From positions 483,501-547,500 of the forward strand of contig NZ_CP029820.1 of NCBI RefSeq assembly GCF_003226855.1: a stretch of 64,000 nucleotides of DNA, read 5' to 3'. The position numbers were made by a program, and so were the translations under genes. The notes beneath the pieces are model-generated. The model was not told the DNA's origin. It made no database searches and saw only the letters and a list, made by a program, of their open reading frames with translations. This document shows, piece after piece, positions 1 to 64,000 of the stretch. Positions within the stretch are counted from its first letter, which is position 1. Every line of letters starts with the position of its first letter. Source of the DNA: Blattabacterium sp. (Cryptocercus kyebangensis) (GTDB lineage: Bacteria; Bacteroidota; Bacteroidia; Flavobacteriales; Blattabacteriaceae).

Positions 1-267
1 TAATGGTTGGGCTCCATGACATAATACATCATTCGCACACATAGCAAAACAATCTTCTCCAATTACATCATATTTTTGGTAATTAATGGCTAAACGTAGT
101 TTAGTTCCCACACCATCAACACCAGACACCAAAATAGGTTCTTTATACTCATAGGAAGACATTTTATAAAGAGCCGCAAAATTATCTAATGTGCTAAGTA
201 CATTATTATTATAAGTTTTTTCTAAAATTGGACTAATTTTATATATGGTACGATTACTTTCTTTCAT
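1..267 (-). CDS. purM: Phosphoribosylformylglycinamidine cyclo-ligase (AIR synthetase), 5' part only
   Basis: This is the first 89 codons of a gene that runs off the left edge. PurM closes the imidazole ring, converting FGAM to AIR with ATP in de novo purine synthesis. The visible N-terminus carries the substrate and nucleotide-binding signature [13 protein letters not shown] (near residues 48-60), followed by [16 protein letters not shown], both diagnostic of the PurM family. The ATG at 265-267 lies 5 bases after the purF stop, so it is the last visible member of the minus-strand purine operon. No disruption is seen in the part present. The family assignment is secure; whether the gene is complete cannot be judged here. 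Confidence 0.93.
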
Positions 268-272
268 TATTA

Positions 273-1715
273 CTATAATATACAATCATTTTTTTTAGGA
301 ATGGGATAGTTCCCCGTAAAACAACCGAAACAGTAATTATTACTTCCAAGAATATCGATCAAATTATCCATATTTAAAAATTCTAAACTATCTACATCTA
401 AAAACTTAGCTATACTTTCCTTATCAATATTGAATGAAATTAGGTCTTTTTGACTAGGAGTGTCTATTCCTAAATAACATGGTGCTATAATAGGTGGAGA
501 GGCGCTTCTAAAATGAATTTCTATCGCTCCTGCTTTTCTTAAAATATAAACTAATCTACGACTGGTAGTCCCACGAACAATCGAGTCATCAATAATGACA
601 ATACGTTTTCCTCTAATTTCATTTAATATAGAATTTAGTTTTAAATTTACCATTCTTTCACGCATTTCTTGTTTAGGTAAAATAAAAGATCTTCCAATAT
701 ATTTATTTTTTACTAAAATTGGTTTGAAAGGGATTCCGGATGCTTTGGAATATCCAATAGATGCTGGAACACCAGAATCTGGGACACCAATAACGACATC
801 TGCTTCTACTGGGTGTTGTTCATAAAGTATTTCTCCACTTTTTTCACGAACTTCATAAACGTTTATATTTTCAATGAAAGAATCAGGACGAGAAAAATAA
901 ATATACTCAAAGGAACATATTCTTCGTTTTGTCTCCCTTTTTTTTCTAAGAAGAGAAAATTGAATGGATTTTTGATCGACGATAGCTATTTCTCCTGGAA
1001 ATAAATCTCTTACATAATATCCACCCACAGAATCTATTCCACAAGTTTCAGAACTAAATATATAAGTTTTTTCATTAAGCATACCATAACATAAGGGTCG
1101 AATTCCATTTGGATCTCTAAAAGCAGCAATTTTATTATCCATAAGAACTATTACAGAATAAGCTCCTTGAATATCAAGAGTGGTTTTTTGAATAGCGATT
1201 TTTAGGTTATTATCATATTCTGATAAGTATTTTTGTATCAAACGTAAAATAACTTCGGAATCCGAATTAGATGATATAAAATTGATCCCTTTCGATTCTA
1301 GATTTTTACGAATCTTTTTAGCATTCACTAAATTTCCATTATGGACAATAGAAATGATACTTTTACCATAGGAATCTTCTCCAAAGAATGGTTGAATATT
1401 TTTTTTGCTTTGTCCTCCTTCTGTAGAATATCGTGTATGCCCAATAACAGCATTCCCATGATAACATTCAGAATTCGAAATTTTTCGAAAGGAATCTAAA
1501 ACAAGACCTTCACTTTTATGAGATAAAATAAATCCATCTCGTAAAACAGAAAAACCACAAGCTTCTTGACCTCGGTGTTGTAAGGCAAATAACCCAAACT
1601 GAATGAGAGAAAATGTATCGATTTTATGAGTAGAATAAATACCAAAAACTCCGCATTCCTCATGAAATTTATCAAAAAATTTTTTTTCCTCTAGAATAGG
1701 AAATAATTGATACAT
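273..1715 (-). CDS. purF: Amidophosphoribosyltransferase, Bacillus-type with propeptide and Fe-S ligands
   Basis: Catalyses the first committed purine step: PRPP plus glutamine gives phosphoribosylamine. The 480-residue protein has an N-terminal Ntn glutaminase domain whose nucleophile is Cys21 ([10 protein letters not shown]). The 20 residues before it would be a cleaved propeptide, unlike the Met-Cys start of E. coli PurF. The C-terminal phosphoribosyltransferase domain has the PRPP loop [12 protein letters not shown]. Cysteines in [14 protein letters not shown] and NYCFGCF match the four 4Fe-4S ligands of the Bacillus subtilis enzyme, so an oxygen-sensitive cluster is expected. It lies between purC and purM with short gaps, consistent with one transcript. 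Confidence 0.97.
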
Positions 1716-1753
1716 CCTCTTTTTTTTTTCTGGAAAAAGAAAATCTTTGTCCC

Positions 1754-2497
1754 TTAAATGGATGAAACTGCATTTAGCCTTTTTAATATTTCCATATAAG
1801 TATCTATTACCTCTTCCTTTTCATTAAATTCATTTCTAAATTTATCTTTATCAAGTTTTTTCATTGTTTTTTTATCCCAAAGACGACATGTATCAGGACT
1901 AATTTCATCAGAAAGTAAAATTTGATTTTTTTTATCTTTTCCAAATTCTATTTTAAAATCTACCAATATAATATTTTTATCTAAAAAATATTTTTTCAGA
2001 ATATTGTTAATATTTGAGACAATTCGATTAACTTTATTTAATTCTTCATAAGAAATTATACCTAAGAATACGGCATGATGGTCGTTTATCCATGGATCTT
2101 TTAATACATCATTCTTGTAAAATATTTCAATAATGGGATTATCTATGGTAATCCCTTCTTTTATACCCAAACGTTTAGACATACTTCCAGCAACAACATT
2201 TCGAACTACAAATTCTAATGGAATAATATCCACTTTATAACATAATTGTTCTCTATTATTGATCTTACGAATAAAATGGGTTTTTACCCCATAATCTTTA
2301 AGAAATTTAAAGATTAATGTCGTTATTTCATTATTTAAAATTCCTTTATCCTGTAATAATTCCTTCTTTAATCCATCTAAAGCAGTTATACTATCTTTGT
2401 AATGAATAATAATCTCATCGGTATTATCTGTAGAATATATTTTTTTTGTTTTTCCTTCTAATAAATATTTTTTTTTAGTTATGTTGTTCATAATCAT
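1754..2497 (-). CDS. purC: SAICAR synthetase
   Basis: Joins CAIR to aspartate with ATP to form SAICAR in the cytosolic purine pathway. The 247 residues are close to the family length. The N-terminus has the nucleotide-binding start LLEGKTKKIYSTDN, and the signature LVDFKIEFG followed by DEISPDTCRLWD lies near residues 180-210. The start ATG at 2497 overlaps the purE stop by four bases, showing tight translational coupling. A second ATG two codons in (MIM) is equally possible as the start. No lesion is seen. Confidence 0.96.
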   Translation of the reverse strand: MIMNNITKKKYLLEGKTKKIYSTDNTDEIIIHYKDSITALDGLKKELLQDKGILNNEITTLIFKFLKDYGVKTHFIRKINNREQLCYKVDIIPLEFVVRNVVAGSMSKRLGIKEGITIDNPIIEIFYKNDVLKDPWINDHHAVFLGIISYEELNKVNRIVSNINNILKKYFLDKNIILVDFKIEFGKDKKNQILLSDEISPDTCRLWDKKTMKKLDKDKFRNEFNEKEEVIDTYMEILKRLNAVSSI

Positions 2498-2979
2498 AAA
2501 TATTTATCTATTTCAGTAACTAATTTTTCTTTTTTTTTCATTCTAAATTTTAATAATAATTTTTTTATTTCGTTATATTTCATAGCTAATATATGAACGG
2601 ATAATAAAGCAGCGTTGTATGCATTATTGATCCCTACTGTAGCAACAGGAACATCTTTAGGCATTTGAACAATAGAAAGGAGAGCGTCAATTCCACCTAA
2701 TAATCCATTATTAGCATAAATAGGAACTCCTATAACGGGTAAAATAGTCCTTGAAGCTATTATTCCAGGTAAATGAGCAGATAACCCAGCTCCTGCAATA
2801 ATAAGTTCCATTCCTTCTAAAGATTCTATTTTTTTTATTGTTTTTGATAATAGATCTGGTAAACGGTGTGCAGATATAACATAAATTTTATTCTTTATAT
2901 TAAATTTATTTAGTATATCTTCCGATATTTTCATCGTTGGTTTATCAGATAGACTTCCACAAAATATAGCTACTTTCAT
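2494..2979 (-). CDS. purE: N5-carboxyaminoimidazole ribonucleotide mutase
   Basis: Class I PurE of 161 residues. It has the N-terminal CGSLSDKPTM phosphate-binding loop, the SAHRLPD catalytic-histidine motif and the AGAGLSAHLPGIIAS loop. It converts N5-CAIR to CAIR. The class I enzyme normally needs PurK to supply N5-CAIR; no purK is next to it, so purK must be elsewhere or the substrate arises non-enzymatically. It follows purL by 9 bases and overlaps purC by 4, in the middle of the purine operon. The identification is clear and the gene is intact. Confidence 0.95.
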   Translation of the reverse strand: MKVAIFCGSLSDKPTMKISEDILNKFNIKNKIYVISAHRLPDLLSKTIKKIESLEGMELIIAGAGLSAHLPGIIASRTILPVIGVPIYANNGLLGGIDALLSIVQMPKDVPVATVGINNAYNAALLSVHILAMKYNEIKKLLLKFRMKKKEKLVTEIDKYL

Positions 2980-2988
2980 ATTATTTTT

Positions 2989-5900
2989 TTATAAAAAATA
3001 TTGCACAGCATTTCTAAAAATAGAATGCTCGTTAATATTAGGTATATTTTTTAATAATCCATTATTATAACGCTCCGGATGAGTCATCCTTCCATAAATT
3101 TTTCCATTTTCACTTAATAATCCTTCCACTGATCCAATAGATCCATTTGGATTATAAGGAAAATCCATAGTAGGATTTCCTTTTAAATCTACATATAGAG
3201 CTGCTATTTGATTTTTTCTTAATAAAAGATTAGTCATTTTTTCACTAGAATAAAACCTTCCTTCACTATGAGATACTGGAATAGTATATATTTTATTTTT
3301 CATTCCTTTTAACCATGGAGAGTTATCAGAAATCACTTTTATATGAACACATTGGGATATATGTTTCCCTATTTCATTATAGGTAAGAGTTGGAGATTTA
3401 TGATTACGCAAATTTATTTTACCATAAGGTAATAAACTAGATTTTATTAGAGCCTGAAATCCATTACATATACCTAAAATTAATCCATCATGATCAAGAA
3501 AATATTCAATAGAATCTTTTATATAGGGATTATGTAACACAGAAGTTATAAATTTTGCAGAACCATCTGGTTCGTCTCCAGCACTAAATCCTCCACAAAG
3601 CATAAATATTTGTACAGATTTTATATATTTTTCCATTTGAAATATGGATTTAATAATATCTTTATCCCTTAAATTTCTAAATACAGAAGTTTTTACTATT
3701 GCTCCTTCTTTTTCAAAAGCATGAATTGATTCAAATTCACAATTTGTCCCAGGAAATATTGGAATAAATACACGTGGTACTACTTTTTTAATTGATTTCC
3801 ATTTTAATGGAATATATTTATGGTCTTTTCTACTTTTTTGTAGTATATTTTTTTTAGTATATTTTAGATCTCTATTATTTATAGAAAATATAGGAGTTAA
3901 AGTTTTTATCCAATTTTTGATGGCTTCATCTATATCAATAGAAATTCCATTAAAATCTAAATTTTTAGAGGATACGACTTCTCCTATTAAGATGAACTCT
4001 TCTGAAAGTGAAGATGAGGATTCTATAATTAATGAACCTATATTTGTTTCGAGTAAATGATTATTAGAATGAATAACAACACCTAAACGATTTCCAAAAG
4101 ACATTTTTGCAATAGCAATGGAAATTCCCCCATCTTTTATAGTTTTGACAGAAACTATTTTTCCGGAACAAATACCTTCATAAACTTTATCGTATGCCTT
4201 TTTCATAGAATCGAAATCTGGCATTTCATTTTTTAATGGTTTATGATTATATAAATATATTCTATTTCCTATTTTTTTAAACTCAGGTGATATAATGTTC
4301 AAAGATGAACCTATGCTTACTCCAAAGGCTATTAATGTTGGTGGTACGTGTATATTTTTATATGTTCCCGACATGCTATCTTTTCCTCCAATAGAAGCTA
4401 ATTCAAAGGCCATTTGTGCATGATAAGCACCTAATAAAGAAGCAAATGGTTTTCCCCAATTTTTTGGATTGGTTCCTAATTTTTGATAATATTCTTGAAA
4501 ACTAAAATAGATATTTTTATAAGGGCCTCCCATAGAAACAATTTTTGAAACACTCTCTACTATAGCATAAGCCCCTCCATGAAGAGGACTCCAAGTAGAT
4601 ATATTTGGATGGAACCCCCAAGATGCCAAACTAACTGTTGTTGTCTCTCCATGTGAAACAGGAATTTTTTGTACACTTCCTTCAGATGGAGTCATTTGAT
4701 ACTTTCCTCCAAAAGGCATCAATATGGTAGTCCCACCTATAGTACTATCAAACATTTCTACTAGACTTTTTTGAGAGGCAATATTTAATTTAGAAAGAGT
4801 TTTTAAAAAAGTTCTTTTACTGAAAGTAATATTTTTTGATTTTTTAAAAGGAGAAATGGAAGTTGGAGAATTGACCTGAACAACTTTTTTTTTATTAGAT
4901 CCTCCTGTATTTAAAAAAGAACTTTTTAAGTTGAATATTTCTTTTTTTTGATGATAAAAAATTATACGTTCATTATCCGTAATCATGGCTATAGGAATGG
5001 ATAGGATATTCTCTTCATGAGATAAGTTAATAAACTTTTTTACATCATAGGGATCTAAAACCACGGCCATACGTTCTTGAGATTCTGAAAGGGCTATTTC
5101 TATAGAATCTAAAGATGTATTTTTTATTGGGATTTTATCTAAATGAAGGATCAAACTATTACTCAATTCCCCTATAGCTACTGAAGCCCCTCCTGCACCA
5201 AAATCATTGCATTTTTTGATCAAAGATATGGCTTTTTTTTTTCGAAAAAATCTTTGAATTTGTCGTTCTATTATTGGATTTCCTTTTTGTACTTGAATAT
5301 TGTAAGATATATTTTTTAAATTATATTCATATCTTTTAGAAGATTCCGTTGCTCCTCCTATTCCATCTCTTCCTGTTAATCCACCAATTAAAAGAATAAT
5401 ATCTCCTTTCCTTGGATTTCTTTGTTTTACGGAATCTACTGGAACGGCTCCAATTACCATTCCTACTTCCATCCTTTTAGCTTTATAACCTTTATGATAA
5501 ATTTCATGTATATGAGTAGTAGCTACTCCCACTTGATTTCCATAAGAACTATAACCATGAGCTGCTTCACGGCATATTTTTCTTTGCGCTATTTTTCCAT
5601 TCAATGTTTTTGTTTTAGTTGGATCAGAGGCTCCACTTAATCGAATAGATTGATAAACAAACGCTCTACCGGATAATGGATCACGAATGGCTCCACCTAT
5701 ACAAGTAGCAGCCCCACCAAAAGGATCAATTTCTGTAGGATGATTGTGGGTTTCGTTTTTAAATAAAAGATACCATTTCTCCTTTTTTTTTCCTATAATA
5801 TCTACGTCTATTCTCATTATACAAGAATTCCGTTCATTAGAAAATACATAGTTTTTCAATTTTCCTTTTTTAGAAAGAATTTGAGAAGGGAGATTAGATA

Positions 5901-6711
5901 AATCCATCAAATTTATAGGATCTTTTGATCTTCCTATTGAATCACGATCTTTTAAATATTTGTTAAAAATACTCTGATATGTATCTTTAAATATTCCATC
6001 AAAATTTATATTCACCAATGTAGTCAAAAAAGTAGTATGACGACAATGATCAGACCAATAAGCATCTAAAATCCGTAATTCTTCTTCTTTAGGATCACGA
6101 TTTTCTTCAGAAAAGTATTTTTGAATGAACAACAAATCATTTATTTCTATAGAAAAATTCCATTTTTTATGAATTTTTTTTATTTCTTCATAAGTAAAAT
6201 GAATAAATCCTTCTATGATTTTAATATTCTTTTTCTCTACATATTTTCTATTGGAAAAACATGGGAAGAGCATTTCTTTAAGATTTTTTTCCTTACAAAT
6301 ATTTGGATTTATGCAATGTTTTTTGATTTTAATAATATCCTCCTCTGGATTATTCAATCCTATTAATTCAATTAATTGACCTGTTTTTATAAAAACTTTA
6401 GATATAGGATCTATAACTTTTATACATTGCATAGCCGCGTCAGCACGTTGATCATATTTTCCTGGTAAATATTCTATAGAAAAAGATGGATTTTTTAAAT
6501 GTATTTTCTTACGATAAATATCTGTTACAGGATCTACAAAAATTTTGTATAAGCTATCTATAAAAACTTCTTTTTTTATTTGAAATATATCGTATATATG
6601 ATAAATAATTACTTCAGATAAAGATATATCCATATCTTTCAATTCTTGATATAACTTTCTAGAATAAATGTCGAAAAAAATTTTTTTTTGTATATAAATT
6701 CTTAAATTCAT
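2989..6711 (-). CDS. purL: Phosphoribosylformylglycinamidine synthase, large single-chain form
   Basis: Converts FGAR to FGAM using glutamine and ATP. At 1240 residues it is the large single-chain type that carries the glutaminase in the same polypeptide, so separate purQ and purS are not needed. In order: an N-terminal PurS-like and linker region (HCRHTTFLT), the first PurM-like half with HNHPTEIDPFGGAAT, the second half with SIGGKDSMSGTY, and the C-terminal class I glutaminase (from about residue 985). The glutaminase has nucleophile Cys in LGICNGFQAL, with His and Glu in MTHPERY. It is the longest gene in the window and is undisrupted, which argues for strong selection on purine synthesis. 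It lies 9 bases upstream of purE. Confidence 0.97.
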   Translation of the reverse strand: MNLRIYIQKKIFFDIYSRKLYQELKDMDISLSEVIIYHIYDIFQIKKEVFIDSLYKIFVDPVTDIYRKKIHLKNPSFSIEYLPGKYDQRADAAMQCIKVIDPISKVFIKTGQLIELIGLNNPEEDIIKIKKHCINPNICKEKNLKEMLFPCFSNRKYVEKKNIKIIEGFIHFTYEEIKKIHKKWNFSIEINDLLFIQKYFSEENRDPKEEELRILDAYWSDHCRHTTFLTTLVNINFDGIFKDTYQSIFNKYLKDRDSIGRSKDPINLMDLSNLPSQILSKKGKLKNYVFSNERNSCIMRIDVDIIGKKKEKWYLLFKNETHNHPTEIDPFGGAATCIGGAIRDPLSGRAFVYQSIRLSGASDPTKTKTLNGKIAQRKICREAAHGYSSYGNQVGVATTHIHEIYHKGYKAKRMEVGMVIGAVPVDSVKQRNPRKGDIILLIGGLTGRDGIGGATESSKRYEYNLKNISYNIQVQKGNPIIERQIQRFFRKKKAISLIKKCNDFGAGGASVAIGELSNSLILHLDKIPIKNTSLDSIEIALSESQERMAVVLDPYDVKKFINLSHEENILSIPIAMITDNERIIFYHQKKEIFNLKSSFLNTGGSNKKKVVQVNSPTSISPFKKSKNITFSKRTFLKTLSKLNIASQKSLVEMFDSTIGGTTILMPFGGKYQMTPSEGSVQKIPVSHGETTTVSLASWGFHPNISTWSPLHGGAYAIVESVSKIVSMGGPYKNIYFSFQEYYQKLGTNPKNWGKPFASLLGAYHAQMAFELASIGGKDSMSGTYKNIHVPPTLIAFGVSIGSSLNIISPEFKKIGNRIYLYNHKPLKNEMPDFDSMKKAYDKVYEGICSGKIVSVKTIKDGGISIAIAKMSFGNRLGVVIHSNNHLLETNIGSLIIESSSSLSEEFILIGEVVSSKNLDFNGISIDIDEAIKNWIKTLTPIFSINNRDLKYTKKNILQKSRKDHKYIPLKWKSIKKVVPRVFIPIFPGTNCEFESIHAFEKEGAIVKTSVFRNLRDKDIIKSIFQMEKYIKSVQIFMLCGGFSAGDEPDGSAKFITSVLHNPYIKDSIEYFLDHDGLILGICNGFQALIKSSLLPYGKINLRNHKSPTLTYNEIGKHISQCVHIKVISDNSPWLKGMKNKIYTIPVSHSEGRFYSSEKMTNLLLRKNQIAALYVDLKGNPTMDFPYNPNGSIGSVEGLLSENGKIYGRMTHPERYNNGLLKNIPNINEHSIFRNAVQYFL

Positions 6712-6749
6712 TAGAATTGTTATGATATAAAATAAAAAATAGAATTTTT

Positions 6750-8177
6750 TTAAATTTTAAGATTTCTATTTGAGTCTATCATACGATGAAATCGATCCAA
6801 AATAGGATTTACTTTTTTATCAATAAATTCTAAAGCTTGATCTGAAGAAAAACCTATAAAATTTTTAGGATCAAGCATTTGATTGACTTCTTTTTCATTA
6901 ATCGGTATTTTTTCATCGTTTAAAATACGTTTTATAAAATCATTTTCTTTACCTTCTAATTTCATTTTAGAATTAGTTTTCATAGAATGAATTCGTATTC
7001 TTTCATGAATTTCTTGTCTATCTGCTCCATTTTTTACACTTTTTACAATAATAGATTCAGTAATTAAAAATGGAAGTTCTTGATAGATATTTTTTTCTAT
7101 CATTTTAGGATATACTACAATATTTTCTAACACATTATTCCAAATCATTAAAATAGCATCTGTAGCTAAGAAAGATTGTGCTATCACCAATCTTCTATTG
7201 GCTGAATCATCTAAAGTACGTTCCAACCATTGAGTGGCTGCGACTATAGCTGAACTATTTGATAGAGAAATTACATATTTTGCTAAAGAGGCCATACGTT
7301 CACTAAGTATTGGATTTCGTTTATAAGCCATAGCACTGGATCCAATTTGTTCTTTATCAAATGGTTCTTCCATTTCTTTCAAATTTTGTAGTAAACGCAA
7401 ATCATTACTAAACTTATGAGAAGATTGAGAAATATTGGATAATAAATTTAATATTTGTGCATCTACTTTTCTATCATAAGTTTGACCTGTAACAGGAAAA
7501 ATTTTTTGAAATCCAAATTTATTGGATAATTTTTTTTCCATATATTTTACTTTCTTTAAATTTCCATCAAATAATTCTTTGAAACTAGCGGCTGTTCCTA
7601 CAGTCCCTTTTACTCCTCTGAAACAGATATTTTGAAATCTAAATTCCAATTCTTCTATGTCCATTAGGATACTTTGTATCCATAAAGAAGAACGTTTTCC
7701 AACAGTAGTTAACTGAGCTGGTTGATAATGAGTAAAGGCCAATGTAGGAGTATTATGATATTCTAAGGTAAAATTTCTAAGACGAAAAAGAACATTAATT
7801 AATTTATTAAGGATAATTTCTAATCCATCACGGAGGAGAATAAGATCTGTATTATCTCCTAAAAAAGCACTTGTAGCGCCTAAATGAATAATAGGTTTGG
7901 CTATAGTGGCTTTTTCTCCAAGTGCATATAAATGAGCTATGACATCATGATGGAATTTTTTTTCATAGAAAGAAACTCTATTCCAATCAATATCATCTAA
8001 ATGTTTTTTTAAATCATTAATTTGTTCCTCCTTAATATTTAAACCTAATTTTTTCTGGCATTCTGCTAAAGCTAGCCAAAGTTTTCTCCAGGTAGTAAAT
8101 TTTTTTTTGGGAGAAAAATTATATAACATTTCTTTACTACTGTATCGTTCTACTAAAGGATTTTTATATTCTTTCAC
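6750..8177 (-). CDS. purB: Adenylosuccinate lyase
   Basis: Acts twice in purine metabolism, splitting fumarate from SAICAR and from adenylosuccinate. The 475-residue protein belongs to the fumarase/aspartase superfamily and shows the flexible catalytic loop GSSAMAYKRNPILSER near residue 280. It also shows the conserved HLGATSAFLGDNTD and THYQPAQLTTVGKR motifs, which include the general-acid His. It lies 38 bases upstream of purL and 33 bases downstream of purA. The fumarate released could feed the class 1A PyrD encoded further right; that link is an inference. Confidence 0.96.
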   Translation of the reverse strand: MKEYKNPLVERYSSKEMLYNFSPKKKFTTWRKLWLALAECQKKLGLNIKEEQINDLKKHLDDIDWNRVSFYEKKFHHDVIAHLYALGEKATIAKPIIHLGATSAFLGDNTDLILLRDGLEIILNKLINVLFRLRNFTLEYHNTPTLAFTHYQPAQLTTVGKRSSLWIQSILMDIEELEFRFQNICFRGVKGTVGTAASFKELFDGNLKKVKYMEKKLSNKFGFQKIFPVTGQTYDRKVDAQILNLLSNISQSSHKFSNDLRLLQNLKEMEEPFDKEQIGSSAMAYKRNPILSERMASLAKYVISLSNSSAIVAATQWLERTLDDSANRRLVIAQSFLATDAILMIWNNVLENIVVYPKMIEKNIYQELPFLITESIIVKSVKNGADRQEIHERIRIHSMKTNSKMKLEGKENDFIKRILNDEKIPINEKEVNQMLDPKNFIGFSSDQALEFIDKKVNPILDRFHRMIDSNRNLKI

Positions 8178-8210
8178 AAAAGAATCATTTTTATAAATGG
8201 AAATATTTTT

Positions 8211-9515
8211 CTAAGAAAAAATTTTTAAAAAGGAAGATTTATTTTTGATAATATTTTGACTTCTTTCAGATCCTACAGAAATTAATACAATATCCAAATT
8301 TAAATAACTTTCTATAAAGTTAACATATTTCTTGCAATTTTTAGGTAAATCATCATATTCATGTATATGAGAGATATCTTTTTTCCAACCAGGAAAATCT
8401 ATATAAATAGCTTCTACTTCTTTTTCTTCCAATTCTATATTGGCTGGAAAATATTGTATTTTTTTTCCATTACTTTGATATTCTATACATACTTTAATTA
8501 ATTCTAATTCACTTAAAACATCCAATTTTGTAATGATTAAATAATTAATTCCATTAACCATACAGGAATATTTTAGAGATAAAAGGTCTAACCATCCACA
8601 TCGTCTTGGACGTTTTGTAGTAGAACCATATTCATTCCCTTTTTTTCGTATTATATCACTCATTTTATTCCTAATTTCTGTAGGAAATGGGCCATATCCT
8701 ACACGTGTACAGTAAGCTTTTGCTATTCCTATAAAATTTTTCAAAAAATGAGGTGGGATCCCCGTCCCTGTACATACACCTCCTGTAGAAGTTGAAGAGG
8801 GAGTGACATATGGATATGTTCCATAATTGATATCTAATAACATAGCTTGAGCTCCTTCAAATAAAATTTTCTTCTTTTTATGAAAAGCATAATGAATTTC
8901 ATGTACAGAATCAATAATACGAGGAGAAAGAATCTTAGCATATTCTATATATTCTTCATATATAAATTTAAAATAAATAGGATCTCTTTTATATATTTTT
9001 GTAATAATCTTATTTTTATAATCTACGTTATCCTTTAATTTTTTATGAAATACTTTTAGATTTAAAAAATCTAATAAACGGATTCCTATACGGGCTATTT
9101 TATCTTCATAAGTAGGACCAATTCCACGATGTGTAGTCCCAATAGATCTAGAACCTAAAGATTCTTCTTTATATTCATCTAGTAAACGATGATAAGGCAT
9201 AGTTATATGTGCACGTTTTGCCAAAAAAACTCTAGAGGTATTTATTCCTATAGATTCTATTTCTTTGATTTCTTGAATCAAGGATTTAGGGTCAATAACC
9301 ATTCCAGGTCCTATAATACATTTAATGGAAGGATAAACTACTCCAGATGGAATTAAATGAAGAATAAAATAACGATTATTAATATGAATAGAATGACCAG
9401 AATTATTTCCTCCTTGATAACGAATTACATAATCTGAATTTTTAGAAAGTAAATCTGTGATTTTACCTTTTCCCTCGTCACCCCATTGGAGACCAACAAT
9501 AACATTTGAAGGCAT
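8211..9515 (-). CDS. purA: Adenylosuccinate synthetase
   Basis: Commits IMP to AMP by GTP-dependent ligation of aspartate. The N-terminal GTP loop LQWGDEGKGKITDLL is present near residues 9-23, followed by YQGGNNSGHSI, IGTTHRGIGPTYEDK and the late TTKRPRRCGWLDL segment that binds IMP. At 434 residues it has the usual length. It is the first pur gene of the minus-strand run and is preceded by ruvB, with a gap of 65 bases that may hold a promoter. I did not recognise a clear Bacteroidetes promoter there. Confidence 0.96.
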   Translation of the reverse strand: MPSNVIVGLQWGDEGKGKITDLLSKNSDYVIRYQGGNNSGHSIHINNRYFILHLIPSGVVYPSIKCIIGPGMVIDPKSLIQEIKEIESIGINTSRVFLAKRAHITMPYHRLLDEYKEESLGSRSIGTTHRGIGPTYEDKIARIGIRLLDFLNLKVFHKKLKDNVDYKNKIITKIYKRDPIYFKFIYEEYIEYAKILSPRIIDSVHEIHYAFHKKKKILFEGAQAMLLDINYGTYPYVTPSSTSTGGVCTGTGIPPHFLKNFIGIAKAYCTRVGYGPFPTEIRNKMSDIIRKKGNEYGSTTKRPRRCGWLDLLSLKYSCMVNGINYLIITKLDVLSELELIKVCIEYQSNGKKIQYFPANIELEEKEVEAIYIDFPGWKKDISHIHEYDDLPKNCKKYVNFIESYLNLDIVLISVGSERSQNIIKNKSSFLKIFS

Positions 9516-9580
9516 GATTTTTTTTAAATTTTATACTTTTTTTACAAAGTTAATTTTTTATAAATAGATAATAAAAAATT

Positions 9581-10555
9581 CTAAAATTTTTTATTATTGG
9601 AAATATCTCGTTTAAGATGTTGATAAGCTAACCTCGTTGCTTTTCTTCCTCTAGGTGTTCGTACTAAATATCCTTCTTGAATAAGAAAAGGTTCATATAC
9701 TTCTTCTATTGTATCGGAATTTTCACTCACAGCTGTAGCTATAGTATTTATTCCAACAGGACCTCCTTTAAAGTGATCAATAATAGATGTAAGAATTCTA
9801 TTATCCATTTCGTCTAATCCATGTTTATCTACATTAAGTGCTTGTAATCCCAAATCACATATTTTAATATCTATAATTCCATTCCCTTTTATTTGAGCAA
9901 AATCACGAACTCTACGAAGTAAAGAGTTAGCTATACGTGGAGTTCCACGACTTCTATTTGCTATTTCATAAGAGGATTCTTCGGTTATTGGAATGTTTAA
10001 TATTTTTGCACTACGTTCTATAATTATTTTTAATAATTCTTTTTGATAATAAGTTAAACGGAAATTAATTCCAAATCTAGAACGCATAGGTGCTGTTAAT
10101 AATCCAGATCTTGTTGTAGCTCCTATTAAAGTAAAAGGAGATAAATCAATTTGAACTGATCGTGCATTAGATCCAGAATCTATTATAATATCAATTTTAT
10201 AATTTTCCATAGCAGAATACAAATATTCTTCAACTATAGGAGAAAGACGATGAATCTCATCTATAAATAGAACATCGTTTAAATTTAAATGAATGAGTAG
10301 ACCCGCTAAATCTCCTGGTTTATCTAAAACTGATCCTGAAGTTACAGAGATATTAACGCCCAATTCATTAGCAACGATATGAGAAAGAGTGGTTTTTCCT
10401 AATCCTGGAGGACCATGAAATAGAATATGATCTAAGGATTCTTTTCTTTTTTTAGCGGCTTGAATAAAAATTTTTAAATTTTCTAAAATATCACGTTGTC
10501 CAACAAATTCTTGAATTTTTTTTGGATTTAAAGTTACTTCTAAAATAGTTGACAC
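9581..10555 (-). CDS. ruvB: Holliday junction branch migration helicase RuvB
   Basis: AAA+ motor that drives branch migration of Holliday junctions together with RuvA. Seen in order: Walker [11 protein letters not shown] (near residue 48), Walker B FIDEIHRL (near 96), the sensor region [20 protein letters not shown], and the C-terminal winged helix ending [20 protein letters not shown]. The 324 residues are a little shorter than typical because the N-terminal arm is short. Its neighbours are surE (18 bases upstream) and purA. No ruvA or ruvC is in the window. Confidence 0.96.
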
Positions 10556-10573
10556 TATATATAAATTTTTTGT

Positions 10574-11371
10574 TCATAATATTGGATCCAAACAAATAAA
10601 TAATAATATAAAATTCCAGGCTCTCAAAATATTTAAGATTGGATAATCTGTTAAATCAAATTTTATAGGAACGATAGAAACGTATCCATTTTTTAATGCC
10701 CATTCATCCGTATCTGATTTTTTATCAAAATTAATGAAATCTCCAATTAACCAATAATAAGTTCTTCCTTTTGGATTACAACGTTTATCAAAACTTTCTT
10801 TCCATTTCGCTTCTGCCTGCCTGCATATTTTAATTCCTTTTATTTTTTTTTTTGGAATATTTACATTAAGACTAATGCACCCTTTTGAGATAGGATTATA
10901 AAGAATTGTTTTTACAATTTTACATACATATTTTTTGGATGGTTCAAAATCTGCGTTCCAATCAAAATCCAAAAGAGAGAAACCAACAGATGGAATACCC
11001 TCTATTCCAGCTTCTATTACTGCAGAAATTGTTCCAGAATACATAATATTTATGGAAGAGTTCGATCCATGATTAATTCCAGAAACACAAATATCAGGTT
11101 TTCTTGGAAGTATGTTACTAATGGCTAATTTTACACAATCAACAGGCGTCCCTGAACATTCCCATTCTTTTTGACATCCATTATCTATTTGTACAGAATC
11201 ACAATATAAAACTGTATCCATAGTTATGGCATGTCCTACTCCAGATTTAGGTTTATTTGGAGCAACAACATAGACTTCTCCTAAAGAATTCATAACCTGA
11301 ACAAGAGCTCGAATACCTGGAGCGATAATTCCATCATCGTTTGTCACTAAAATAATTGGTTTTTTTTTCAT
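10574..11371 (-). CDS. surE: 5'/3'-nucleotidase SurE
   Basis: Metal-dependent nucleoside monophosphate phosphatase. The N-terminal metal site LVTNDDGIIAPGI has the two adjacent aspartates near residues 11-12. The family block VSGINHGSNSSINIMYSGT with the conserved Asn follows near residue 95. The 265-residue length is usual for Bacteroidetes SurE. It is head-to-head with the C-terminal protease on the plus strand (56-base gap) and sits 18 bases upstream of ruvB. Confidence 0.94.
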   Translation of the reverse strand: MKKKPIILVTNDDGIIAPGIRALVQVMNSLGEVYVVAPNKPKSGVGHAITMDTVLYCDSVQIDNGCQKEWECSGTPVDCVKLAISNILPRKPDICVSGINHGSNSSINIMYSGTISAVIEAGIEGIPSVGFSLLDFDWNADFEPSKKYVCKIVKTILYNPISKGCISLNVNIPKKKIKGIKICRQAEAKWKESFDKRCNPKGRTYYWLIGDFINFDKKSDTDEWALKNGYVSIVPIKFDLTDYPILNILRAWNFILLFICLDPIL

Positions 11372-11427
11372 TTTTTCATAAAGGATATAAATATTTGTAA
11401 TTTTATTATTTATTAATCAGTATCAGT

Positions 11428-13518
11428 ATGATTGTAGATTTTAAATTTAAAAATATAATAATTGGTTTTATTTCTACTTTTTTATTAAGTTTTTGTTCTC
11501 CCAAAGGAGAAGAAGAAAATAATAGTATTATACTAAAAAAAATATACAAAATACTTTATTTTTTACACCCTAGTCCTATTAAGATTAATAATGATTTTTC
11601 CAAAAAAGTATATCAAAAATATTTTGAAAATTTAGATTTTCAAAAACGTTTTTTTCTTAAGAAAGATCTAGAATATATCTCTTACTATAGAGAAAAAATA
11701 GATGATTATTGGATAAATGGAGACCCAATATTTTTTAATATTACGATAAATCGTTTTTATCAAAGAATAAAAGAAGTGGAAAATTTTTGTTTTGAAATTT
11801 TAAAAAAACCTTTTGATTTCAATAAAAAAGAAATGTTTGTCCCTGGAGAATATAAATATTTTTATCCTAAAAATAAAAAAGAATGGATAGAAGAATGGAG
11901 AAAATATTTAAAATATTTAACTCTTATGGAAATAGCCACTTCAATAAATACAAAGAAAAAGATTTTTCAAAATTCCAAAAAGAATATTTGGAAGAATCTT
12001 TTTCTTAATAAAGAAAAGAAATCAAGAAAAAAAGTGGAAGAGGATATCCGGGAATATTTCAGAAAATTAAAAATGAAAAAAAAAATAGACTGGTTTCCTA
12101 TGTACGTAAATACTATTATATCCCAGTATGATCCTCATACTATTTATTTTTCTACTAAAGAAAAGGAAAATTTTGATCTGAATATATCTGGTAAAACAGA
12201 AGGAATTGGTGCTGAATTACAAGATTATAAAGGTTATGCCACTGTTGTAAAACTCATTGTTGGTGGACCTGCATGGAAAAGTAAAAGAATAGATATAGGA
12301 GATAAAATTATTCGAGTAGCAAAAAATCCAAATTCAGAATCTAAAAATATTATAGGAATGTTATTAGAAAATTCCGTTCGTCTTATAAGAGGAAAAAAAG
12401 GAAGTAAAGTAAAATTAACAATTCAAAAAAAAAATGGTTCTATAGAAGAAGTTATAATTATTAGGGATATTATTGAAAAAGAAGAAACTTTCGCAAAAAG
12501 TGTCATATTATTGGATAATAATAAAAATAAATATGGTTTAATTCATTTGCCAGAATTTTATTTTAATCCTGAAAATAAAAATGGAAGAAATGCAGCTAAA
12601 GATATGAAAAACATCATTCAAGAATTAAAAAAAGAAAAAATTAAAGGTCTTATTCTTGATATAAGAAACAATGGAGGAGGCTCTTTAGATACTGTTGTTA
12701 AAATTTCAGGTTTATTCTTAGGGAAAGTCCCTATAGTACAAGTAAGGCTATCTTATGGAAAGAAGAAGATCATCAAAAACAAAGAGGATCATGTCCTTTG
12801 GAAAGGACCACTCGTTATTCTTGTAAACAAATTATCTGCTTCTGCATCAGAGATACTCGCTGCTTCTATAGCAGATTATAAAAGAGGAATCATTGTTGGA
12901 AGCGATCAAACATATGGAAAAGGGACTGTTCAAACATTTTATCCATTAAACAGATTTTTATTTTCTAAGAAAGAATTGGGTTATTTAAAATTTACCATGA
13001 ATAAATTTTATCGCGTAAATGGAAGTTCTACTCAATTAAAAGGCGTAAATTCAGATATAGTTATCCCAGATAATATTCCTTTTTCCATCATTTTTATGGA
13101 AAAAGATAAACCAAATTCCATGATATGGGATCGTATTGATTCTATTCCTTATCAACCTTGGAAAGGAAAAATAGATTTGGAAAAAATAAAGTTAAAAAGT
13201 CTAAATCGTTTGAAAAAACATCAGGAAATAAATACTATATATAAAACTATACAATTATTAGAAAAAAAATTTCTAAAGAAAAGAAACTTTCCTCTAAATT
13301 GGAAAGATTTCTATTATGATAATTTAAAAATAAAAAAAAGGAATGAAAACTTTCAAAAGTTAAAAAATTACTTAAATATATATGGATTGCGAGCTTATCC
13401 TCCATCTTATAAAATTATTTCAAAATATAAATTGGAAAAAAAAGAGTGGGAAAATAATTTATTGAAAGACTTTCATATAGCAGAATGTGTGAATATTTTA
13501 CGGGATTTTAATGAATAA
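11428..13518 (+). CDS. prc: Carboxy-terminal processing protease (Tsp/Prc-like, S41 family)
   Basis: Envelope serine protease that trims protein C-termini in the periplasm. The 696-residue product begins with a hydrophobic signal segment (IIIGFISTFLLSFCS). A Cys follows it, which could be lipidated although the lipobox is not canonical. A long helical N-terminal Tsp domain is followed by a PDZ domain near 235-320 and the S41 core. The core contains LILDIRNNGGGSLD, the nucleophile region LSASASEILAAS and the general-base Lys in YGKGTVQTF. The domain order matches the large Bacteroidetes Tsp proteases. It is transcribed alone on the plus strand, divergent from surE and convergent with gyrA. The symbol follows the E. 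coli homologue. Confidence 0.9.
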   Translation: MIVDFKFKNIIIGFISTFLLSFCSPKGEEENNSIILKKIYKILYFLHPSPIKINNDFSKKVYQKYFENLDFQKRFFLKKDLEYISYYREKIDDYWINGDPIFFNITINRFYQRIKEVENFCFEILKKPFDFNKKEMFVPGEYKYFYPKNKKEWIEEWRKYLKYLTLMEIATSINTKKKIFQNSKKNIWKNLFLNKEKKSRKKVEEDIREYFRKLKMKKKIDWFPMYVNTIISQYDPHTIYFSTKEKENFDLNISGKTEGIGAELQDYKGYATVVKLIVGGPAWKSKRIDIGDKIIRVAKNPNSESKNIIGMLLENSVRLIRGKKGSKVKLTIQKKNGSIEEVIIIRDIIEKEETFAKSVILLDNNKNKYGLIHLPEFYFNPENKNGRNAAKDMKNIIQELKKEKIKGLILDIRNNGGGSLDTVVKISGLFLGKVPIVQVRLSYGKKKIIKNKEDHVLWKGPLVILVNKLSASASEILAASIADYKRGIIVGSDQTYGKGTVQTFYPLNRFLFSKKELGYLKFTMNKFYRVNGSSTQLKGVNSDIVIPDNIPFSIIFMEKDKPNSMIWDRIDSIPYQPWKGKIDLEKIKLKSLNRLKKHQEINTIYKTIQLLEKKFLKKRNFPLNWKDFYYDNLKIKKRNENFQKLKNYLNIYGLRAYPPSYKIISKYKLEKKEWENNLLKDFHIAECVNILRDFNE

Positions 13519-13545
13519 AAAAGTCATCTTAATTTTTTCTATTTT

Positions 13546-15987
13546 TTAAATTACCTGTTTTTTATAAATTTTTTCTACATCAGCAATTGCATCATTTTCT
13601 TTTATATTTACTAATCTTACCCCTTGTGTGGATCTACCCATAACTCGTATATCCGATACTGGAATACGGATGATTATTCCCGATTTTTTAATAATCATTA
13701 AATCATCTGGATCCTTTACATGTTTTATAGAAATTAAACTACCTGTTTTTTTAGTAATATTTATAGTTTTTATCCCTTTTCCTCCACGATTAGTAATTCG
13801 ATAATCTTTTAGATTTGATCTTTTTCCATACCCTTTATCCGAAACAACCAAAACATTTCCTTTTTCCTCTTCTTTTACGCATATCATTCCAATTACAATA
13901 TCATCTATTTTTAGATTAATCCCTATTACTCCAGAAGAAGTTCTTCCAGTTGTACGAACATTATTCTCTGAAAAACGAATGATCCTTCCACTTTTTACAG
14001 CAATAAAAACATGACTTTTCCCCTTAGTTAAAATTGCTTCTAATAAGGAATCTCCTTCTCGAATTATAATAGCCTTTATTCCATCTTTTCTAGGACGTGA
14101 ATAGTTTTCTAAAGATGTTTTTTTAATAATTCCTTTTTGAGTAACCATAATAACAGAATGATTCTGAACATATTTTTTATCTGTAAGATTTCCAGTTAAT
14201 ATGTATGCATTTACTTTATCATCTTTTTGTATATGAATCATATTTTGTATAGCTCTTCCTTTAGAAATTTTAGATCCTTCTGGTATTTCATAGACTCTTA
14301 ACCAAAAACATTTCCCTTTTTCTGTAAAAAAAAGTAGATATTGATGATTAGTAGCTATGAGAAGATGATTTAAAAAATCCGATTCTCTAGCAGTAGCTCC
14401 TCTATTTCCTACGCCTCCTCTTCCTTGACATTTGTATTCCGATAAAGAAGTCCTTTTTATATATCCAGCATGAGAAATAGTAAGGACGACCTGTTCGTCA
14501 TCAATAAGATCTTCTATGTGGACTTCATTTCCTAAGTAATCTATTTTTGTACGACGCCCATCTTGATATTTTTCTTTGATATCTAAAAGTTCTTTTTTAA
14601 TAATTTGCATTCTTATAGAATGTTTTAATAAAACATTTTCCAAAAATTCTATATTTTGGACTAATTCTTCATATTCTTTTTTAATTTTATTAATTTCTAA
14701 AGAAGTAAGACTTTGTAAGCGAAGATCTAAAATAGATTTAGATTGATTTTTAGATAATTTAAATTTTTGAATAAGTCTATCACAAGCTTCATTATGATCT
14801 TTAGATTCTTTAATTAATTCAATCATTTTATCTAAATGATCTAATATTTTTAAAAAACCTATCAAAGTGTGAACTCTATCTTTATATTTTTTCAATTCGT
14901 ATTGAGTACGACGAATAATAACATCATGACGATGAGCGACAAAATGTTGTATGAGATCTTTAATATTTAGTTGAACGGGCTTCCCATTAACTAATGCAAT
15001 ATTATTAACATTAAAGTAAGTTTGTAAAGAAGTATATTTGAATAAATTATTCAATAATACATTAGAATTTGTATTTTGTTTAAGCATATATACTATTCGT
15101 AATCCATTTCTATCAGATTCATCACGAATTTGATAGATTCCATCCATTTTTCCCTCTTTCATTAACTCTACAGTTCTATTAATCATTTCTGATTTATTGA
15201 CTTGATAAGGAATTTCATCTACAATGATGCATTGTCTACCCTGAATTTCTTCAAAATGAACTTTTGCGCGTAATACAATACGACCTTTTCCAGTATGAAA
15301 GGCTTTTTTTACTCCATCATATCCATAAATAATTCCTCCTGTAGGAAAATCTGGAGCTTTAATATATTCCATTATTTGTTCTATAGATATATGATTGTTA
15401 TCAATATATGCGCAAATTGCTTTAATAGTTTCTTTTAAATTATGAGGTGGAATATTGGTAGCCATTCCTACGGCTATTCCCGAAGAACCATTAATTAAAA
15501 GATTTGGAATACGTGTAGGTAATACCGTAGGTTCTTCTAAAGAATCATCAAAATTAAGTTTCATATCCACCGTATCTTTTTTTATATCCGATAACATTTC
15601 TTCAGATATTTTTTTCATTCTAACTTCCGTATAACGCATTGCTGCAGGTGGATCCGCATCTAATGAACCAAAATTTCCTTGTCCATCTATTAATGGATAA
15701 CGAAGAATCCATTTTTGCGCCATACGAACCATAGTATCATAAACAGAAATATCTCCATGTGGATGGTATTTCCCTAGTACTTCTCCAACAATACGAGCCG
15801 ATTTTTTATAAGAATTTTTAGAAAAAATTCCTAATTGGAACATTCCATATAGAACTCTCCTGTGTACAGGTTTTAATCCATCTCTTGCATCAGGAAGAGC
15901 TCTGGATACAATCACTGACATAGAATAGTCTATGTAAGAGGATTTCATTTCTTCTTCAATATTAATAGGAATTAATTTTTCTCCCAT
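13546..15987 (-). CDS. gyrA: DNA gyrase subunit A
   Basis: Breakage-reunion subunit of the type II topoisomerase that introduces negative supercoils. The catalytic tyrosine is Tyr119 in [10 protein letters not shown], and the quinolone-pocket region [11 protein letters not shown] lies near residues 75-85. The C-terminal beta-pinwheel carries the GyrA box QGRGGVG, which separates it from ParC. At 813 residues it lacks a long acidic tail. It is convergent with the protease gene (27-base gap) and about 100 bases downstream of aroB. No defect is seen. Confidence 0.96.
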
Positions 15988-16087
15988 TTTATATAGTTGT
16001 ATTATTTAGCATAAGTATAAGTAAAGTAAAGAAAAATAGATCATTAATATAAAAAATATTAATCAATTAAGAAAAAAAAATAAATCT

Positions 16088-17152
16088 TTATTTTTTTTGG
16101 AAAAAACTTTCCTTGATTAAGGAATAAGGGACTTGACAGTTGTAAGAGCAAATTCCTATTTTTTTTAATAAAGAAAATTGAATTTTATTTTTCTCATTTT
16201 TTTTATCATGTTCCATGATAAAAAAAAGTTTATCAATTTCTAAATTATATATTTTTTCAATTGGATAAAATCTAGAAAGAATCGATTTTATTTCTTGATA
16301 ATCATTTATAGACAATCCATTGATTTTGTAAGATAGCCAAGATTCATATATCATTCCCATAGCGATTGCGATACCATGTAAAAGTTTTTCTTTTTTAGAA
16401 TCTAGAAAATAACTTTCTAAAGCATGACCTATAGTATGCCCAAAATTAAGAATTTTCCTTAATCCTTTTTCTTTAGGATCTTTTTCTACAATTTTATTTT
16501 TTATCAATATAGATTGATAGATTAAATCTTTCCATTTATTTTGATCCTTATTCATTTGATATTTTTTCATATCAATCCAAAAATTTTCATCTGCTATTAA
16601 TCCATGTTTAAACATCTCTGCCATTCCTGAAATAAATTCTTTTTCAGGAAGAGTTTTTAAAAAAAAAGGATCAATCATTAAAAATTCTGGACAATAGAAA
16701 GTCCCTATTTCATTTTTAATAGATTCTAAATTAATTCCAGTTTTAGATCCTATAGAGGCATCTACCATCCCTAATAACGTTGTAGGAATATTAATAAAAC
16801 GAACTCCTCTTTTAAACACAGAAGCCACAAATCCACCAATATCTGTAATCACCCCACCTCCTAAATTAATAATTAAACTACTTCTATTTGCCTTAAAATT
16901 TTCCATATATTTCCATATTCGAATACATGTATAAATGTTTTTTTCTTTTTCTCCTGGTTTAATTTGAATAATGTTAGATTTTTCTAAAAAATTTATATGA
17001 TGGAAAAGAATTGGAAGACAATGAATATAGGTACAATGATCTACTAGAATAAATGTATTTTTTATGGAATCTATATGATTAAGTAGATAATTTTCCAATT
17101 TTTGATAAGCTTTTTCATTAAAGAATAGAATTTTTGTATTATCACAAAACAT
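16088..17152 (-). CDS. aroB: 3-dehydroquinate synthase
   Basis: Second step of the shikimate pathway, cyclising DAHP to 3-dehydroquinate with NAD and zinc. Seen: the NAD-binding block LGGGVITDIGGFVASVFKRG, the motif NIPTTLLGMVDASIGSKTG, and zinc ligands in EMFKHG, NFGHTIGHALE and LLHGIAIAMG. The 354 residues are the normal length. Retention indicates that chorismate, and so some aromatic amino acids or folate, is still made. It is flanked by a gene-poor stretch holding a small membrane ORF. Confidence 0.95.
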   Translation of the reverse strand: MFCDNTKILFFNEKAYQKLENYLLNHIDSIKNTFILVDHCTYIHCLPILFHHINFLEKSNIIQIKPGEKEKNIYTCIRIWKYMENFKANRSSLIINLGGGVITDIGGFVASVFKRGVRFINIPTTLLGMVDASIGSKTGINLESIKNEIGTFYCPEFLMIDPFFLKTLPEKEFISGMAEMFKHGLIADENFWIDMKKYQMNKDQNKWKDLIYQSILIKNKIVEKDPKEKGLRKILNFGHTIGHALESYFLDSKKEKLLHGIAIAMGMIYESWLSYKINGLSINDYQEIKSILSRFYPIEKIYNLEIDKLFFIMEHDKKNEKNKIQFSLLKKIGICSYNCQVPYSLIKESFFQKK

Positions 17153-17479
17153 AAAAATAAAGTCGTTTTTTTATACTTAATACCAACAAAATTAACCAAT
17201 TTATTATAATAGATAATAGAAATAAAGATGATTATAATCAAGATTAATCAATAAAGTGAAATATTTGGTATAACCAAAAAATCATAAAGATAAAAAAAAC
17301 GATTATAAAAAATATATTTGGACCCCATCCTAAAATATTAATAAATTTGAATAAAAATTCCATAAAAAAAATATAATGTTTTTAATTAAAAATAAATATT
17401 TTTTAACTTCTATTGAAAGAAATGAAAATATTTAATTTTTCTTTTAAGTTTATAAGAATATCATATTCAACATAATAAA
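17153..17479. other. Gene-poor stretch between aroB and the DedA gene
   Basis: These 327 bases separate aroB (minus) from a divergently placed DedA gene (plus). The only coding signal I can find is a 39-codon minus-strand ORF at 17244-17363, listed separately. The remainder is extremely AT-rich, with no tRNA, no long hairpin and no recognisable gene remnant. The right-hand 100 bases presumably hold the promoter of the DedA gene. Confidence 0.6.
17244..17363 (-). CDS. Small single-pass membrane protein of 39 residues, unrecognised
   Basis: A complete ATG-to-TAA reading frame on the minus strand, lying 91 bases downstream of the aroB start region and upstream of nothing else. The product starts MEFLFKFINILGWGPN, continues with a strongly hydrophobic helix (IFFIIVFFIFMIFWLYQI) and ends FHFID. 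One membrane helix preceded by a Gly-Trp-Gly-Pro-Asn turn is visible. The design (amphipathic start, Trp-containing turn, helix ending WLYQ) recalls the very short Flavobacteriia membrane proteins of the DUF6341 kind. That comparison is from memory and is weak. There is no Shine-Dalgarno, as expected for this phylum. In such AT-rich DNA, Phe/Ile-rich ORFs also arise by chance, so this is a candidate only. Confidence 0.45.
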   Translation of the reverse strand: MEFLFKFINILGWGPNIFFIIVFFIFMIFWLYQIFHFID

Positions 17480-18133
17480 ATGTCAGATATTTGGGATTTC
17501 TTTCAGCACTTATTCAATCCTAGATGGATTTTTTTATATTTTGGAAATACAGCTTTATTTATTCTTTTAGCCATTGTTTTTGCAGAAACAGGATTTTTTA
17601 TTGGGTTTTTCTTACCAGGTGATTCCTTGTTATTCACTGCTGGAATTTTCGGAGAAGATTTATGCAAAAATTTTTATAATGTTCCATTTTTTGTAATTAT
17701 TTTAATTGTTGCAGGAGTAGCTGTTCTTGGAAATATGCAAGGATACTGGCTTGGATATAAATCTGGAAATTTATTGTATAAAAAGAAAGATACCTTTCTT
17801 TTTAAGAAAAAACATCTTATCATAGCAAAATTATTTTATAATAAATATAAAACAACAGCGCTGATCATGAGTCGTTTTCTTCCAATTCTTCGTACTTTTG
17901 CTCCCATTGTAGCAGGTGCAATACGTATTGACTTTAAAAAATTTATGATCTATAATATTATTGGAGCTCTTTCTTGGACTTTTTCGATTATGTTAGCTGG
18001 ACATTACCTAGACAAAAATTTTCCAGAATTAAAAAATCATCTAGAATGGATTATTTTGTTGATTGTTCTGATGACTACATTACCAATATTACTTAAATTA
18101 AAAATAAACAAAAAGAAAAAAATCCTTATCTAA
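17480..18133 (+). CDS. DedA family (SNARE-associated/VTT) membrane protein
   Basis: Integral inner-membrane protein of 217 residues with several hydrophobic helices. The family core is recognisable: ETGFFIGFFLPGDSLLFTAG near residues 37-56, the glycine-rich LGNMQGYWLGYKSG, and SRFLPILRTFAPIVAGAIRI with the conserved Arg and Pro. DedA proteins are linked to undecaprenyl-phosphate or lipid translocation and envelope integrity in other bacteria. The exact substrate here cannot be told. It is convergent with tadA (3-base gap). The C-terminus is lysine-rich and cytosolic. Confidence 0.9.
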   Translation: MSDIWDFFQHLFNPRWIFLYFGNTALFILLAIVFAETGFFIGFFLPGDSLLFTAGIFGEDLCKNFYNVPFFVIILIVAGVAVLGNMQGYWLGYKSGNLLYKKKDTFLFKKKHLIIAKLFYNKYKTTALIMSRFLPILRTFAPIVAGAIRIDFKKFMIYNIIGALSWTFSIMLAGHYLDKNFPELKNHLEWIILLIVLMTTLPILLKLKINKKKKILI

Positions 18134-18136
18134 TAT

Positions 18137-18595
18137 TTATGAATATTTATGAATTCTTTTAAAGAAAAAAAATTTTTTTAGAAGACTACTACATTGATTT
18201 TTCATAATTCCAGATAAAAATTTCGTTCTTGGATGCAATTTTATACCTGTATATAAAAATCCCATTTTAGAATTTTTTGCTCCACATACAACTCTCCCAA
18301 TTTGAGATAAAAATAAGGCACCTGCACACATAATACAGGGTTCGATAGTTACATATAATGTGCATTCTCGTATATATTTTTTTCCTAAAAAATTAGAAGC
18401 TAAGTGAATTCCTAACATTTCTGCATGTGCGGTTATATCACCTAAAGTTTCGGTTAAATTATGAGCTCTAGCTATGACCACATTTTCATATGTAATTGCA
18501 GCTCCTATAGGAACTTCATTTTCATGAAAAGCGATCAAAGCCTCTTCAAGAGCAATTTTCATAAAATAAAGATCCTTTATTATCATTAGAATCAA
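18137..18595 (-). CDS. tadA: tRNA-specific adenosine deaminase
   Basis: Deaminates the wobble adenosine of tRNA-Arg(ACG) to inosine, an essential step in most bacteria. The zinc deaminase motifs are HAEMLG (metal His and proton-shuttling Glu) and EPCIMCAGAL (two metal Cys). The 152 residues match TadA rather than guanine or cytidine deaminases. The first ATG lies 4 bases after the rplY stop. A second ATG three codons later (MIIKDLYFM) or the later MKIALEEAL would also give plausible TadA N-termini. It is the last gene of a prs-rplY-tadA minus-strand unit. Confidence 0.92.
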   Translation of the reverse strand: MILMIIKDLYFMKIALEEALIAFHENEVPIGAAITYENVVIARAHNLTETLGDITAHAEMLGIHLASNFLGKKYIRECTLYVTIEPCIMCAGALFLSQIGRVVCGAKNSKMGFLYTGIKLHPRTKFLSGIMKNQCSSLLKKFFFFKRIHKYS

Positions 18596-18599
18596 AACT

Positions 18600-19259
18600 T
18601 TATTTTTTTATCTTCTTTTTTTTGTTGTCTTTTTGAGATTCTTGAGATTCTTGAGATTCTTGAGATTCTTGAGATTCTTTACTGCTAGGATCCGTTGTTT
18701 TTTCTTCAGTTTCAGTAGTTATACGAGAGTGTTTAACTCTCGCTATAAGAGTATTTATAGGATGTAAAATAGTATATCCTTTTGGATATATATCTTTCAC
18801 TGTAATTTTTCCTCCTATATCTAAATTACTAATATCCAATTTTATATATTCTGGAAAAAAAGAAGGAATAGCTTTTACTTTTAATTTTCTAATCGGAGAA
18901 TAATATTCTCCTCCTTTAGAAACACCAATAGGTCTTCCAAAGGTTTTTACAGGAATTTCTAATATAATAGATTTTTTTTCCTCAATTTTACAAAAATCAG
19001 CATGCAATATTTTTTCACTAATAGGATCGAATTGAATTTCTTTTTGAACGGCCTTTATATTTTCTCCTTCTATTTGAATGTTAACCCAATGTATTTTTGA
19101 TGTATATACTAAATTTTTGAAACTTTCTAATGAAGTAGAAAATGGAATGTTGATATTTTTTCCATATAAAATACAAGGAACTTCTCCGGAAGATCGAATT
19201 GATTCAATCGATTTTTTTCCTATATTTCTTTTTTTTCCGTATATATTTATATATTGCAT
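18600..19259 (-). CDS. rplY: 50S ribosomal protein L25 (CTC/TL5 form)
   Basis: Binds 5S rRNA in the large subunit. The 219-residue two-domain CTC-type protein has an N-terminal L25 domain (GEVPCILYGKNINIPF, IQFDPISEKILHADF) and a C-terminal beta domain ending near the TVKDIYPKGYTIL segment. The last 25 or so residues are a charged tail in which the triplet Glu-Ser-Gln is repeated five times in a row, then lysines. It follows prs by 12 bases. The tail repeat is encoded by a 9-base tandem repeat listed separately. Confidence 0.93.
   Translation of the reverse strand: MQYINIYGKKRNIGKKSIESIRSSGEVPCILYGKNINIPFSTSLESFKNLVYTSKIHWVNIQIEGENIKAVQKEIQFDPISEKILHADFCKIEEKKSIILEIPVKTFGRPIGVSKGGEYYSPIRKLKVKAIPSFFPEYIKLDISNLDIGGKITVKDIYPKGYTILHPINTLIARVKHSRITTETEEKTTDPSSKESQESQESQESQESQKDNKKKKIKK
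18633..18677. repeat. Five perfect copies of a 9-base unit inside rplY
   Basis: The plus-strand unit TTGAGATTC occurs five times head to tail without a mismatch. On the coding (minus) strand it gives five Glu-Ser-Gln triplets in the low-complexity tail of L25. Because the unit is three codons long, changes in copy number would leave the frame open. It is the cleanest minisatellite seen in the window. Confidence 0.95.
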
Positions 19260-19271
19260 ATCAAATTAAAT

Positions 19272-20207
19272 TTAAATTATAAATTTTTTACTTATAGATT
19301 CGTCATTATGTACAGATTTCATTACTTCTGCAAAAAGTGGAGCACAGGATAATATCTTTATTTTAGATACTTTATTTATTTTTAAAGGAATAGAATCTGT
19401 TATTACCAATTCTTCAAGATATGATTTCCTTATTTTTTCATATGAATATCCTGATAAAACTGGATGAGTAGCTATAGCACGTACACTTTTAGCTCCTTTT
19501 TTTTTGATTAGATTAGCGGCTTCTGTTAAAGTTCCAGCTGTATCCACCATATCATCTATGAGTATGATATTTTTTTCTTTCACATTTCCAATAAGATTCA
19601 TAAATTCTATTTCATTTGCTTTTTTTCTTTCTTTATAACATATAACTACATCTGTTCCTAAATAACCAGCATAACTCCTAGCTCTTTTTGCTCCTCCCAT
19701 ATCTGGAGAAGCAATGGTTAGTTGGTCCATATTTAATTTTTTAATATAATCAATAAATATTCTAGATGCATACAAATGATCTACAGGAATATCAAAAAAT
19801 CCCTGAATTTGATCTGCATGAAGATCCATCGTCATGACCCTAGTAGCTCCTGAGGCCACCATTAAATTAGCTACAAGCTTGGCGGCAATAGGAGTTCTTG
19901 GTTGATCTTTATGATCTTGTCTTGCCCATCCAAAATAGGGAATAACAAGTGTTATATTATGAGCAGAGGCCCTACGTGCTGCATCACACATTAAAAGTAA
20001 TTCCATTAAATTATCTACTGGAGGAAAAGTAGATCCAATCAAAAAAACTCGTGATCCACGAACAGATTGTTCAAAACATGGTGTATATTCTCTATCACTA
20101 AATTCTAAAAAACGAATTTTTCCAAGAAAATTACCATAATAATAGGCTATCTTCTCTGATAGTTTTAATCCACTTCTTGTAGAAAAGAAGAGTACCTTTT
20201 GATTCAT
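19272..20207 (-). CDS. prs: Ribose-phosphate pyrophosphokinase (PRPP synthase)
   Basis: Makes PRPP from ribose 5-phosphate and ATP, supplying the PurF and PyrE reactions encoded in this window. The 311-residue sequence has the ATP/metal region YFGWARQDHKDQPRTP, the catalytic MTMDLHADQIQGFFD loop and the PRPP-binding ILIDDMVDTAGTL. It is the first gene of the prs-rplY-tadA unit, the common Bacteroidetes pairing of prs with the L25 gene. It is divergent from thyA, with only 14 bases between the annotated ORF starts. Confidence 0.96.
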   Translation of the reverse strand: MNQKVLFFSTRSGLKLSEKIAYYYGNFLGKIRFLEFSDREYTPCFEQSVRGSRVFLIGSTFPPVDNLMELLLMCDAARRASAHNITLVIPYFGWARQDHKDQPRTPIAAKLVANLMVASGATRVMTMDLHADQIQGFFDIPVDHLYASRIFIDYIKKLNMDQLTIASPDMGGAKRARSYAGYLGTDVVICYKERKKANEIEFMNLIGNVKEKNIILIDDMVDTAGTLTEAANLIKKKGAKSVRAIATHPVLSGYSYEKIRKSYLEELVITDSIPLKINKVSKIKILSCAPLFAEVMKSVHNDESISKKFII

Positions 20208-20242
20208 AATTATATTTTTTTATGCAAAAATACTTTTTAAAG

Positions 20243-21037
20243 ATGAAACAATATTTAAATCTATTAAGAAACGTATTAAAAAATGGGATAAATAAAATGG
20301 ATCGTACTGGTATAGGGACGAAAAGTATATTTGGATATCAAATGAAATTTGATTTGAAAAAAGGATTTCCTCTTTTAACTACCAAAAAATTAAATATACG
20401 TTCTATTATCTATGAGTTATTATGGTTTTTGAAAGGAGATACGAATATAAAGTATTTAAAAAAAAATAAAGTATCTATTTGGGATGAATGGGCCGATAAA
20501 AATGGAGATCTAGGTCCAATATATGGATTACAATGGCGTAAATGGCCTACTTATGATGGTCGTTATATTGATCAGATAGTTAATCTTATAGAAGAAATAA
20601 AATTAAATCCTAATTCAAGACGTTTAATAGTTTCTTCTTGGAATGTAGGTATGATTCAAAATATGGCATTACCTCCCTGTCATTTACTTTTTCAATTTTA
20701 TGTTTATGAAAAAAAATTATCGTTGCAATTATATCAAAGAAGTGCAGATATTTTTCTTGGATTACCTTTTAATATAGCTTCTTATGCTTTATTGCTTACT
20801 ATGATAGCTAGAACGCTAAATTTTAGAGAAAAAGAATTAATTCATACTATAGGAGATGCCCATGTATATAATAATCACATAGAACAAATTAAAATTCAAA
20901 TACTTCGTATCCCAAAACCATTGCCAAAAATTATTTTAAATTCTTCTGTGAAGAACATTTTTAAATTTAATTTCGACGACTTTGAATTACAAAATTATAA
21001 TCCTTATCCTCATATAAAAGGGGACGTAGCTATTTGA
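20243..21037 (+). CDS. thyA: Thymidylate synthase
   Basis: Methylates dUMP to dTMP using methylene-tetrahydrofolate. I place the start at 20243 because [15 protein letters not shown] is the usual ThyA beginning and gives 264 residues, the E. coli length. An in-frame ATG at 20222 would add seven residues. Seen: [14 protein letters not shown], the catalytic Cys in [29 protein letters not shown] and the C-terminal DVAI-type end. The dCMP deaminase at 27.8 kb can supply dUMP. An inverted repeat follows the stop codon. Confidence 0.96.
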
Positions 21038-21051
21038 TCAATTTTATAAAA

Positions 21052-21073
21052 ACTAGAAAATTATTTTTCTAGT
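21052..21073. terminator. Possible bidirectional terminator between thyA and the thrC remnant
   Basis: A perfect 9-base inverted repeat, ACTAGAAAA and TTTTCTAGT around a 4-base loop TTAT, starts 15 bases after the thyA stop. It also lies downstream of the thrC remnant on the other strand. A convergent intergenic position and a stem made of A and T runs are what a two-way intrinsic terminator would look like here. The stem has little G+C and no long T run follows it, so function is uncertain. Confidence 0.4.
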
Positions 21074-21129
21074 AACCAATTTTTAAAATTATCGTAATTA
21101 TGGGACATAGATATGGTTTTTCTTTTTTC

Positions 21130-21424
21130 TTAATTTAAAAGAACTTCTAATTTTTTAGGGATAGAAATTTTTTCTCGTAAAGAATATGGCATATGATCTA
21201 AAAATTTAATAGGATGAGCGGTTTCTAAAAAAAACAGCTGTTTTTGATGAAGGATCTTTAACTTTTTGTAAATATTTTATAAGTCCTAAATAACCAATAG
21301 ATCCATGTGGATCTAGTATATATTTATGTTTTTTCCATACCATTTCTATAATGGATAAGGTTTCTTTATCTGTAAATTGATAAGAAGATAATTTTTTTTT
21401 ATTTTCTAAACTATAATAGAACAT
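21130..21424 (-). pseudogene. thrC: Threonine synthase remnant, C-terminal quarter only, frameshifted
   Basis: Only about 100 residues of a normally 430-residue enzyme survive. The first part reads FTDKETLSIIEMVWKKHK then ILDPHGSIGYLGLIKYLQ, a region typical of ThrC. It then breaks at an 8-base A run (plus strand 21227-21234). With one base fewer the frame continues into LETAHPIKFLDHMPYSL and stops at 21130-21132, giving the expected ThrC C-terminus. The PLP lysine region and the rest of the N-terminal three quarters are missing. The thrB stop lies only about 20 bases upstream, so a deletion has removed them. It cannot encode a working enzyme. The extent at the 5' side is approximate. Confidence 0.85.
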
Positions 21425-21443
21425 AATAAAAATTTTATTCTGT

Positions 21444-22401
21444 TTATAAAATAATTTCAGACCATTTTATTCCTTTTTGATTAATAGAAGAAGTATAAGT
21501 TTTATAATCTACTTTTAATGAAGAATAAACGATATTCATCACCTCATTAACTCTTTTTGAAATATGATTTCCTTTGCTAAACATAAATACTGAAGGACCG
21601 GATCCAGATATTCCTCCACCTAAAGCTCCTATTTCTTTACATCTTATTTTTAATTCTTGAAATCCTGGAATTAGAATAGAACGTATAGGTTCAACAATGA
21701 AATCTTCTAGAGACCTACTAATTAATTCATAATCTTCTTTATATAGTCCAGCAACTAATGCTCCTCTATATTTCCCCACTGTCGTATGGCATCCGTCATT
21801 AATATATTTTTTTTTAGGATTTCTCTTGCATCCAAAGTTTTTATTTCAATTTTTGGATGTATAATACTTACCCATAATTGGTTTTGGATAATGTAATTTG
21901 GTAATATCTAAAGGATTATAACTTCTAATCAAGCTTATACCTCCCATAATAGCAGGAGCAACATTATCAGCATGATCCGGATCCACTTGCTAGACGTTCT
22001 CCTTCCATCGCAAAACGAATAAGTTGCATATAGGATAAATGGGTTACCTAGTAGAAGATTAGAACCAAAAACTACTTCAGAAGCACTATCGGAACTAGAT
22101 CCTATCCCACCTATCCCACTTACTGGATGTATATTTTTAATTAATTCTATTTCAAATCCTATTTTTTTCTTTTTCAAATTTCTGCTTATATTTTTTTAAT
22201 AAAGCTTGTATAGCTACAAAAGCTACATTTTTTTAGGATCATAAGGAATAGGACTTCCATGATGAATTTGATTGATAATACGTATTCCTGAACAATTTTA
22301 TTTGTATAAAAAAATTTCATCTACTGGAATATTTAAAGCTAAACCAATAACATCAAAACCACAAGATAAATTAGCCACAGTAGCTGGTGAAAATATTTTA
22401 A
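21444..22401 (-). pseudogene. thrB: Homoserine kinase pseudogene with multiple frameshifts and a stop
   Basis: Full-length but inactivated. Recognisable pieces in three frames, in order, are: KIFSPATVANLSCGFDVIGL; NCSGIRIINQIHHGSPIPYD; VAFVAIQALLKKYK; IHPVSGIGGIGSSSDSAS; LIRFAMEGERLASGSG; HADNVAPAIMGGISLIRSY; VSIIHPKIEIKTLDARE; and IGALGGGISGSGPSVFMFS. These are diagnostic of a GHMP homoserine kinase. Lesions: an in-frame TAA at 22298-22300; frameshifts at the A/T runs 22228-22234 and 22162-22168; and further shifts near 22020, 21965, 21870 and 21775. A 9-base duplication doubles Gly-Ile-Gly in the ATP loop. No ATG, GTG or TTG was found just upstream of the first piece in its frame. The gene sits between thrA and the thrC stump. 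Confidence 0.93.
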
Positions 22402-22406
22402 TACCC

Positions 22407-24860
22407 TTATTTAGTAACTTTAATAATATCCGAGAATACTCCAGAAGCAGTAACTTCTGCTCCAGCTCCTGCTCCCTTTATCATCAGAGGTTGTTCATCA
22501 TAACGATAAGTATTATATAAAACCATATTATCTTTTCCTTCTAGTTGATAAAAAGGATGACTTTTTTTAATGGATTCTAACCCTATCGAAGCGATTCCCT
22601 TTTCATAACGAGCAATAAAACGTAAGCGTCTTTTTTTTTTTTCTGATTTTTTTCTACTTTCAGAAAAGTAGTCTCTATATTTATGCAATTCTTGATAAAA
22701 ATTTTCAATTGAAATAACAGTTGAACAACTTTTAGGTAAAAAAGAGTTATTTAGAATATCATTTAGTTCCAATGGAGATCCACATTCTCTTGCTAAAATG
22801 AGTATTTTTCTCATTACATCTAATCCACTAAGATCAATACGAGGATCTGGTTCCGTGTATCCTTTTGATTGGGCTTCTTTCACTACTTCTAAAAAAGATT
22901 TTTCTCCTATAAAATGATTAAAAATAAAGTTTAAACTTCCAGATAATACAGCTTCTATTTTTTTTATTTTATCTCCACTGTTTATAAGATCGTTAAGAGT
23001 ACTAATAACTGGTAGACTAGCTCCTACATTAGTTTCGAATAAAAATGGAGCTTTAAAATGTCTAGAAATAGTTTTTAATCTTTTATAATGATCATAATCA
23101 GAAGAACAAGCTATTTTATTACAAGGAATAACTCCAATTCCATTTTGTAAAAATTTTTCGTAAGTCATAGCCATTTCTTCACTAGCTGTATTATCTACAA
23201 ATAAACTATTTCTTAAATTAAATTTCCATACTTTTTCCATAAATGAATAGATATTCATTTTAAGACCCTTTTTATTAAGATTGGATTTCCATTGAGATAA
23301 ATTTATTCCATTATTATTATCGAAATACATTTTTTTGCTATTCGATAATCCAATTATTCTCATTTGAAGTTTTAATTCTTCAAGCAAATAATTTTTCTGT
23401 TGATCAATTTGTTCAAGTAATTTACTTCCTACTTTTCCAACTCCACAAATAAAAAAATTAATTTGTTTTGGAGGCCTTTCAAAAAAGGCTTCATGCAAAG
23501 TATTCAAAGCTTTTTTAAAATCTTTCTTTTGAATAACGGCTGATATATTTTTTTCCGTAGAACCTTGTGCAATAGCTCTTACATTAATGCTATTTCTTCC
23601 TAAAGAAGAAAACATTTTTCCACTTGTTCCATGAAGATTTTTCATATTGTCTCCTACTACAGCAATGATACAAAGATCTTTTTCTATTTTTAATGGATTG
23701 ATATATTTTTGATATATTTCTTGAGAAAACTCACTATCTATTACCGTTTTTGCTTTAATGACATCCATTTCATGAATTCCTGTAGTAATGGAATGTTCTG
23801 AAGAACTTTGGGTAATGAAAATTACATTTATTTTTTCACGTGATAAAGCTTCAAATAAACGTTTGGAATAACCTGGTATACCTATCATTCCACTTCCTTC
23901 AAGAGTTAACAAAGCTAAATTTTGAATTCCAGAAATACCAGTAACTGGTTGACTTATATTTGTTCTTTTATTACTAATATAAATTAAAGTTCCTGGATCT
24001 TTGGGATAAAAGGTGTTTTTAATTTGTATAGGAATATTTTTTTTCATAGCTGATTGTATCGTTGGAGGATAAATTACTTTTGCTCCAAAATGCGATAATT
24101 CCATTGCCTCTTCATAAGAAATTTCTTTTATAGGAAAAGCTTGATTAACCATTTTTGGATTTGCTGTCATCATTCCACTTACATCAGTCCATATTTCAAG
24201 TAAACTAGCAGATATAGCAGAAGCTAAAATAGCTGCAGTATAATCAGATCCTCCTCTTCCAAGAGTAGTTGTTTCGTTTTTTAAATTAGATCCTATGAAA
24301 CCAGGTAAAACAACATATTCTGATTTTTTTTCACTAAAAAATTGAATAATATGGTTATTACTTGTAATAAAATCTACTTTTGCACATCCAAACTTGGAGT
24401 CTGTCATAATTAATTCCCTGCTATCTTTGCAAATAGTATCTAATCCAGATTGTTTTAATTTTTCTGCAATAAGAAAGGAAGAAAAAAGTTCACCAAAACT
24501 CATAATTTTATCTAAAGAACGTTTTGAAAGTTCTTCTACTTGAAAAATACCGTCACATAAACTTTCTAAATCATTGATATTTTTTTTTATCCAACTAATT
24601 AAATTACTTTGATAGGAGATAGGGAATAACTCTCTGATAATATTAAAATGACGAATTTCTATTTTTTCTATAATATCTTTATAAACATTATTTCTTTCAG
24701 AAGCTAATTTACCACATTGGATTAATTGATCGGTTATATTTCCTAATGCAGATACCACGATAGCATATCTTCCTTTTGGTTTTTTTTCTAATAAAGAACA
24801 AATACGTTTTATGGAATCAGAATGAGCGACGGAACTTCCACCAAATTTTAAAACTTGCAT
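22407..24860 (-). CDS. thrA: Bifunctional aspartokinase / homoserine dehydrogenase
   Basis: Phosphorylates aspartate and later reduces aspartate semialdehyde to homoserine. The 817 residues read without a break. The aspartokinase domain begins VLKFGGSSVAHSDSIKRI and includes TTLGRGGSDYTAAILA; ACT regulatory segments lie near 310-460. The dehydrogenase domain starts near 465 with the NAD(P) loop FICGVGKVGSKLLEQ. It has the substrate segment GYTEPDPRIDLSGLDVMRK and the end MIKGAGAGAEVTASGVFSD. Downstream thrB and thrC are dead. The kinase half is still needed for diaminopimelate and lysine, but the dehydrogenase product may have no use unless methionine is made elsewhere. Two hairpins lie upstream. 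Confidence 0.95.
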   Translation of the reverse strand: MQVLKFGGSSVAHSDSIKRICSLLEKKPKGRYAIVVSALGNITDQLIQCGKLASERNNVYKDIIEKIEIRHFNIIRELFPISYQSNLISWIKKNINDLESLCDGIFQVEELSKRSLDKIMSFGELFSSFLIAEKLKQSGLDTICKDSRELIMTDSKFGCAKVDFITSNNHIIQFFSEKKSEYVVLPGFIGSNLKNETTTLGRGGSDYTAAILASAISASLLEIWTDVSGMMTANPKMVNQAFPIKEISYEEAMELSHFGAKVIYPPTIQSAMKKNIPIQIKNTFYPKDPGTLIYISNKRTNISQPVTGISGIQNLALLTLEGSGMIGIPGYSKRLFEALSREKINVIFITQSSSEHSITTGIHEMDVIKAKTVIDSEFSQEIYQKYINPLKIEKDLCIIAVVGDNMKNLHGTSGKMFSSLGRNSINVRAIAQGSTEKNISAVIQKKDFKKALNTLHEAFFERPPKQINFFICGVGKVGSKLLEQIDQQKNYLLEELKLQMRIIGLSNSKKMYFDNNNGINLSQWKSNLNKKGLKMNIYSFMEKVWKFNLRNSLFVDNTASEEMAMTYEKFLQNGIGVIPCNKIACSSDYDHYKRLKTISRHFKAPFLFETNVGASLPVISTLNDLINSGDKIKKIEAVLSGSLNFIFNHFIGEKSFLEVVKEAQSKGYTEPDPRIDLSGLDVMRKILILARECGSPLELNDILNNSFLPKSCSTVISIENFYQELHKYRDYFSESRKKSEKKKRRLRFIARYEKGIASIGLESIKKSHPFYQLEGKDNMVLYNTYRYDEQPLMIKGAGAGAEVTASGVFSDIIKVTK

Positions 24861-24885
24861 TTCTTAATGAATTATTTAATAATTT

Positions 24886-24902
24886 TCACCTGTTAAAGGT
24901 GA
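24886..24902 (-). promoter_or_regulatory. Short hairpin just upstream of thrA
   Basis: TCACCT and AGGTGA form a perfect 6-base stem around a 5-base loop, ending 26 bases before the thrA start on the minus strand. It is unusually G+C-rich for this intergenic DNA. In the mRNA it would fold close to the ribosome entry region. A regulatory role is inferred from position only. Confidence 0.35.
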
Positions 24903-24918
24903 TAATAAAAATAATGAT

Positions 24919-24959
24919 AAATAGGAGTATTTTTTTGTAGTAAGAATAAATTCCTATTT
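24919..24959 (-). promoter_or_regulatory. Possible leader hairpin of the thr operon
   Basis: AAATAGGA and TCCTATTT form an 8-base perfect stem, extendable by a G-U and an A-U pair, around a loop of about 20 bases. In the thrA transcript the descending arm is followed by a U-rich stretch, as in an attenuator. No Thr- or Ile-rich leader peptide was found, so this is a weak call. Confidence 0.25.
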
Positions 24960-25204
24960 TTCAACTTTTTTTTCCATAAGAAATTCCATAAGATTAGGAA
25001 ATATAAAATTCTTAAAATATCTAAAAATATATAATAAACATTTTTTGGAATAAGGCTTTTTATACTGTTAATATTATAAAAAAAATCGTTTAATTTTTAT
25101 ATTACTCTATTCTTTTTTTCAAAATGAAAAATAAATATATTTCATAACTTTAAATTTGTAGAATGTTCGTTTTTTATGAATATGAATAAAAATATAAAGA
25201 AAGT

Positions 25205-25834
25205 ATGCACTTAAATTCTTATGAAAAGGAAAAAATTCTTCTACACATGGCTGGAGAATTAGCAAAAAAACGTTTGAAAAGAGGATTAAAATTGAATTAT
25301 CCTGAATCTGTAGCTTTAATCACTCATTATGTTATGGAAGGCGCACGTGATGGAAAAACCGTTAAAAAACTTATGTATGAAGCAGGAAATATTCTTCACG
25401 ATGGTCAAGTTATGGATGGAGTATATGAATTGATTAATAATGTTCAAATAGAAGCCACTTTTCCTGATGGAACAAAATTAGTAACTATACACAATCCTAT
25501 TAAAAAAAGACTTAAAAAAAAATCGAATTTCATTCCAGGACAATATGAACTTCTTCAAGAGGATATTGTTTTATTCCCTGGTAGATCTCGTATAAAAAGA
25601 ATAGTTGCTAATACGGGGGATCGTCCTATACAAGTAGGATCTCATTTTCATTTTTATGAAACCAATCTTTCTCTTCATTTTGATAGAAATGGAACTAAAG
25701 GATATAGACTTGATATTCCTTCTGGAAGGTCTATACGTTTTGAACCAGGAGAAAAAAAAGAAATTTCTTTGGTAGAAATAGGAGGAAGTAAAAAAATTTA
25801 TGGTTTTTCTGGAAAAGAAAATACAAAAATATGA
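25205..25834 (+). CDS. ureAB: Urease gamma/beta fusion subunit
   Basis: One 209-residue chain contains both small urease subunits. Residues 1-100 are the gamma (UreA) domain, with [37 protein letters not shown] and EGARDGKTV. Residues from about 110 are the beta (UreB) domain, with [24 protein letters not shown] and [17 protein letters not shown]. The linker is lysine-rich. Such fusions are known from several bacteria, including Helicobacter UreA and cockroach symbionts. The stop overlaps the ureC start by four bases. With UreC it hydrolyses urea to ammonia, recycling host nitrogen waste; the host role is inferred. Confidence 0.95.
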
Positions 25835-27537
25835 AAAAAATAGATAGAGAATCTTATGCAAGTATGTATGGACCTACAAAAGGAGATAAAATTCGTTTAG
25901 GAGATACATCTTTATGGATTGAAATTGAAAAAGATTATACCATTTATGGAGACGAATGTATTTTTGGAGGAGGAAAAGTAATCCGAGATGGAATGGGACA
26001 ACATCCATTGGCAACGAAAAATGAAGGAGTTTTAGATTTAGTATTAACTAATGCCGTTATTATTGATCATTGGGGGATCGTAAAAGCAGATATTGGAATA
26101 AAAAATGGATCTATTGTTGGTATTGGAAAAGCTGGAAATCCATATTTTATGGATGGTGTAAATCCCAATATGCATATTGGAGTAGGGACTGAAGTGATCT
26201 CTTCAGAGAAGATGATTGTTACAGCGGGGAGTGTCGATAGTCATGTTCATTTTATATGTCCTCAATTATTTGAAGTAGCATTAGAAAATGGGACCACAAC
26301 TATTGTTGGTGGAGGATCAGGACCTACTACAGGTACTATAGCAACTAATTGTACTTCTGGAGTATGGAATATTCAACAAATGTTAAAAAGTACAGATCAC
26401 ATTCCTATAAACTTTGTTTTTCTTGCGAGTGGTAGTAGTTCTCATCCTGAAGCATTAATTGAACAAATAAAGGCCGGTGCAGGTGGATTAAAAATTCATG
26501 AAGATTGGGGTAGTACTCCATATGTTATAGATAAGTGTTTAGAAGTATCGGAAAAATTAGATGTACAAGTAAATATTCATACAGATTCCTTAAACGAATC
26601 AGGTTATGTGGAGGATACCTTAAAAATATTTAAAAATAGAACAATTCATACTTATCATACGGAAGGAGCCGGAGGGGGGCATGCTCCTGATTTATTGAAG
26701 GTCATATCTTATTCTAATGTTTTACCATCATCAACAAGTCCAACTATGCCTTATACTTGTAACACTGTCGATGAACATTTAGATATGTTAATGATATGTC
26801 ATCATTTAGATTCTAATATTCCAGAAGACATTGCTTTTGCAAAATCACGTATTAGATCTGAAACGATTAGTGCAGAGGGCGTGTTACATGACATAGGAGC
26901 TATTAGTATGACCAATTCCGATTCTCAAGCTATGGGAAGAATTGGAGAGATAATAAAACGTACTTGGCAGACTGCTGATAAAATGAAAAAACAGAGAGGA
27001 TCTCTAAATAATGATTCTCATAAGAATGATAATTTTAGAGTAAAAAGATATATCTCCAAGTATACTATAAATCCTTCTATTACTCATGGAATTTCAGAGT
27101 ATGTTGGTTCAATTCATCTTGGTAAAATGGCAGATTTGGTTTTATGGAAACCATCTTTTTTTGGAGTAAAACCGGAATTGGTAATAAAAAGTGGAATGAT
27201 CGTATACGCAAGTATGGGTGATCCTAATGCGACGATACCTACACCACAACCATTTATGTATCGTAAAATGTTTGGTTTTTTTGAACCAAAATTGAGTAGT
27301 CTTTTTATTTCTATACATGCGATCAACGATGGGTTCATCGAAAAAAATGAAATAAAAAAGCGACTTAAGATAGTAAAAGGATGTAGGGGTTTATCTAAAA
27401 AAGATATGATATTAAATGGAGAGATTCCAGATATAAAGATAGATCCAAAAACCTATAGCGTTTATATAGATGGAGAAAAAATAAGATCCAATCCATCGGA
27501 TACTTTACCTCTTTCTCAAAGATATTTTTTATTCTAA
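25831..27537 (+). CDS. ureC: Urease alpha subunit, catalytic
   Basis: Holds the two-nickel active site of urease. The 568 residues are of standard length and the key residues are visible: [11 protein letters not shown] (two Ni His), [12 protein letters not shown] (the Lys that is carbamylated to bridge the nickels), [11 protein letters not shown] and [12 protein letters not shown] (Ni His), the flap ICHHLDSN with Cys and the catalytic His, and [13 protein letters not shown] with the Ni Asp. It is translationally coupled to ureAB. The nickel-insertion genes ureD, ureE, ureF and ureG do not follow; a tRNA gene comes next, so they must lie elsewhere for activity. Confidence 0.97.
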
Positions 27538-27557
27538 TAATATAATATAAAAAAAAA

Positions 27558-27640
27558 TACCCAGAGCGGGATTCGAACCCGCATGATTTAAAATCACTGG
27601 ATTTTGAGTCTAGCGCGTCTACCTATTCCGCCATCTGGAT
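27558..27640 (-). tRNA. tRNA-Leu(CAA)
   Basis: An 83-base class II tRNA folds completely: 7-base acceptor (with one G-U type pair), D arm, anticodon loop CTCAAAA giving anticodon CAA, a long variable arm with a 5-base stem, and T arm with TTCGAAT. The discriminator is A and the CCA tail is not encoded. The anticodon stem has an A-C mismatch at pair 29-41. A run of T follows on the minus strand. It sits convergent to ureC. Confidence 0.93.
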
Positions 27641-27814
27641 TCTTTTATCTTTTAGAGTATATATATTTTTTTTTGATCTTTTTATAATAAATTATAAAGT
27701 AGGATAAAAATGATTAATCATATGAAATAAGATTTTTTTCATGTATATCTGTATTATAGAATATAAATAATTAAAATAATGTCAATATATTTCAAGGATT
27801 ATCTTTAATAAACT

Positions 27815-28240
27815 TTAATAAATAAGTTTATCTATTATAATTTTGGATTTTTTCAAAAAATTTAATCCATCATTTTTTTCGGAACATTTATGTAAATATA
27901 CAACTCTTTTAATTTTAGATTGATGAATCAATTTACTACATTCTTTGCATGGAGAATGTGTAATATATAAATACGAATCTTTACAAGATTTCGAAGAAAA
28001 AGCCATTTTTAATATGGCATTTGCTTCTGCATGTAGAACATACCATTTAGTATTTCCATATTGATCTTCACATATATTATCAAACCCACTTGGAGTTCCG
28101 TTATATCCATCGGATATAATCCGATTATTTTTAACTATAATAGCTCCTACCTTTTTATTTTTGCAATAAGATAATTTAGACCATTTTATGGCTTTATTCA
28201 TATAAATGATATCCTTTTTTTTATAAATTTCACAATTCAT
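27815..28240 (-). CDS. dCMP deaminase-like (ComEB family) zinc deaminase
   Basis: A 141-residue cytidine/deoxycytidylate deaminase family protein. It has VGAIIVKNNRIISDGYNGTP near residues 31-50, typical of dCMP deaminases. The zinc motif LHAEANAILK is followed by THSPCKECSKLI with the two metal Cys. It would convert dCMP to dUMP, the ThyA substrate, which suits the nearby thyA. It is divergent from the TrmH-like gene, with 13 bases between starts. The name could equally be comEB; a competence function is not implied. Confidence 0.88.
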   Translation of the reverse strand: MNCEIYKKKDIIYMNKAIKWSKLSYCKNKKVGAIIVKNNRIISDGYNGTPSGFDNICEDQYGNTKWYVLHAEANAILKMAFSSKSCKDSYLYITHSPCKECSKLIHQSKIKRVVYLHKCSEKNDGLNFLKKSKIIIDKLIY

Positions 28241-28253
28241 TATAATATATTTT

Positions 28254-29051
28254 ATGGAAAAAATATATGGATCACGTAATATAAAAATTAAAAATTTAAT
28301 AAAAATTTATAAAAAAAAAAAGGACAATAAAATGTTTATTGTTGAAGGAGTAAAAGAATTTGAAATGGCTATAATAGGAAATTATAGACCAATAGGAATA
28401 TTTGTATGTAAAAATATATTTCATCAATATAATATGATTAAATCGTTTAATAACATTGTTTTTTTTATTAATATAAAAGCTTTTCAAAAATTAGCATGTA
28501 GAAAAAATTCAGGTGGAATCATTGCCTTGTTTAAGGAAAAAAAATTTTCTAGTCTAGAAACTATAAAAGTTCCTAAAAATCCTTTTATTCTTATATTGGA
28601 TGGAATAGAGAAACCTGGTAACTTGGGATCTATATTAAGGACAGCTGATGCAGCAGGAGTACATTTTATTATATTATGTAATACGAAAACATATATTTTT
28701 AATCCTAATGTAATTAGATGTAGTCTAGGATGCGTTTTTACAAAAAAAATTTTTATAGAAAAAATAAAATCAATTATTTATTGGTTACAAGAAAAAAACA
28801 TAGAAATTGCAGTAACAGGATTCCATAATAAAAAATCTGAAACATTATATAAAACTAAATTTTCTTCACATTTAGCTATTGTTTTAGGGTCCGAAAGTAA
28901 AGGAGTATCCAATATATGGTTAAATATATCCGATAAAATAATAACGATTCCCATGTTTGGATCTATAGATTCTATGAATGTAAGTAATGCGACATCTATA
29001 ATTATATATGAAATAATTAGACAAAGAAATACATGTAAGTTTTCTAAATAA
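28254..29051 (+). CDS. TrmH/SpoU-family RNA 2'-O-methyltransferase
   Basis: A 265-residue SPOUT enzyme. It has an N-terminal substrate-binding domain, then LILDGIEKPGNLGSILRTAD (motif 1 with conserved Asn and Arg), IVLGSESKGVSNIW (motif 2) and ITIPMFGSIDSMNVSNATSI (motif 3). These make up the knotted SAM site. It methylates ribose in rRNA or tRNA; the exact target (RlmB-like or another) cannot be read from the sequence. Its last 8 bases overlap the end of rnhA on the opposite strand. Confidence 0.9.
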   Translation: MEKIYGSRNIKIKNLIKIYKKKKDNKMFIVEGVKEFEMAIIGNYRPIGIFVCKNIFHQYNMIKSFNNIVFFINIKAFQKLACRKNSGGIIALFKEKKFSSLETIKVPKNPFILILDGIEKPGNLGSILRTADAAGVHFIILCNTKTYIFNPNVIRCSLGCVFTKKIFIEKIKSIIYWLQEKNIEIAVTGFHNKKSETLYKTKFSSHLAIVLGSESKGVSNIWLNISDKIITIPMFGSIDSMNVSNATSIIIYEIIRQRNTCKFSK

Positions 29052-29525
29052 TTTTTTTTAAATTTTGTTTTTCATATACATGATCTATTTTCAAATTTTT
29101 ACTTTTTGAAGCTTCTACAGATAATCGATCGCAATAATCATTAATATAATGAAGATGATGTCCTTTAACCCATTGAAAAATAATGAAATGTTTATGAAAT
29201 AAATTTAAAAATCGTATCCATAAATCCACATTTTTTTTTTTTTAAAGTTGTTTTTTTCCCATTTAAAAATCCAATTTTTTTGAATAGAATTTATTATATA
29301 TTTAGAATCAGTAAAAACAATAATATTTTGTTTTTTTTTCGTGATTTTTTCTAGACCAACTATTATGGCTAATAGTTCCATTCTATTATTAGTTGTATAA
29401 CGAAATCCTTCGGAAATAACTTTCCAATAAGAAGTCCCGGCTATTTCTATAAAAATAGCATATCCTCCTGGACCAGGATTTCCTTTAGAAGATCCGTCAG
29501 TGTAAATATGAATTTTTTTATTCAC
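29044..29525 (-). CDS. rnhA: Ribonuclease HI, split by a frameshift in a 13-base poly(A) tract
   Basis: Degrades the RNA strand of RNA-DNA hybrids. The first 106-codon frame has YTDGSSKGNPGPGGYA, NNRMELLAI and VFTDSKY with three of the four carboxylates. It then runs out of frame at a run of 13 A on the coding strand (plus 29231-29243). With 14 or 11 A the frame joins DLWIRFLNLFHK, QWVKGHHLHYIN and DYCDRLSVEASKS, supplying the catalytic His and the fourth Asp, and stops at 29044. Everything else is intact, so transcriptional slippage may restore it, or it may be a young pseudogene. The start overlaps the plsC stop by four bases. Confidence 0.85.
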
Positions 29526-30289
29526 GAATTTATCGGTTTATTTTTTTCACGTTCAAATTTTTCTAATTGAAATTGGATTAAATTAAAACATTTTTCTTTT
29601 AGAAAGTTTTTTTCTTTTAAGGATAAGTTTTTTGTTAAAATAGAATGGTGTTGTTTTATTCGTATTTTTCCAGGTCCTCCTTTTATAGGAGATCTAGGAA
29701 ATTTTGTTTTTATATCAGCTATAGTAAATGGAATAATCTCTATTTTTTTTATTATGGCTATATAAAAAGCCCCACTCTTAAAATGATCTAATAAAATAGA
29801 GGGATGAGGAACTCCACCTTCTGGAAAAAGACAGACACTTTTTCCAGAATCTATTTTTTTTTGTATTTGTTTAAATACTTGCATACAACTAGATAAATTT
29901 TTTCTATTTATTAATATATTACTTCGTTTATAAACGAATCCAAAAAAAGGAAGTTTAGCTAATTCCTCTTTTCCTACAAAAACTAAAGGATGATTTCTCA
30001 TCAAAGAATAAATCAACATAATGTCCATGATAGAACTGTGATTGCTGATAATCATGTATTGTTTTTTTTTATCTAAAATTTCTTTATCTTTTTCTAATAC
30101 ATACCAAAAACCCATGAGAAAAAGATTACTTCTAGCCCAAATTTGGTGAAACCAATATGCGATATAATAATATTTATCCTTAAAAAGAAATGGGATAGAA
30201 GCTCCTGCCAATAATGGTATTAGAAATATATTTATTAGAAAAAACCATACACGCCATAATAATATTAATGATGCTTGAATAACTTTCAT
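29522..30289 (-). CDS. plsC: 1-acyl-sn-glycerol-3-phosphate acyltransferase
   Basis: Adds the second acyl chain to lysophosphatidate in membrane lipid synthesis. The 255 residues start with a hydrophobic membrane segment. They contain the HX4D catalytic box ISNHSSIMDIML (near residue 88), the RSNILINR acceptor motif and the FPEGGVPHPS block, a variant of FPEGTRS seen in Bacteroidetes PlsC. It is coupled to rnhA by a four-base overlap. The gene is complete. The upstream 220 bases to fbp hold nothing recognisable beyond probable promoters. Confidence 0.9.
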   Translation of the reverse strand: MKVIQASLILLWRVWFFLINIFLIPLLAGASIPFLFKDKYYYIAYWFHQIWARSNLFLMGFWYVLEKDKEILDKKKQYMIISNHSSIMDIMLIYSLMRNHPLVFVGKEELAKLPFFGFVYKRSNILINRKNLSSCMQVFKQIQKKIDSGKSVCLFPEGGVPHPSILLDHFKSGAFYIAIIKKIEIIPFTIADIKTKFPRSPIKGGPGKIRIKQHHSILTKNLSLKEKNFLKEKCFNLIQFQLEKFEREKNKPINS

Positions 30290-30512
30290 TAATTAACGAA
30301 ATTAATGAATATGTTGTAATTCCTCATCACCCTATGATTTATCATAATGTATTTTTTTTTATTTTTTTTACTATTTGAAGATAAATTTTAAAAAATTTAA
30401 AACTTTTTTTTTAATGTTTAAAAAATAGTTCAAGAAATTTTTTTTCTATAAAAATTGTATAATTCTTTTATAAAAAAAATCTGATATTTATATATCAAGT
30501 ATTTCCTAATAC

Positions 30513-31502
30513 ATGTATACATTGGGAGAATTTATTATAGAAAATAGAGATCGTTTTTCGTATTCTACAGAAGGACTATTGCGTTTATTTAGTTCTATAA
30601 AGCTAGCGGCTAAGGCTATTAATAAGGAAGTTAATAAAGCAGGGTTAACAGAAGAAATTATAGGAAGTTCTGGAATTACTAATATACAAGGAGAAAATCA
30701 ACAAAAATTGGATAATTTTGCACATAAAGTTTTCATAGAATCCTTTAAAAGTAGAAATATAGTTTGTGGAATAGCTTCAGAAGAGAGCAAAGATTTTATA
30801 GTTTTAAAGGGAGAAAAAGAAAATTCTTTTCAAAAAAAATATATTGTTTTAATAGATCCACTAGATGGTTCATCTAATATAGATGTAAATGTATCCATTG
30901 GGACTATATTTTCAGTATATAGGAGAAAATCTTCTATGAATTTAACAATGGAAGATTTTTTACAGAGAGGTAATCAACAAATTTTAGCAGGGTATATTAT
31001 TTATGGATCATCTACAATATTAGTATATACTACAGGTAATGGAGTCCATGGTTTTACTTTGGATCCTTCTGTTGGTACCTTTTATTTATCTCATCCGAAT
31101 CTTCGTTTTCCTAAAATAGAAAGAATTTACTCTATTAATGAAGGAAATTATGCTAGATTTCCTAATGAAATAAAAAAATTTATAAGATATTGTCAAGAAA
31201 AAGAAGGGAATCGTCCTTATACAGCACGTTATATTGGTTCTTTAGTAGGAGATTTTCATAGAAATATGATACAAGGTGGTATTTATATTTATCCTAAAAC
31301 AGCATATTCCCCAAAAGGAAAATTGAGATTACTTTATGAATGTAATCCTATGGCATTTTTAACGGAACAAGCTGGTGGAAAAGCTTCTGATGGGGAAAAA
31401 AGGATTCTAGATATAGAACCTTCAAATTTACATCAAAGAACGCCATTTATTTGTGGACCTGTAGGTATGGTTTCTAAATTAGAAGAATTTATAAATCCAT
31501 AA
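30513..31502 (+). CDS. fbp: Fructose-1,6-bisphosphatase class I
   Basis: Gluconeogenic phosphatase making fructose 6-phosphate. The 329-residue sequence has the metal site IASEESKDF, the [21 protein letters not shown] block that binds metal and phosphate, and the late [19 protein letters not shown]. Class I identity is clear. Retention fits a symbiont that builds hexose phosphates from amino-acid carbon. rnpA begins 7 bases after its stop, so the two probably share a transcript. Confidence 0.95.
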
Positions 31503-31509
31503 GTAAAAT

Positions 31510-31877
31510 ATGAAAGTTCAATTAAAAGGAAAAGGAGAAAAAAATATTATTAATACCATTAAATACGGAAAATCCTTATTTTTTTTTCCAATTTATACAT
31601 ACGTACTCTTACATTCAAATAAAAAATATCAGGAAGGAATAAAACTAATTGGGACTTTAGTAAAAAAAAAAATTTTAAAAAATCGGTTCATAGAAATAGA
31701 ATAAAACGTTTATTACGATCTGCTTTTTTATTGAACAAATTTATTTTAGAAGAAAAAAAAGAGAAATATAAAAGCTATCATATTGTTTTCCTTTATAAAG
31801 GAGTGATTTTACCAAAATTCGAAGAAATTAATCATTCTATGAAAAAAATATTTTATGATATAATCCAATGGGAATAA
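31510..31877 (+). CDS. rnpA: Ribonuclease P protein component, frameshifted in an 11-base poly(A) tract
   Basis: Protein cofactor of RNase P, needed for tRNA 5' maturation. The N-terminal frame gives QLKGKGEKNIINTIKYGKS, then IKLIGTLVKKK, and goes out of frame at a run of 11 A (31662-31672). Adding one A continues as NFKKSVHRNRIKRLLRSAF, the RNR signature of RnpA. It then runs open to the TAA at 31875-31877, giving about 122 residues, the family length. No other lesion exists. Since the RNA subunit is also present (43.4-43.7 kb), a functional protein made through slippage at the A tract is likely. This is an inference, and a sequencing error would look the same. Confidence 0.85.
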
Positions 31878-31888
31878 ATAATAATGGA

Positions 31889-32476
31889 TCATAATCCTTG
31901 TTGAAATAATTGACCTGCATTCGCTCCAAATATTTTTACTGCAAAAGCTAGTAAAATTATTCCAAATATTTTTTTTAGGATATCTAATCCATTATTTCCT
32001 ATTGTTTTAGCAATAAAATCACATCTATCTATAACAAAATAAACCACTATCATATTAAGAATTAAAGATAAAAGAATAATGTTCACATTATAAGTTGTCC
32101 TTAATGAAATTAAAGTGGTTAAAGATCCTGGTCCAGCTATAAGTGGAAAGGCTATTGGAACGATAGAAGTTTGAGCATTTTTGGTTACTTTATGAATATC
32201 TACACCTAATATCATCTCTAGCCCAATTAAAAATAAAACTATAGATCCTGCTACAGAAAAAGAATAGATATCTACACCAATAATTTTTAACATAGGCTGT
32301 CCTAAAAATAAAAAAGATAAAAATATCACAAAAGAAGATATTATTACTTTTTTAGTATCTATGAGGTTCCCTTTAGATTTAAACCCCATAATTATAGGGG
32401 CATTTCCTAGTATATCTATAATACTAAAAAGTATCATAAAACAACTTATTAATGAATTTATCCATTCCATATTCAA
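31889..32476 (-). CDS. MarC family integral membrane protein
   Basis: A 195-residue polytopic membrane protein. The family pattern is visible: an N-terminal helix with LFSIIDILGNAPIIMGF, then FLGQPMLKIIGVDIYSFSVAGSIVLF, and VPIAFPLIAGPGSLTTLI in the middle. About six helices are expected. The molecular function of MarC proteins is not established, despite the name from multiple antibiotic resistance. It is convergent with rnpA (11 bases) and lies downstream of pyrEF, separated by an 18-base perfect inverted repeat. Confidence 0.88.
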   Translation of the reverse strand: MNMEWINSLISCFMILFSIIDILGNAPIIMGFKSKGNLIDTKKVIISSFVIFLSFLFLGQPMLKIIGVDIYSFSVAGSIVLFLIGLEMILGVDIHKVTKNAQTSIVPIAFPLIAGPGSLTTLISLRTTYNVNIILLSLILNMIVVYFVIDRCDFIAKTIGNNGLDILKKIFGIILLAFAVKIFGANAGQLFQQGL

Positions 32477-32506
32477 AATATATTCATAAAATTTTTTAAT
32501 AGAGTT

Positions 32507-32544
32507 AATATAGGATTATTATATGTATATAATAATCCTATATT
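32507..32544. repeat. Perfect 18-base inverted repeat between pyrEF and marC
   Basis: The arm AATATAGGATTATTATAT is followed, after two bases, by its exact reverse complement. Allowing one bulged T, the arms extend with GTTAA and TTAAC. It lies 90 bases after the pyrEF stop and 30 bases before the marC start, both on the minus strand. It could be a terminator, an RNA hairpin in the marC leader or an operator. It is the strongest dyad I found between genes in this window. Confidence 0.85.
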
Positions 32545-32633
32545 TAACCACAAATTAAACAAAAATACAATCATTCTTATTATTTTTAAAAAAAAAATTT
32601 AAATAGATTTTTTTTTTCATTTTTCTTACTTTT

Positions 32634-34001
32634 TTAAAAGCTATTTTCATATGCTTTCCATCCTGCTTCTCTATATTTTTCTGCAACTATTTTTGGATTA
32701 TCGGATTGATAAATAGCTTTTCCAACAATAATGAAATCGCTATTGTTTTTTATAAAAGCTTGATTAGGATGAATGTAAAGATTCCCTTCATAGTTTTTTC
32801 TTGAATCAGAAAAATGTATACCAGGAGTAAATAATAATAATCTATTGTCAACTTTTCTTTGTGCTACTGTTCCAATTACTTTTGAATTTTTCAAAGAAAT
32901 ATTTAATGCTTTTCTTATATAGTTATCATCAGATAATCTTCCAGAAGAAGACATTTCAGATATAGTAATTAACCCAATATTAGAAGGAATATTCAAATTT
33001 TTTATACTTTCACTTCCTGCAAGTACATGTACTGTGATCACATCTGCCCAAGAAGAAATTTTATGGATTCCATGATGTAATTGAAGATAATTAGTAGGTC
33101 CTACGTCGCATAATTTTCGATCTTCAAATAACAAAAATTTCTTTTTTACAGAAATTTTTTTAAGAAAGGTTATGAATGAAAATGAAAAATCACTAATAAT
33201 ATCTACATGAAGTTTTAATCCACAAATTTGATCCCCAATTAAATTTACCAACTCTAAAATTTTTTCAGAATGTATTAAATCTGCTGAAACGATCAAATTA
33301 GTTTTTTTTTTCAATGCTATATCAATAAGTTTTTTCCCTATTGGATGATAAATTTTTTCTTTTTTTTCTTCATAAGAAATACGTTTTTCCTGAATGTTTT
33401 TTATATTTTTTTTTTTGAAAAAAAACTGAATTATATGTATTTCTTTTTTTTTCAAAAGATTTTTCTTTTCTAATATTTTTAAAACTTCTCCTATACGAAA
33501 TAAAGATCGTATATTAAATCCTCTATTTTTTATATTTTCTATTCCTCCTTGTTCACGATCAAGAATAGATAAAATATTTTTTATAATCAATCCTTCTTTC
33601 TCAATATCTATTACAGTTTTTAACAAACTATCTCCACTAGTGATTACATCTTCTATGAGAAGGCAATTTTGTCCTTTTTTGTAAATTCCTTCTATCATTC
33701 TTTTTGTTCCATAACCTTTATTTTCTTTTCTTTTAATAATTAAAGGAATATTAGATCTTAAGGATAAAGTAGTAGCTATAGGTAAAGCCGCATAGGGAAC
33801 TCCACAAATTAATTCAAATGTATGAGATGGAACTTCATTTAAAAGAAGATCCGATAGTTTTATTAATAAATCTGGTCTAGAAGCAATTGGCCTGAAATCT
33901 ATATATATGGGAGAATTCATTCCACTTTTTAAGGTAAAATGACCAAATTTAATAATCCCTAAATTATAAATTTTTAAAAAAAACTGTTCTTTTTCCTTCA
34001 T
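32634..34001 (-). CDS. pyrEF: UMP synthase: orotate phosphoribosyltransferase fused to OMP decarboxylase
   Basis: The last two steps of UMP synthesis in one 455-residue chain. Residues 1-200 are OPRT, with KSGMNSPIYIDFRPIASRP, IKRKENKGYGTKRMIEG and the PRPP loop LIEDVITSGDSLL. Residues from about 215 are OMP decarboxylase, with LKLHVDIISDFS, the catalytic FEDRKLCDVGPT, SSWADVITVHVLAG and the end VGKAIYQSDNPKIVAEKYREA. The order OPRT-ODC is that of animal and plant UMP synthase. FEDRK..D.G followed by ISSWAD also resembles the eukaryotic decarboxylase more than the DLKxxDI of common bacterial PyrF. It is divergent from pyrD with an 82-base gap. Confidence 0.94.
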   Translation of the reverse strand: MKEKEQFFLKIYNLGIIKFGHFTLKSGMNSPIYIDFRPIASRPDLLIKLSDLLLNEVPSHTFELICGVPYAALPIATTLSLRSNIPLIIKRKENKGYGTKRMIEGIYKKGQNCLLIEDVITSGDSLLKTVIDIEKEGLIIKNILSILDREQGGIENIKNRGFNIRSLFRIGEVLKILEKKNLLKKKEIHIIQFFFKKKNIKNIQEKRISYEEKKEKIYHPIGKKLIDIALKKKTNLIVSADLIHSEKILELVNLIGDQICGLKLHVDIISDFSFSFITFLKKISVKKKFLLFEDRKLCDVGPTNYLQLHHGIHKISSWADVITVHVLAGSESIKNLNIPSNIGLITISEMSSSGRLSDDNYIRKALNISLKNSKVIGTVAQRKVDNRLLLFTPGIHFSDSRKNYEGNLYIHPNQAFIKNNSDFIIVGKAIYQSDNPKIVAEKYREAGWKAYENSF

Positions 34002-34083
34002 AAGGAAACCTTTTTTGGTAAAGTTAAAAATTTTATAATTTTATACTTTTAGGATTCGTTTGTAATATTACACAATATATGTT

Positions 34084-35028
34084 ATGATTATGAAAAAAAT
34101 AGATATTTCCACTAATATAAATGGAATAAAATTTTCATCATGTATCATGAATGCCTCAGGGATTCTATGTTGTACAGAAAAAGAACTTTACAATCTTATG
34201 ATTAGTTCTTCAGGAGCTGTTGTGACAAAAAGTTGTACTATGACACCAAGAAAGGGAAATTTAAAACCAAGATATTTTGAATGGAAGGGAGGAAGTATTA
34301 ATTCTATGGGATTGCCAAATCTTGGAATAGATTTTTATTTAGATTTTTTAGAAAAAAAAAATTCTAAAAAACCTTTTTTATTATCTATATCAGGTCTTTC
34401 TATCGAAGAAAACTATATTATTCTTCGTAAAGCGAATCTTTCTTCAAATATTAATGCTATAGAATTAAATTTATCTTGTCCAAATATATTGGAAAGAGAT
34501 AAAATATTGGGTTACGATTTTTCTAAGATTTCGGATTTTTTAGAAAATATATTTCAATTCTATAAAAAACCTTTAGGAGTTAAGTTACCTCCTTATTTTG
34601 AAGATTTTCATTTTAAAAAAATGGCTTTTATATTAAATAAATACCCTATTTTTTTTGTTACTTGTATCAATAGTTTACCAAATGGGATTTATATTGATAT
34701 AAATCAAGAATCTGTAGTAATTCATCCAAAAAAAGGATTTGGTGGAATAGGAGGTTTATCTATAAAACCATTTGCACTTGCTAATGTTCGTAAATTTTAT
34801 ACTTATCTTCGTAAAGATATCCCTATAATAGGATGTGGAGGTATTTGTACTGGAAAAGACGTATTTGAATATATATTGTGTGGAGCATCTGCAGTCCAGA
34901 TTGGAACTCAATTTTTAAAAGAAGGGATTCCTGTATTTGATAGATTAATCAAGGAATTAATTTCTATTCTAAAAAAGAAAAATTATTCATCTATAAATAG
35001 TTTTAAAGGAAAATTAAATGATTTTTAG
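34084..35028 (+). CDS. pyrD: Dihydroorotate dehydrogenase, class 1A (fumarate-type)
   Basis: Oxidises dihydroorotate to orotate. The 314 residues lack the N-terminal membrane extension of class 2 enzymes. The catalytic base is Cys in LNLSCPNI, as in class 1. The segment INSLPNGIYIDINQESVVIH followed by KKGFGGIGGLSIKP matches class 1A enzymes, which are soluble and use fumarate. No pyrK-like partner (class 1B) is adjacent. It is divergent from pyrEF and overlaps the end of proS by four bases. The start could be the ATG at 34084 or 34090. Confidence 0.9.
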   Translation: MIMKKIDISTNINGIKFSSCIMNASGILCCTEKELYNLMISSSGAVVTKSCTMTPRKGNLKPRYFEWKGGSINSMGLPNLGIDFYLDFLEKKNSKKPFLLSISGLSIEENYIILRKANLSSNINAIELNLSCPNILERDKILGYDFSKISDFLENIFQFYKKPLGVKLPPYFEDFHFKKMAFILNKYPIFFVTCINSLPNGIYIDINQESVVIHPKKGFGGIGGLSIKPFALANVRKFYTYLRKDIPIIGCGGICTGKDVFEYILCGASAVQIGTQFLKEGIPVFDRLIKELISILKKKNYSSINSFKGKLNDF

Positions 35029-36497
35029 TAAGATTTAGCAAAAATAACTCGTTGATTAGAAGGGGACCCAGAATAAATACATTTTCCAATTTTTTTTTCA
35101 TTTGGAATAGGAATACAACGTATAGTAGCTTCTGTTTCTTTTTGAATTTTTTTGGCCGTACTAATTTTACCATCCCAATGAGCCAGAATAAAACCACCTG
35201 TATCCTTTATTTTTTTTTTAAAATCTTCATAATTATCTGATATAATAGTTAATTTTTTTGTTCTATTTAAAGCTTTTTGATAAATATTTTTTTGGATTTT
35301 TTCAAGAAGTTCTGGAATCAATTTTATTAAATTATTCCAAGATATATGTACTTTTTCGTAAGTATCTCTTCTAAACACTTCTACTTTTTCCATTTTTATT
35401 TCCTTTTTTCCAATACTAATCCTTATGGGAATTCCCTTCATTTCATATTCATGAAATTTCCATCCTGGAGTAAAAAGTTCTCTATTATCATATTTTATAC
35501 TAATTCCTTTATTTTTAAAAATTTTTTGAATTTTTTCAACTATTTCATTTATCTTAACTAATTCTTTTTTGTTTTTATATATAGGAATAATAACAGTTTG
35601 TATGGGTGCTATTCTTGGAGGTAAGATCAACCCGTGATCATCTGAATGTAACATTGCTAATCCACCTATTAATCTAGTAGATACTCCCCAAGAGGTAGAC
35701 CATACGTATTCTTTTTCCCCATTTTGATTAGTAAATTTTACATCGAAAACTTTTGAAAAATTTTGTCCCAGAAAATGGGAAGTCCCAATTTGTAGAGCTT
35801 TTCCATCTTGCATAAGTGCTTCAATACAATAAGTAGTTACAGATCCAGAAAACTTATCCATATAAGGTTTTATTCCCTTCAATACAGGAATAGCCATAAA
35901 ATTTTCTGAAAATTGTGTATAAATATTTAATATTTTTTTAGTTTCTTCTATAGCTTCTTTTTTTGTAGAATGAGCAGTATGACCTTCTTGCCATAAAAAT
36001 TCAGAAGTTCTTAAAAATAAACGAGTATGCATTTCCCATCTTATAGCATTTCCCCATTGATTAAAAAGAATAGGAAGATCTCTATAAGAATGAATCCAAC
36101 GTCTGTAAGTTTTCCATACGATACTTTCAGAAGTAGGTCTAATTACTAATTCTTCTTGTAATTTAGATTTTGGATCAATCGTTAATTTTTCTTGATTCTT
36201 ATTTTTTTTCAACTTATAATGGGTTACTATAGCACATCCTTTCGAAAAATTCTCAATATGTTTTCGTTCTTTTGAAAAGAAAGATTTAGGAATTAGTAAG
36301 GGAAAATAAACATTTTTATGCCCAGATTCTTTAAACATTTTGTCTAATTTTTCTTTCATTATTTCCCATATAGAGAATCCATATGGTTTAATAATCATAA
36401 ATCCACGGACTCCAGAAAATTCTGCTAATTCAGATTTAATGATAATATCATTATACCATTTGGAATAATCCTTATTACGTTTAGTTAATTGATGCAT
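35025..36497 (-). CDS. proS: Prolyl-tRNA synthetase, short eukaryote/archaeal-like type
   Basis: Charges tRNA-Pro. The 490-residue class II synthetase has the motif 2 region VIRPTSESIVWKTYRRW followed by IRWEMHTRLFLRTSEFLWQE. Motif 3 includes GVSTRLIGGLAMLHSDDHG. There is no editing insertion between motifs 2 and 3, and the C-terminal domain ends with RVIFAKSY. The ProS type with a C-terminal extension and a Tyr at or near the end is the usual form in Bacteroidetes. It is convergent with pyrD, with stop codons overlapping. Confidence 0.95.
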   Translation of the reverse strand: MHQLTKRNKDYSKWYNDIIIKSELAEFSGVRGFMIIKPYGFSIWEIMKEKLDKMFKESGHKNVYFPLLIPKSFFSKERKHIENFSKGCAIVTHYKLKKNKNQEKLTIDPKSKLQEELVIRPTSESIVWKTYRRWIHSYRDLPILFNQWGNAIRWEMHTRLFLRTSEFLWQEGHTAHSTKKEAIEETKKILNIYTQFSENFMAIPVLKGIKPYMDKFSGSVTTYCIEALMQDGKALQIGTSHFLGQNFSKVFDVKFTNQNGEKEYVWSTSWGVSTRLIGGLAMLHSDDHGLILPPRIAPIQTVIIPIYKNKKELVKINEIVEKIQKIFKNKGISIKYDNRELFTPGWKFHEYEMKGIPIRISIGKKEIKMEKVEVFRRDTYEKVHISWNNLIKLIPELLEKIQKNIYQKALNRTKKLTIISDNYEDFKKKIKDTGGFILAHWDGKISTAKKIQKETEATIRCIPIPNEKKIGKCIYSGSPSNQRVIFAKSY

Positions 36498-36621
36498 ATT
36501 GATTTTTAGTAATATTGAAAATCAAAAGGATATGATAAATATAAAAAAATTATTTTATATATACATTTGATTTTATTTCTAAATTAGTAATTAATTAAAT
36601 CAATCGATACGTTATATTATC

Positions 36622-36804
36622 ATGGCACATCCTAAAAGAAGACAATCTAAATCCAGAAAAAATAAAAGAAGAACTCATCTAAAAATAAAGGAACCTTTAT
36701 TAGTTAAATGTTCTTTGACTCATCAAAAGCATTTATATCATAACGCTTATTGGTATGAAAAAAACCTTTATTACAGAGGGAAAAAGGTATTGAAAGAAAA
36801 ATAA
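36622..36804 (+). CDS. rpmF: 50S ribosomal protein L32
   Basis: A 60-residue basic protein starting MAHPKRRQSKSRKNKRRTH, the invariant L32 N-terminus (AVPKRRTSKSRRNKRRAH). The C-terminal zinc-ribbon region has only one Cys (VKCSLTHQKH), so this is the zinc-free variant. It leads the plus-strand group rpmF-accB-accC, a Bacteroidetes order in which L32 is linked to fatty-acid synthesis genes. Confidence 0.93.
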   Translation: MAHPKRRQSKSRKNKRRTHLKIKEPLLVKCSLTHQKHLYHNAYWYEKNLYYRGKKVLKEK

Positions 36805-36847
36805 TCCATATTTATTTAATTATATAGATAATTATATAGAAAAATTT

Positions 36848-37315
36848 ATGGATTACAAAAATATTAAATCGCTTATTCAATTTATTTCTAAGTCTGATAT
36901 TTATGAAATAATGATCAAAATAGGAGAAACAAAAATTCATATTAAAAATAAAATATTTAGAAAAAAGAAAAAAAATCCATTGAATCCTATTTTTTCCAAT
37001 AATAATAGAAGAATATCTTCTCATCTTTCTGATTTTTCCGATAGGTTTTCTAAATTAGAAGAAAAAAATCGTTATATAACCATTAAGTCTCCTATGATTG
37101 GAACTTTTTATCGTAGACCACATCCAGATAAAGATCCTTTTGTTAATGTTGGAGATAAAATAAAAATAGGGAAAAAAGTTTGTGTAATAGAAGCCATGAA
37201 ATTATTTAATGATATAGAATCTGAAGTAGATGGAAAAATTATTAAAATTCTTGTAAAGGACTCTTCTCCAGTTGATTATGATCAGCCTTTATTTCTTTTA
37301 GATCCTGATTATTAG
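36848..37315 (+). CDS. accB: Biotin carboxyl carrier protein of acetyl-CoA carboxylase
   Basis: A 155-residue AccB. The C-terminal biotinyl domain has IKSPMIGTFYRRPHPDKDPF, and the biotin-accepting Lys is in VIEAMKLFNDIE near residue 121. The N-terminal half is a variable linker, here rich in Lys and Ser. It carries the carboxyl group from AccC to the transferase at the start of fatty-acid synthesis. It lies between rpmF (43 bases) and accC (21 bases). Biotin ligase is not in the window. Confidence 0.95.
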   Translation: MDYKNIKSLIQFISKSDIYEIMIKIGETKIHIKNKIFRKKKKNPLNPIFSNNNRRISSHLSDFSDRFSKLEEKNRYITIKSPMIGTFYRRPHPDKDPFVNVGDKIKIGKKVCVIEAMKLFNDIESEVDGKIIKILVKDSSPVDYDQPLFLLDPDY

Positions 37316-37336
37316 TCTTTTAATTCCAATAAATAT

Positions 37337-38707
37337 ATGTTCAAAAAAATATTAATAGCTAATCGTGGTGAAATTGCTTTACGGATTATACGAACAGCTA
37401 AAGAAATGGGAATAAAAACAGTAGCTGTTTATTCGACTGCAGATAAATATAGTCTTCATGTTTATTTCGCGGATGAAGCTGTATGTATTGGCCCTCCTTA
37501 TTCTTATCAATCTTATCTAAATGTTCCAAATTTAATATCTGCTGCTGAAATTACTAATGCAGATGCCATTCATCCTGGATATGGATTTTTATCCGAAAGT
37601 GCCTATTTTTCATCTATGTGCATAAAACATAGAATTAAATTTATAGGACCACTTCCAAATCAAATAATTCAGATGGGTAATAAAATATCAGCTAAGAAAA
37701 CTATGGAAAATGCTGGAATTCCGTGTTTACCTGGATCGGATTGTTCTGTTGAATCTTCTTATAAGGAAGTAGAAAAAATAGCAGAAGAAATAGGATATCC
37801 TATTATTATTAAAGCAGTTTATGGAGGTGGAGGAAAAGGAATACGATCTGTTTTAGATAAAAAAAAATTAAAAAAATCTTGGGAAGAAGCGAAAAAAGAA
37901 GCTTTAGCATGTTTTGGAAAAACAGATATTTATATAGAAAAATTAATTATAGATCCAAGACATATAGAAATACAAATAATTAGCGATCGATATGGAAAAT
38001 CCTGTCATTTATCCGAAAGAGATTGTTCAATTCAACGAAGAAATCAAAAATTGGTAGAAGAGGCTCCTTCGCCCTTTCTAACCATTTCTTTGAGAAAAAA
38101 AATGGGAGAAGAAGCTGTAAAAGCAGCTGAATTTATTCATTACGAAGGGATCGGAACTATAGAATTTTTAGTAGATAAAAATAGGAATTTTTATTTTATG
38201 GAAATGAATCCAAGAATTCAAGTAGAACATACTATTACCGAAGAAATAACAGGGTTAGATCTTGTACAAGAACAAATTTTTTTAGCTTATGGGAAAAAAC
38301 TTTCTGGAAAAAATTATTATCCAAAAATGTATTCAATAGAATGTAGAATTAATGCAGAAGAACCTTATCAAGACTTTCGTCCTGTTCCTGGAAAAATTAT
38401 TCAAATACATTTTCCAGGAGGTAAAGGAGTACGAATAGATACGCATGTTTATGCTGGATATAGAGTCCCACATTATTATGATTCTATGATTGCAAAAATA
38501 ATCACCACTGCAAAAAGTAGAAAAGAAACTATTGAAAAAATGCGTAGATCCTTAGAAGAATTTGTAATAGAAGGGATTCGTACTACTATTCCTTTTCACA
38601 GACAACTTATGCAAAATAATGATTTTTTAAAAGGAAATTATAATACAAATTTTTTAAAAAAACTTCACTTAGATTCTAAATTTGACAATGATCATTCAAA
38701 TTGTTAA
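37337..38707 (+). CDS. accC: Biotin carboxylase subunit of acetyl-CoA carboxylase
   Basis: ATP-grasp enzyme that carboxylates biotin on AccB. The 456 residues begin FKKILIANRGEIALRIIRTA. They contain IHPGYGFLSESA, the glycine-rich ATP loop AVYGGGGKGIRSV, HIEIQIISDRYG, the catalytic FYFMEMNPRIQVEHTITEE, and the late RVPHYYDSMIAKII. It is intact. Its last 32 bases overlap the 3' end of prfA on the opposite strand, an example of compaction in which the tails of both proteins are encoded by one stretch. Confidence 0.96.
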   Translation: MFKKILIANRGEIALRIIRTAKEMGIKTVAVYSTADKYSLHVYFADEAVCIGPPYSYQSYLNVPNLISAAEITNADAIHPGYGFLSESAYFSSMCIKHRIKFIGPLPNQIIQMGNKISAKKTMENAGIPCLPGSDCSVESSYKEVEKIAEEIGYPIIIKAVYGGGGKGIRSVLDKKKLKKSWEEAKKEALACFGKTDIYIEKLIIDPRHIEIQIISDRYGKSCHLSERDCSIQRRNQKLVEEAPSPFLTISLRKKMGEEAVKAAEFIHYEGIGTIEFLVDKNRNFYFMEMNPRIQVEHTITEEITGLDLVQEQIFLAYGKKLSGKNYYPKMYSIECRINAEEPYQDFRPVPGKIIQIHFPGGKGVRIDTHVYAGYRVPHYYDSMIAKIITTAKSRKETIEKMRRSLEEFVIEGIRTTIPFHRQLMQNNDFLKGNYNTNFLKKLHLDSKFDNDHSNC

Positions 38708-39797
38708 TTTGTTTTTTTTCAAAAAATTTTAAAAAATCAATCATTTCTTGAATATTTCCATTCATGAATCCTACAAGATCATGGATGGATTTATGAATCC
38801 TATGATCTGTTACTCTTTTTTTAGGATAATTATAGGTCCGTATTTTTACGGATCTATCTCCTGTAGAGACTAAAGATTTTCTTTTTATAGATCGTTCTTT
38901 GGATTGTTTTTCCATTTCATTTTGATAAAGACGTGATCGTAAAACGTTCATAGCTTTTTCAAAATTTTTATGTTGAGAGCGTCCCTCTTGACATTCTACT
39001 GTAATTTTACTTGGCAAGTGAGTTAACCGTACAGCGGATTCTGTTTTATTTACATGTTGTCCTCCAGCACCACTAGATCGAAATGTATCTTTTTTTATAT
39101 CAGATAAATGGATGTTCATCTCTATATCTTTTACTTCAGGTAGAACAGCCACTGTGATAGCCGATGTATGTATTCTACCTTGAGATTCAGTTTTTGGAAT
39201 TCTTTGCACTCTATGTACTCCAGATTCAAATTTTAAATTTCCATAAACTCCTCCTTTTATATTATTTCCACTTACATTTAAAATTATTTCTTTGTATCCT
39301 TTAATTCCTCCTTTTTGAACATTTATAATTTCATATTTACAACCTACTTGTTTAAAATACATTATATACATTCGTAGGATATCTTCTACGAAAAGACATG
39401 CTTCATTTCCTCCTGTTCCAGAACGTAATTCTACAATTGCATTTCTATGGTCCTCATTGTTCTCTTCTGTATTTGTATTAGAAAATAGAATATTATATGA
39501 TTTTTTTTCAATAGAAAATAAATCTTCTAAAATTTGATTTTTTTCTAAAGAAGCTATTTCTTTCATTTCAGGATCAGAATCGTTTTTTAAAATATCGTTC
39601 GCTTCTTGAAGAGAGGATAATTTTTTTTTGTATCTTTCATAAAGATTCATTATATTTTTCAATATTCGATATCTTTTCAAGTATATCTTATATTTTTTTT
39701 GATTGTATATAATTTTAGGCTCTAAAATAGAATTTGATATTTTTTGAAATTCTTTTTCAAAGACTTCAAATTTATTAATCAATGAAGTTTTTTTCAT
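38676..39797 (-). CDS. prfA: Peptide chain release factor 1
   Basis: Reads UAA and UAG stop codons. The 373-residue protein has the catalytic GGQ loop in RSSGAGGQHVNKTESAVRLTH and the class I RF block IVELRSGTGGNEACLFVEDI. Its residues fit RF1 rather than RF2, as the GGQ context and the absence of a programmed frameshift show. The N-terminal helical domain is lysine-rich and slightly long. It is tail-to-tail with accC, overlapping by 32 bases. DUF4293 lies 68 bases upstream in the other direction of the same strand. Confidence 0.94.
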   Translation of the reverse strand: MKKTSLINKFEVFEKEFQKISNSILEPKIIYNQKKYKIYLKRYRILKNIMNLYERYKKKLSSLQEANDILKNDSDPEMKEIASLEKNQILEDLFSIEKKSYNILFSNTNTEENNEDHRNAIVELRSGTGGNEACLFVEDILRMYIMYFKQVGCKYEIINVQKGGIKGYKEIILNVSGNNIKGGVYGNLKFESGVHRVQRIPKTESQGRIHTSAITVAVLPEVKDIEMNIHLSDIKKDTFRSSGAGGQHVNKTESAVRLTHLPSKITVECQEGRSQHKNFEKAMNVLRSRLYQNEMEKQSKERSIKRKSLVSTGDRSVKIRTYNYPKKRVTDHRIHKSIHDLVGFMNGNIQEMIDFLKFFEKKQINNLNDHCQI

Positions 39798-39865
39798 TCT
39801 TTTTTTTCATTAAGTGAAAAAAATATGCTTATTCTTAATTATTTGTTTATGATTTCCGATATTTA

Positions 39866-40276
39866 TTATCGTATTCTATTCATAGAACGAATTGATTCTA
39901 TATCTCTTTTTATTTCTTTATTAGAAAGATACAAAAATAATATCGTTGATAATATAAGAAGAGAAAGTATAAGAAGAATAAAGTTTTTTTTTATTAAAAA
40001 ATATTTATAATAATACGAAAAAAAAAGAATGTATATGAAAGTGGCACTATTTATAAGTATATTTAAATTATTACACAAAATTTGTATTTCTTTTTTTTGA
40101 AAAGAAAGAAGACTTATAATAGATAAAATTAAAGCTATAATCAAAAAAATTAAAAATATTTTATCTAGAAAAAAGGAATTTTTTATTTCTTTTTGTTCAT
40201 AAGAATAAATGTATAAAGAAGTAGAAGAAATTAATATGGATAGAAATAAATAAAAAGTTTGTATTCGGTATAACAT
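39866..40276 (-). CDS. DUF4293-like membrane protein next to rho
   Basis: A 136-residue protein with four hydrophobic helices. It starts MLYRIQTFYLFLSILISS and ends RDIESIRSMNRIR, the two conserved ends of the Bacteroidetes DUF4293 family (RIQT at the start, ..VRS.DRLR at the end). In Flavobacteriia this gene is a common neighbour of rho, and here it is divergent from rho with 128 bases between. Function is unknown. The conserved basic C-terminal motif faces the cytosol if the topology is four-pass. Confidence 0.8.
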   Translation of the reverse strand: MLYRIQTFYLFLSILISSTSLYIYSYEQKEIKNSFFLDKIFLIFLIIALILSIISLLSFQKKEIQILCNNLNILINSATFIYILFFSYYYKYFLIKKNFILLILSLLILSTILFLYLSNKEIKRDIESIRSMNRIR

Positions 40277-40365
40277 AAGATTAAAAAAATATTTTATAAT
40301 TTCTTAATTGAAATTCAAATTAATTTGTATAATTGCATTTATAGAGAAGAGATACTATCTTAAAA

Positions 40366-40377
40366 GCCAAAATTGGC
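40366..40377. promoter_or_regulatory. GCCAA/TTGGC dyad upstream of rho
   Basis: A 5-base inverted repeat with a two-base centre lies 27 bases before the rho start, in the divergent DUF4293-rho intergenic region. It is one of very few G+C-containing motifs there. It could be an operator or a small mRNA hairpin. The call rests on symmetry and position only. Confidence 0.2.
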
Positions 40378-40404
40378 ATATATAAAATCTAACCCAATTA
40401 CTTT

Positions 40405-41958
40405 ATGTATGATATTACTGAATTAAAAAGTAAAAAACTTTTTGAATTACAGGAGATTGCTCGTTCTTCAGGATTAAAAAAATGTACACAATTACGAAAA
40501 AACGAACTCCTAGAAAAAATAATTTCCATTTTAAAGAAAAAAAAATCTCCTACAATGTCTTCTTCAAAGATAGAAAATTCTTTATTAAAAAAAGGATTTA
40601 AAATTCGAAAAAAAATAGAATCCAAGATACTATTTTCAGAAAATATTAATGAAAAAAAGAAATCCTTTTCTAAGGAACATTTAAAGATATCCCCCAAAAT
40701 TCCAGAAGAAACTGGTAAATATCAAAAAAAATACTTTCCAAGTTGGAAAAAAATTGATAGATCGGAATTTCAAACTACTATTGGGACAGAAAGTGGTGTT
40801 TTACAAAAAGTATCCAATAAATATCGTACTCCTGAATATGAATTTGAGGGAATTATAATTAGTGAAGGAGTACTAGATATTATGCAAGAGAACTATGGAT
40901 TTTTAAGATCTTCTGATTTTAATTATTTATCATCTCCTGATGATATTTACGTTTCTCAATCTCAAATTAGACTTTTTGGAATGAAAACAGGAGATACTAT
41001 AAGAGGAGAAGTTCGTCCTCCTAAAGAGGGAGAAAAATATTTTCCTTTAATTAAAATTCTTGAAATAAATGGAAGACATCCTTCTTTTGTAAGAGAAAGA
41101 GATTCTTTTGAACATTTAACTCCCCTTTTTCCAAATGAAAAATTTAAACTAGCTGAAAAAAACGCTACTCTTTCTACAAGAATAGTAGATCTTTTCACAC
41201 CAATAGGAAAAGGACAAAGAGGTATGATTGTAGCTCCCCCAAAAACAGGAAAAACTACTTTATTAAAAGAAATAGCTAATGCAATTGCGGCTAATCATCC
41301 AGAGGTTTATCTGATTATTTTACTTATTGATGAAAGACCAGAGGAAGTTACAGATATGCAACGAAATGTTAAAGGAGAAGTAATCGCCTCTACTTTTGAT
41401 GAACCAGCAGATAGACATGTAAAAGTAGCTAATATTGTATTACAAAAAGCTAAAAGAATGGTAGAATGTTCTCATGATGTTGTGATATTATTAGATTCTA
41501 TAACACGTTTAGCACGTGCATATAACACTGTTTCTCCTGCCTCTGGAAAAGTTTTGTCAGGAGGAGTAGATGCCAATGCTTTGCATAGACCAAAAAGGTT
41601 TTTTGGAGCGGCTAGAAATATAGAAGATGGAGGATCTTTATCTATTATTGCTACTGCTATGATTGATACAGGATCAAAAATGGATGAAGTTATTTTTGAA
41701 GAATTTAAAGGAACTGGAAATAAAGAACTTCAATTAGATAGAAAAATTTCTAATAAACGAATTTATCCAGCTATTGATCTTGTTTCATCCAGTACAAGGA
41801 AAGATGATCTATTGTTAGATACAAATACTTTGCAAAGAATGTGGATTTTACGAAAACATCTTTCCGATATGAATCCAGTAGAAGCCATGGAATTTTTAAG
41901 ATCACGTATGTCTAGAACTAAAAACAATGAAGAATTTTTAATATCAATGAATGGATGA
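40405..41958 (+). CDS. rho: Transcription termination factor Rho
   Basis: Hexameric RNA helicase that ends transcription. The 517 residues start with the Rho N-terminal helical domain ([20 protein letters not shown]). A Lys/Ser-rich insertion of roughly 90 residues follows, typical of Bacteroidetes. Then come the RNA-binding cold-shock-like domain ([20 protein letters not shown]) and the ATPase domain with Walker [16 protein letters not shown], Walker [18 protein letters not shown] and the R and Q loops. It is a single plus-strand gene and the next element is tRNA-fMet. Confidence 0.96.
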
Positions 41959-42015
41959 TAATAATTTTTTATGGGTATTTGATTTTGTGATTGAAAAACA
42001 TTATATTATGAAAAT

Positions 42016-42088
<73 letters not shown>

Positions 42089-42125
42089 TTTTTTTTAGCT
42101 TCATAAAATTCTTAATATACTTTTT

Positions 42126-43301
42126 TTGTTTATGATATTCTATTATTATTTTGGAATTTTATGCTGTTTTATTTTTTTTATATTCATCTATTTTTTTAGA
42201 AAGTTGGAATTCTTTTTGATGGAAAAGTTAAAAGATCATCGAAATGAAATCCAAAAAATGTCTCAATATGATATAATTGAATTTGGAAATTCTTTAAAAG
42301 AAATTAAGAATGGAATTATACAATCTATAATAGATTTTCAAAATTCTATTGATGGTAAAATTCAATTTTATATTGAAAGTCAATCTAATAAATTAAATTT
42401 TATTCATTTAGAACAAGAAAAACTGGTTAGAATGACAGAGAAAAAATTAGAAGAAATCAAAGAAAATGTGAATGAAAAACTTCAAAATTCTTTGAATGTA
42501 CATTTGGGTAAATCTTTTGAAATAATTGGGAATCAATTGTCTTTTTTACAGGAAGGGTTGGGAGATATGAAAAATTTAGCACAGGATGTAAATGTTTTGA
42601 AAAGAACTTTAAATCATGTGAAAATATGTGGAAGTTTTAGTGAAATGCAATTATCTATGCTTTTACAACAGATTCTATCCCCAGAACAGTATGCCTGTAA
42701 CGTAGTTACTAAATCTAATACAAATTTTGTAGTGGAATTTGCTATTAAGCTTCCAGGACTTGGAGATGGAAATATTATATGGTTACCGATTGATGTAAAA
42801 TTTCCAAAAGAAACTTATGAAAAAGTACAAATGGCTTATAATTTAGGAGAAAAAAAAAATATAGAAATAGCTAAAAAAAATATGGTATCTGTTCTTAAAA
42901 AAATGTCTAAGGATATTAAGGATAAATATATAGATCCTCCAAATACTACTGATTTTGCCATTCTTTTTTTGCCTTTTGAAGGAATATATGCTGAAATAGT
43001 GAAAAATTCAAGCTTATTAGAAGAATTACAAAGAAAATATAAAATTGTAATTACAGGGCCTTCTACATTAGCGGCTATGTTAAATAGTTTACAGATCGGA
43101 TTTCGTACTTTAGCTATTCAGAAAAAAAGTTCTGAAGTATGGAAAATTTTAGAAACTGTAAAAAAAGAATTTACAAAATTTGGATCATTGCTTCATCAAG
43201 CACAAGATAAATTGCAATCAGCAGCCAAAGATATAGATAAAGTAATGGGAGTTAGGAAAAATTTAATTGAAAAAAAATTAAGAGATATAGAGAATTATTA
43301 G
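42126..43301 (+). CDS. rmuC: DNA recombination protein RmuC family
   Basis: A 391-residue protein with an N-terminal membrane helix (YYYFGILCCFIFFIFIYFF). A long coiled-coil region follows to about residue 150, then the RmuC nuclease-like core: VCGSFSEMQL-type KICGSFSEMQLSMLLQQIL, LPIDVKFPKETYE, FAILFLPFEGIYAEIV and VITGPSTLAAMLNSLQIGFR. RmuC limits inversions at short repeats in E. coli. The start at 42126 could also be two codons later. Its stop abuts the tRNA-Ser gene on the other strand. Confidence 0.92.
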   Translation: MFMIFYYYFGILCCFIFFIFIYFFRKLEFFLMEKLKDHRNEIQKMSQYDIIEFGNSLKEIKNGIIQSIIDFQNSIDGKIQFYIESQSNKLNFIHLEQEKLVRMTEKKLEEIKENVNEKLQNSLNVHLGKSFEIIGNQLSFLQEGLGDMKNLAQDVNVLKRTLNHVKICGSFSEMQLSMLLQQILSPEQYACNVVTKSNTNFVVEFAIKLPGLGDGNIIWLPIDVKFPKETYEKVQMAYNLGEKKNIEIAKKNMVSVLKKMSKDIKDKYIDPPNTTDFAILFLPFEGIYAEIVKNSSLLEELQRKYKIVITGPSTLAAMLNSLQIGFRTLAIQKKSSEVWKILETVKKEFTKFGSLLHQAQDKLQSAAKDIDKVMGVRKNLIEKKLRDIENY

Positions 43302-43387
43302 CGGAGAGAAAGGGATTCGAACCCTTGACACTTTTTTAGTGAACACGCTTTCCAGGCGTGCGCCTTAATCCTCTCGGCCATCTCTCC
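43302..43387 (-). tRNA. tRNA-Ser(GGA)
   Basis: An 86-base class II tRNA with acceptor GGAGAGA pairing to TCTCTCC, anticodon loop CTGGAAA (anticodon GGA), a long variable arm with a 5-base stem, T loop TTCGAAT and discriminator G, all as expected for serine. CCA is not encoded. It lies 9 bases after the RNase P RNA on the same strand, so the two are probably one transcript. RNase P could then process its own companion. Confidence 0.94.
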
Positions 43388-43396
43388 TATTCAATA

Positions 43397-43684
43397 AAAG
43401 TAAGACTATAAGCCGGATTCTGTTTTTATACCTATCATTTATCTAGGATACTGGTTACCCACTATCTCTATCTGCCTACCCCCCGGTATCAACCGAGTCA
43501 GTTTTCCGGTATATATGGCATTTCACCGTACAGAGTTTACATGATTTCACTACAGCAATATTATCTGTACTTTCTTTCTGTTGCACTATTCCTCACCTTA
43601 CGGTGGATGGGGATTATCCATTGTACTGCTCTATGGTGCCCGGACTTTCCTCATTTTTTTTAATGCGATAGGACGTCTTACTTT
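43397..43684 (-). ncRNA. rnpB: RNase P RNA (class A)
   Basis: The universal ends are present. Near the 5' end is GAGGAAAGTCCGGGC followed by ACCATAGAGCA. In the middle is the ACAGAAA motif of conserved region IV, then AGATAAATGAT (region V), and near the 3' end ACAGAATCCGGCTTATAG. The outermost 10 bases, AAAGTAAGAC and GTCTTACTTT, pair perfectly as helix P1 and set the limits. About 288 bases makes it compact. The 5' end touches the yebC stop codon and the 3' end is 9 bases from tRNA-Ser. Its protein partner rnpA is at 31.5 kb. Exact ends are inferred from P1. Confidence 0.93.
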
Positions 43685-44400
43685 TATTTTATTACCATAT
43701 TGGAGTAAATATTTTTTATATTTTTATTTTCTTTAAGTTTTTCAATAAAATTTGAAATTTTTTTACCATTTTCTTCGGAAAGAAATTTAGGATGTTTAGC
43801 TATTCGTTTTACTATAGAACTATGAAAAATTTTTAATTTTTCAAAATTATTTTTCATAAAACCAAAATATTCAAAATCTGTATAGATATACATTTTTTTT
43901 TCATCCTTTCTGATATCCTTTGCTCCAAAATCTATGGACATCAGTTCAAAATTATCCATTGAATAAGGAATATCCTTTTTTTTTATCGAAAAAAAACCTA
44001 TCCGATTAAATAAATGAGTCAACTCTCCATTATGAAATAATCTTCCTCCATTTTTGTTAAAAAAAATTTTCACACTGGAAGTAGTTCTAATACTATTGTC
44101 CGTCATGCATTCTATAATTAGACTAATCCCTTTTATTTGTCCCTCTAAATTTAAATTTTTGTAATTATTTGTATTAGTTTGTGAAGCTTTTTGTATAGCT
44201 TTTTCTATAGTAATTTTGGGAATATTTATTGATTTTGCATTGATAATAGCTTTTCTTAAACGAAAAGAATTTTTATTTGATCCTGATTCTTTAACTGCCA
44301 TAGAAATTTCTTTAATAATTTTAGAGAATTTTTTAGATTTTCTAAAATCTTGATTAGATTTTCTATGTTGTATATTTGTCCACTTGCTATGTCCTGACAT
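43684..44400 (-). CDS. yebC: YebC/PmpR-family (TACO1-like) protein
   Basis: A 238-residue protein beginning MSGHSKWTNIQHRKSNQD, the near-invariant start of the family. It includes IEKAIQKAS and LIIECMTDNSIRTTSSVKIF. The family was long called transcriptional regulators; the mitochondrial TACO1 and recent bacterial work tie it to translation of difficult sequences such as proline runs. Which applies here cannot be told. Its stop codon overlaps the first bases of the RNase P RNA. Confidence 0.93.
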   Translation of the reverse strand: MSGHSKWTNIQHRKSNQDFRKSKKFSKIIKEISMAVKESGSNKNSFRLRKAIINAKSINIPKITIEKAIQKASQTNTNNYKNLNLEGQIKGISLIIECMTDNSIRTTSSVKIFFNKNGGRLFHNGELTHLFNRIGFFSIKKKDIPYSMDNFELMSIDFGAKDIRKDEKKMYIYTDFEYFGFMKNNFEKLKIFHSSIVKRIAKHPKFLSEENGKKISNFIEKLKENKNIKNIYSNMVIK

Positions 44401-44524
44401 GGAAATTTTTATAATTTTTTATAAAGTTCTTTTGAATAAACAGATTTTTTTTATCTATCTTCGCTAGAAGATCACTAACTATAAAATAAAAAATTGGAAA
44501 AGCAATTTAATAAAAAAAATAATT

Positions 44525-44752
44525 ATGTCAAAAGTTTGTGAACTTACAGGAAAGAGGGCAATGGTAGGTAATAGAGTTTCTCATGCTAACAATAAAAATA
44601 AACGTCGTTTCAATATAAATTTATGCAAAAAACGTTTTTTTTTAACAAAAGAAAAAAAATGGATTACTTTAAAAATTTGTACTTCTGTTATTAAATTGAT
44701 TAATAAAATTGGAATTGAAAATACATTAAAACGTTTTAAATATAAATATTAA
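44525..44752 (+). CDS. rpmB: 50S ribosomal protein L28
   Basis: A 75-residue basic protein starting [28 protein letters not shown], cut here only for length; this N-terminus is diagnostic of L28. The rest ([17 protein letters not shown]) matches the family end. It is the first gene of the conserved Bacteroidetes group rpmB-rpmG-DUF4295-ftsY, with gaps of only 2-30 bases between members. Confidence 0.93.
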
Positions 44753-44757
44753 ATATT

Positions 44758-44940
44758 ATGGGAAAAAAAGGAAATAGAATACAAGTAATATTGGAATGTT
44801 CTGAACAAAAAAAGACTGGAATTCCGGGTTCCTATAGATATATTACTACGAAAAATAAAAAAAATACTCCAAATAGAATAGAATTAAAAAAATACAATCC
44901 AAGATTGAGAAAATACACAATTTATAAGGAAATAAAATAA
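44758..44940 (+). CDS. rpmG: 50S ribosomal protein L33
   Basis: A 60-residue L33 with [17 protein letters not shown] and [21 protein letters not shown], the recognised family blocks. The CxxC zinc pairs of some L33 proteins are absent, so this is the zinc-free form. It begins 5 bases after rpmB and ends 2 bases before the DUF4295 gene. Confidence 0.93.
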
Positions 44941-44942
44941 GT

Positions 44943-45107
44943 ATGTCTAAAAAAATTGTAGAAGATAAAAATAAAAAAAATTCTAAAAAGATGATTCTTG
45001 CTATCCGAATAATTAAATCTAAAAAATCTGGTTTTTACACTTTTGAAAATAAAATCATAACCGATAATGAAGTGGATAAATTTTTCCATCATAAAGATAA
45101 AAATTAA
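44943..45107 (+). CDS. DUF4295 family small basic protein
   Basis: A 54-residue ORF starting 2 bases after the rpmG stop. It reads MSKKIVEDKNKKNSKKMI and continues IRIIKSKKSGFYTFENKIIT, ending DNEVDKFFHHKDKN. The pattern (lysine-rich start, K..KS.KSG.Y.F, then an acidic ...VD.F end) is that of DUF4295, found between rpmG and ftsY across Bacteroidetes. Its function is not established; position and charge suggest a ribosome-associated protein. It is clearly a real gene from synteny. Confidence 0.85.
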   Translation: MSKKIVEDKNKKNSKKMILAIRIIKSKKSGFYTFENKIITDNEVDKFFHHKDKN

Positions 45108-45137
45108 TTTTTGATTATTTAAATTCAGTCAGTAAAA

Positions 45138-46133
45138 ATGTTTTCGCCTCCAAAAAAAAAGGAAATAAAAGTAGCATTCGATCATGAATTAAAAAAGACT
45201 AGAGAATCCTTTTTCTCTAGAGTAAAAAATATTTTTTTCCGAAAATCAAAATTGAAAGTTGAGATAGATATAGATGTTTTAGATCATATAGAAGAGATAT
45301 TATTATCTTCGGATATAGGGACAAAAACTACCATAAAAATAATTAATAATCTTGAAAAAAGAATTAAAAAGGAAAAATATGAAGACAATCAAAAATTATA
45401 TGAATTCTTGAAAGAAGAAATGAAAGTTCTTTTTATGGATGTTATTAAAAATGAAAGTTTAGAACGAACAATAAAATATGAAAAGAAACCATACGTAATT
45501 ATGATGATTGGAGTAAATGGAGTAGGGAAGACCACAACAATTGGTAAATTAGCATTTTTTTTAAAAAAAAAAGGATTTAATTTAATTATAGGTGCTTCGG
45601 ATACATTTCGTGCAGCTGCTATACGACAACTTGAAATATGGTCAAAAAAAGTGAATATTCCATTGATAAAACAACAACATATGCAAGCGGATCCAGCTTC
45701 TGTAGCGTACGATACTTTGCAATCTGCAAAATCTAAAAATACGGATGTAGTATTGATTGATACAGCTGGTAGATTGCAAAATAAAATTGGACTGATGGAA
45801 GAACTTTCTAAAATAAGTAGAGTGATGAAGAAAGTAATACCTGAAGCTCCTCATGAAATTATGCTTGTTTTGGATGCTACAACGGGTCAAAATGCTTTTG
45901 AACAAGTGAAAAAATTTTCTTCTTTTGTGAAAGTTTCTTCTATAATATTAACAAAATTAGAAGGCACTGCTAAAGGGGGAGTCGTTATAGGAATCATGGA
46001 TCAATTTAAAATACCTATTAAATATATTGGAATAGGAGAAAAAATACAAGATTTGAAAGAATTTGATGGTAAAAAATTTATTGATTCTTTTTTTATTAGT
46101 ACTACTAAAGAAGATATAATCCAGGACAACTAA
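45138..46133 (+). CDS. ftsY: Signal recognition particle receptor FtsY
   Basis: SRP receptor GTPase that docks ribosomes to the membrane. The 331 residues have an N domain rich in Lys and Glu and then the G domain: MIGVNGVGKTTTIGKLA (G1), ASDTFRAAAIRQLEIW (G2/insertion), VVLIDTAGRLQNK (G3), ILTKLEGTAKGGVVIGI (G4) and YIGIGEKIQDLKEFDGKKF (G5). The acidic A domain is essentially absent, as in many Bacteroidetes. It ends the rpmB-rpmG-DUF4295-ftsY group. Confidence 0.96.
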   Translation: MFSPPKKKEIKVAFDHELKKTRESFFSRVKNIFFRKSKLKVEIDIDVLDHIEEILLSSDIGTKTTIKIINNLEKRIKKEKYEDNQKLYEFLKEEMKVLFMDVIKNESLERTIKYEKKPYVIMMIGVNGVGKTTTIGKLAFFLKKKGFNLIIGASDTFRAAAIRQLEIWSKKVNIPLIKQQHMQADPASVAYDTLQSAKSKNTDVVLIDTAGRLQNKIGLMEELSKISRVMKKVIPEAPHEIMLVLDATTGQNAFEQVKKFSSFVKVSSIILTKLEGTAKGGVVIGIMDQFKIPIKYIGIGEKIQDLKEFDGKKFIDSFFISTTKEDIIQDN

Positions 46134-46211
46134 CATTATGTCTTTTACCCTTAAAAAGGGATAGTCTTTGTTATTTCTATTTGCTATATTTTTCATTAAA
46201 ATTTTTTAATT

Positions 46212-48056
46212 ATGGAAAAGGATAAGATTAGTGTTACTTCAGATAATATTTTTCCCATTATAAAAAGATTCCTTTATTCTGATCAAGAAATTTTTTTACG
46301 AGAACTAGTTTCCAATGCTACGGATGCTATTCTAAAATTAAAAACTCTGGAAAGAGTAAAAGAGATAGAAATAGATGAGGTTATGGATGATAATTTACTG
46401 AAAATTAAAGTAAAAATAGATAAAAAAAATAAAACTATTCATATTATTGATAATGGAATTGGAATGACAAAAGAAGAAGTAGAAAAATATATAAATCAAA
46501 TAGCTTTTTCTGGAGCGGAGGAATTTATTCAAAAATATCAAGATCCAACATCTTCTATTATTGGTCATTTTGGATTGGGATTTTATTCTTCTTTTATGGT
46601 AGCAAAAAAGGTAATTATTATTACTCAATCTTATAGAAAAGATTCATTTACAGTATTATGGTCATGTGACGGAACCCCAAAATTCAGCATGGTAAAAACT
46701 AAAAAAAGAGAAAGAGGAACAGAAATCGTTTTATTTATTAATGAAGATAGTAAAGAATTTTTAGAATACAATCGTATTTTAAAATTACTTCATAAATATT
46801 GTCAATTTATGCCTGTTCCTATATCCTTATTTTCAGAAGAAGAAAAAGAAGTTATCATCAATAATATTGATCCTCTTTGGAAAAAAAATCCTATTTATTT
46901 AAGTGATAAAGACTATTTAAGTTTTTATCATGAATTATACCCAAAACAGGTGGAAGATGCTTTATTCTGGGCCCATCTAAACATAGATCATCCTTTTCAT
47001 TTGACGGGCGTTTTATATTTCCCAAATATAGAAAATAAAATGGATGTTCAAAAAGGTAGAATTCATTTATATAAAAATCAAGTTTATATCACGGATAAAT
47101 TAGAAGGTATCGTTCCCGATTTTCTAAGTTTATTAAAAGGAGTTATAGATTCTCCAGATATCCCTCTGAATGTTTCACGTTCTCATTTTCAGTCTAATAC
47201 ATCAGTAAAAAATATATCAAAATATATTACAAGAAAAGTTGCGGATAAACTTCATTCTATGTTTAAAAAAGATAGAAAAAATTTTCAAAAAAAGTGGGAG
47301 CACATAAAAATTATCATAGAATATGGAATGATCAGTACAAAAAGTTTTTTTGATAAAGCTAATAATTTTTTCATTTATCTTACAATAAATGGAGAATTTT
47401 TTACTTTAGAGGAATTAAAAGAAAAAATAAAAAATTCTCAAAAAAACAAAGATGGAAAAATTATTTTTCTTTATACTTCGGATAAAGAAAAACAATATAG
47501 TTATATTAAAGATGCAGAATACAGAACTTATGAAGTTTTGATTTTAAATAGTCCACTTACAGTCCATTTAATACAAAAATTGGAAATCACTCATAAAGAT
47601 ATTTCTTTTGTTCGTGTAGATTCAGATCATATTGATAAATTAATCGATAAAAAAAAGGAGAAATATTCTTCTGAACTTTCGGAAAAAGAAAAAGAAGATT
47701 TAAAAAATATTGTAAATGAAAATTTAATAAAAGAATATGAGTTTTCCGTAAAATTGGAAAACTTATCTAAAAAAGATCCTCCTTTTTTAATCATCATACC
47801 AGAATTTCTAAGAAGAATGAGAGAAATTACTACGATAGGAAGAGATATTATAAAAAATGATAAAGAAAAATTTTATCAATTGATTGTAAATACAAATCAT
47901 CTTTTAATGAAGAAAATATTAAGGAACCCATGTAATGAAAGTAAAAAAGAACTTATTCAAGAGGCTTTAAATCTAACACTTTTATCAAAAAATTTATTAA
48001 AAGGAAAAAATCTAATTTTTTTTATTTCAAAAAAAATAGAAGAGCTTACTCAATAA
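46212..48056 (+). CDS. htpG: Chaperone HtpG (Hsp90)
   Basis: ATP-dependent chaperone of 614 residues. The N-terminal GHKL ATPase has LRELVSNATDAILKLK, IIDNGIGMTKEEVEKYI and GHFGLGFYSSFMVA. The middle domain includes NVSRSHFQSN with the catalytic Arg, and the C-terminal dimerisation domain follows. There is no MEEVD tail, as expected in bacteria. It stands alone after ftsY and may have its own promoter; no heat-shock operator was recognised. Confidence 0.96.
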   Translation: MEKDKISVTSDNIFPIIKRFLYSDQEIFLRELVSNATDAILKLKTLERVKEIEIDEVMDDNLLKIKVKIDKKNKTIHIIDNGIGMTKEEVEKYINQIAFSGAEEFIQKYQDPTSSIIGHFGLGFYSSFMVAKKVIIITQSYRKDSFTVLWSCDGTPKFSMVKTKKRERGTEIVLFINEDSKEFLEYNRILKLLHKYCQFMPVPISLFSEEEKEVIINNIDPLWKKNPIYLSDKDYLSFYHELYPKQVEDALFWAHLNIDHPFHLTGVLYFPNIENKMDVQKGRIHLYKNQVYITDKLEGIVPDFLSLLKGVIDSPDIPLNVSRSHFQSNTSVKNISKYITRKVADKLHSMFKKDRKNFQKKWEHIKIIIEYGMISTKSFFDKANNFFIYLTINGEFFTLEELKEKIKNSQKNKDGKIIFLYTSDKEKQYSYIKDAEYRTYEVLILNSPLTVHLIQKLEITHKDISFVRVDSDHIDKLIDKKKEKYSSELSEKEKEDLKNIVNENLIKEYEFSVKLENLSKKDPPFLIIIPEFLRRMREITTIGRDIIKNDKEKFYQLIVNTNHLLMKKILRNPCNESKKELIQEALNLTLLSKNLLKGKNLIFFISKKIEELTQ

Positions 48057-48076
48057 AAAAAATCAGTTATTTATTA

Positions 48077-48844
48077 TTAAATATTAAATTTCCTTAGTTT
48101 AATACTTGTCAATACTTTTTTTGTATATAACGGGAAATCTGAATTTTGTATCCAATCATAATAATTTGGGTCTTTTTCAAAAATTTTGAATACTTTTTCT
48201 CCTTTGTATTTTCCAAAATTGAATATTTCATTCCCATTTTCATCTATTTTTAGAAAACCAGCAAGATCTGCTATATTTTTTTGATGAGAAAATTTATTTA
48301 GACTTTTCACATCTTTTTTTAGATCTTCATATTTTTCTAATTGAGCAAGTAATATTTCATACGTAGCAAATGTATCTGCTTTAGAGCTATGTGCCTTTAT
48401 AAGATTTTTTCTACAATAATATTTATAAGCAGCAGAAAGATTTCTAGGTTCCATCTTGTGAAAGATTACCTGTACGTCTATTGTATTATGTTTTTTAATA
48501 TCGAAAGGAATTCCTGCACGTAGCATCTCTTCTACTAAAATTGGAATGTCAAATCTATTAGAATTATAACCTGCTAAATCCGTATTTTCAATCATTTTTA
48601 GAATAGGAATCGCTACATTTTTAAATGGTAATTTTCCTTCTACATCTTCATCTTTAATTCCATGAATAGCTGTAGATTGTGGTGGTATAGGTATTTCAGG
48701 AAAAATAAGCCAAGTTTTATCTTCTTGTTTACCATTTGGAAATATTTTCAATATAGATATTTCTATAATTCTATCTTTTCCAATATTTATTCCTGTAGCT
48801 TCTATATCAAAGAAACAAATAGGACGATAAAGTTGTAGTTTCAT
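48077..48844 (-). CDS. DnaQ-like 3'-5' exonuclease (DEDDh family)
   Basis: A 255-residue exonuclease-fold protein. Exo I is ICFFDIEATGINIGKDRIIE, Exo II is LAGYNSNRFDIPIL near residue 92, and Exo III is KAHSSKADTFATYEI near 152, giving the DEDDh residues. The C-terminus has FNFGKYKGEKVFKIFEKDP, a small domain found in exodeoxyribonuclease X-like proteins. It could proofread for DNA polymerase III or act in repair; polymerase fusion is absent. It lies 5 bases from pssA on the same strand. Confidence 0.85.
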   Translation of the reverse strand: MKLQLYRPICFFDIEATGINIGKDRIIEISILKIFPNGKQEDKTWLIFPEIPIPPQSTAIHGIKDEDVEGKLPFKNVAIPILKMIENTDLAGYNSNRFDIPILVEEMLRAGIPFDIKKHNTIDVQVIFHKMEPRNLSAAYKYYCRKNLIKAHSSKADTFATYEILLAQLEKYEDLKKDVKSLNKFSHQKNIADLAGFLKIDENGNEIFNFGKYKGEKVFKIFEKDPNYYDWIQNSDFPLYTKKVLTSIKLRKFNI

Positions 48845-48849
48845 GTTTT

Positions 48850-49584
48850 CTAATGTAATTTTTTTCTATTAAATCTATGAAAATAAATTGAAGTTATGAT
48901 ATATAAAATGACAATGCATGGAATAGCTACCATATGTAAAGTTAATAAAAGAAATATACTAATTAGTAAAAATAAATAACGTTTTTTATTTCTTTTCCAA
49001 GAAAAACCATAAAAATTAAAGGAAATCATAGGTATTTTAGTTATTAAAAAATAACAGGAAAAAAAAATCATAAAAAATATTATAATAGGAGAAAATACAA
49101 TTTCTTTTATTGCAATATTTATATTTTTACTTGGTTTATATTTCATTATAATAGATAAAGAAGTAAAAAATATAGTATTCACTGGAGTGGTCAAACCATA
49201 ATTTTTATTATCCATATGATAAGTTATGTTAAATTTAGCTAAACGCCATGCGGAAAATATGGGAATCAAAAAAGAAGACCATTCTATGAATGGTATTATT
49301 TTTTGATTCCCATTTATATTTTTAAATAAAAGAAAAACTATTATCGATGGAACTAAACCAAAAGAAACCATATCCGCTAAGGAATCTAATTCTTTACCAA
49401 ATTTATTTTCTATTTTCAGATATCTAGATAGAAATCCATCTAAAGTATCAAAAATCAATGAAAATATAGTAAAAAAAGCCGAATATTCAAAAAGTTTTGA
49501 TTGTAAAAAAATAATAGAAATACACCCAAAAAATAAATTCAATAAAGTAAAAATATTTGGAATGATTTTTATGATTTTTTTCAT
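48850..49584 (-). CDS. pssA: CDP-diacylglycerol-serine O-phosphatidyltransferase
   Basis: Makes phosphatidylserine, the precursor of phosphatidylethanolamine. The 244-residue membrane protein contains the CDP-alcohol transferase motif in FDTLDGFLSRYLKIENKFG followed by KELDSLADMVSFGLVP. The aspartates are all present, with Ser replacing the usual Ala of DGxxAR. The serine-type substrate is inferred from the FGLVPS context typical of PssA. Several hydrophobic helices follow. It is divergent from ybeY. Confidence 0.88.
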   Translation of the reverse strand: MKKIIKIIPNIFTLLNLFFGCISIIFLQSKLFEYSAFFTIFSLIFDTLDGFLSRYLKIENKFGKELDSLADMVSFGLVPSIIVFLLFKNINGNQKIIPFIEWSSFLIPIFSAWRLAKFNITYHMDNKNYGLTTPVNTIFFTSLSIIMKYKPSKNINIAIKEIVFSPIIIFFMIFFSCYFLITKIPMISFNFYGFSWKRNKKRYLFLLISIFLLLTLHMVAIPCIVILYIITSIYFHRFNRKKLH

Positions 49585-49634
49585 GGATATATGATATTCT
49601 AAAAATAATATTTTATTTTATTTTTTCATACGTT

Positions 49635-50060
49635 ATGATAAATTTTTTTTACGAAGTTTCTAACTTTTCTATTCAAAATGAATCTATATTTATTCAATCT
49701 ATTTGTATTATATTAAAAAATGAAGGAAAAAATATTGGAGATATTAATTATATTTTTTGTAGTGATAATTATATTTTAAATATAAATAAAAAATTTCTTC
49801 GAAAAAATTATTATACAGATGTCATATCTTTTTCAGGATTTGATGAAAAAAAAAAAGAAAAGTATATATCAGGAGATATATTTATTAGCATAGATAGAGT
49901 TTTAGAGAATTCTAAACAATGGAATCAACTTTTTAAAGTTGAATTAAAACGTGTTATGATCCATGCTATATTACATTTTTTGGGATATGATGATCAAAAA
50001 AAGAAAAGTAAAAAATTAATGAGAAAAAAAGAAGAGTTTTATTTAATTTTATTTCAGTAA
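49635..50060 (+). CDS. ybeY: rRNA maturation endoribonuclease YbeY
   Basis: A 141-residue metalloprotein of the UPF0054 family, needed for 16S rRNA 3' processing. The core reads [20 protein letters not shown] and then [20 protein letters not shown]. The first two metal His of the HxxxHxxGxxH motif are present, but the third position is Asp. Downstream of it [10 protein letters not shown] is the usual end. It is coupled to mnmG by 7 bases. Confidence 0.9.
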
Positions 50061-50067
50061 AAAAATT

Positions 50068-51945
50068 ATGTTTTTAAATACATATGATATTATTATTGTT
50101 GGAGGAGGACATGCAGGAGCAGAAGCGGCTTCAGCCTCTTCTAAAATGGGATCAAAAACTTTGCTAATTACAAGTAATTTACAAACAATTGGTCAAATGT
50201 CATGCAATCCAGCTATAGGAGGAATAGCTAAAGGACAAATAATAAGAGAAATAGATGCTTTAGGAGGTTATTCAGGGATAATTTCCGATTATAGTATGAT
50301 TCAATTTAGAATGTTGAATATGTCTAAAGGACCTGCTATGTGGAGTCCTAGAGCACAATGTGATAGAAAATTATTTTCTCATAATTGGAGATTTTTTTTA
50401 GAAAAAAATCATCAATTAGATCTGTATCAAGATACGGTAACTTCTTTAATTGTAAGTAAAGATGCTACGGTTAAAGGGGTGATAACATCTTTTGGAATAA
50501 AAATTATGGGGAAATCGGTCATACTTACAAATGGAACTTTTTTAAATGGAAAAATTCATATTGGGAAAAAAAAGATAAATGGAGGTAGAATATCGGAAAA
50601 AGAAGTTAGAGGAATAACAGAACAATTAACTAAATATTTCGGATTTCAACATGGTAGAATGAAAACTGGAACTTCTCCAAGAGTAGATGGACGTTCTTTG
50701 AATTACAAAAAAATGAAAGATCAAAATGGAGATATTTTTCCTAAAAAATTTTCTTTTTTAAAAACAATGAAATTAAAAAAACAATGTAAATGTCATATTT
50801 CTTACACAAATGAAGAAATTCATGATTTTATTAAAAAAAATTTGAAATATTCTCCTATTTTTACAGGAGCTATTCAAGGTATTAGCCCTAGATACTGTCC
50901 TTCTATTGAAGAAAAAATTTATAGATTTTCCGATAAAAAAAAGCATCATATTTTTGTAGAACCAGAAGGATGGAATACAGTAGAAGTATATATAAATGGA
51001 TTTTCTACTTCTTTACCAGAAGAAAAACAATACCAAGCTCTAAGAAAAATTTCAGGATTTGAAAATGCAAAAATGTTAAGACCTGGATATGCTATTGAAT
51101 ATGATTATTTTCCTCCAATACAATTAAAACTTACTTTGGAAAGTAAGTTCATAAAAAATCTTTTTTTTGCCGGACAAATTAATGGAACTACAGGGTATGA
51201 AGAAGCAGCTGCGCAAGGATTAATCGCTGGAATTAATGCTCATTTAAAAATTCATGAAAAGGAGCCATTCATTCTTAAAAGAAATCAAGCTTATATTGGA
51301 GTATTAATAGATGATTTGATTACAAAAGGAACAGAAGAGCCCTATAGAATGTTTACTTCAAGAGCTGAATATAGAATGTTATTACGTCAAGATAATGCGG
51401 ACGAAAGATTAACTCCTATGGGATATAAAATTGGATTGATTTCAGAAAAAAGAATGAAATTAGTAGATAAAAAAAGATTTCAAGTTGAAAAATGTATTTC
51501 TTTATTTAATAAGATTAATCTAAATCCAGAAATACTTAATCCTATTCTAAATAGGAAAAAATCTCCTATTGTATATCAGGAAAAAAAAATAGATGCGATT
51601 TTATCTCGTTCGGAAATCAATATAGAAGATATTATTTCTATCCCTTTTTTAAAAAAAGAGATAGAAATAAATAATCTTAATCAACAAGAAATATTAGAGC
51701 AAGTTTCTATTCGAATTAAATATAGAGGATATATCGAACGGGAAAAAGAAAATGCTAAGAAATTATTGAAACTAGAAAATATTCGAATTCCAAATAATTT
51801 TGATTATGAAAGGATTCCATCTTTATCTATAGAGGCTAAGGAAAAATTAACTTATCATCGTCCGGTATCCTTTGCACAAGCTTCAAGAATTAGTGGAGTT
51901 TCTCCTTCGGATTTAAGTGTTTTATTAGTCTATATGGGGCGTTAA
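50068..51945 (+). CDS. mnmG: tRNA uridine 5-carboxymethylaminomethyl modification enzyme MnmG (GidA)
   Basis: FAD enzyme that, with MnmE, modifies wobble uridine in tRNAs. The 625-residue protein has the FAD loop [38 protein letters not shown] with the catalytic Cys, [33 protein letters not shown] and the C-terminal [15 protein letters not shown] and [19 protein letters not shown]. It is complete. It is convergent with the DivIC gene, with a four-base overlap of stop codons. Confidence 0.96.
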
Positions 51946-52244
51946 TTTTTAGCTTTAGATAGAACAAATAAATCTTCATCCTCTTTTTTCATATAGAATT
52001 TTTCCCTAGCTATTTTTTCCAAATATTTAGGATCTTTATTTAACTTTTTCAGATGATTCCCTTCCAAAAAAATTTTTTTTTTTAAAAAATTTCTATCCAA
52101 TATCATTTTATTTATAGTTTTTTTTAACTTCCAATGTAATATCAAAGAATTGGTATCAAAAAAGGACATCCATATAAAAAAAAACAAACTGATCCAAAAA
52201 TATTTAGTTCTAAATATTTTCTGGATTATGGATTTTTTTTTCAT
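51942..52244 (-). CDS. DivIC/FtsB-like septum formation initiator
   Basis: A small bitopic membrane protein of the divisome. I start it at the ATG at 52244 (100 residues), because the open frame upstream to 52322 runs into the promoter region of fumC and has no family resemblance. It has a short basic tail, one membrane helix ([15 protein letters not shown]), the Bacteroidetes motif [18 protein letters not shown], a coiled coil, and the conserved end [22 protein letters not shown]. It would link FtsL and FtsQ functions in cell division. Confidence 0.83.
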
Positions 52245-52445
52245 TTTTTCCAATTTTTTATAGTGTTTACTCCTATAATTATGGTCCAGTATACACTCAA
52301 AAAAAATAAAAAAAGAATGCACCAGAATCCAGATATTGTTATGAGTATAAAAAATAAAAATCCTATAAATTTGATTATCATAATCATAATGAATATAATT
52401 ATTAAATTAATAAAATTTTTTATTAATTTCGTAAAAAAAAGAAAA

Positions 52446-53831
52446 ATGATTTTTAGAACCGAAAGAGATACATTGGGATTGGTACAAGTTCCTATGGATA
52501 AATATTGGGGTGCTCAAACAGAAAGATCAAGAAATAATTTTAGAATTGGAATAGAAGGATCTATGCCTATAGAAATTATACATGCCTTTGCTCTTTTAAA
52601 GAAAGCAGCTGCATATGCCAATTTTGAATTTGGAATTTTGTCTAAAAAAAAAAGAGATTTAATTACTTTGGTTTGTGAAGAGATTATGGAAGGAAAATTA
52701 GATGATCAATTTCCTTTAGTTATATGGCAAACAGGATCTGGAACACATACTAATATGAATATAAATGAAGTCATATCTAATAGATCTCATGTTTTAATGG
52801 GAGGAACTCTTGGAAAAAGTAAGTCTTTTATACATCCAAATGATGATGTAAATATGTCTCAATCATCTAATGATACCTATTCTACAGCAATGAATATTGC
52901 ATCCTATAAAAAATTGATAGAAAAGACGATTCCTTCTATAGAAATTCTACGTAATATATTGGAAAAAAAGACAAAATCATTTAAAAATGTGATTAAAATA
53001 GGGAGAACTCATCTTATGGATGCTATTCCTATAACTTTAGGACAGGAATTTTCCGGTTATGTTTCTCAAATAGATCATGGATTAAATTCTATTAAAAAAA
53101 CTTTAGATCATCTTTCTGAATTGGCTATTGGAGGAACAGCTGTTGGAACAGGTTTAAATACTCCTAAAGGTTACGATATAAAAGTAACTGATTTTATTTG
53201 CAAATACACTGGACTTCCATTTAAAGTAGCAAATAATAAATTTGAAGCAATAGCATCCCATGATTCTATTGTGGAATCTCATTCTTCTCTCAAACAAATC
53301 TCCGTTTCTTTGATGAAGATAGCAAATGATATTCGATTTTTATCTTCGGGTCCTCGTTCAGGAATAGGAGAAATTCATATTCCTGAAAATGAACCTGGAT
53401 CTTCTATTATGCCTGGAAAAATAAATCCAACCCAATGTGAATCTCTCATGATGGTTTGTACACAAGTAATAGGAAATGATTTATCGATTTCAATAGCAGG
53501 AGCATCAGGAAATTATGAGTTAAACGTTTCTAAACCATTAATAGCCTATAATTTTTTGCAATCTGCACAACTTATTTCTGATTCTTGTAGTTCTTTTTCT
53601 AATCTTTGTGTAAAAGGAATTACACCCAATTATACAAAAATTCAAGAATTATTAGATAGATCTTTAATGTTAATAACAGCACTTAATACTTCTATTGGAT
53701 ACGAAAAATCCGCAAAAATTTCAAAAAAAGCTTATGAAAATAATAGTACTTTAAAAGAGGAAGCTATTCGATTAGGATATTTGACAAATGATGAATTTGA
53801 TAAATTAGTAAGACCGGAAAAAATGGTATAA
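52446..53831 (+). CDS. fumC: Fumarate hydratase class II
   Basis: Interconverts fumarate and malate in the TCA cycle. The true start is taken as the ATG at 52446, since [20 protein letters not shown] matches the family beginning and gives 461 residues. The longer open frame from 52263 adds an AT-encoded Ile/Lys-rich stretch without homology. Signature [15 protein letters not shown] and [16 protein letters not shown] are present. It can use fumarate from PurB. The divergent 200-base region upstream carries its promoter. Confidence 0.95.
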
Positions 53832-53843
53832 ATATTATCATAA

Positions 53844-54605
53844 TTATGAAAATATTTCCTTTACGTTTATTTCGATGATATTTGCTATTTTTTCTTCTGA
53901 AATAGAATATAATTTTGAAATTTTTTTCAAAATTATTTTTAAGTAAACAGGTTCATTTCTTTTTCCTCTAAAAGGATAGGGAGATAAAAATGGAGAATCT
54001 GTTTCTAACACTATATTTTTTAAATTAATTTTATGTAAAAATGAACTAATATTATTATTTTTAAAAGTAATCATTCCTCCAATTCCTAGTTTTAACCCAA
54101 AATTAATAATTTTTTTTGCTTGTTCTAAGGTCCCAGAAAAACAATGAAAAATTCCTGTAATAGGATGATATTTTTTTAAAATATCAAAAACTGGGTCAAA
54201 AGCCTTTCTACAGTGTATAACTATAGGTAATTTTTTTATTTTTGCATATTGTATTTGAGTTTGAAATGCATATTTTTGTTCAAGAAAAAATTTTTTTTCT
54301 AAGTGTAAATCTATTCCAATTTCCCCTACAGAAATGAAAGAATGTTGATCTAACCATTTTTTAATACTATTTAATTCTTTTTCTAAATTATCCGGATTTA
54401 CTTTACTAGGGTGTAATCCTATCATGGGAAAACAAATATTTGGATATTTTTTCTCTAATTTTAATATTTTTGGAATTGTTGTACGATCTATAGAAGGAAT
54501 ATAAAGCTTATGTATTCTGTTATGAATTGCTTTTTTTATGACAACATCTCTATCTTTATCAAATTGTTCCATATATAAATGAGTATGAGTATCAGTTATT
54601 TTCAT
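53844..54605 (-). CDS. tatD: TatD family metal-dependent hydrolase (DNase)
   Basis: A 253-residue TIM-barrel hydrolase. The metal ligands are seen in ITDTHTHLYMEQFD, SVGEIGIDLH, PIVIHCRKAFD, GIFHCFSG and LETDSPFLSPYPFRGKRNEP. TatD proteins act as 3'-5' DNA/RNA exonucleases in repair or RNA quality control in other bacteria. Which is relevant here is not known. It is convergent with fumC (12 bases) and divergent from fabD. Confidence 0.91.
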   Translation of the reverse strand: MKITDTHTHLYMEQFDKDRDVVIKKAIHNRIHKLYIPSIDRTTIPKILKLEKKYPNICFPMIGLHPSKVNPDNLEKELNSIKKWLDQHSFISVGEIGIDLHLEKKFFLEQKYAFQTQIQYAKIKKLPIVIHCRKAFDPVFDILKKYHPITGIFHCFSGTLEQAKKIINFGLKLGIGGMITFKNNNISSFLHKINLKNIVLETDSPFLSPYPFRGKRNEPVYLKIILKKISKLYSISEEKIANIIEINVKEIFS

Positions 54606-54648
54606 ATAAACATTATTAATTTTGTTTAAATTAAAAATTTTATTCTGT

Positions 54649-55515
54649 ATGAAAGCTTATATATTTCCGGGTCAAGGTTCTCAATTTATGGGGATGGGAA
54701 AAAATTTATACAATACTTCTAATTTAGCAAAAAAATTGTTTCAATTATCCGATGATATTTTGGGTTTTCGTATGACAAATATTATGTTTGATGGTTCTAT
54801 GGAAGTTCTAAAAAAAACTAAATATACACAACTGGCTGTTTATATACATTCAGTAATACAAGCAAAAATTTTAGACAATTTTAATCCGGATATGGTAGCT
54901 GGACATTCTCTTGGAGAACTATCCGCTTTAGCATCTATTAATGTATTTTCTTTTGAAGATGGATTGATTTTAGTAGCTAAAAGAGCCTCTCTTATGCAAG
55001 AAATATGTGAATCTATACATGGAGGGATGGCCGTAATATTAGGATTAGAAGATCATATTATAGAGAAAGTTTGTAAAGAAGATAATGGAATTATTGTTCC
55101 TTCTAATTATAATAGTCCTGGACAATTGGTAATTTCTGGAGAAGAAAGAGCTTTAAAAAGAGTTTGCTTATCTTTAAAAAAGATAGGTGCTAAGAAAATA
55201 TTAAGACTTCCTGTTAATGGAGCTTTTCATTCTCCTGTTATGGAACCAGCTAAAAAAAAATTATCGAAATTTATAGAAAAAATTTCATTTAAAGATTCTA
55301 AATGCCCAATATATCAAAATGTAACGGCTAAATCAGTTATAAAATCTAACGATATAAAAAAAAATATCATAGAACAATTAACATCTCCCGTAAAATGGAA
55401 ACAATTGGTGGAAAATATGATTTCTAATGGTGCTATTTCCTTTAAAGAAATAGGCCCAGGAAATATTTTACAAGGAATAACGAAAAAAATTTTCAATAAA
55501 ATTTATAAAAAATGA
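54649..55515 (+). CDS. fabD: Malonyl-CoA:ACP transacylase
   Basis: Loads malonate onto acyl carrier protein for fatty-acid synthesis. I take the start at 54649, because MKAYIFPGQGSQFMGMGKN is the standard N-terminus. The open frame upstream to 54622 adds nine unlikely residues. The catalytic Ser is in VAGHSLGELSAL, with the general-base His in PVNGAFHSPVMEPA and GPGNILQGI at the end. 288 residues is usual. The stop overlaps the first ATG of the GHMP kinase gene. Confidence 0.95.
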   Translation: MKAYIFPGQGSQFMGMGKNLYNTSNLAKKLFQLSDDILGFRMTNIMFDGSMEVLKKTKYTQLAVYIHSVIQAKILDNFNPDMVAGHSLGELSALASINVFSFEDGLILVAKRASLMQEICESIHGGMAVILGLEDHIIEKVCKEDNGIIVPSNYNSPGQLVISGEERALKRVCLSLKKIGAKKILRLPVNGAFHSPVMEPAKKKLSKFIEKISFKDSKCPIYQNVTAKSVIKSNDIKKNIIEQLTSPVKWKQLVENMISNGAISFKEIGPGNILQGITKKIFNKIYKK

Positions 55516-56462
55516 TTTTTATTAATATTATGCGTCAATATAAACATTTTTTTTATAGTCATGGAAAATTGTTATTAACGGGAGAATATTTTATTTTATA
55601 TGGAGCTTATGGTTTAGCTTTACCTACCGTAAAAGGACAATCATTTACTATATTTTATGATAATAATTGTTCTGTATCTTCTGGATTACATTGGAAGAGT
55701 TTTGATGAAATAGATAAACCATGGTTTGAAGTATTTTTTCAACTTCCTTCTTTAGATATTTGTTATGATACAGAAAAGAAAACAGCTATTAGATTAAGAA
55801 ATTTATTGTTGGAATCTAGAAAAATTCAAAAAAATTTTCTTAAAAATTCATTTGGAATTTTTTATGTAAAAACGAAATTAGAATTTCCTAGAAATTGGGG
55901 GTTAGGAAGTAGTTCTACTTTAATTAATAATATAGCTAAATGGGCTAGAATAGATCCTTATATGTTATTAGAAAAAAAATTTCTAGGAAGTGGATATGAT
56001 ATAGCATGCGTATCTAATTCAAAACCAATAATTTATAAATTAGAAAATAAAAAACCTCATGTTATTCCTATAGATTTTAATCCTCCATTTAAAGACAAAC
56101 TTTTTTTTCTACATCTTAATAAAAAACAAAATACTTTTGAAGGAATCCGATTTTTTCGTTCAAAAAAAAACATATCTAGAAAAAATATCGATTCTATTTC
56201 TTCCATAACTAAAAAAATTCTATTTTGTAAAACTTTGAAAGAATTTGAAATATTATTACTTAAACATGAAAGTATTATATCCGGAATACTTGATCTTCCT
56301 ACTGTAAAAGAAAATTATTTTCCGGACTATTTAGGTATAGTAAAAAGTTTAGGAACTTGGGGTGGGGATTTTGTTTTAATAAGTTCCAGAAAGGGGATGA
56401 AAAAATATTTTTCAAAAAAAGGATTTCATACTATTCTTTCATTTGATGAAATGATTTTTTGA
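55512..56462 (+). CDS. GHMP-fold kinase of the Bacteroidetes GYDIA type, substrate unknown
   Basis: A 316-residue kinase-like protein related to mevalonate kinase. Motif 1 is SHGKLLLTGEYFILYGAYGL (near residue 16), the ATP loop is NWGLGSSSTLINNIAKWA (near 130), followed by the family marker GSGYDIACVSNSKPI, and motif 3 is LGTWGGDFVLIS near the end. It is known mainly as a conserved Bacteroidetes family; a substrate is not established as far as I know. The start may be ATG at 55512 (overlapping fabD) or 55530, where MRQYKHFFYSHGKL begins. Retention in so reduced a genome suggests an essential role. Confidence 0.8.
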   Translation: MIFINIMRQYKHFFYSHGKLLLTGEYFILYGAYGLALPTVKGQSFTIFYDNNCSVSSGLHWKSFDEIDKPWFEVFFQLPSLDICYDTEKKTAIRLRNLLLESRKIQKNFLKNSFGIFYVKTKLEFPRNWGLGSSSTLINNIAKWARIDPYMLLEKKFLGSGYDIACVSNSKPIIYKLENKKPHVIPIDFNPPFKDKLFFLHLNKKQNTFEGIRFFRSKKNISRKNIDSISSITKKILFCKTLKEFEILLLKHESIISGILDLPTVKENYFPDYLGIVKSLGTWGGDFVLISSRKGMKKYFSKKGFHTILSFDEMIF

Positions 56463-56543
56463 TAATTAATATAGAATAAAGGATCTCTTATTTCAATATT
56501 TAATTGTAAAAATTATTTATATTTTATTCAAAATTTATTTATT

Positions 56544-57800
56544 ATGTGCAGTATTGTTAATTTTGATATTAATGGATGTAATTATAAACTTCCAGTAGTT
56601 TATGGAACTTTTTATGAAGAAAAAGCTATTAATATATCTAAACTTAGAGAAAATACAGGATTTATTACATTTGATCCAGGATTTAAAAATACAGGAATTG
56701 TTAAAAGTTCTATCAGTTTCATAGATGGAGAAAAAGGAGTTCTATTATATAGAGGTTATCCTGTTGAACAAATTATTAATAAATGTTCATTTATAGAAAC
56801 TAGTTATCTTCTTTTAAATGGTGAACTTCCTAATACTGCACAATTAAAATCTTTTTCTGAAAGAATAAAAGAATTCAATTCAATTAATCATAAAATTTAT
56901 CAAATACTGGATAAATTTCCTGTATTCTATCATCCTATGGGAATATTATCGTCTTTAACGTGTATTCTTACTGCATTCACAGATTGTATTAATCTAAAAG
57001 AGGAAGATATGTATTTACATCTTTTAGCAAAACTTCCTGTATTAGCAGCATTAACTTATAGAAAAAAAGTAGGTCTTCCTCCATCTTATTCCGATAAGGA
57101 TTTATATTATACTTCCAATATTTTAAATATGTTTTTTTCCATACCAAAAAAATGTTATCAAACAAATCCAATTATTACAGATGCTTTAGATAAACTTTTA
57201 ATATTACATGCAGATCATGAACAGAATTGTTCCACTACTACGGTACGTTTGTTAGGTTCTGCATATGTAGGATTATTTTCATCTATATCCGCTGGAATTA
57301 GTGCTCTTTGGGGTAGGTTACATGGAGGAGCTAATCAGGCGGTTATTGAAATGTTAGAAAATATTTTGAAAAGTGGTGGAAATATAAAAAAATGGGTGGA
57401 TAAAGCAAAAGATAAAAAAGATCCGTTTCGATTGATGGGTTTCGGACATAGAATTTATAAAAATTTTGATCCTAGAGCAAAAATAGTAAAAAAAGTAGCC
57501 GAAAATATTATTTGTGAATTAGGAATTGATGATCCAATTTTAGAATTAGCAAAGGAACTTGAAGAAATCGCTATTCGAGATCCATATTTTATAGAAAAAA
57601 AACTATATCCAAATATAGATTTTTACTCAGGAATTATTTATCAAGCGATAGGAATTCCAAAAAACATGTTCACGGTTATGTTTGCTTTGGGAAGATTACC
57701 TGGATGGATGGCTCATTGGAAAGAAATGAGATTAAATCGAGAACCTATAGGGAGACCTAGACAAATTTATATAGGATATAAAAAAAGAAATATATATTAA
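56544..57800 (+). CDS. gltA: Citrate synthase
   Basis: Condenses acetyl-CoA with oxaloacetate. The 418-residue type II enzyme has GVLLYRGYPVEQI, the catalytic His in LHADHEQNCSTTTVRL, GRLHGGANQAVIEML (second His), PFRLMGFGHRIYKNFDPRA, and the Asp/Arg region NIDFYSGIIYQAIGIP. It is complete. With fumC it shows that parts of the TCA cycle remain. The next gene is tRNA-Leu in the opposite direction. Confidence 0.96.
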   Translation: MCSIVNFDINGCNYKLPVVYGTFYEEKAINISKLRENTGFITFDPGFKNTGIVKSSISFIDGEKGVLLYRGYPVEQIINKCSFIETSYLLLNGELPNTAQLKSFSERIKEFNSINHKIYQILDKFPVFYHPMGILSSLTCILTAFTDCINLKEEDMYLHLLAKLPVLAALTYRKKVGLPPSYSDKDLYYTSNILNMFFSIPKKCYQTNPIITDALDKLLILHADHEQNCSTTTVRLLGSAYVGLFSSISAGISALWGRLHGGANQAVIEMLENILKSGGNIKKWVDKAKDKKDPFRLMGFGHRIYKNFDPRAKIVKKVAENIICELGIDDPILELAKELEEIAIRDPYFIEKKLYPNIDFYSGIIYQAIGIPKNMFTVMFALGRLPGWMAHWKEMRLNREPIGRPRQIYIGYKKRNIY

Positions 57801-57820
57801 AACACATTTTGTGTATGATG

Positions 57821-57903
57821 TGCGGGCGAAGGGACTCGAACCCTTATGCCTGATGGGCATCAGATCCTAAGTCTGACGTGTCTACCAATTCCACCACGCC
57901 CAC
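57821..57903 (-). tRNA. tRNA-Leu(TAG)
   Basis: An 83-base class II tRNA folds fully: acceptor GTGGGCG paired with CGCCCGC (one G-T pair), D arm with GGTAGACAC, anticodon loop CTTAGGA (anticodon TAG), variable arm with a 5- to 6-base stem, T loop TTCGAGT, discriminator A. CCA is not encoded. It is the second leucine tRNA in the window, complementing the CAA isoacceptor at 27.6 kb. Confidence 0.94.
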
Positions 57904-57928
57904 ATTATAAAATTAATAGAAATTTTTA

Positions 57929-59470
57929 TTAAATAAATGAAGAGGATACGATTTCCTTATTTTTATTTAAAATTTGATATTCCGTGTATTTAAATGAATT
58001 TCTAGGAATAATTTTAATCCATTTTTTATATTTAAAAAACCATTTTTGTTGAATAGAAGGAAATCCTTTTTTAAGATAAGCTTCTACAAAAGAATGTATA
58101 TGTAATTGTATTCCTTTATGAAATTTATTTTTCATAATCTTTTCTAAGATAAATTCTAGATTATGAATATAAATTATAGGAGATTCTAATTCTTGATATT
58201 TTTCATTATATTTTAATTCAGGTCTTACTCTATGACGAGTGAATTGAACTAACCCAAATTCATTTGGAGGTAATATTTGGTGTGTAGCTCGATCGTTTTT
58301 CATTTTTTCTTTTATATGTTCGTACAATTTTTTTTTTTGACAAGGTTCAGACATATCTATAAAATCCACAACAATTATTCCTCCCATATCTCTTAATCTA
58401 AGTTGTCTAGCAATTTCTGTTGCAGCTAAAAGATTTACTTGCAATATATGATCCACTCTTTCTGAGTCTGTACAATTTTTTTTAATATGATTAATCATTC
58501 CACTATTAACATCTATAACATGTAAAGCTTCAGTATGTTCAATTACAAGATAAGCACCATTTCCGAGAGGAACGTTTTTCCCTAAAAAAGTTTGTATTTG
58601 TTTTTCAATTCCATATTTTTCAAATATGGGTATATTTCCCTTATAATATTTAATAATACTGGTTTTTTCTGGAGAAATAAAAGATAAATAAGAATGAATT
58701 TCTTGACAGAGAAGACTATTATTACAATAAATCGATTTAAAATCATCATTAAATGTATCTCTTAATAAACAAGAAGTTTTATTACTTTCACTTAAAACTT
58801 TAACTGGAGGTAATTTTATCAAATTACTTAATATTTTTTTCCATTTTTTTATCAAAATAAAAAGTTCTTTTTTTAAAATATTTTCTATTTTAAAACATGC
58901 GACTGTACGAATAATTATTCCAAATTCTTTTGGTTTTATTTTTTGCATGTATAAAATTAATCTATTTTTTTCCTTTACATTTTTTATTTTATGAGAAATA
59001 GAAACTTTTTCCGAAAAAGGAATTAATACCAAATTCCTTCCAGGAATACAAATTTTTGCCGTTAATTTTGGTCCTTTATTAGAAATTGGTTCTTTCGATA
59101 TTTGAACCAAAATCTTTTGTCCGGGATATAATATTTTTTCTATAGAACTTTGATCTCCTTTTTTTTTTAAAAAAAAAGTATATGAATTGGTTAAAAAAAA
59201 TTTTTTTTGATTTATGGTGATCAATTCTAACATTTTTTCTATTTGAAATCCAAGATCATCATAATGTAAAAAAGCTCCTTTTGAATAACCTATATCAATA
59301 ATAGCTGCATTTAATGCATATGAAATTTTTTTAACTATTCCTAAGTATATATCTCCTACAGATAGTTTTTTATTGTAATTTTCTTGATGAAGTTCCAACA
59401 ACTTTCCTTCTTCCAAAAGGGCTATTTTAACTTCTTGTTCTTCTGCATTTATAACTAATTCTTTAATCAT
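57929..59470 (-). CDS. rng: Ribonuclease E/G family protein
   Basis: Endoribonuclease for rRNA and mRNA processing. I place the start at 59470, where MIKELVINAEEQEVKIALLE begins; an in-frame ATG at 59482 is also open. Seen: the S1 domain VGDIYLGIVKKISYALNAAI and DIGYSKGAFLHYDDLG, the catalytic region VIEHTEALHVIDVNSGMI with the metal Asp, and MGGIIVVDFIDMSEPCQKKK. About 513 residues and no long C-terminal scaffold, so RNase G-like rather than RNase E. The typical CPxC zinc-link is replaced by ELESP. Confidence 0.92.
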   Translation of the reverse strand: MIKELVINAEEQEVKIALLEEGKLLELHQENYNKKLSVGDIYLGIVKKISYALNAAIIDIGYSKGAFLHYDDLGFQIEKMLELITINQKKFFLTNSYTFFLKKKGDQSSIEKILYPGQKILVQISKEPISNKGPKLTAKICIPGRNLVLIPFSEKVSISHKIKNVKEKNRLILYMQKIKPKEFGIIIRTVACFKIENILKKELFILIKKWKKILSNLIKLPPVKVLSESNKTSCLLRDTFNDDFKSIYCNNSLLCQEIHSYLSFISPEKTSIIKYYKGNIPIFEKYGIEKQIQTFLGKNVPLGNGAYLVIEHTEALHVIDVNSGMINHIKKNCTDSERVDHILQVNLLAATEIARQLRLRDMGGIIVVDFIDMSEPCQKKKLYEHIKEKMKNDRATHQILPPNEFGLVQFTRHRVRPELKYNEKYQELESPIIYIHNLEFILEKIMKNKFHKGIQLHIHSFVEAYLKKGFPSIQQKWFFKYKKWIKIIPRNSFKYTEYQILNKNKEIVSSSFI

Positions 59471-59533
59471 ACACAAAAACAAGGAAAAAAAATTTATAAA
59501 TTATAATAGATTTTGATAAAGATGATCAAATTT

Positions 59534-59626
59534 TTATTTTTTTTTCTTATGCCTATTTTTCCTATTTCTTTTTTTTCTTTTATGGGTTGCTATTTTTCGT
59601 CTTTTTCTTTTTTTTCCGTTTGGCAT
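59534..59626 (-). CDS. 30-residue highly basic conserved Bacteroidetes protein
   Basis: A complete ATG-to-TAA ORF between the HU gene and rng encodes MPNGKKRKRRKIATHKRKKR followed by NRKNRHKKKK. The same kind of Lys/Arg-rich peptide (MP.GKKRKRHK.ATHKRKKR.R.NRHKKK) is, from memory, conserved in this position in Flavobacteriia. Ribosomal association is likely from composition, and it might correspond to the Bacteroidetes-specific ribosomal protein named bL38; that identity is not something the sequence alone shows. It starts 7 bases after the HU stop. Confidence 0.75.
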   Translation of the reverse strand: MPNGKKRKRRKIATHKRKKRNRKNRHKKKK

Positions 59627-59633
59627 AATAATT

Positions 59634-59963
59634 TTAAATCGTTTTTGATTTATTTTTAGACATACTATTATTTTTAATAATAGAAACGTTTTTCTTTACT
59701 AATTCAGTAAATGATTTTGCAGGTTTAAATGCTGGTATATTATGCGCAGGAATTACAATAGATATATCCTTAGATATATGACGTCCTAGTTTTTTAGCTC
59801 TATATTTAATAATAAATGATCCAAATCCTCTTAAATAAACATTCTTTCCAGATGTAAGGCTTTCTTTTATTTTTTTCATAAATGTTTCTATAACCTTTTT
59901 TGTGTCAATTCTTTCAGATCCAATTTCTGATATGATTTCTGTTATTATATCTGCTTTTGTCAT
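59634..59963 (-). CDS. hup: DNA-binding protein HU/IHF family
   Basis: A 109-residue histone-like protein. It starts MTKADIITEIISEIGSERID, carries VYLRGFGSFIIKYRAKKLGRH (the beta-arm base) and VIPAHNIPAFKPAKSFTELV. The family signature GFGSF..K.RAKKLGR....I is intact. A lysine/serine tail follows the core. It shapes the nucleoid. It is divergent from mutY with 82 bases between, the expected Flavobacteriia arrangement. Confidence 0.93.
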   Translation of the reverse strand: MTKADIITEIISEIGSERIDTKKVIETFMKKIKESLTSGKNVYLRGFGSFIIKYRAKKLGRHISKDISIVIPAHNIPAFKPAKSFTELVKKNVSIIKNNSMSKNKSKTI

Positions 59964-60045
59964 TTTTAATCCTTCTAATAATATCCAAAATTCGGTTTCT
60001 TAAATATACCAATTTTTTATAAAATTGCTCTAAAATTAGATATAC

Positions 60046-61098
60046 ATGGATTTTTCCAAAAAAATAATAAATTGGTATAAAAATAATCATAGAAAACTTC
60101 CTTGGAGAGAAAATAAAAATCCATATTATATATTGGTTTCAGAGTTTATGTTGCAACAAACAAAAGTTTCACAAGCTATAAAGTATTATTCGAATTTTAT
60201 AAAAAAATTTCCTAATTTAGAAAAGCTTGCTCAAGCTGAAGAAAAAGAAGTATTAAAAGAATGGGAAGGATTAGGTTATTACAAAAGAGCTATAAATTTA
60301 CATTCTTTTGCAAAAAAATTAAGAGAAAAACCAATTGGGTTTTTTCCAAAAAAATACCAAGAACTCATTAAATATAAAGGAATAGGCCCATATACTGGAG
60401 CGGCTATAGCTTCTATATGTTTCGATGAAGTAGTTCCAGCTATAGATGGAAATTTTTATAGGGTATTTTCTAGATATCTAGGTATATATAATAATATTAT
60501 ATCAGTATTTACGAAAAAAATATTACGAACTTTCATTTTAAAAATGATGGATAAGAAAAATCCAGGTATTTTCAATCAAGCTATCATGGATTTAGGGGCT
60601 ACTTTATGTACCCCAAAAAGGGTTAAATGCCTATTATGCCCTATAAAAATTTATTGTTTTTCATTTAAAAATGGAACTGTATATGAATTACCGGTTAAAA
60701 ACATAATAAAAAAATCTATAAGAAATAGATTTTTTTATTATGTTTTCATATGTAATAATAGTAAAAAATTTTGCATTAATAAGAGATTAAATAAAGATAT
60801 ATGGAAGGGCCTTTATGAATTTCCTTTAATAGAATCAGAAAAAAATCTTCCCCTTTTCGAAATAAGAGATAAAATTTGGAAAAAATATAAAATATTTTCT
60901 GATAATATCATTTATAAAGTAAAAAATAAAATAAATAATCAAATTTTATCTATTCAATTCTTGAATTGTAAGATTATGAAACCTATTCAAATAAAAAAAA
61001 ATTTAAATAAATTTTTTTTTATTTCACATGAAAAAATTTGTGAATATCCATTTCCTAGTCCTATTACTTTGTTTTTTAAAAATGAAAAAATGATTTAG
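60046..61098 (+). CDS. mutY: A/G-specific adenine glycosylase
   Basis: Removes adenine paired with 8-oxoguanine. The 350 residues include RKLPWRENKNPYYILVSEFM, MLQQTKVSQAIKYY (catalytic Glu nearby), LGYYKRAINLHSFA, the helix-hairpin-helix YKGIGPYTGAAIASI and the catalytic Asp in VPAIDGNFYRV. The iron-sulfur loop is CTPKRVKCLLCPIKIYCF, spaced C-X6-C-X2-C-X5-C. The C-terminal NUDIX-like domain is present. Retaining oxidative-damage repair is notable, as many symbionts have lost it. Confidence 0.95.
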   Translation: MDFSKKIINWYKNNHRKLPWRENKNPYYILVSEFMLQQTKVSQAIKYYSNFIKKFPNLEKLAQAEEKEVLKEWEGLGYYKRAINLHSFAKKLREKPIGFFPKKYQELIKYKGIGPYTGAAIASICFDEVVPAIDGNFYRVFSRYLGIYNNIISVFTKKILRTFILKMMDKKNPGIFNQAIMDLGATLCTPKRVKCLLCPIKIYCFSFKNGTVYELPVKNIIKKSIRNRFFYYVFICNNSKKFCINKRLNKDIWKGLYEFPLIESEKNLPLFEIRDKIWKKYKIFSDNIIYKVKNKINNQILSIQFLNCKIMKPIQIKKNLNKFFFISHEKICEYPFPSPITLFFKNEKMI

Positions 61099-61182
61099 TT
61101 TTTTTTATCTTTGATTAAATAAAAATCCAATTTTTTGTTCATCATCATTATTTTCTTTTCTAAAACTTAAAAATTCAATATA

Positions 61183-62502
61183 TTGGGAAGGGAATCCTTG
61201 ACGAATATTTTTTTAGAAAGCACTTTATATCTTCAAATAGTTCTTTATTTTGTATTAATAATAATCTTATTATTATTTTCTGCCCTTATATCTGGATCAG
61301 AAACTGCATTTTTTTGTCTTGAGAAAAAAACTATTGATAGGGAAATAAGAAAAAATCGCTATAGAGGAGATAAAGTATTAAAAATCCTGAAAAATAGAAA
61401 AAAACTTTTAGCTACTATACTTATATCTAACAATTTTTCTAATATTGGAATAGTCATATTAAGTTCATATTTAATAACAAAATACTTTACAGATAGTTTT
61501 TTTCATAAAATCCCTATTAACTTTTTATTAGAAGTAATTCTTTTAACTTTTATTTTACTTTTATTTGGGGAAATAATTCCAAAAATATATGCTAGAAAAA
61601 ATAATTTTCGTTTTGCTATTTTGATGTCTCAAACACTAATTTACCTTAGTAAAATATTGGGTCCTATCAGTAAAATTATGATTTTAGTTTCCAGATTCAT
61701 AGAGAAAAGAATGAAAAAAAAAAAGAATAGAATATCCGTAGATCAACTTTCAAAAGCTTTAAAAATTGCATCTTCAAATCAAAAAAATGTTAAAGAATGT
61801 CAATTCTTGCAAAGAATTGTTGATTTTGGAAATACGGAAACACATCAAATTATGACTCCCAGAATAGATATGTTTGCTTTGAATAAAAAAACATTATTTT
61901 CTAATATTTTAGAATTAGTTCGTAATCAGGGATATTCTAGAATCCCCGTTTACAAAGATAGCATTGATGATATAGAAGGAGTTCTTTTTGCTAAAGATCT
62001 ACTTCCTTTTATTCATGAAAAGGAATTTGAATGGATTAAATTAATTCATACTCCTTTTTTTGTTCCAGAAAATAAAAAAATAGATGATCTTTTGAATGAT
62101 TTTAAAAAAATAAAAATACATTTAGCAATTGTAGTTGATGAATATGGTGGAACTTGTGGATTAGTTACTCTTGAAGATGTTATTGAAGAAATAGTAGGAG
62201 ATATTATTGATGAATATGATGAAGAGGTTCTCTCTTATTCCAAATTAAATCAAAATAATTATTTATTTGATGGGAAAACTTCTTTAATTGATTTTTACCG
62301 TATTATGAAAATTAAAGAAGAAGTTTTTTTTGAGAAAAAAAAAGGAGATGCAGATACTTTGGGTGGTTTTATTATGGAAATAAATAAAGAATTTCCAAAA
62401 CAAAAACAAAAAATTAATTTTTTAAATTATTCTTTCCTTATAAGGAGGATAGATAATAAAAGAATAAAGAGTATAGAAGTAATAAGAAAAAAAAATAAAT
62501 GA
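61183..62502 (+). CDS. gldE: CNNM/CorC-type protein GldE-like (DUF21, two CBS domains)
   Basis: A 439-residue membrane protein. Residues 15-170 form a DUF21 domain with three or four helices (LLFSALISGSETAFFCLEKK, LLFGEIIPKIYA). Residues near 215-335 hold a CBS pair (IMTPRIDMFAL, RIPVYKDSIDDIEGVLFAK, VVDEYGGTCGLVTLEDVIEE), and the C-terminus is the CorC/HlyC domain. In Flavobacteriia the homologue beside mutY is gldE. Gliding is not expected in an intracellular symbiont, so ion transport is the likelier role. No ATG exists in frame before the domain; TTG at 61183 or 61198 must serve as start. Confidence 0.83.
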   Translation: MGRESLTNIFLESTLYLQIVLYFVLIIILLLFSALISGSETAFFCLEKKTIDREIRKNRYRGDKVLKILKNRKKLLATILISNNFSNIGIVILSSYLITKYFTDSFFHKIPINFLLEVILLTFILLLFGEIIPKIYARKNNFRFAILMSQTLIYLSKILGPISKIMILVSRFIEKRMKKKKNRISVDQLSKALKIASSNQKNVKECQFLQRIVDFGNTETHQIMTPRIDMFALNKKTLFSNILELVRNQGYSRIPVYKDSIDDIEGVLFAKDLLPFIHEKEFEWIKLIHTPFFVPENKKIDDLLNDFKKIKIHLAIVVDEYGGTCGLVTLEDVIEEIVGDIIDEYDEEVLSYSKLNQNNYLFDGKTSLIDFYRIMKIKEEVFFEKKKGDADTLGGFIMEINKEFPKQKQKINFLNYSFLIRRIDNKRIKSIEVIRKKNK

Positions 62503-62594
62503 TTTTATTATATATATGATATTTAGAATTAAATTTATATAATAAGATCATGAACGATATAATTTTTTTTCTTTCTTAATAAAAGTTAATATAT

Positions 62595-63209
62595 ATGAAA
62601 AAGAAAAAAGTAATGATTTTTTTTTGTAGTATGATTTTTATAACAGGAGCAACATTTTTTTTATATAAAAAATTTTATTCATATCCATTAGAAAAAAAAG
62701 CTTTGAAAGAATTGATTTACGCTCAAAAATATCTTTCAGAAGGATCTATAGATAAAGCATTAAACCAAAAAAAACTTAAAATTCCTTATCTTGGATTTTA
62801 TGGAATTGTCACTAAGTATCCTTCTACTAAAGCAGGTAATATTTCTAAATTTTATGCAGGAATATGTTATTATAAATTAGGAAATTATAAGGAATCTATA
62901 AAAATGATGAATAATTTTTCTGCAAAAGATGAATTTTTATCTTCTATAAGATATGGAATGATAGGAGATTCTTTTACACAGATTAAAAATAAGAATGAAG
63001 CTTTAAAAAATTACATCAAAGCAGCTAATATAAGAGAAAACGAAATTACTACACCTCTTTATTATTATAAAGCAGCATTGTTGACTTTTTCCATGAATAA
63101 ATATAGGGATTCTAAATTTTTTTTGGAAAAAATAGAAAAAAAATATCCTCTTTTTTTGTATAAGGATAATGTAGATAAATATCTAATGTTTATTGAAAAT
63201 AAATTATAA
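62595..63209 (+). CDS. TPR-containing membrane-anchored protein
   Basis: A 204-residue protein with an N-terminal membrane anchor (VMIFFCSMIFITGATFFLYK) and an outer, periplasm-facing helical part. TPR-like helical pairs are recognisable at SKFYAGICYYKLGNYKESIK, YGMIGDSFTQIKNKNEALKN and YYYKAALLTFSMNKYRDSKF. It is the usual TPR gene preceding ribH and mutL in Flavobacteriia. Partner proteins are unknown. It starts 92 bases after gldE. Confidence 0.82.
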   Translation: MKKKKVMIFFCSMIFITGATFFLYKKFYSYPLEKKALKELIYAQKYLSEGSIDKALNQKKLKIPYLGFYGIVTKYPSTKAGNISKFYAGICYYKLGNYKESIKMMNNFSAKDEFLSSIRYGMIGDSFTQIKNKNEALKNYIKAANIRENEITTPLYYYKAALLTFSMNKYRDSKFFLEKIEKKYPLFLYKDNVDKYLMFIENKL

Positions 63210-63221
63210 TAATTCTTGATT

Positions 63222-63704
63222 ATGAAAATAGCTCCTGCATATAAAATAGATAAAAATAAAATAAAAAATGAAAAATTAAAATTTGCCATTATTGTTTCAA
63301 AATGGAATCACGATGTGACAAAAAAATTGTATAAAGGAGCTTATGAAACTTTAATTCAATCAGGTATTTTAAAAGATAAAATAAAAACATGGGAAGTTCC
63401 TGGAAGTTATGAACTTATTTATTCTTCTAAAAAAATAGCTCTTTGTTATAATTTTGATTCAATTATTGTTATTGGATCCCTTATAAAAGGAGAAACTCCT
63501 CATTTTGATTATCTTTGTCAAGCAATTTCACAAGGAATAAAAGATATAAATATTCAATATGATGTTCCGGTTATATTTTGTGTTCTTACTGATAAAAATA
63601 AAAAGCAATCTTTTGATCGATCAGGTGGAAAAAATGGTAATAAAGGAATAGAATGCGCTAAAACAGCATTATATATGGCTTCTTTTAAAAAATCTATCGA
63701 ATAA
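63222..63704 (+). CDS. ribH: 6,7-dimethyl-8-ribityllumazine synthase
   Basis: Penultimate step of riboflavin synthesis. I use the ATG at 63222 (MKIAPAYKIDK), giving 160 residues; a TTG two codons earlier would also be open. Seen: FAIIVSKWNHDVTKKLYKGA with the substrate-binding Trp-Asn, the VPGSYELIYSSKKIA block, VIGSLIKGETPHFDYLCQAI with the catalytic His, and PVIFCVLTDKNKKQSFDRSG. It is complete. mutL follows after 12 bases. Confidence 0.94.
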   Translation: MKIAPAYKIDKNKIKNEKLKFAIIVSKWNHDVTKKLYKGAYETLIQSGILKDKIKTWEVPGSYELIYSSKKIALCYNFDSIIVIGSLIKGETPHFDYLCQAISQGIKDINIQYDVPVIFCVLTDKNKKQSFDRSGGKNGNKGIECAKTALYMASFKKSIE

Positions 63705-63716
63705 AATATTTCCTTT

Positions 63717-64000
63717 ATGAAGGATATTATTCAATTTTTACCTAAAAAAGTGATCAATCAAATTGCAGCTGGTGAAGTGATACAACGTCCTTCATCTGTA
63801 TTAAAAGAACTTTTAGAAAATTCCATAGATGCAAAATCAAAAAGTATTGATATCTTTATAAGAGATTCAGGAAAAACGTTAATTCAACTAATAGATAATG
63901 GAGAAGGAATGAGTTATAATGATGCTAGGAATAGTTTTCAAAGATATGCTACTTCTAAAATAAAAACCAATGAGGATATCTTTAGGATTAATACAAAAGG
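63717..64000 (+). CDS. mutL: DNA mismatch repair protein MutL, 5' part only
   Basis: The first 94 codons of a gene running off the right edge. The GHKL ATPase N-terminus is unmistakable: [40 protein letters not shown] and [15 protein letters not shown], which form ATP motifs I and [15 protein letters not shown] follows. It begins 12 bases after ribH, in the usual Flavobacteriia order. The remainder is outside the window. Confidence 0.94.

Follow-up and report, generated by a model that had tools for sequence, protein, structure and literature searches.

In 38 of 49 genomes of the cockroach symbiont Blattabacterium, the two halves of the RNase P protein gene rnpA lie in different reading frames, joined at one and the same A tract, and comparison of the genomes suggests that the gene is probably functional, being decoded across the tract by RNA polymerase slippage, with a DNA frame that is nearly neutral. 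With so many genomes out of frame at this site, the frameshift is a genus-wide feature and not an isolated accident or a matter of chance. The window, a stretch of 64,000 nucleotides, covers positions 483501–547500 of a 637-kb Blattabacterium genome. The first-pass annotation had described rnpA in the window as out of frame solely at the run of 11 A, and this was borne out: both parts are open (Table 1), and no second lesion was seen in the gene. The 5′ frame translates as MKVQLKG...IKLIGTLVKKK, and the frame containing NFKKSVHRNRIKRLLRS is open from within the A tract up to its stop codon. The read-through RnpA, with X at the junction, matched PF00825 over positions 18–106 of 109 (E 4e-11) with 43.4 bits, above the family cut-off of 22.3, and fell below the stricter TIGR00188 cut-off (31.9 vs 38.35); the N-terminal ORF alone gave no family match in the profile search. 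The contrast that had been drawn with nearby thrB also holds. The lesions of thrB and thrC (41593–42937; 41.6–43 kb) lie away from any long A tract; thus, the damage to these 2 genes in this genome is ordinary decay. Both genes are intact in most of the relatives that have them.

Table 1. Features of the window discussed in the text.
Feature	Position	Strand	Remarks
dCMP-deaminase-like gene (PF00383; ComEB weakly)	27815–28240	-	Intact in the window; tract 28151–28162 interrupted
rnhA (RNase HI)	29044–29525	-	Frame broken in this genome at 13-A tract 29231–29243, one base short
fbp (fructose-1,6-bisphosphatase)	30513–31502	+	7 bases upstream of rnpA; syntenic in 49/49 genomes; gene used for the tree
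rnpA	31510–31877	+	Frame broken solely at 11-A run 31662–31672
rnpA 5′ part	31510–31704	+	Frame from ATG 31510, 64 aa; crosses the tract, stop shortly 3′ of it
Slippage tract, 11 A (putative)	31662–31672	+	12 or 9 A would be in frame; based on the 49-genome comparison
rnpA 3′ part, NFKKSVHRNRIKRLL...IIQWE	31673–31877	+	Other frame; stop TAA 31875–31877
RNRIKR	31692–31709	+	Conserved RNR motif of RnpA, in the 3′ part of rnpA
rnpB, RNase P RNA (RF00010)	43393–43684	-	Found in 49/49 genomes

In all 49 Blattabacterium genomes, rnpA lies behind fbp and encodes the motif RN[RK]I[KR]R. Measured by the spacing from GTLV to RNRIKR, the 2 halves are in frame in 11 genomes, offset by +1 in 18, and offset by +2 in 20. 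The A run has 10 A in 30 genomes, 11 in 9, 9 in 3, 12 in 2, and 13 in 2, and it is interrupted in 3; its length is 9–13 A in every out-of-frame genome (38/38). In each of these 38 genomes, rnpA is damaged solely by an indel within an A/T homopolymer that is about 9 or more bases long, as expected of genes rescued by slippage. A single clean open frame is present in only 9 of the 49 genomes because 2 of the 11 genomes that are nominally in frame at the tract carry another lesion: (i) in rnpA of strain Bge (G043), the A run that comes after A10 is one base short (A5, not A6), the nominal frame is kept, and a TAA lies at codon 53 that a single slip is unable to bypass; and (ii) rnpA of G042 is in frame at A12 and shifted at a T8 tract approximately 100 bases downstream. 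Outside the genus, rnpA is open in about 100 Flavobacteriales genomes, and in the only genome of the sister genus it is intact and has no A tract.

All 3 interrupted rnpA tracts, in which the longest run is 6 A, are in frame. A dCMP-deaminase-like gene located 3.5 kb from rnpA has a pure A tract that breaks its frame in 31 genomes other than that of the window, comprising 29 with 11 A (one base short) and 2 with 10 A, and it is in frame in 9 genomes with 12 A. The 6 interrupted deaminase tracts that were scored, that of the window included, are all in frame, as is a seventh in G044, which is beyond the 6 scored. When both genes are pooled, interrupted tracts account for 0 of 69 out-of-frame and 9 of 26 in-frame tracts (Fisher p 3e-6; 0.009 for rnpA alone and 0.0005 for the deaminase gene alone), and these p-values ignore phylogeny and serve as a guide only, since the species are not independent. 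That only long unbroken A runs are ever out of frame points to RNA polymerase slippage. The first-pass annotation had proposed examining sister strains for an A run at this site and for its frame; the outcome favours slippage, since the frame is broken at this tract in 38/49 genomes, the 2 halves are conserved, and every interrupted tract is in frame. The deaminase gene itself may be dispensable because no copy was found in the stretch from G017 and the copy of G046 carries another lesion. In the latter genome, a stop replaces the cysteine before the tract, and the gene contains a partial repeat of its own 5′ end.

The DNA-encoded frame of rnpA appears to be close to neutral, and both halves are conserved. 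On the fbp tree, the frame, scored as 3 states, changes at least 24 times, no less often than with shuffled labels (mean 22.4). Sister pairs differ in their tracts, with G001 (A11, out of frame) paired with G042 (A12, in frame) and G034 (A10) paired with G022 (A11). Of the 46 genomes with a pure tract, 8 are in frame, which is below one third; therefore, the frame departs from perfect randomness, or tract length is under a mutational bias. In the out-of-frame genomes, the N-terminal part reaches the start codon, and the C-terminal part extends at least 57 codons past RNR. A simple simulation of neutral decay along terminal branches, run at the rate of fbp, a constrained gene, and with the moment of the frameshift drawn at random, predicts about 31 stops spread over about 17 genomes. 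The 2 rnpA halves instead reach their conserved ends, and as the halves are delimited by stops, this decay test rests on their full length and not on an independent count of stops. The N/S ratios of the 2 halves were 0.75 and 0.56 in out-of-frame pairs and 0.91 and 0.64 in in-frame pairs, that is to say, the ratio is not relaxed in out-of-frame pairs; AT bias and saturation make these Nei–Gojobori ratios too high in absolute terms, and they serve solely for this comparison of classes. The frameshift thus persists without decay of the rest of rnpA, a second feature expected of slippage rescue.

We propose that slippage of RNA polymerase on the 9–13 A would produce a mixed mRNA pool with more or fewer A. 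The in-frame fraction of this pool would be translated into full-length RnpA with KK, KKK, or KKKK at the junction. The cell probably requires little RNase P protein, and the in-frame share could be sufficient at any length of the DNA tract, so that the encoded frame would drift almost freely while the flanking amino-acid sequence and the purity of the tract remain under selection. Because slippage in transcription on A runs both gains and loses bases, it would serve both offset classes. We infer that the slip occurs in transcription, that its yield is adequate, and that RnpA continues to be required. The need for RnpA is plausible because rnpB is kept in all 49 genomes and an HARP-type RNase P protein was not found in this genome. 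Given the second lesions in G043 and G042, certain lineages may be able to do without RnpA.

The published reading for Bge is that rnpA is a pseudogene or is being lost and that the RNA subunit works alone. Its rnpA was reported as the only pseudogene of that genome, stopped at codon 53, with the remark that the RNA is active by itself in vitro (Lopez-Sanchez et al. 2009, PMC2768785); the second lesions in Bge and G042 agree with this reading. The gene and the site are the same as those described here, with codon 53 located just 3′ of the A tract. Whereas the Bge authors invoked a point mutation, with the gene possibly being lost (PMC2768785), the genus comparison reveals poly(A) indels and kept halves, and Bge rnpA itself has an additional one-base loss. 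We consider the published reading unlikely: damage is almost invariably confined to the A tract, the 2 halves are open and alignable across the genus against the roughly 31 stops predicted under neutral decay, and interrupted tracts are never out of frame.

Selection might also keep a long slippery run in both rnpA and the deaminase gene as a built-in dimmer, which would limit the amount of protein whatever the DNA frame. The rnpA tract is pure in 46 of 49 genomes, compared with 62% all-AAA codons for KKK in other genes. This purity fits a dimmer and is also explained if out-of-frame lineages are unable to lose the tract, and we regard such a role as doubtful.

Ribosomal frameshifting on the A tract could also join the 2 frames in place of RNA polymerase slippage. 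The sequence A AAA AAA is an established -1 slippery heptamer and could serve the +2-offset class, this genome included. In the 18 genomes of the +1-offset class, however, the ribosome would have to shift by +1 or -2 on this tract. A -1 ribosomal shift serves the +2 class only, whereas slippage in transcription gives both. Programmed -1 frameshifting is recognised by one conserved phase together with a slippery heptamer; the rnpA tract is found in 2 out-of-frame phases, in 18 and 20 genomes. These observations make a ribosomal mechanism rather improbable.

Beside slippage, which the relatives support, the first-pass annotation had offered a homopolymer assembly error, with the true rnpA DNA in frame, and this second alternative did not withstand comparison with control genes. 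The tract is a long homopolymer with offsets of one or two bases, as such errors would produce. By contrast, 38 genomes share the single site, interrupted tracts are always in frame, and Bge was sequenced with Sanger and 454 methods, its authors likewise finding a broken rnpA. The controls were sampled from 2 stretches of approximately 60 kb: in 13 genomes, the 60–64 kb around rnpA contained 636 intact orthologues with 201 tracts of at least 10 A in frame; in 6 genomes, a second 60-kb stretch contained 332 intact orthologues with 76 such tracts in frame and no breaks at long A tracts. In total, 277 tracts of at least 10 A are in frame and about 4 are out. The breaks at long A tracts besides those of rnpA and the deaminase gene are in rnhA (this genome and G021), a mutY-like gene (G041), and a SpoU methylase gene (G029). 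Intactness was scored as open-frame coverage, and rnhA and the SpoU gene were scanned over all genomes; coverage and per-gene scans replaced a tblastn scan for two-frame genes, which was insensitive and missed rnhA and most deaminase cases. With about 277 in-frame and about 4 out-of-frame tracts in the same assemblies, neither general errors in assembly nor frame relaxation across genes at large can explain rnpA, and an error confined to rnpA is very unlikely. Other two-frame patterns of rnhA occur in G030 and possibly G028, and rnhA is in one frame in the other 45 genomes. Finally, that RnpA consists of 2 separate polypeptides that assemble would agree with the conservation of both halves, but it is barely credible because 37 of the 38 out-of-frame genomes lack any ATG, GTG, or TTG upstream of the RNR motif in the frame of that motif, and 9 genomes keep one open frame.

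If RNA polymerase slippage does decode rnpA, the frame of a normally essential gene would be nearly neutral across a genus in which interrupted tracts supply natural controls, the published pseudogene call for Bge would be corrected, and the amount of transcription error that a minimal cell tolerates would become a directly testable question. Annotation pipelines may drop RnpA from most Blattabacterium genomes. Our literature search, which covered papers outside subscription, found no paper linking Blattabacterium rnpA to slippage.

Slippage rescue is established in AT-rich symbionts; the mechanism is thus a known one, in a more extreme form here, with the RNA step predicted. Slippage-rescued poly(A) frameshifts in symbionts were reportedly also described by Wernegreen et al. 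in 2010. In the bacterial dnaX and Citrobacter tssM genes, slippage on A/T runs gives products from more than one frame, according to PMC5009743 and PMC4256274, as is proposed here; unlike these genes, rnpA shows no sign of 2 wanted products, and its phase is not conserved. PMC5009743 (citing Tamas et al. 2008) and PMC3017870 describe poly(A) frameshifts rescued by slippage in Buchnera and Blochmannia, the former giving 12–50% corrected transcripts and the latter noting that Blochmannia dnaX lacks the frameshift wherever its tract is interrupted. Blattabacterium resembles these AT-rich insect symbionts, in which tracts have about 9–12 A, the genes are otherwise intact, and the frameshifts have long been kept. 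The Buchnera and Blochmannia cases comprise a few genes in a few genomes with RNA evidence, whereas Blattabacterium rnpA is known from DNA alone, belongs to another phylum, and extends over 49 species, with one site in 3 phases and at least 24 frame changes.

Follow-up and report, generated by a model that had tools for sequence, protein, structure and literature searches.

The OPRT-OMPDC order of the bifunctional UMP synthase (UMPS) is usually regarded as that of plants and animals, fusions in other lineages being independent (Makiuchi 2007, cited in a passage of PMC2705460). In the OMP decarboxylase (OMPDC) of yeast, Gln215, Tyr217 and Arg235 grip the phosphodianion of the substrate and drive loop closure, and passages of PMC12874384 put the cost of the Q215A and R235A replacements at 2.2 and 5.6 kcal/mol, respectively. 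For Blattabacterium, a metabolic model counts dihydroorotate among the host-supplied compounds (pyrimidine passages of PMC3287516), a later model added dihydroorotase (those of PMC3819652) and the genome paper of strain Bge describes nucleotide synthesis as complete (those of PMC2768785); these passages make no mention of a fusion. We found no recognised description of the OPRT-OMPDC fusion reported here in the literature on Flavobacteria or Blattabacterium.

The gene that we describe lies in a stretch of 64,000 nucleotides of Blattabacterium DNA, which is called the window below. We consider that it probably encodes a bacterial UMP synthase that works, that was inherited vertically and whose phosphodianion gripper has been weakened. 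The sequence gives the domain make-up, the distribution, the replacement of the ordinary genes, the gene pairing, the gripper changes and the purifying selection; from these we infer the enzyme activities, the kinetics and the donor.

The fused gene, its neighbours and its carriers

The features of the locus are as follows.

30513..31502, plus strand: class 1 fructose-bisphosphatase, also a neighbour in the f11 genome (L030)
32634..34001, minus strand: bifunctional UMP synthase, OPRT-OMPDC fusion of 455 aa (ORF, Pfam, NCBIfam and solved-structure matches)
33402..34001, minus strand: OPRT domain, about residues 1-200, UMPS-type and not ordinary PyrE (match to human OPRT 2wns; split from PyrE in the tree, 100/100)
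33633..33662, minus strand: LLIEDVITSG, residues 114-123, from alignments including that with human OPRT; we take it to be the PRPP-binding motif of the OPRT domain
32637..33386, minus strand: OMP decarboxylase domain, residues 206-455, URA3/UMPS type (Pfam, NCBIfam and structure matches)
33105..33122, minus strand: OMPDC catalytic D-R-K-x-x-D, residues 294-299, aligned with yeast D91, K93 and D96
32775..32783, minus strand: gripper loop residues 407-409, yeast Gln215 aligned with Asn407 and Tyr217 kept as Tyr409
32715..32720, minus strand: residues 428-429, yeast Arg235-Gly236 aligned with Lys428-Ala429 (codons AAA GCT)
34002..34083, no strand: divergent intergenic region of 82 bp between the UMPS gene and pyrD (ORF coordinates)
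34084..35028, plus strand: class-1A (fumarate-type) dihydroorotate dehydrogenase (DHODH), the preceding pathway step (NF002702, 463.7 bits, cut-off 301)

Translation of the minus strand gave an uninterrupted ORF of 455 aa from 34001 to 32634, the plus strand over the same positions containing many stops. Both domains are carried by this one ORF, with the OPRT N-terminal (NCBIfam pyrE, residues 13-172) and the OMPDC C-terminal (NCBIfam pyrF, residues 236-444; Pfam OMPdecase, residues 234-443), which is the animal and plant order announced in the original prediction. The motifs that it had quoted as eukaryote-like in the decarboxylase, FEDRKLCDVG, SSWADVITVHV and VGKAIYQSDNPKIVAEKYREA, are all present in the protein. 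Among solved structures, human OPRT 2wns ranks first (E 7e-50), followed by human OMPDC 9hqy (1e-45) and yeast OMPDC 1dqw (3e-40), compared with 1e-15 for an ordinary bacterial PyrE structure and 5e-10 for PyrF (4lui). Since the human and yeast structures are so far ahead of the ordinary bacterial ones, the resemblance to eukaryotic enzymes is real.

The fusion is the sole match in its own 637-kb, two-contig genome, where there is no second OMPDC, and its G+C content (about 0.23-0.26) is that of its surroundings. When we compared the gene with those of two close relatives, dN/dS was 0.12 and 0.20 for the whole gene and 0.10-0.28 by domain (0.13 and 0.16 for the OMPDC), and both domains are therefore under purifying selection. 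Close relatives that bear a name are Blattabacterium cuenoti strains, with identity of up to 87%. The OPRT domain would convert orotate and PRPP to OMP and the attached OMPDC would convert OMP to UMP, the orotate being presumably supplied by the adjoining class-1A DHODH.

Elsewhere in the window, an RNase HI-like ORF (29050-29525, minus strand) matches Pfam RNase_H over residues 3-97 only and ends at 106 aa directly behind a run of about 13 A; another frame carries the apparent missing C-terminal half. Because the C-terminal half continues in another frame after the A run, this gene is frameshifted or read by slippage.

Of 296 genomes of the order that were searched with the protein, 96 have the fusion at full length: every one of the 46 Blattabacterium, every one of the 48 of family f6 (presumably Weeksellaceae, about 1.7-5.3 Mb), one of f4 (G027) and one of f11 (G034); no internal stop interrupts it in the 46 Blattabacterium genomes. 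Among the 200 others, 174 gave a PyrE-like match only and 26 none, the latter including five 300-kb genomes of Blattabacterium's own family, probably Sulcia-like. For the advised check across cockroach symbionts and Sulcia, the gene is thus present in every Blattabacterium genome of the sample and gave no match in the five probably Sulcia-like ones. The expectation that free-living relatives have separate pyrE and pyrF holds for most families of the order but fails for f6, f4 and f11, fused relatives of free-living size. Since these families carry it, the fusion is an old property of a Flavobacteriales group and was not gained by the symbiont. It would have come by vertical descent from the common ancestor of Blattabacterium, f6, f4 and f11, in which a UMPS-type OPRT-OMPDC fusion would already have taken the place of ordinary PyrE and PyrF_sub2.

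In wider samples, 9 of 395 genomes of the phylum had a full-length match (the own genome and eight of f6), and in the class this OMPDC type reached E 1e-20 or better in 3 of 395 genomes, again the own genome together with two of f6. Outside the order, 3 of 82 plasmid records matched; these are Saprospira plasmids bearing the nearest other fusion, 39-40% identical to that of the window. No carrier was found among viral contigs, searched with the protein and with the alignment, and no phage record had a place covering 80% of the query; when the class of G658 was searched for a true fusion, G658 alone came up.

The neighbouring DHODH passes the curated class-1A cut-off (PRK02506) and matches the solved structure 1dor, presumably Lactococcus PyrDA, at E 2e-97. 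Class-1A DHODH occurs in 49 of the 296 genomes of the order (the 46 Blattabacterium, G027, G034 and the f6 genome G181), and in all 49 it is adjacent and divergent to the UMPS gene, with 48-95 bp between the matches. The quinone-type DHODH (TIGR01036) was strongly matched in 45 other f6 genomes, among the matches listed, and weakly (about 1e-21 to 1e-23) in 12 Blattabacterium; G027, G034, G181 and the own genome are absent from the 225 genomes, of 286, that matched. This exchange of a quinone-type for a fumarate-type DHODH beside the UMPS gene bears on electron disposal in the symbiont. The f11 genome has the fructose-bisphosphatase, UMPS and DHODH genes grouped, as does the window, in which fructose-bisphosphatase and UMPS are separated by a NAAT-type transporter. 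A class-1A-type DHODH also adjoins the fusion in two of the three Saprospira records, its family having been tested for one of them.

Eukaryotic and bacterial relatives of the two domains

We built unrooted trees of the OMPDC (35 rows), of the two domains joined (28 rows) and of the OPRT (49 of 53 rows); the very divergent L067, L094, L095 and L039 were left out of the latter because a first OPRT tree had implausible long branches. Eukaryotes are few in these trees (human, yeast, 8u0z and the Leishmania OPRT). The 22 Flavobacteriales fusions form one group, with 100/99 in the OMPDC tree and 100/99 in the joined tree, and the Saprospira fusions adjoin them, with 100/98 against the rest in the OMPDC tree and on the same side in the joined tree, which also lets two unfused gene pairs (L064 and L065) stand outside all fusions (99/95). 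The OMPDCs of human, yeast and 8u0z are intermixed with those of small-genome bacteria in the OMPDC tree. In that tree, a single group of the Flavobacteriales with human, yeast and 8u0z was rejected (p 0.0136), as it was without yeast (p 0.042), and grouping with human was rejected for the joined domains (p 0.0039) but not for the OPRT alone (p 0.20). A group of the fusions and eukaryotic UMPS that shuts out other bacteria is accordingly rejected by the OMPDC and the joined trees. The OMPDC tree did not reject the eukaryotes as a single group (p 0.26), nor the Flavobacteriales, Saprospira and eukaryotes as one side of the unrooted tree (p 0.42).

The fusion of G181 (f6, genus g70; L071), the only one of the 48 f6 genomes with a class-1A DHODH, is the nearest to Blattabacterium outside the genus, with 53% identity. 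It sides weakly with Blattabacterium in the OMPDC (84/30) and joined (80/44) trees and with f6 in the OPRT tree (85/85).

A eukaryotic donor had been suggested, beside another bacterium, by the original prediction; the ancestor of these Flavobacteriales would then have received a whole UMPS gene from a eukaryote long ago. The animal-like domain order, the human proteins at the top of the solved-structure matches and the OPRT, which by itself does not reject the human grouping, are consistent with such a transfer; the eukaryotic sample is small, and because of this thin sampling a protist donor outside it is possible. However, the rejections by the OMPDC and by the joined domains, the place of the Saprospira fusions on the Flavobacteriales side and the unfused bacterial pairs, to which human and yeast are nearer than to the Flavobacteriales fusions, argue against it, and we regard this transfer as unlikely. 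The immediate source of the fusion is more probably bacterial than eukaryotic. Of the horizontal acquisition that was foreseen, only a weak form is left, an old exchange with another bacterium as the favoured source, the eukaryotic form being unsupported and the event not peculiar to the symbiont. Because the OMPDC and joined trees reject the grouping, we make no claim to membership of a eukaryotic clade for the Blattabacterium protein, which by its domains would work like a UMP synthase.

The small-genome bacteria come from a search of 96 genomes belonging to the same phylum as the MAG hit L027, most of them around 0.9 Mb in size and by that size probably Patescibacteria-like; 10 of the 96 match at 1e-20. 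L064 and L065 have, as two genes, a UMPS-type OPRT with a URA3-type OMPDC directly behind it. The L064 pair sits behind pyrD and pyrK, and in L065 the two genes overlap and are flanked by dihydroorotase and a carbamoyltransferase. L067-L070 also have OPRT then OMPDC, but the OPRT of L068-L070 is of the ordinary type. The contig that carries L064 has 4,053 bases, so that the binning of L064 may be wrong; its neighbours pyrD and pyrK are bacterial. At L064:1694-1702, the OMPDC start follows the OPRT stop at a distance of three bases and shares its frame, and the loss of one stop would therefore fuse the two proteins. An OMPDC of eukaryote type is found across L064-L070, and L066 scores 317 bits against 8u0z and 300 bits against human.

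The gene order of L064 and L065 gives the animal domain order a ready bacterial precursor. We tentatively raise a wider possibility, to which we give a rather low probability: the Bacteroidota and animal UMPS may stem from one fusion of a bacterial pyrE-pyrF pair of the L064/L065 kind, which would make eukaryotic UMPS bacterial in origin. The Blattabacterium enzyme would then be a naturally occurring gripper variant as long-lived as the genus itself. The animal order in a bacterial clade, together with operons that hold the eukaryote-like parts separately, offers a way to test the origin of eukaryotic UMPS.

The phosphodianion gripper of the decarboxylase

The window protein has Asn and Lys in place of Gln215 and Arg235, Tyr217 being kept; we use this triad as typical of URA3-type OMPDC rather than as a published criterion of membership. 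Among 41 distinct Blattabacterium proteins, Gln215 is lost in all 41 (Asn in 38) and Tyr217 is retained in all, and position 235 holds Lys in 35 proteins and Arg in the other 6. D37, K59, H61, D91, K93, D96 and S154 are invariant in the 41 proteins, and they include the residues of the OMPDC chemistry (yeast D37, K59, D91, K93 and D96). Outside the genus, the 22 distinct other fusions all retain both Gln215 and Arg235, and Arg235 is present in 8 of 10 OMPDC rows from small-genome bacteria and eukaryotes, the small-genome enzymes not being canonical throughout. Outside Blattabacterium, 58 OMPDC columns are conserved at 90% or more; at 8 of them, 29 Blattabacterium proteins have another majority residue, and four of these (211, 215, 235 and 236) belong to the gripper loop or to Arg235-Gly236. 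On a tree made without these columns, four changes are needed at site 235, four at 215 and three at 236.

The substitutions Gln215 to Asn and Arg235 to Lys, with Tyr217 kept, should raise the Km for OMP. Fusion to the OPRT, by keeping local OMP high, or a low flux may make the weak gripper tolerable. AT-driven drift from Arg AGA to Lys AAA would be the simplest cause of the substitution.

Instead of a working variant, the gripper changes could mark a decarboxylase in early decay, UMP then coming from elsewhere. Two of the three gripper residues are replaced and the loop varies in length, as a decaying OMPDC half would have it, but the OMPDC dN/dS values, the chemistry residues invariant in 41 of 41 proteins, the lack of an internal stop in 46 genomes and the lack of a second OMPDC in the own genome all point the other way. 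The persistence of Tyr217 and the selection argue against simple decay, which we hold to be quite improbable. The change of the gripper across the genus amounts to a natural experiment on a textbook enzyme, in which Blattabacterium gets by with Asn and Lys at two positions whose replacement by Ala is costly in yeast. Of the results, the substituted gripper and the precursors in operons most deserve to be pursued.

Replacement of PyrE and PyrF, and likeness to known systems

Of 148 genomes of the order, 95 have PyrF_sub2 (TIGR02127), and f1, f4, f6 and f11 contribute none of these; the family is also absent among the family matches of the fusion protein. In the OPRT tree, a 100/100 branch parts ordinary PyrE from the UMPS-type OPRT, and forcing the fusions together with six flavobacterial PyrE was rejected (p 2.3e-7). 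The protein of the window therefore stands apart from the ordinary PyrE and PyrF_sub2 of Bacteroidota, and the firm grouping with Bacteroidetes PyrE and PyrF that would have spoken against the original prediction was not observed. In the fused families, the OPRT-OMPDC fusion takes the place of ordinary PyrE and PyrF_sub2.

Fusions of consecutive pathway steps are common, which would be a precedent for a joining of the PyrE and PyrF genes that the order already had. However, such a local fusion is ruled out for the OPRT by the tree test, and the order's PyrF is PyrF_sub2, to which the fusion does not match; we find it very improbable. That Blattabacterium itself gained the gene, for example from its insect host, is scarcely credible, since beyond the animal-like motifs nothing suggests it and it is opposed by the fusion in all 48 f6 genomes, f4 and f11, by the shared neighbourhood in f11 and by a base composition that matches the surroundings. 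A recent transfer into Blattabacterium is ruled out by the distribution.

The vertically inherited bacterial UMP synthase that we propose resembles several known systems. Human UMPS (2wns, 9hqy) has the same two domains in the same order (PMC2705460) and is the best match for both, but it stands on another branch in the OMPDC and joined trees, and Blattabacterium has the Gln and Arg of the gripper substituted. The yeast URA3-type protein is an OMPDC of the same type (E 3e-40) with aligned catalytic residues but, unlike the fusion, it is an OMPDC alone. The Saprospira fusions, annotated pyrF, share the fusion, its order and the side of the tree, but their plasmids are of about 53 kb, two of the three stretches also bear guaAB, and the DHODH is in tandem, whereas it is divergent in Blattabacterium. 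On the Saprospira grandis Lewin plasmid (L061:1759-2181), a second, partial OMPDC (Pfam positions 133-221), annotated as a HUMPS-family protein and overlapping the end of a KilA-N gene, lies beside the intact fusion. The OMPDC-OPRT fusion of cyanobacteria and kinetoplastids (NF004034/PRK05500) has the same two activities in the reverse order; the window protein reaches 133.8 bits against its cut-off of 656, with only the OPRT part matching. Finally, the unfused pyrE-pyrF pairs L064 and L065 consist of a UMPS-type OPRT and a URA3-type OMPDC as the fusion does, but as two genes.
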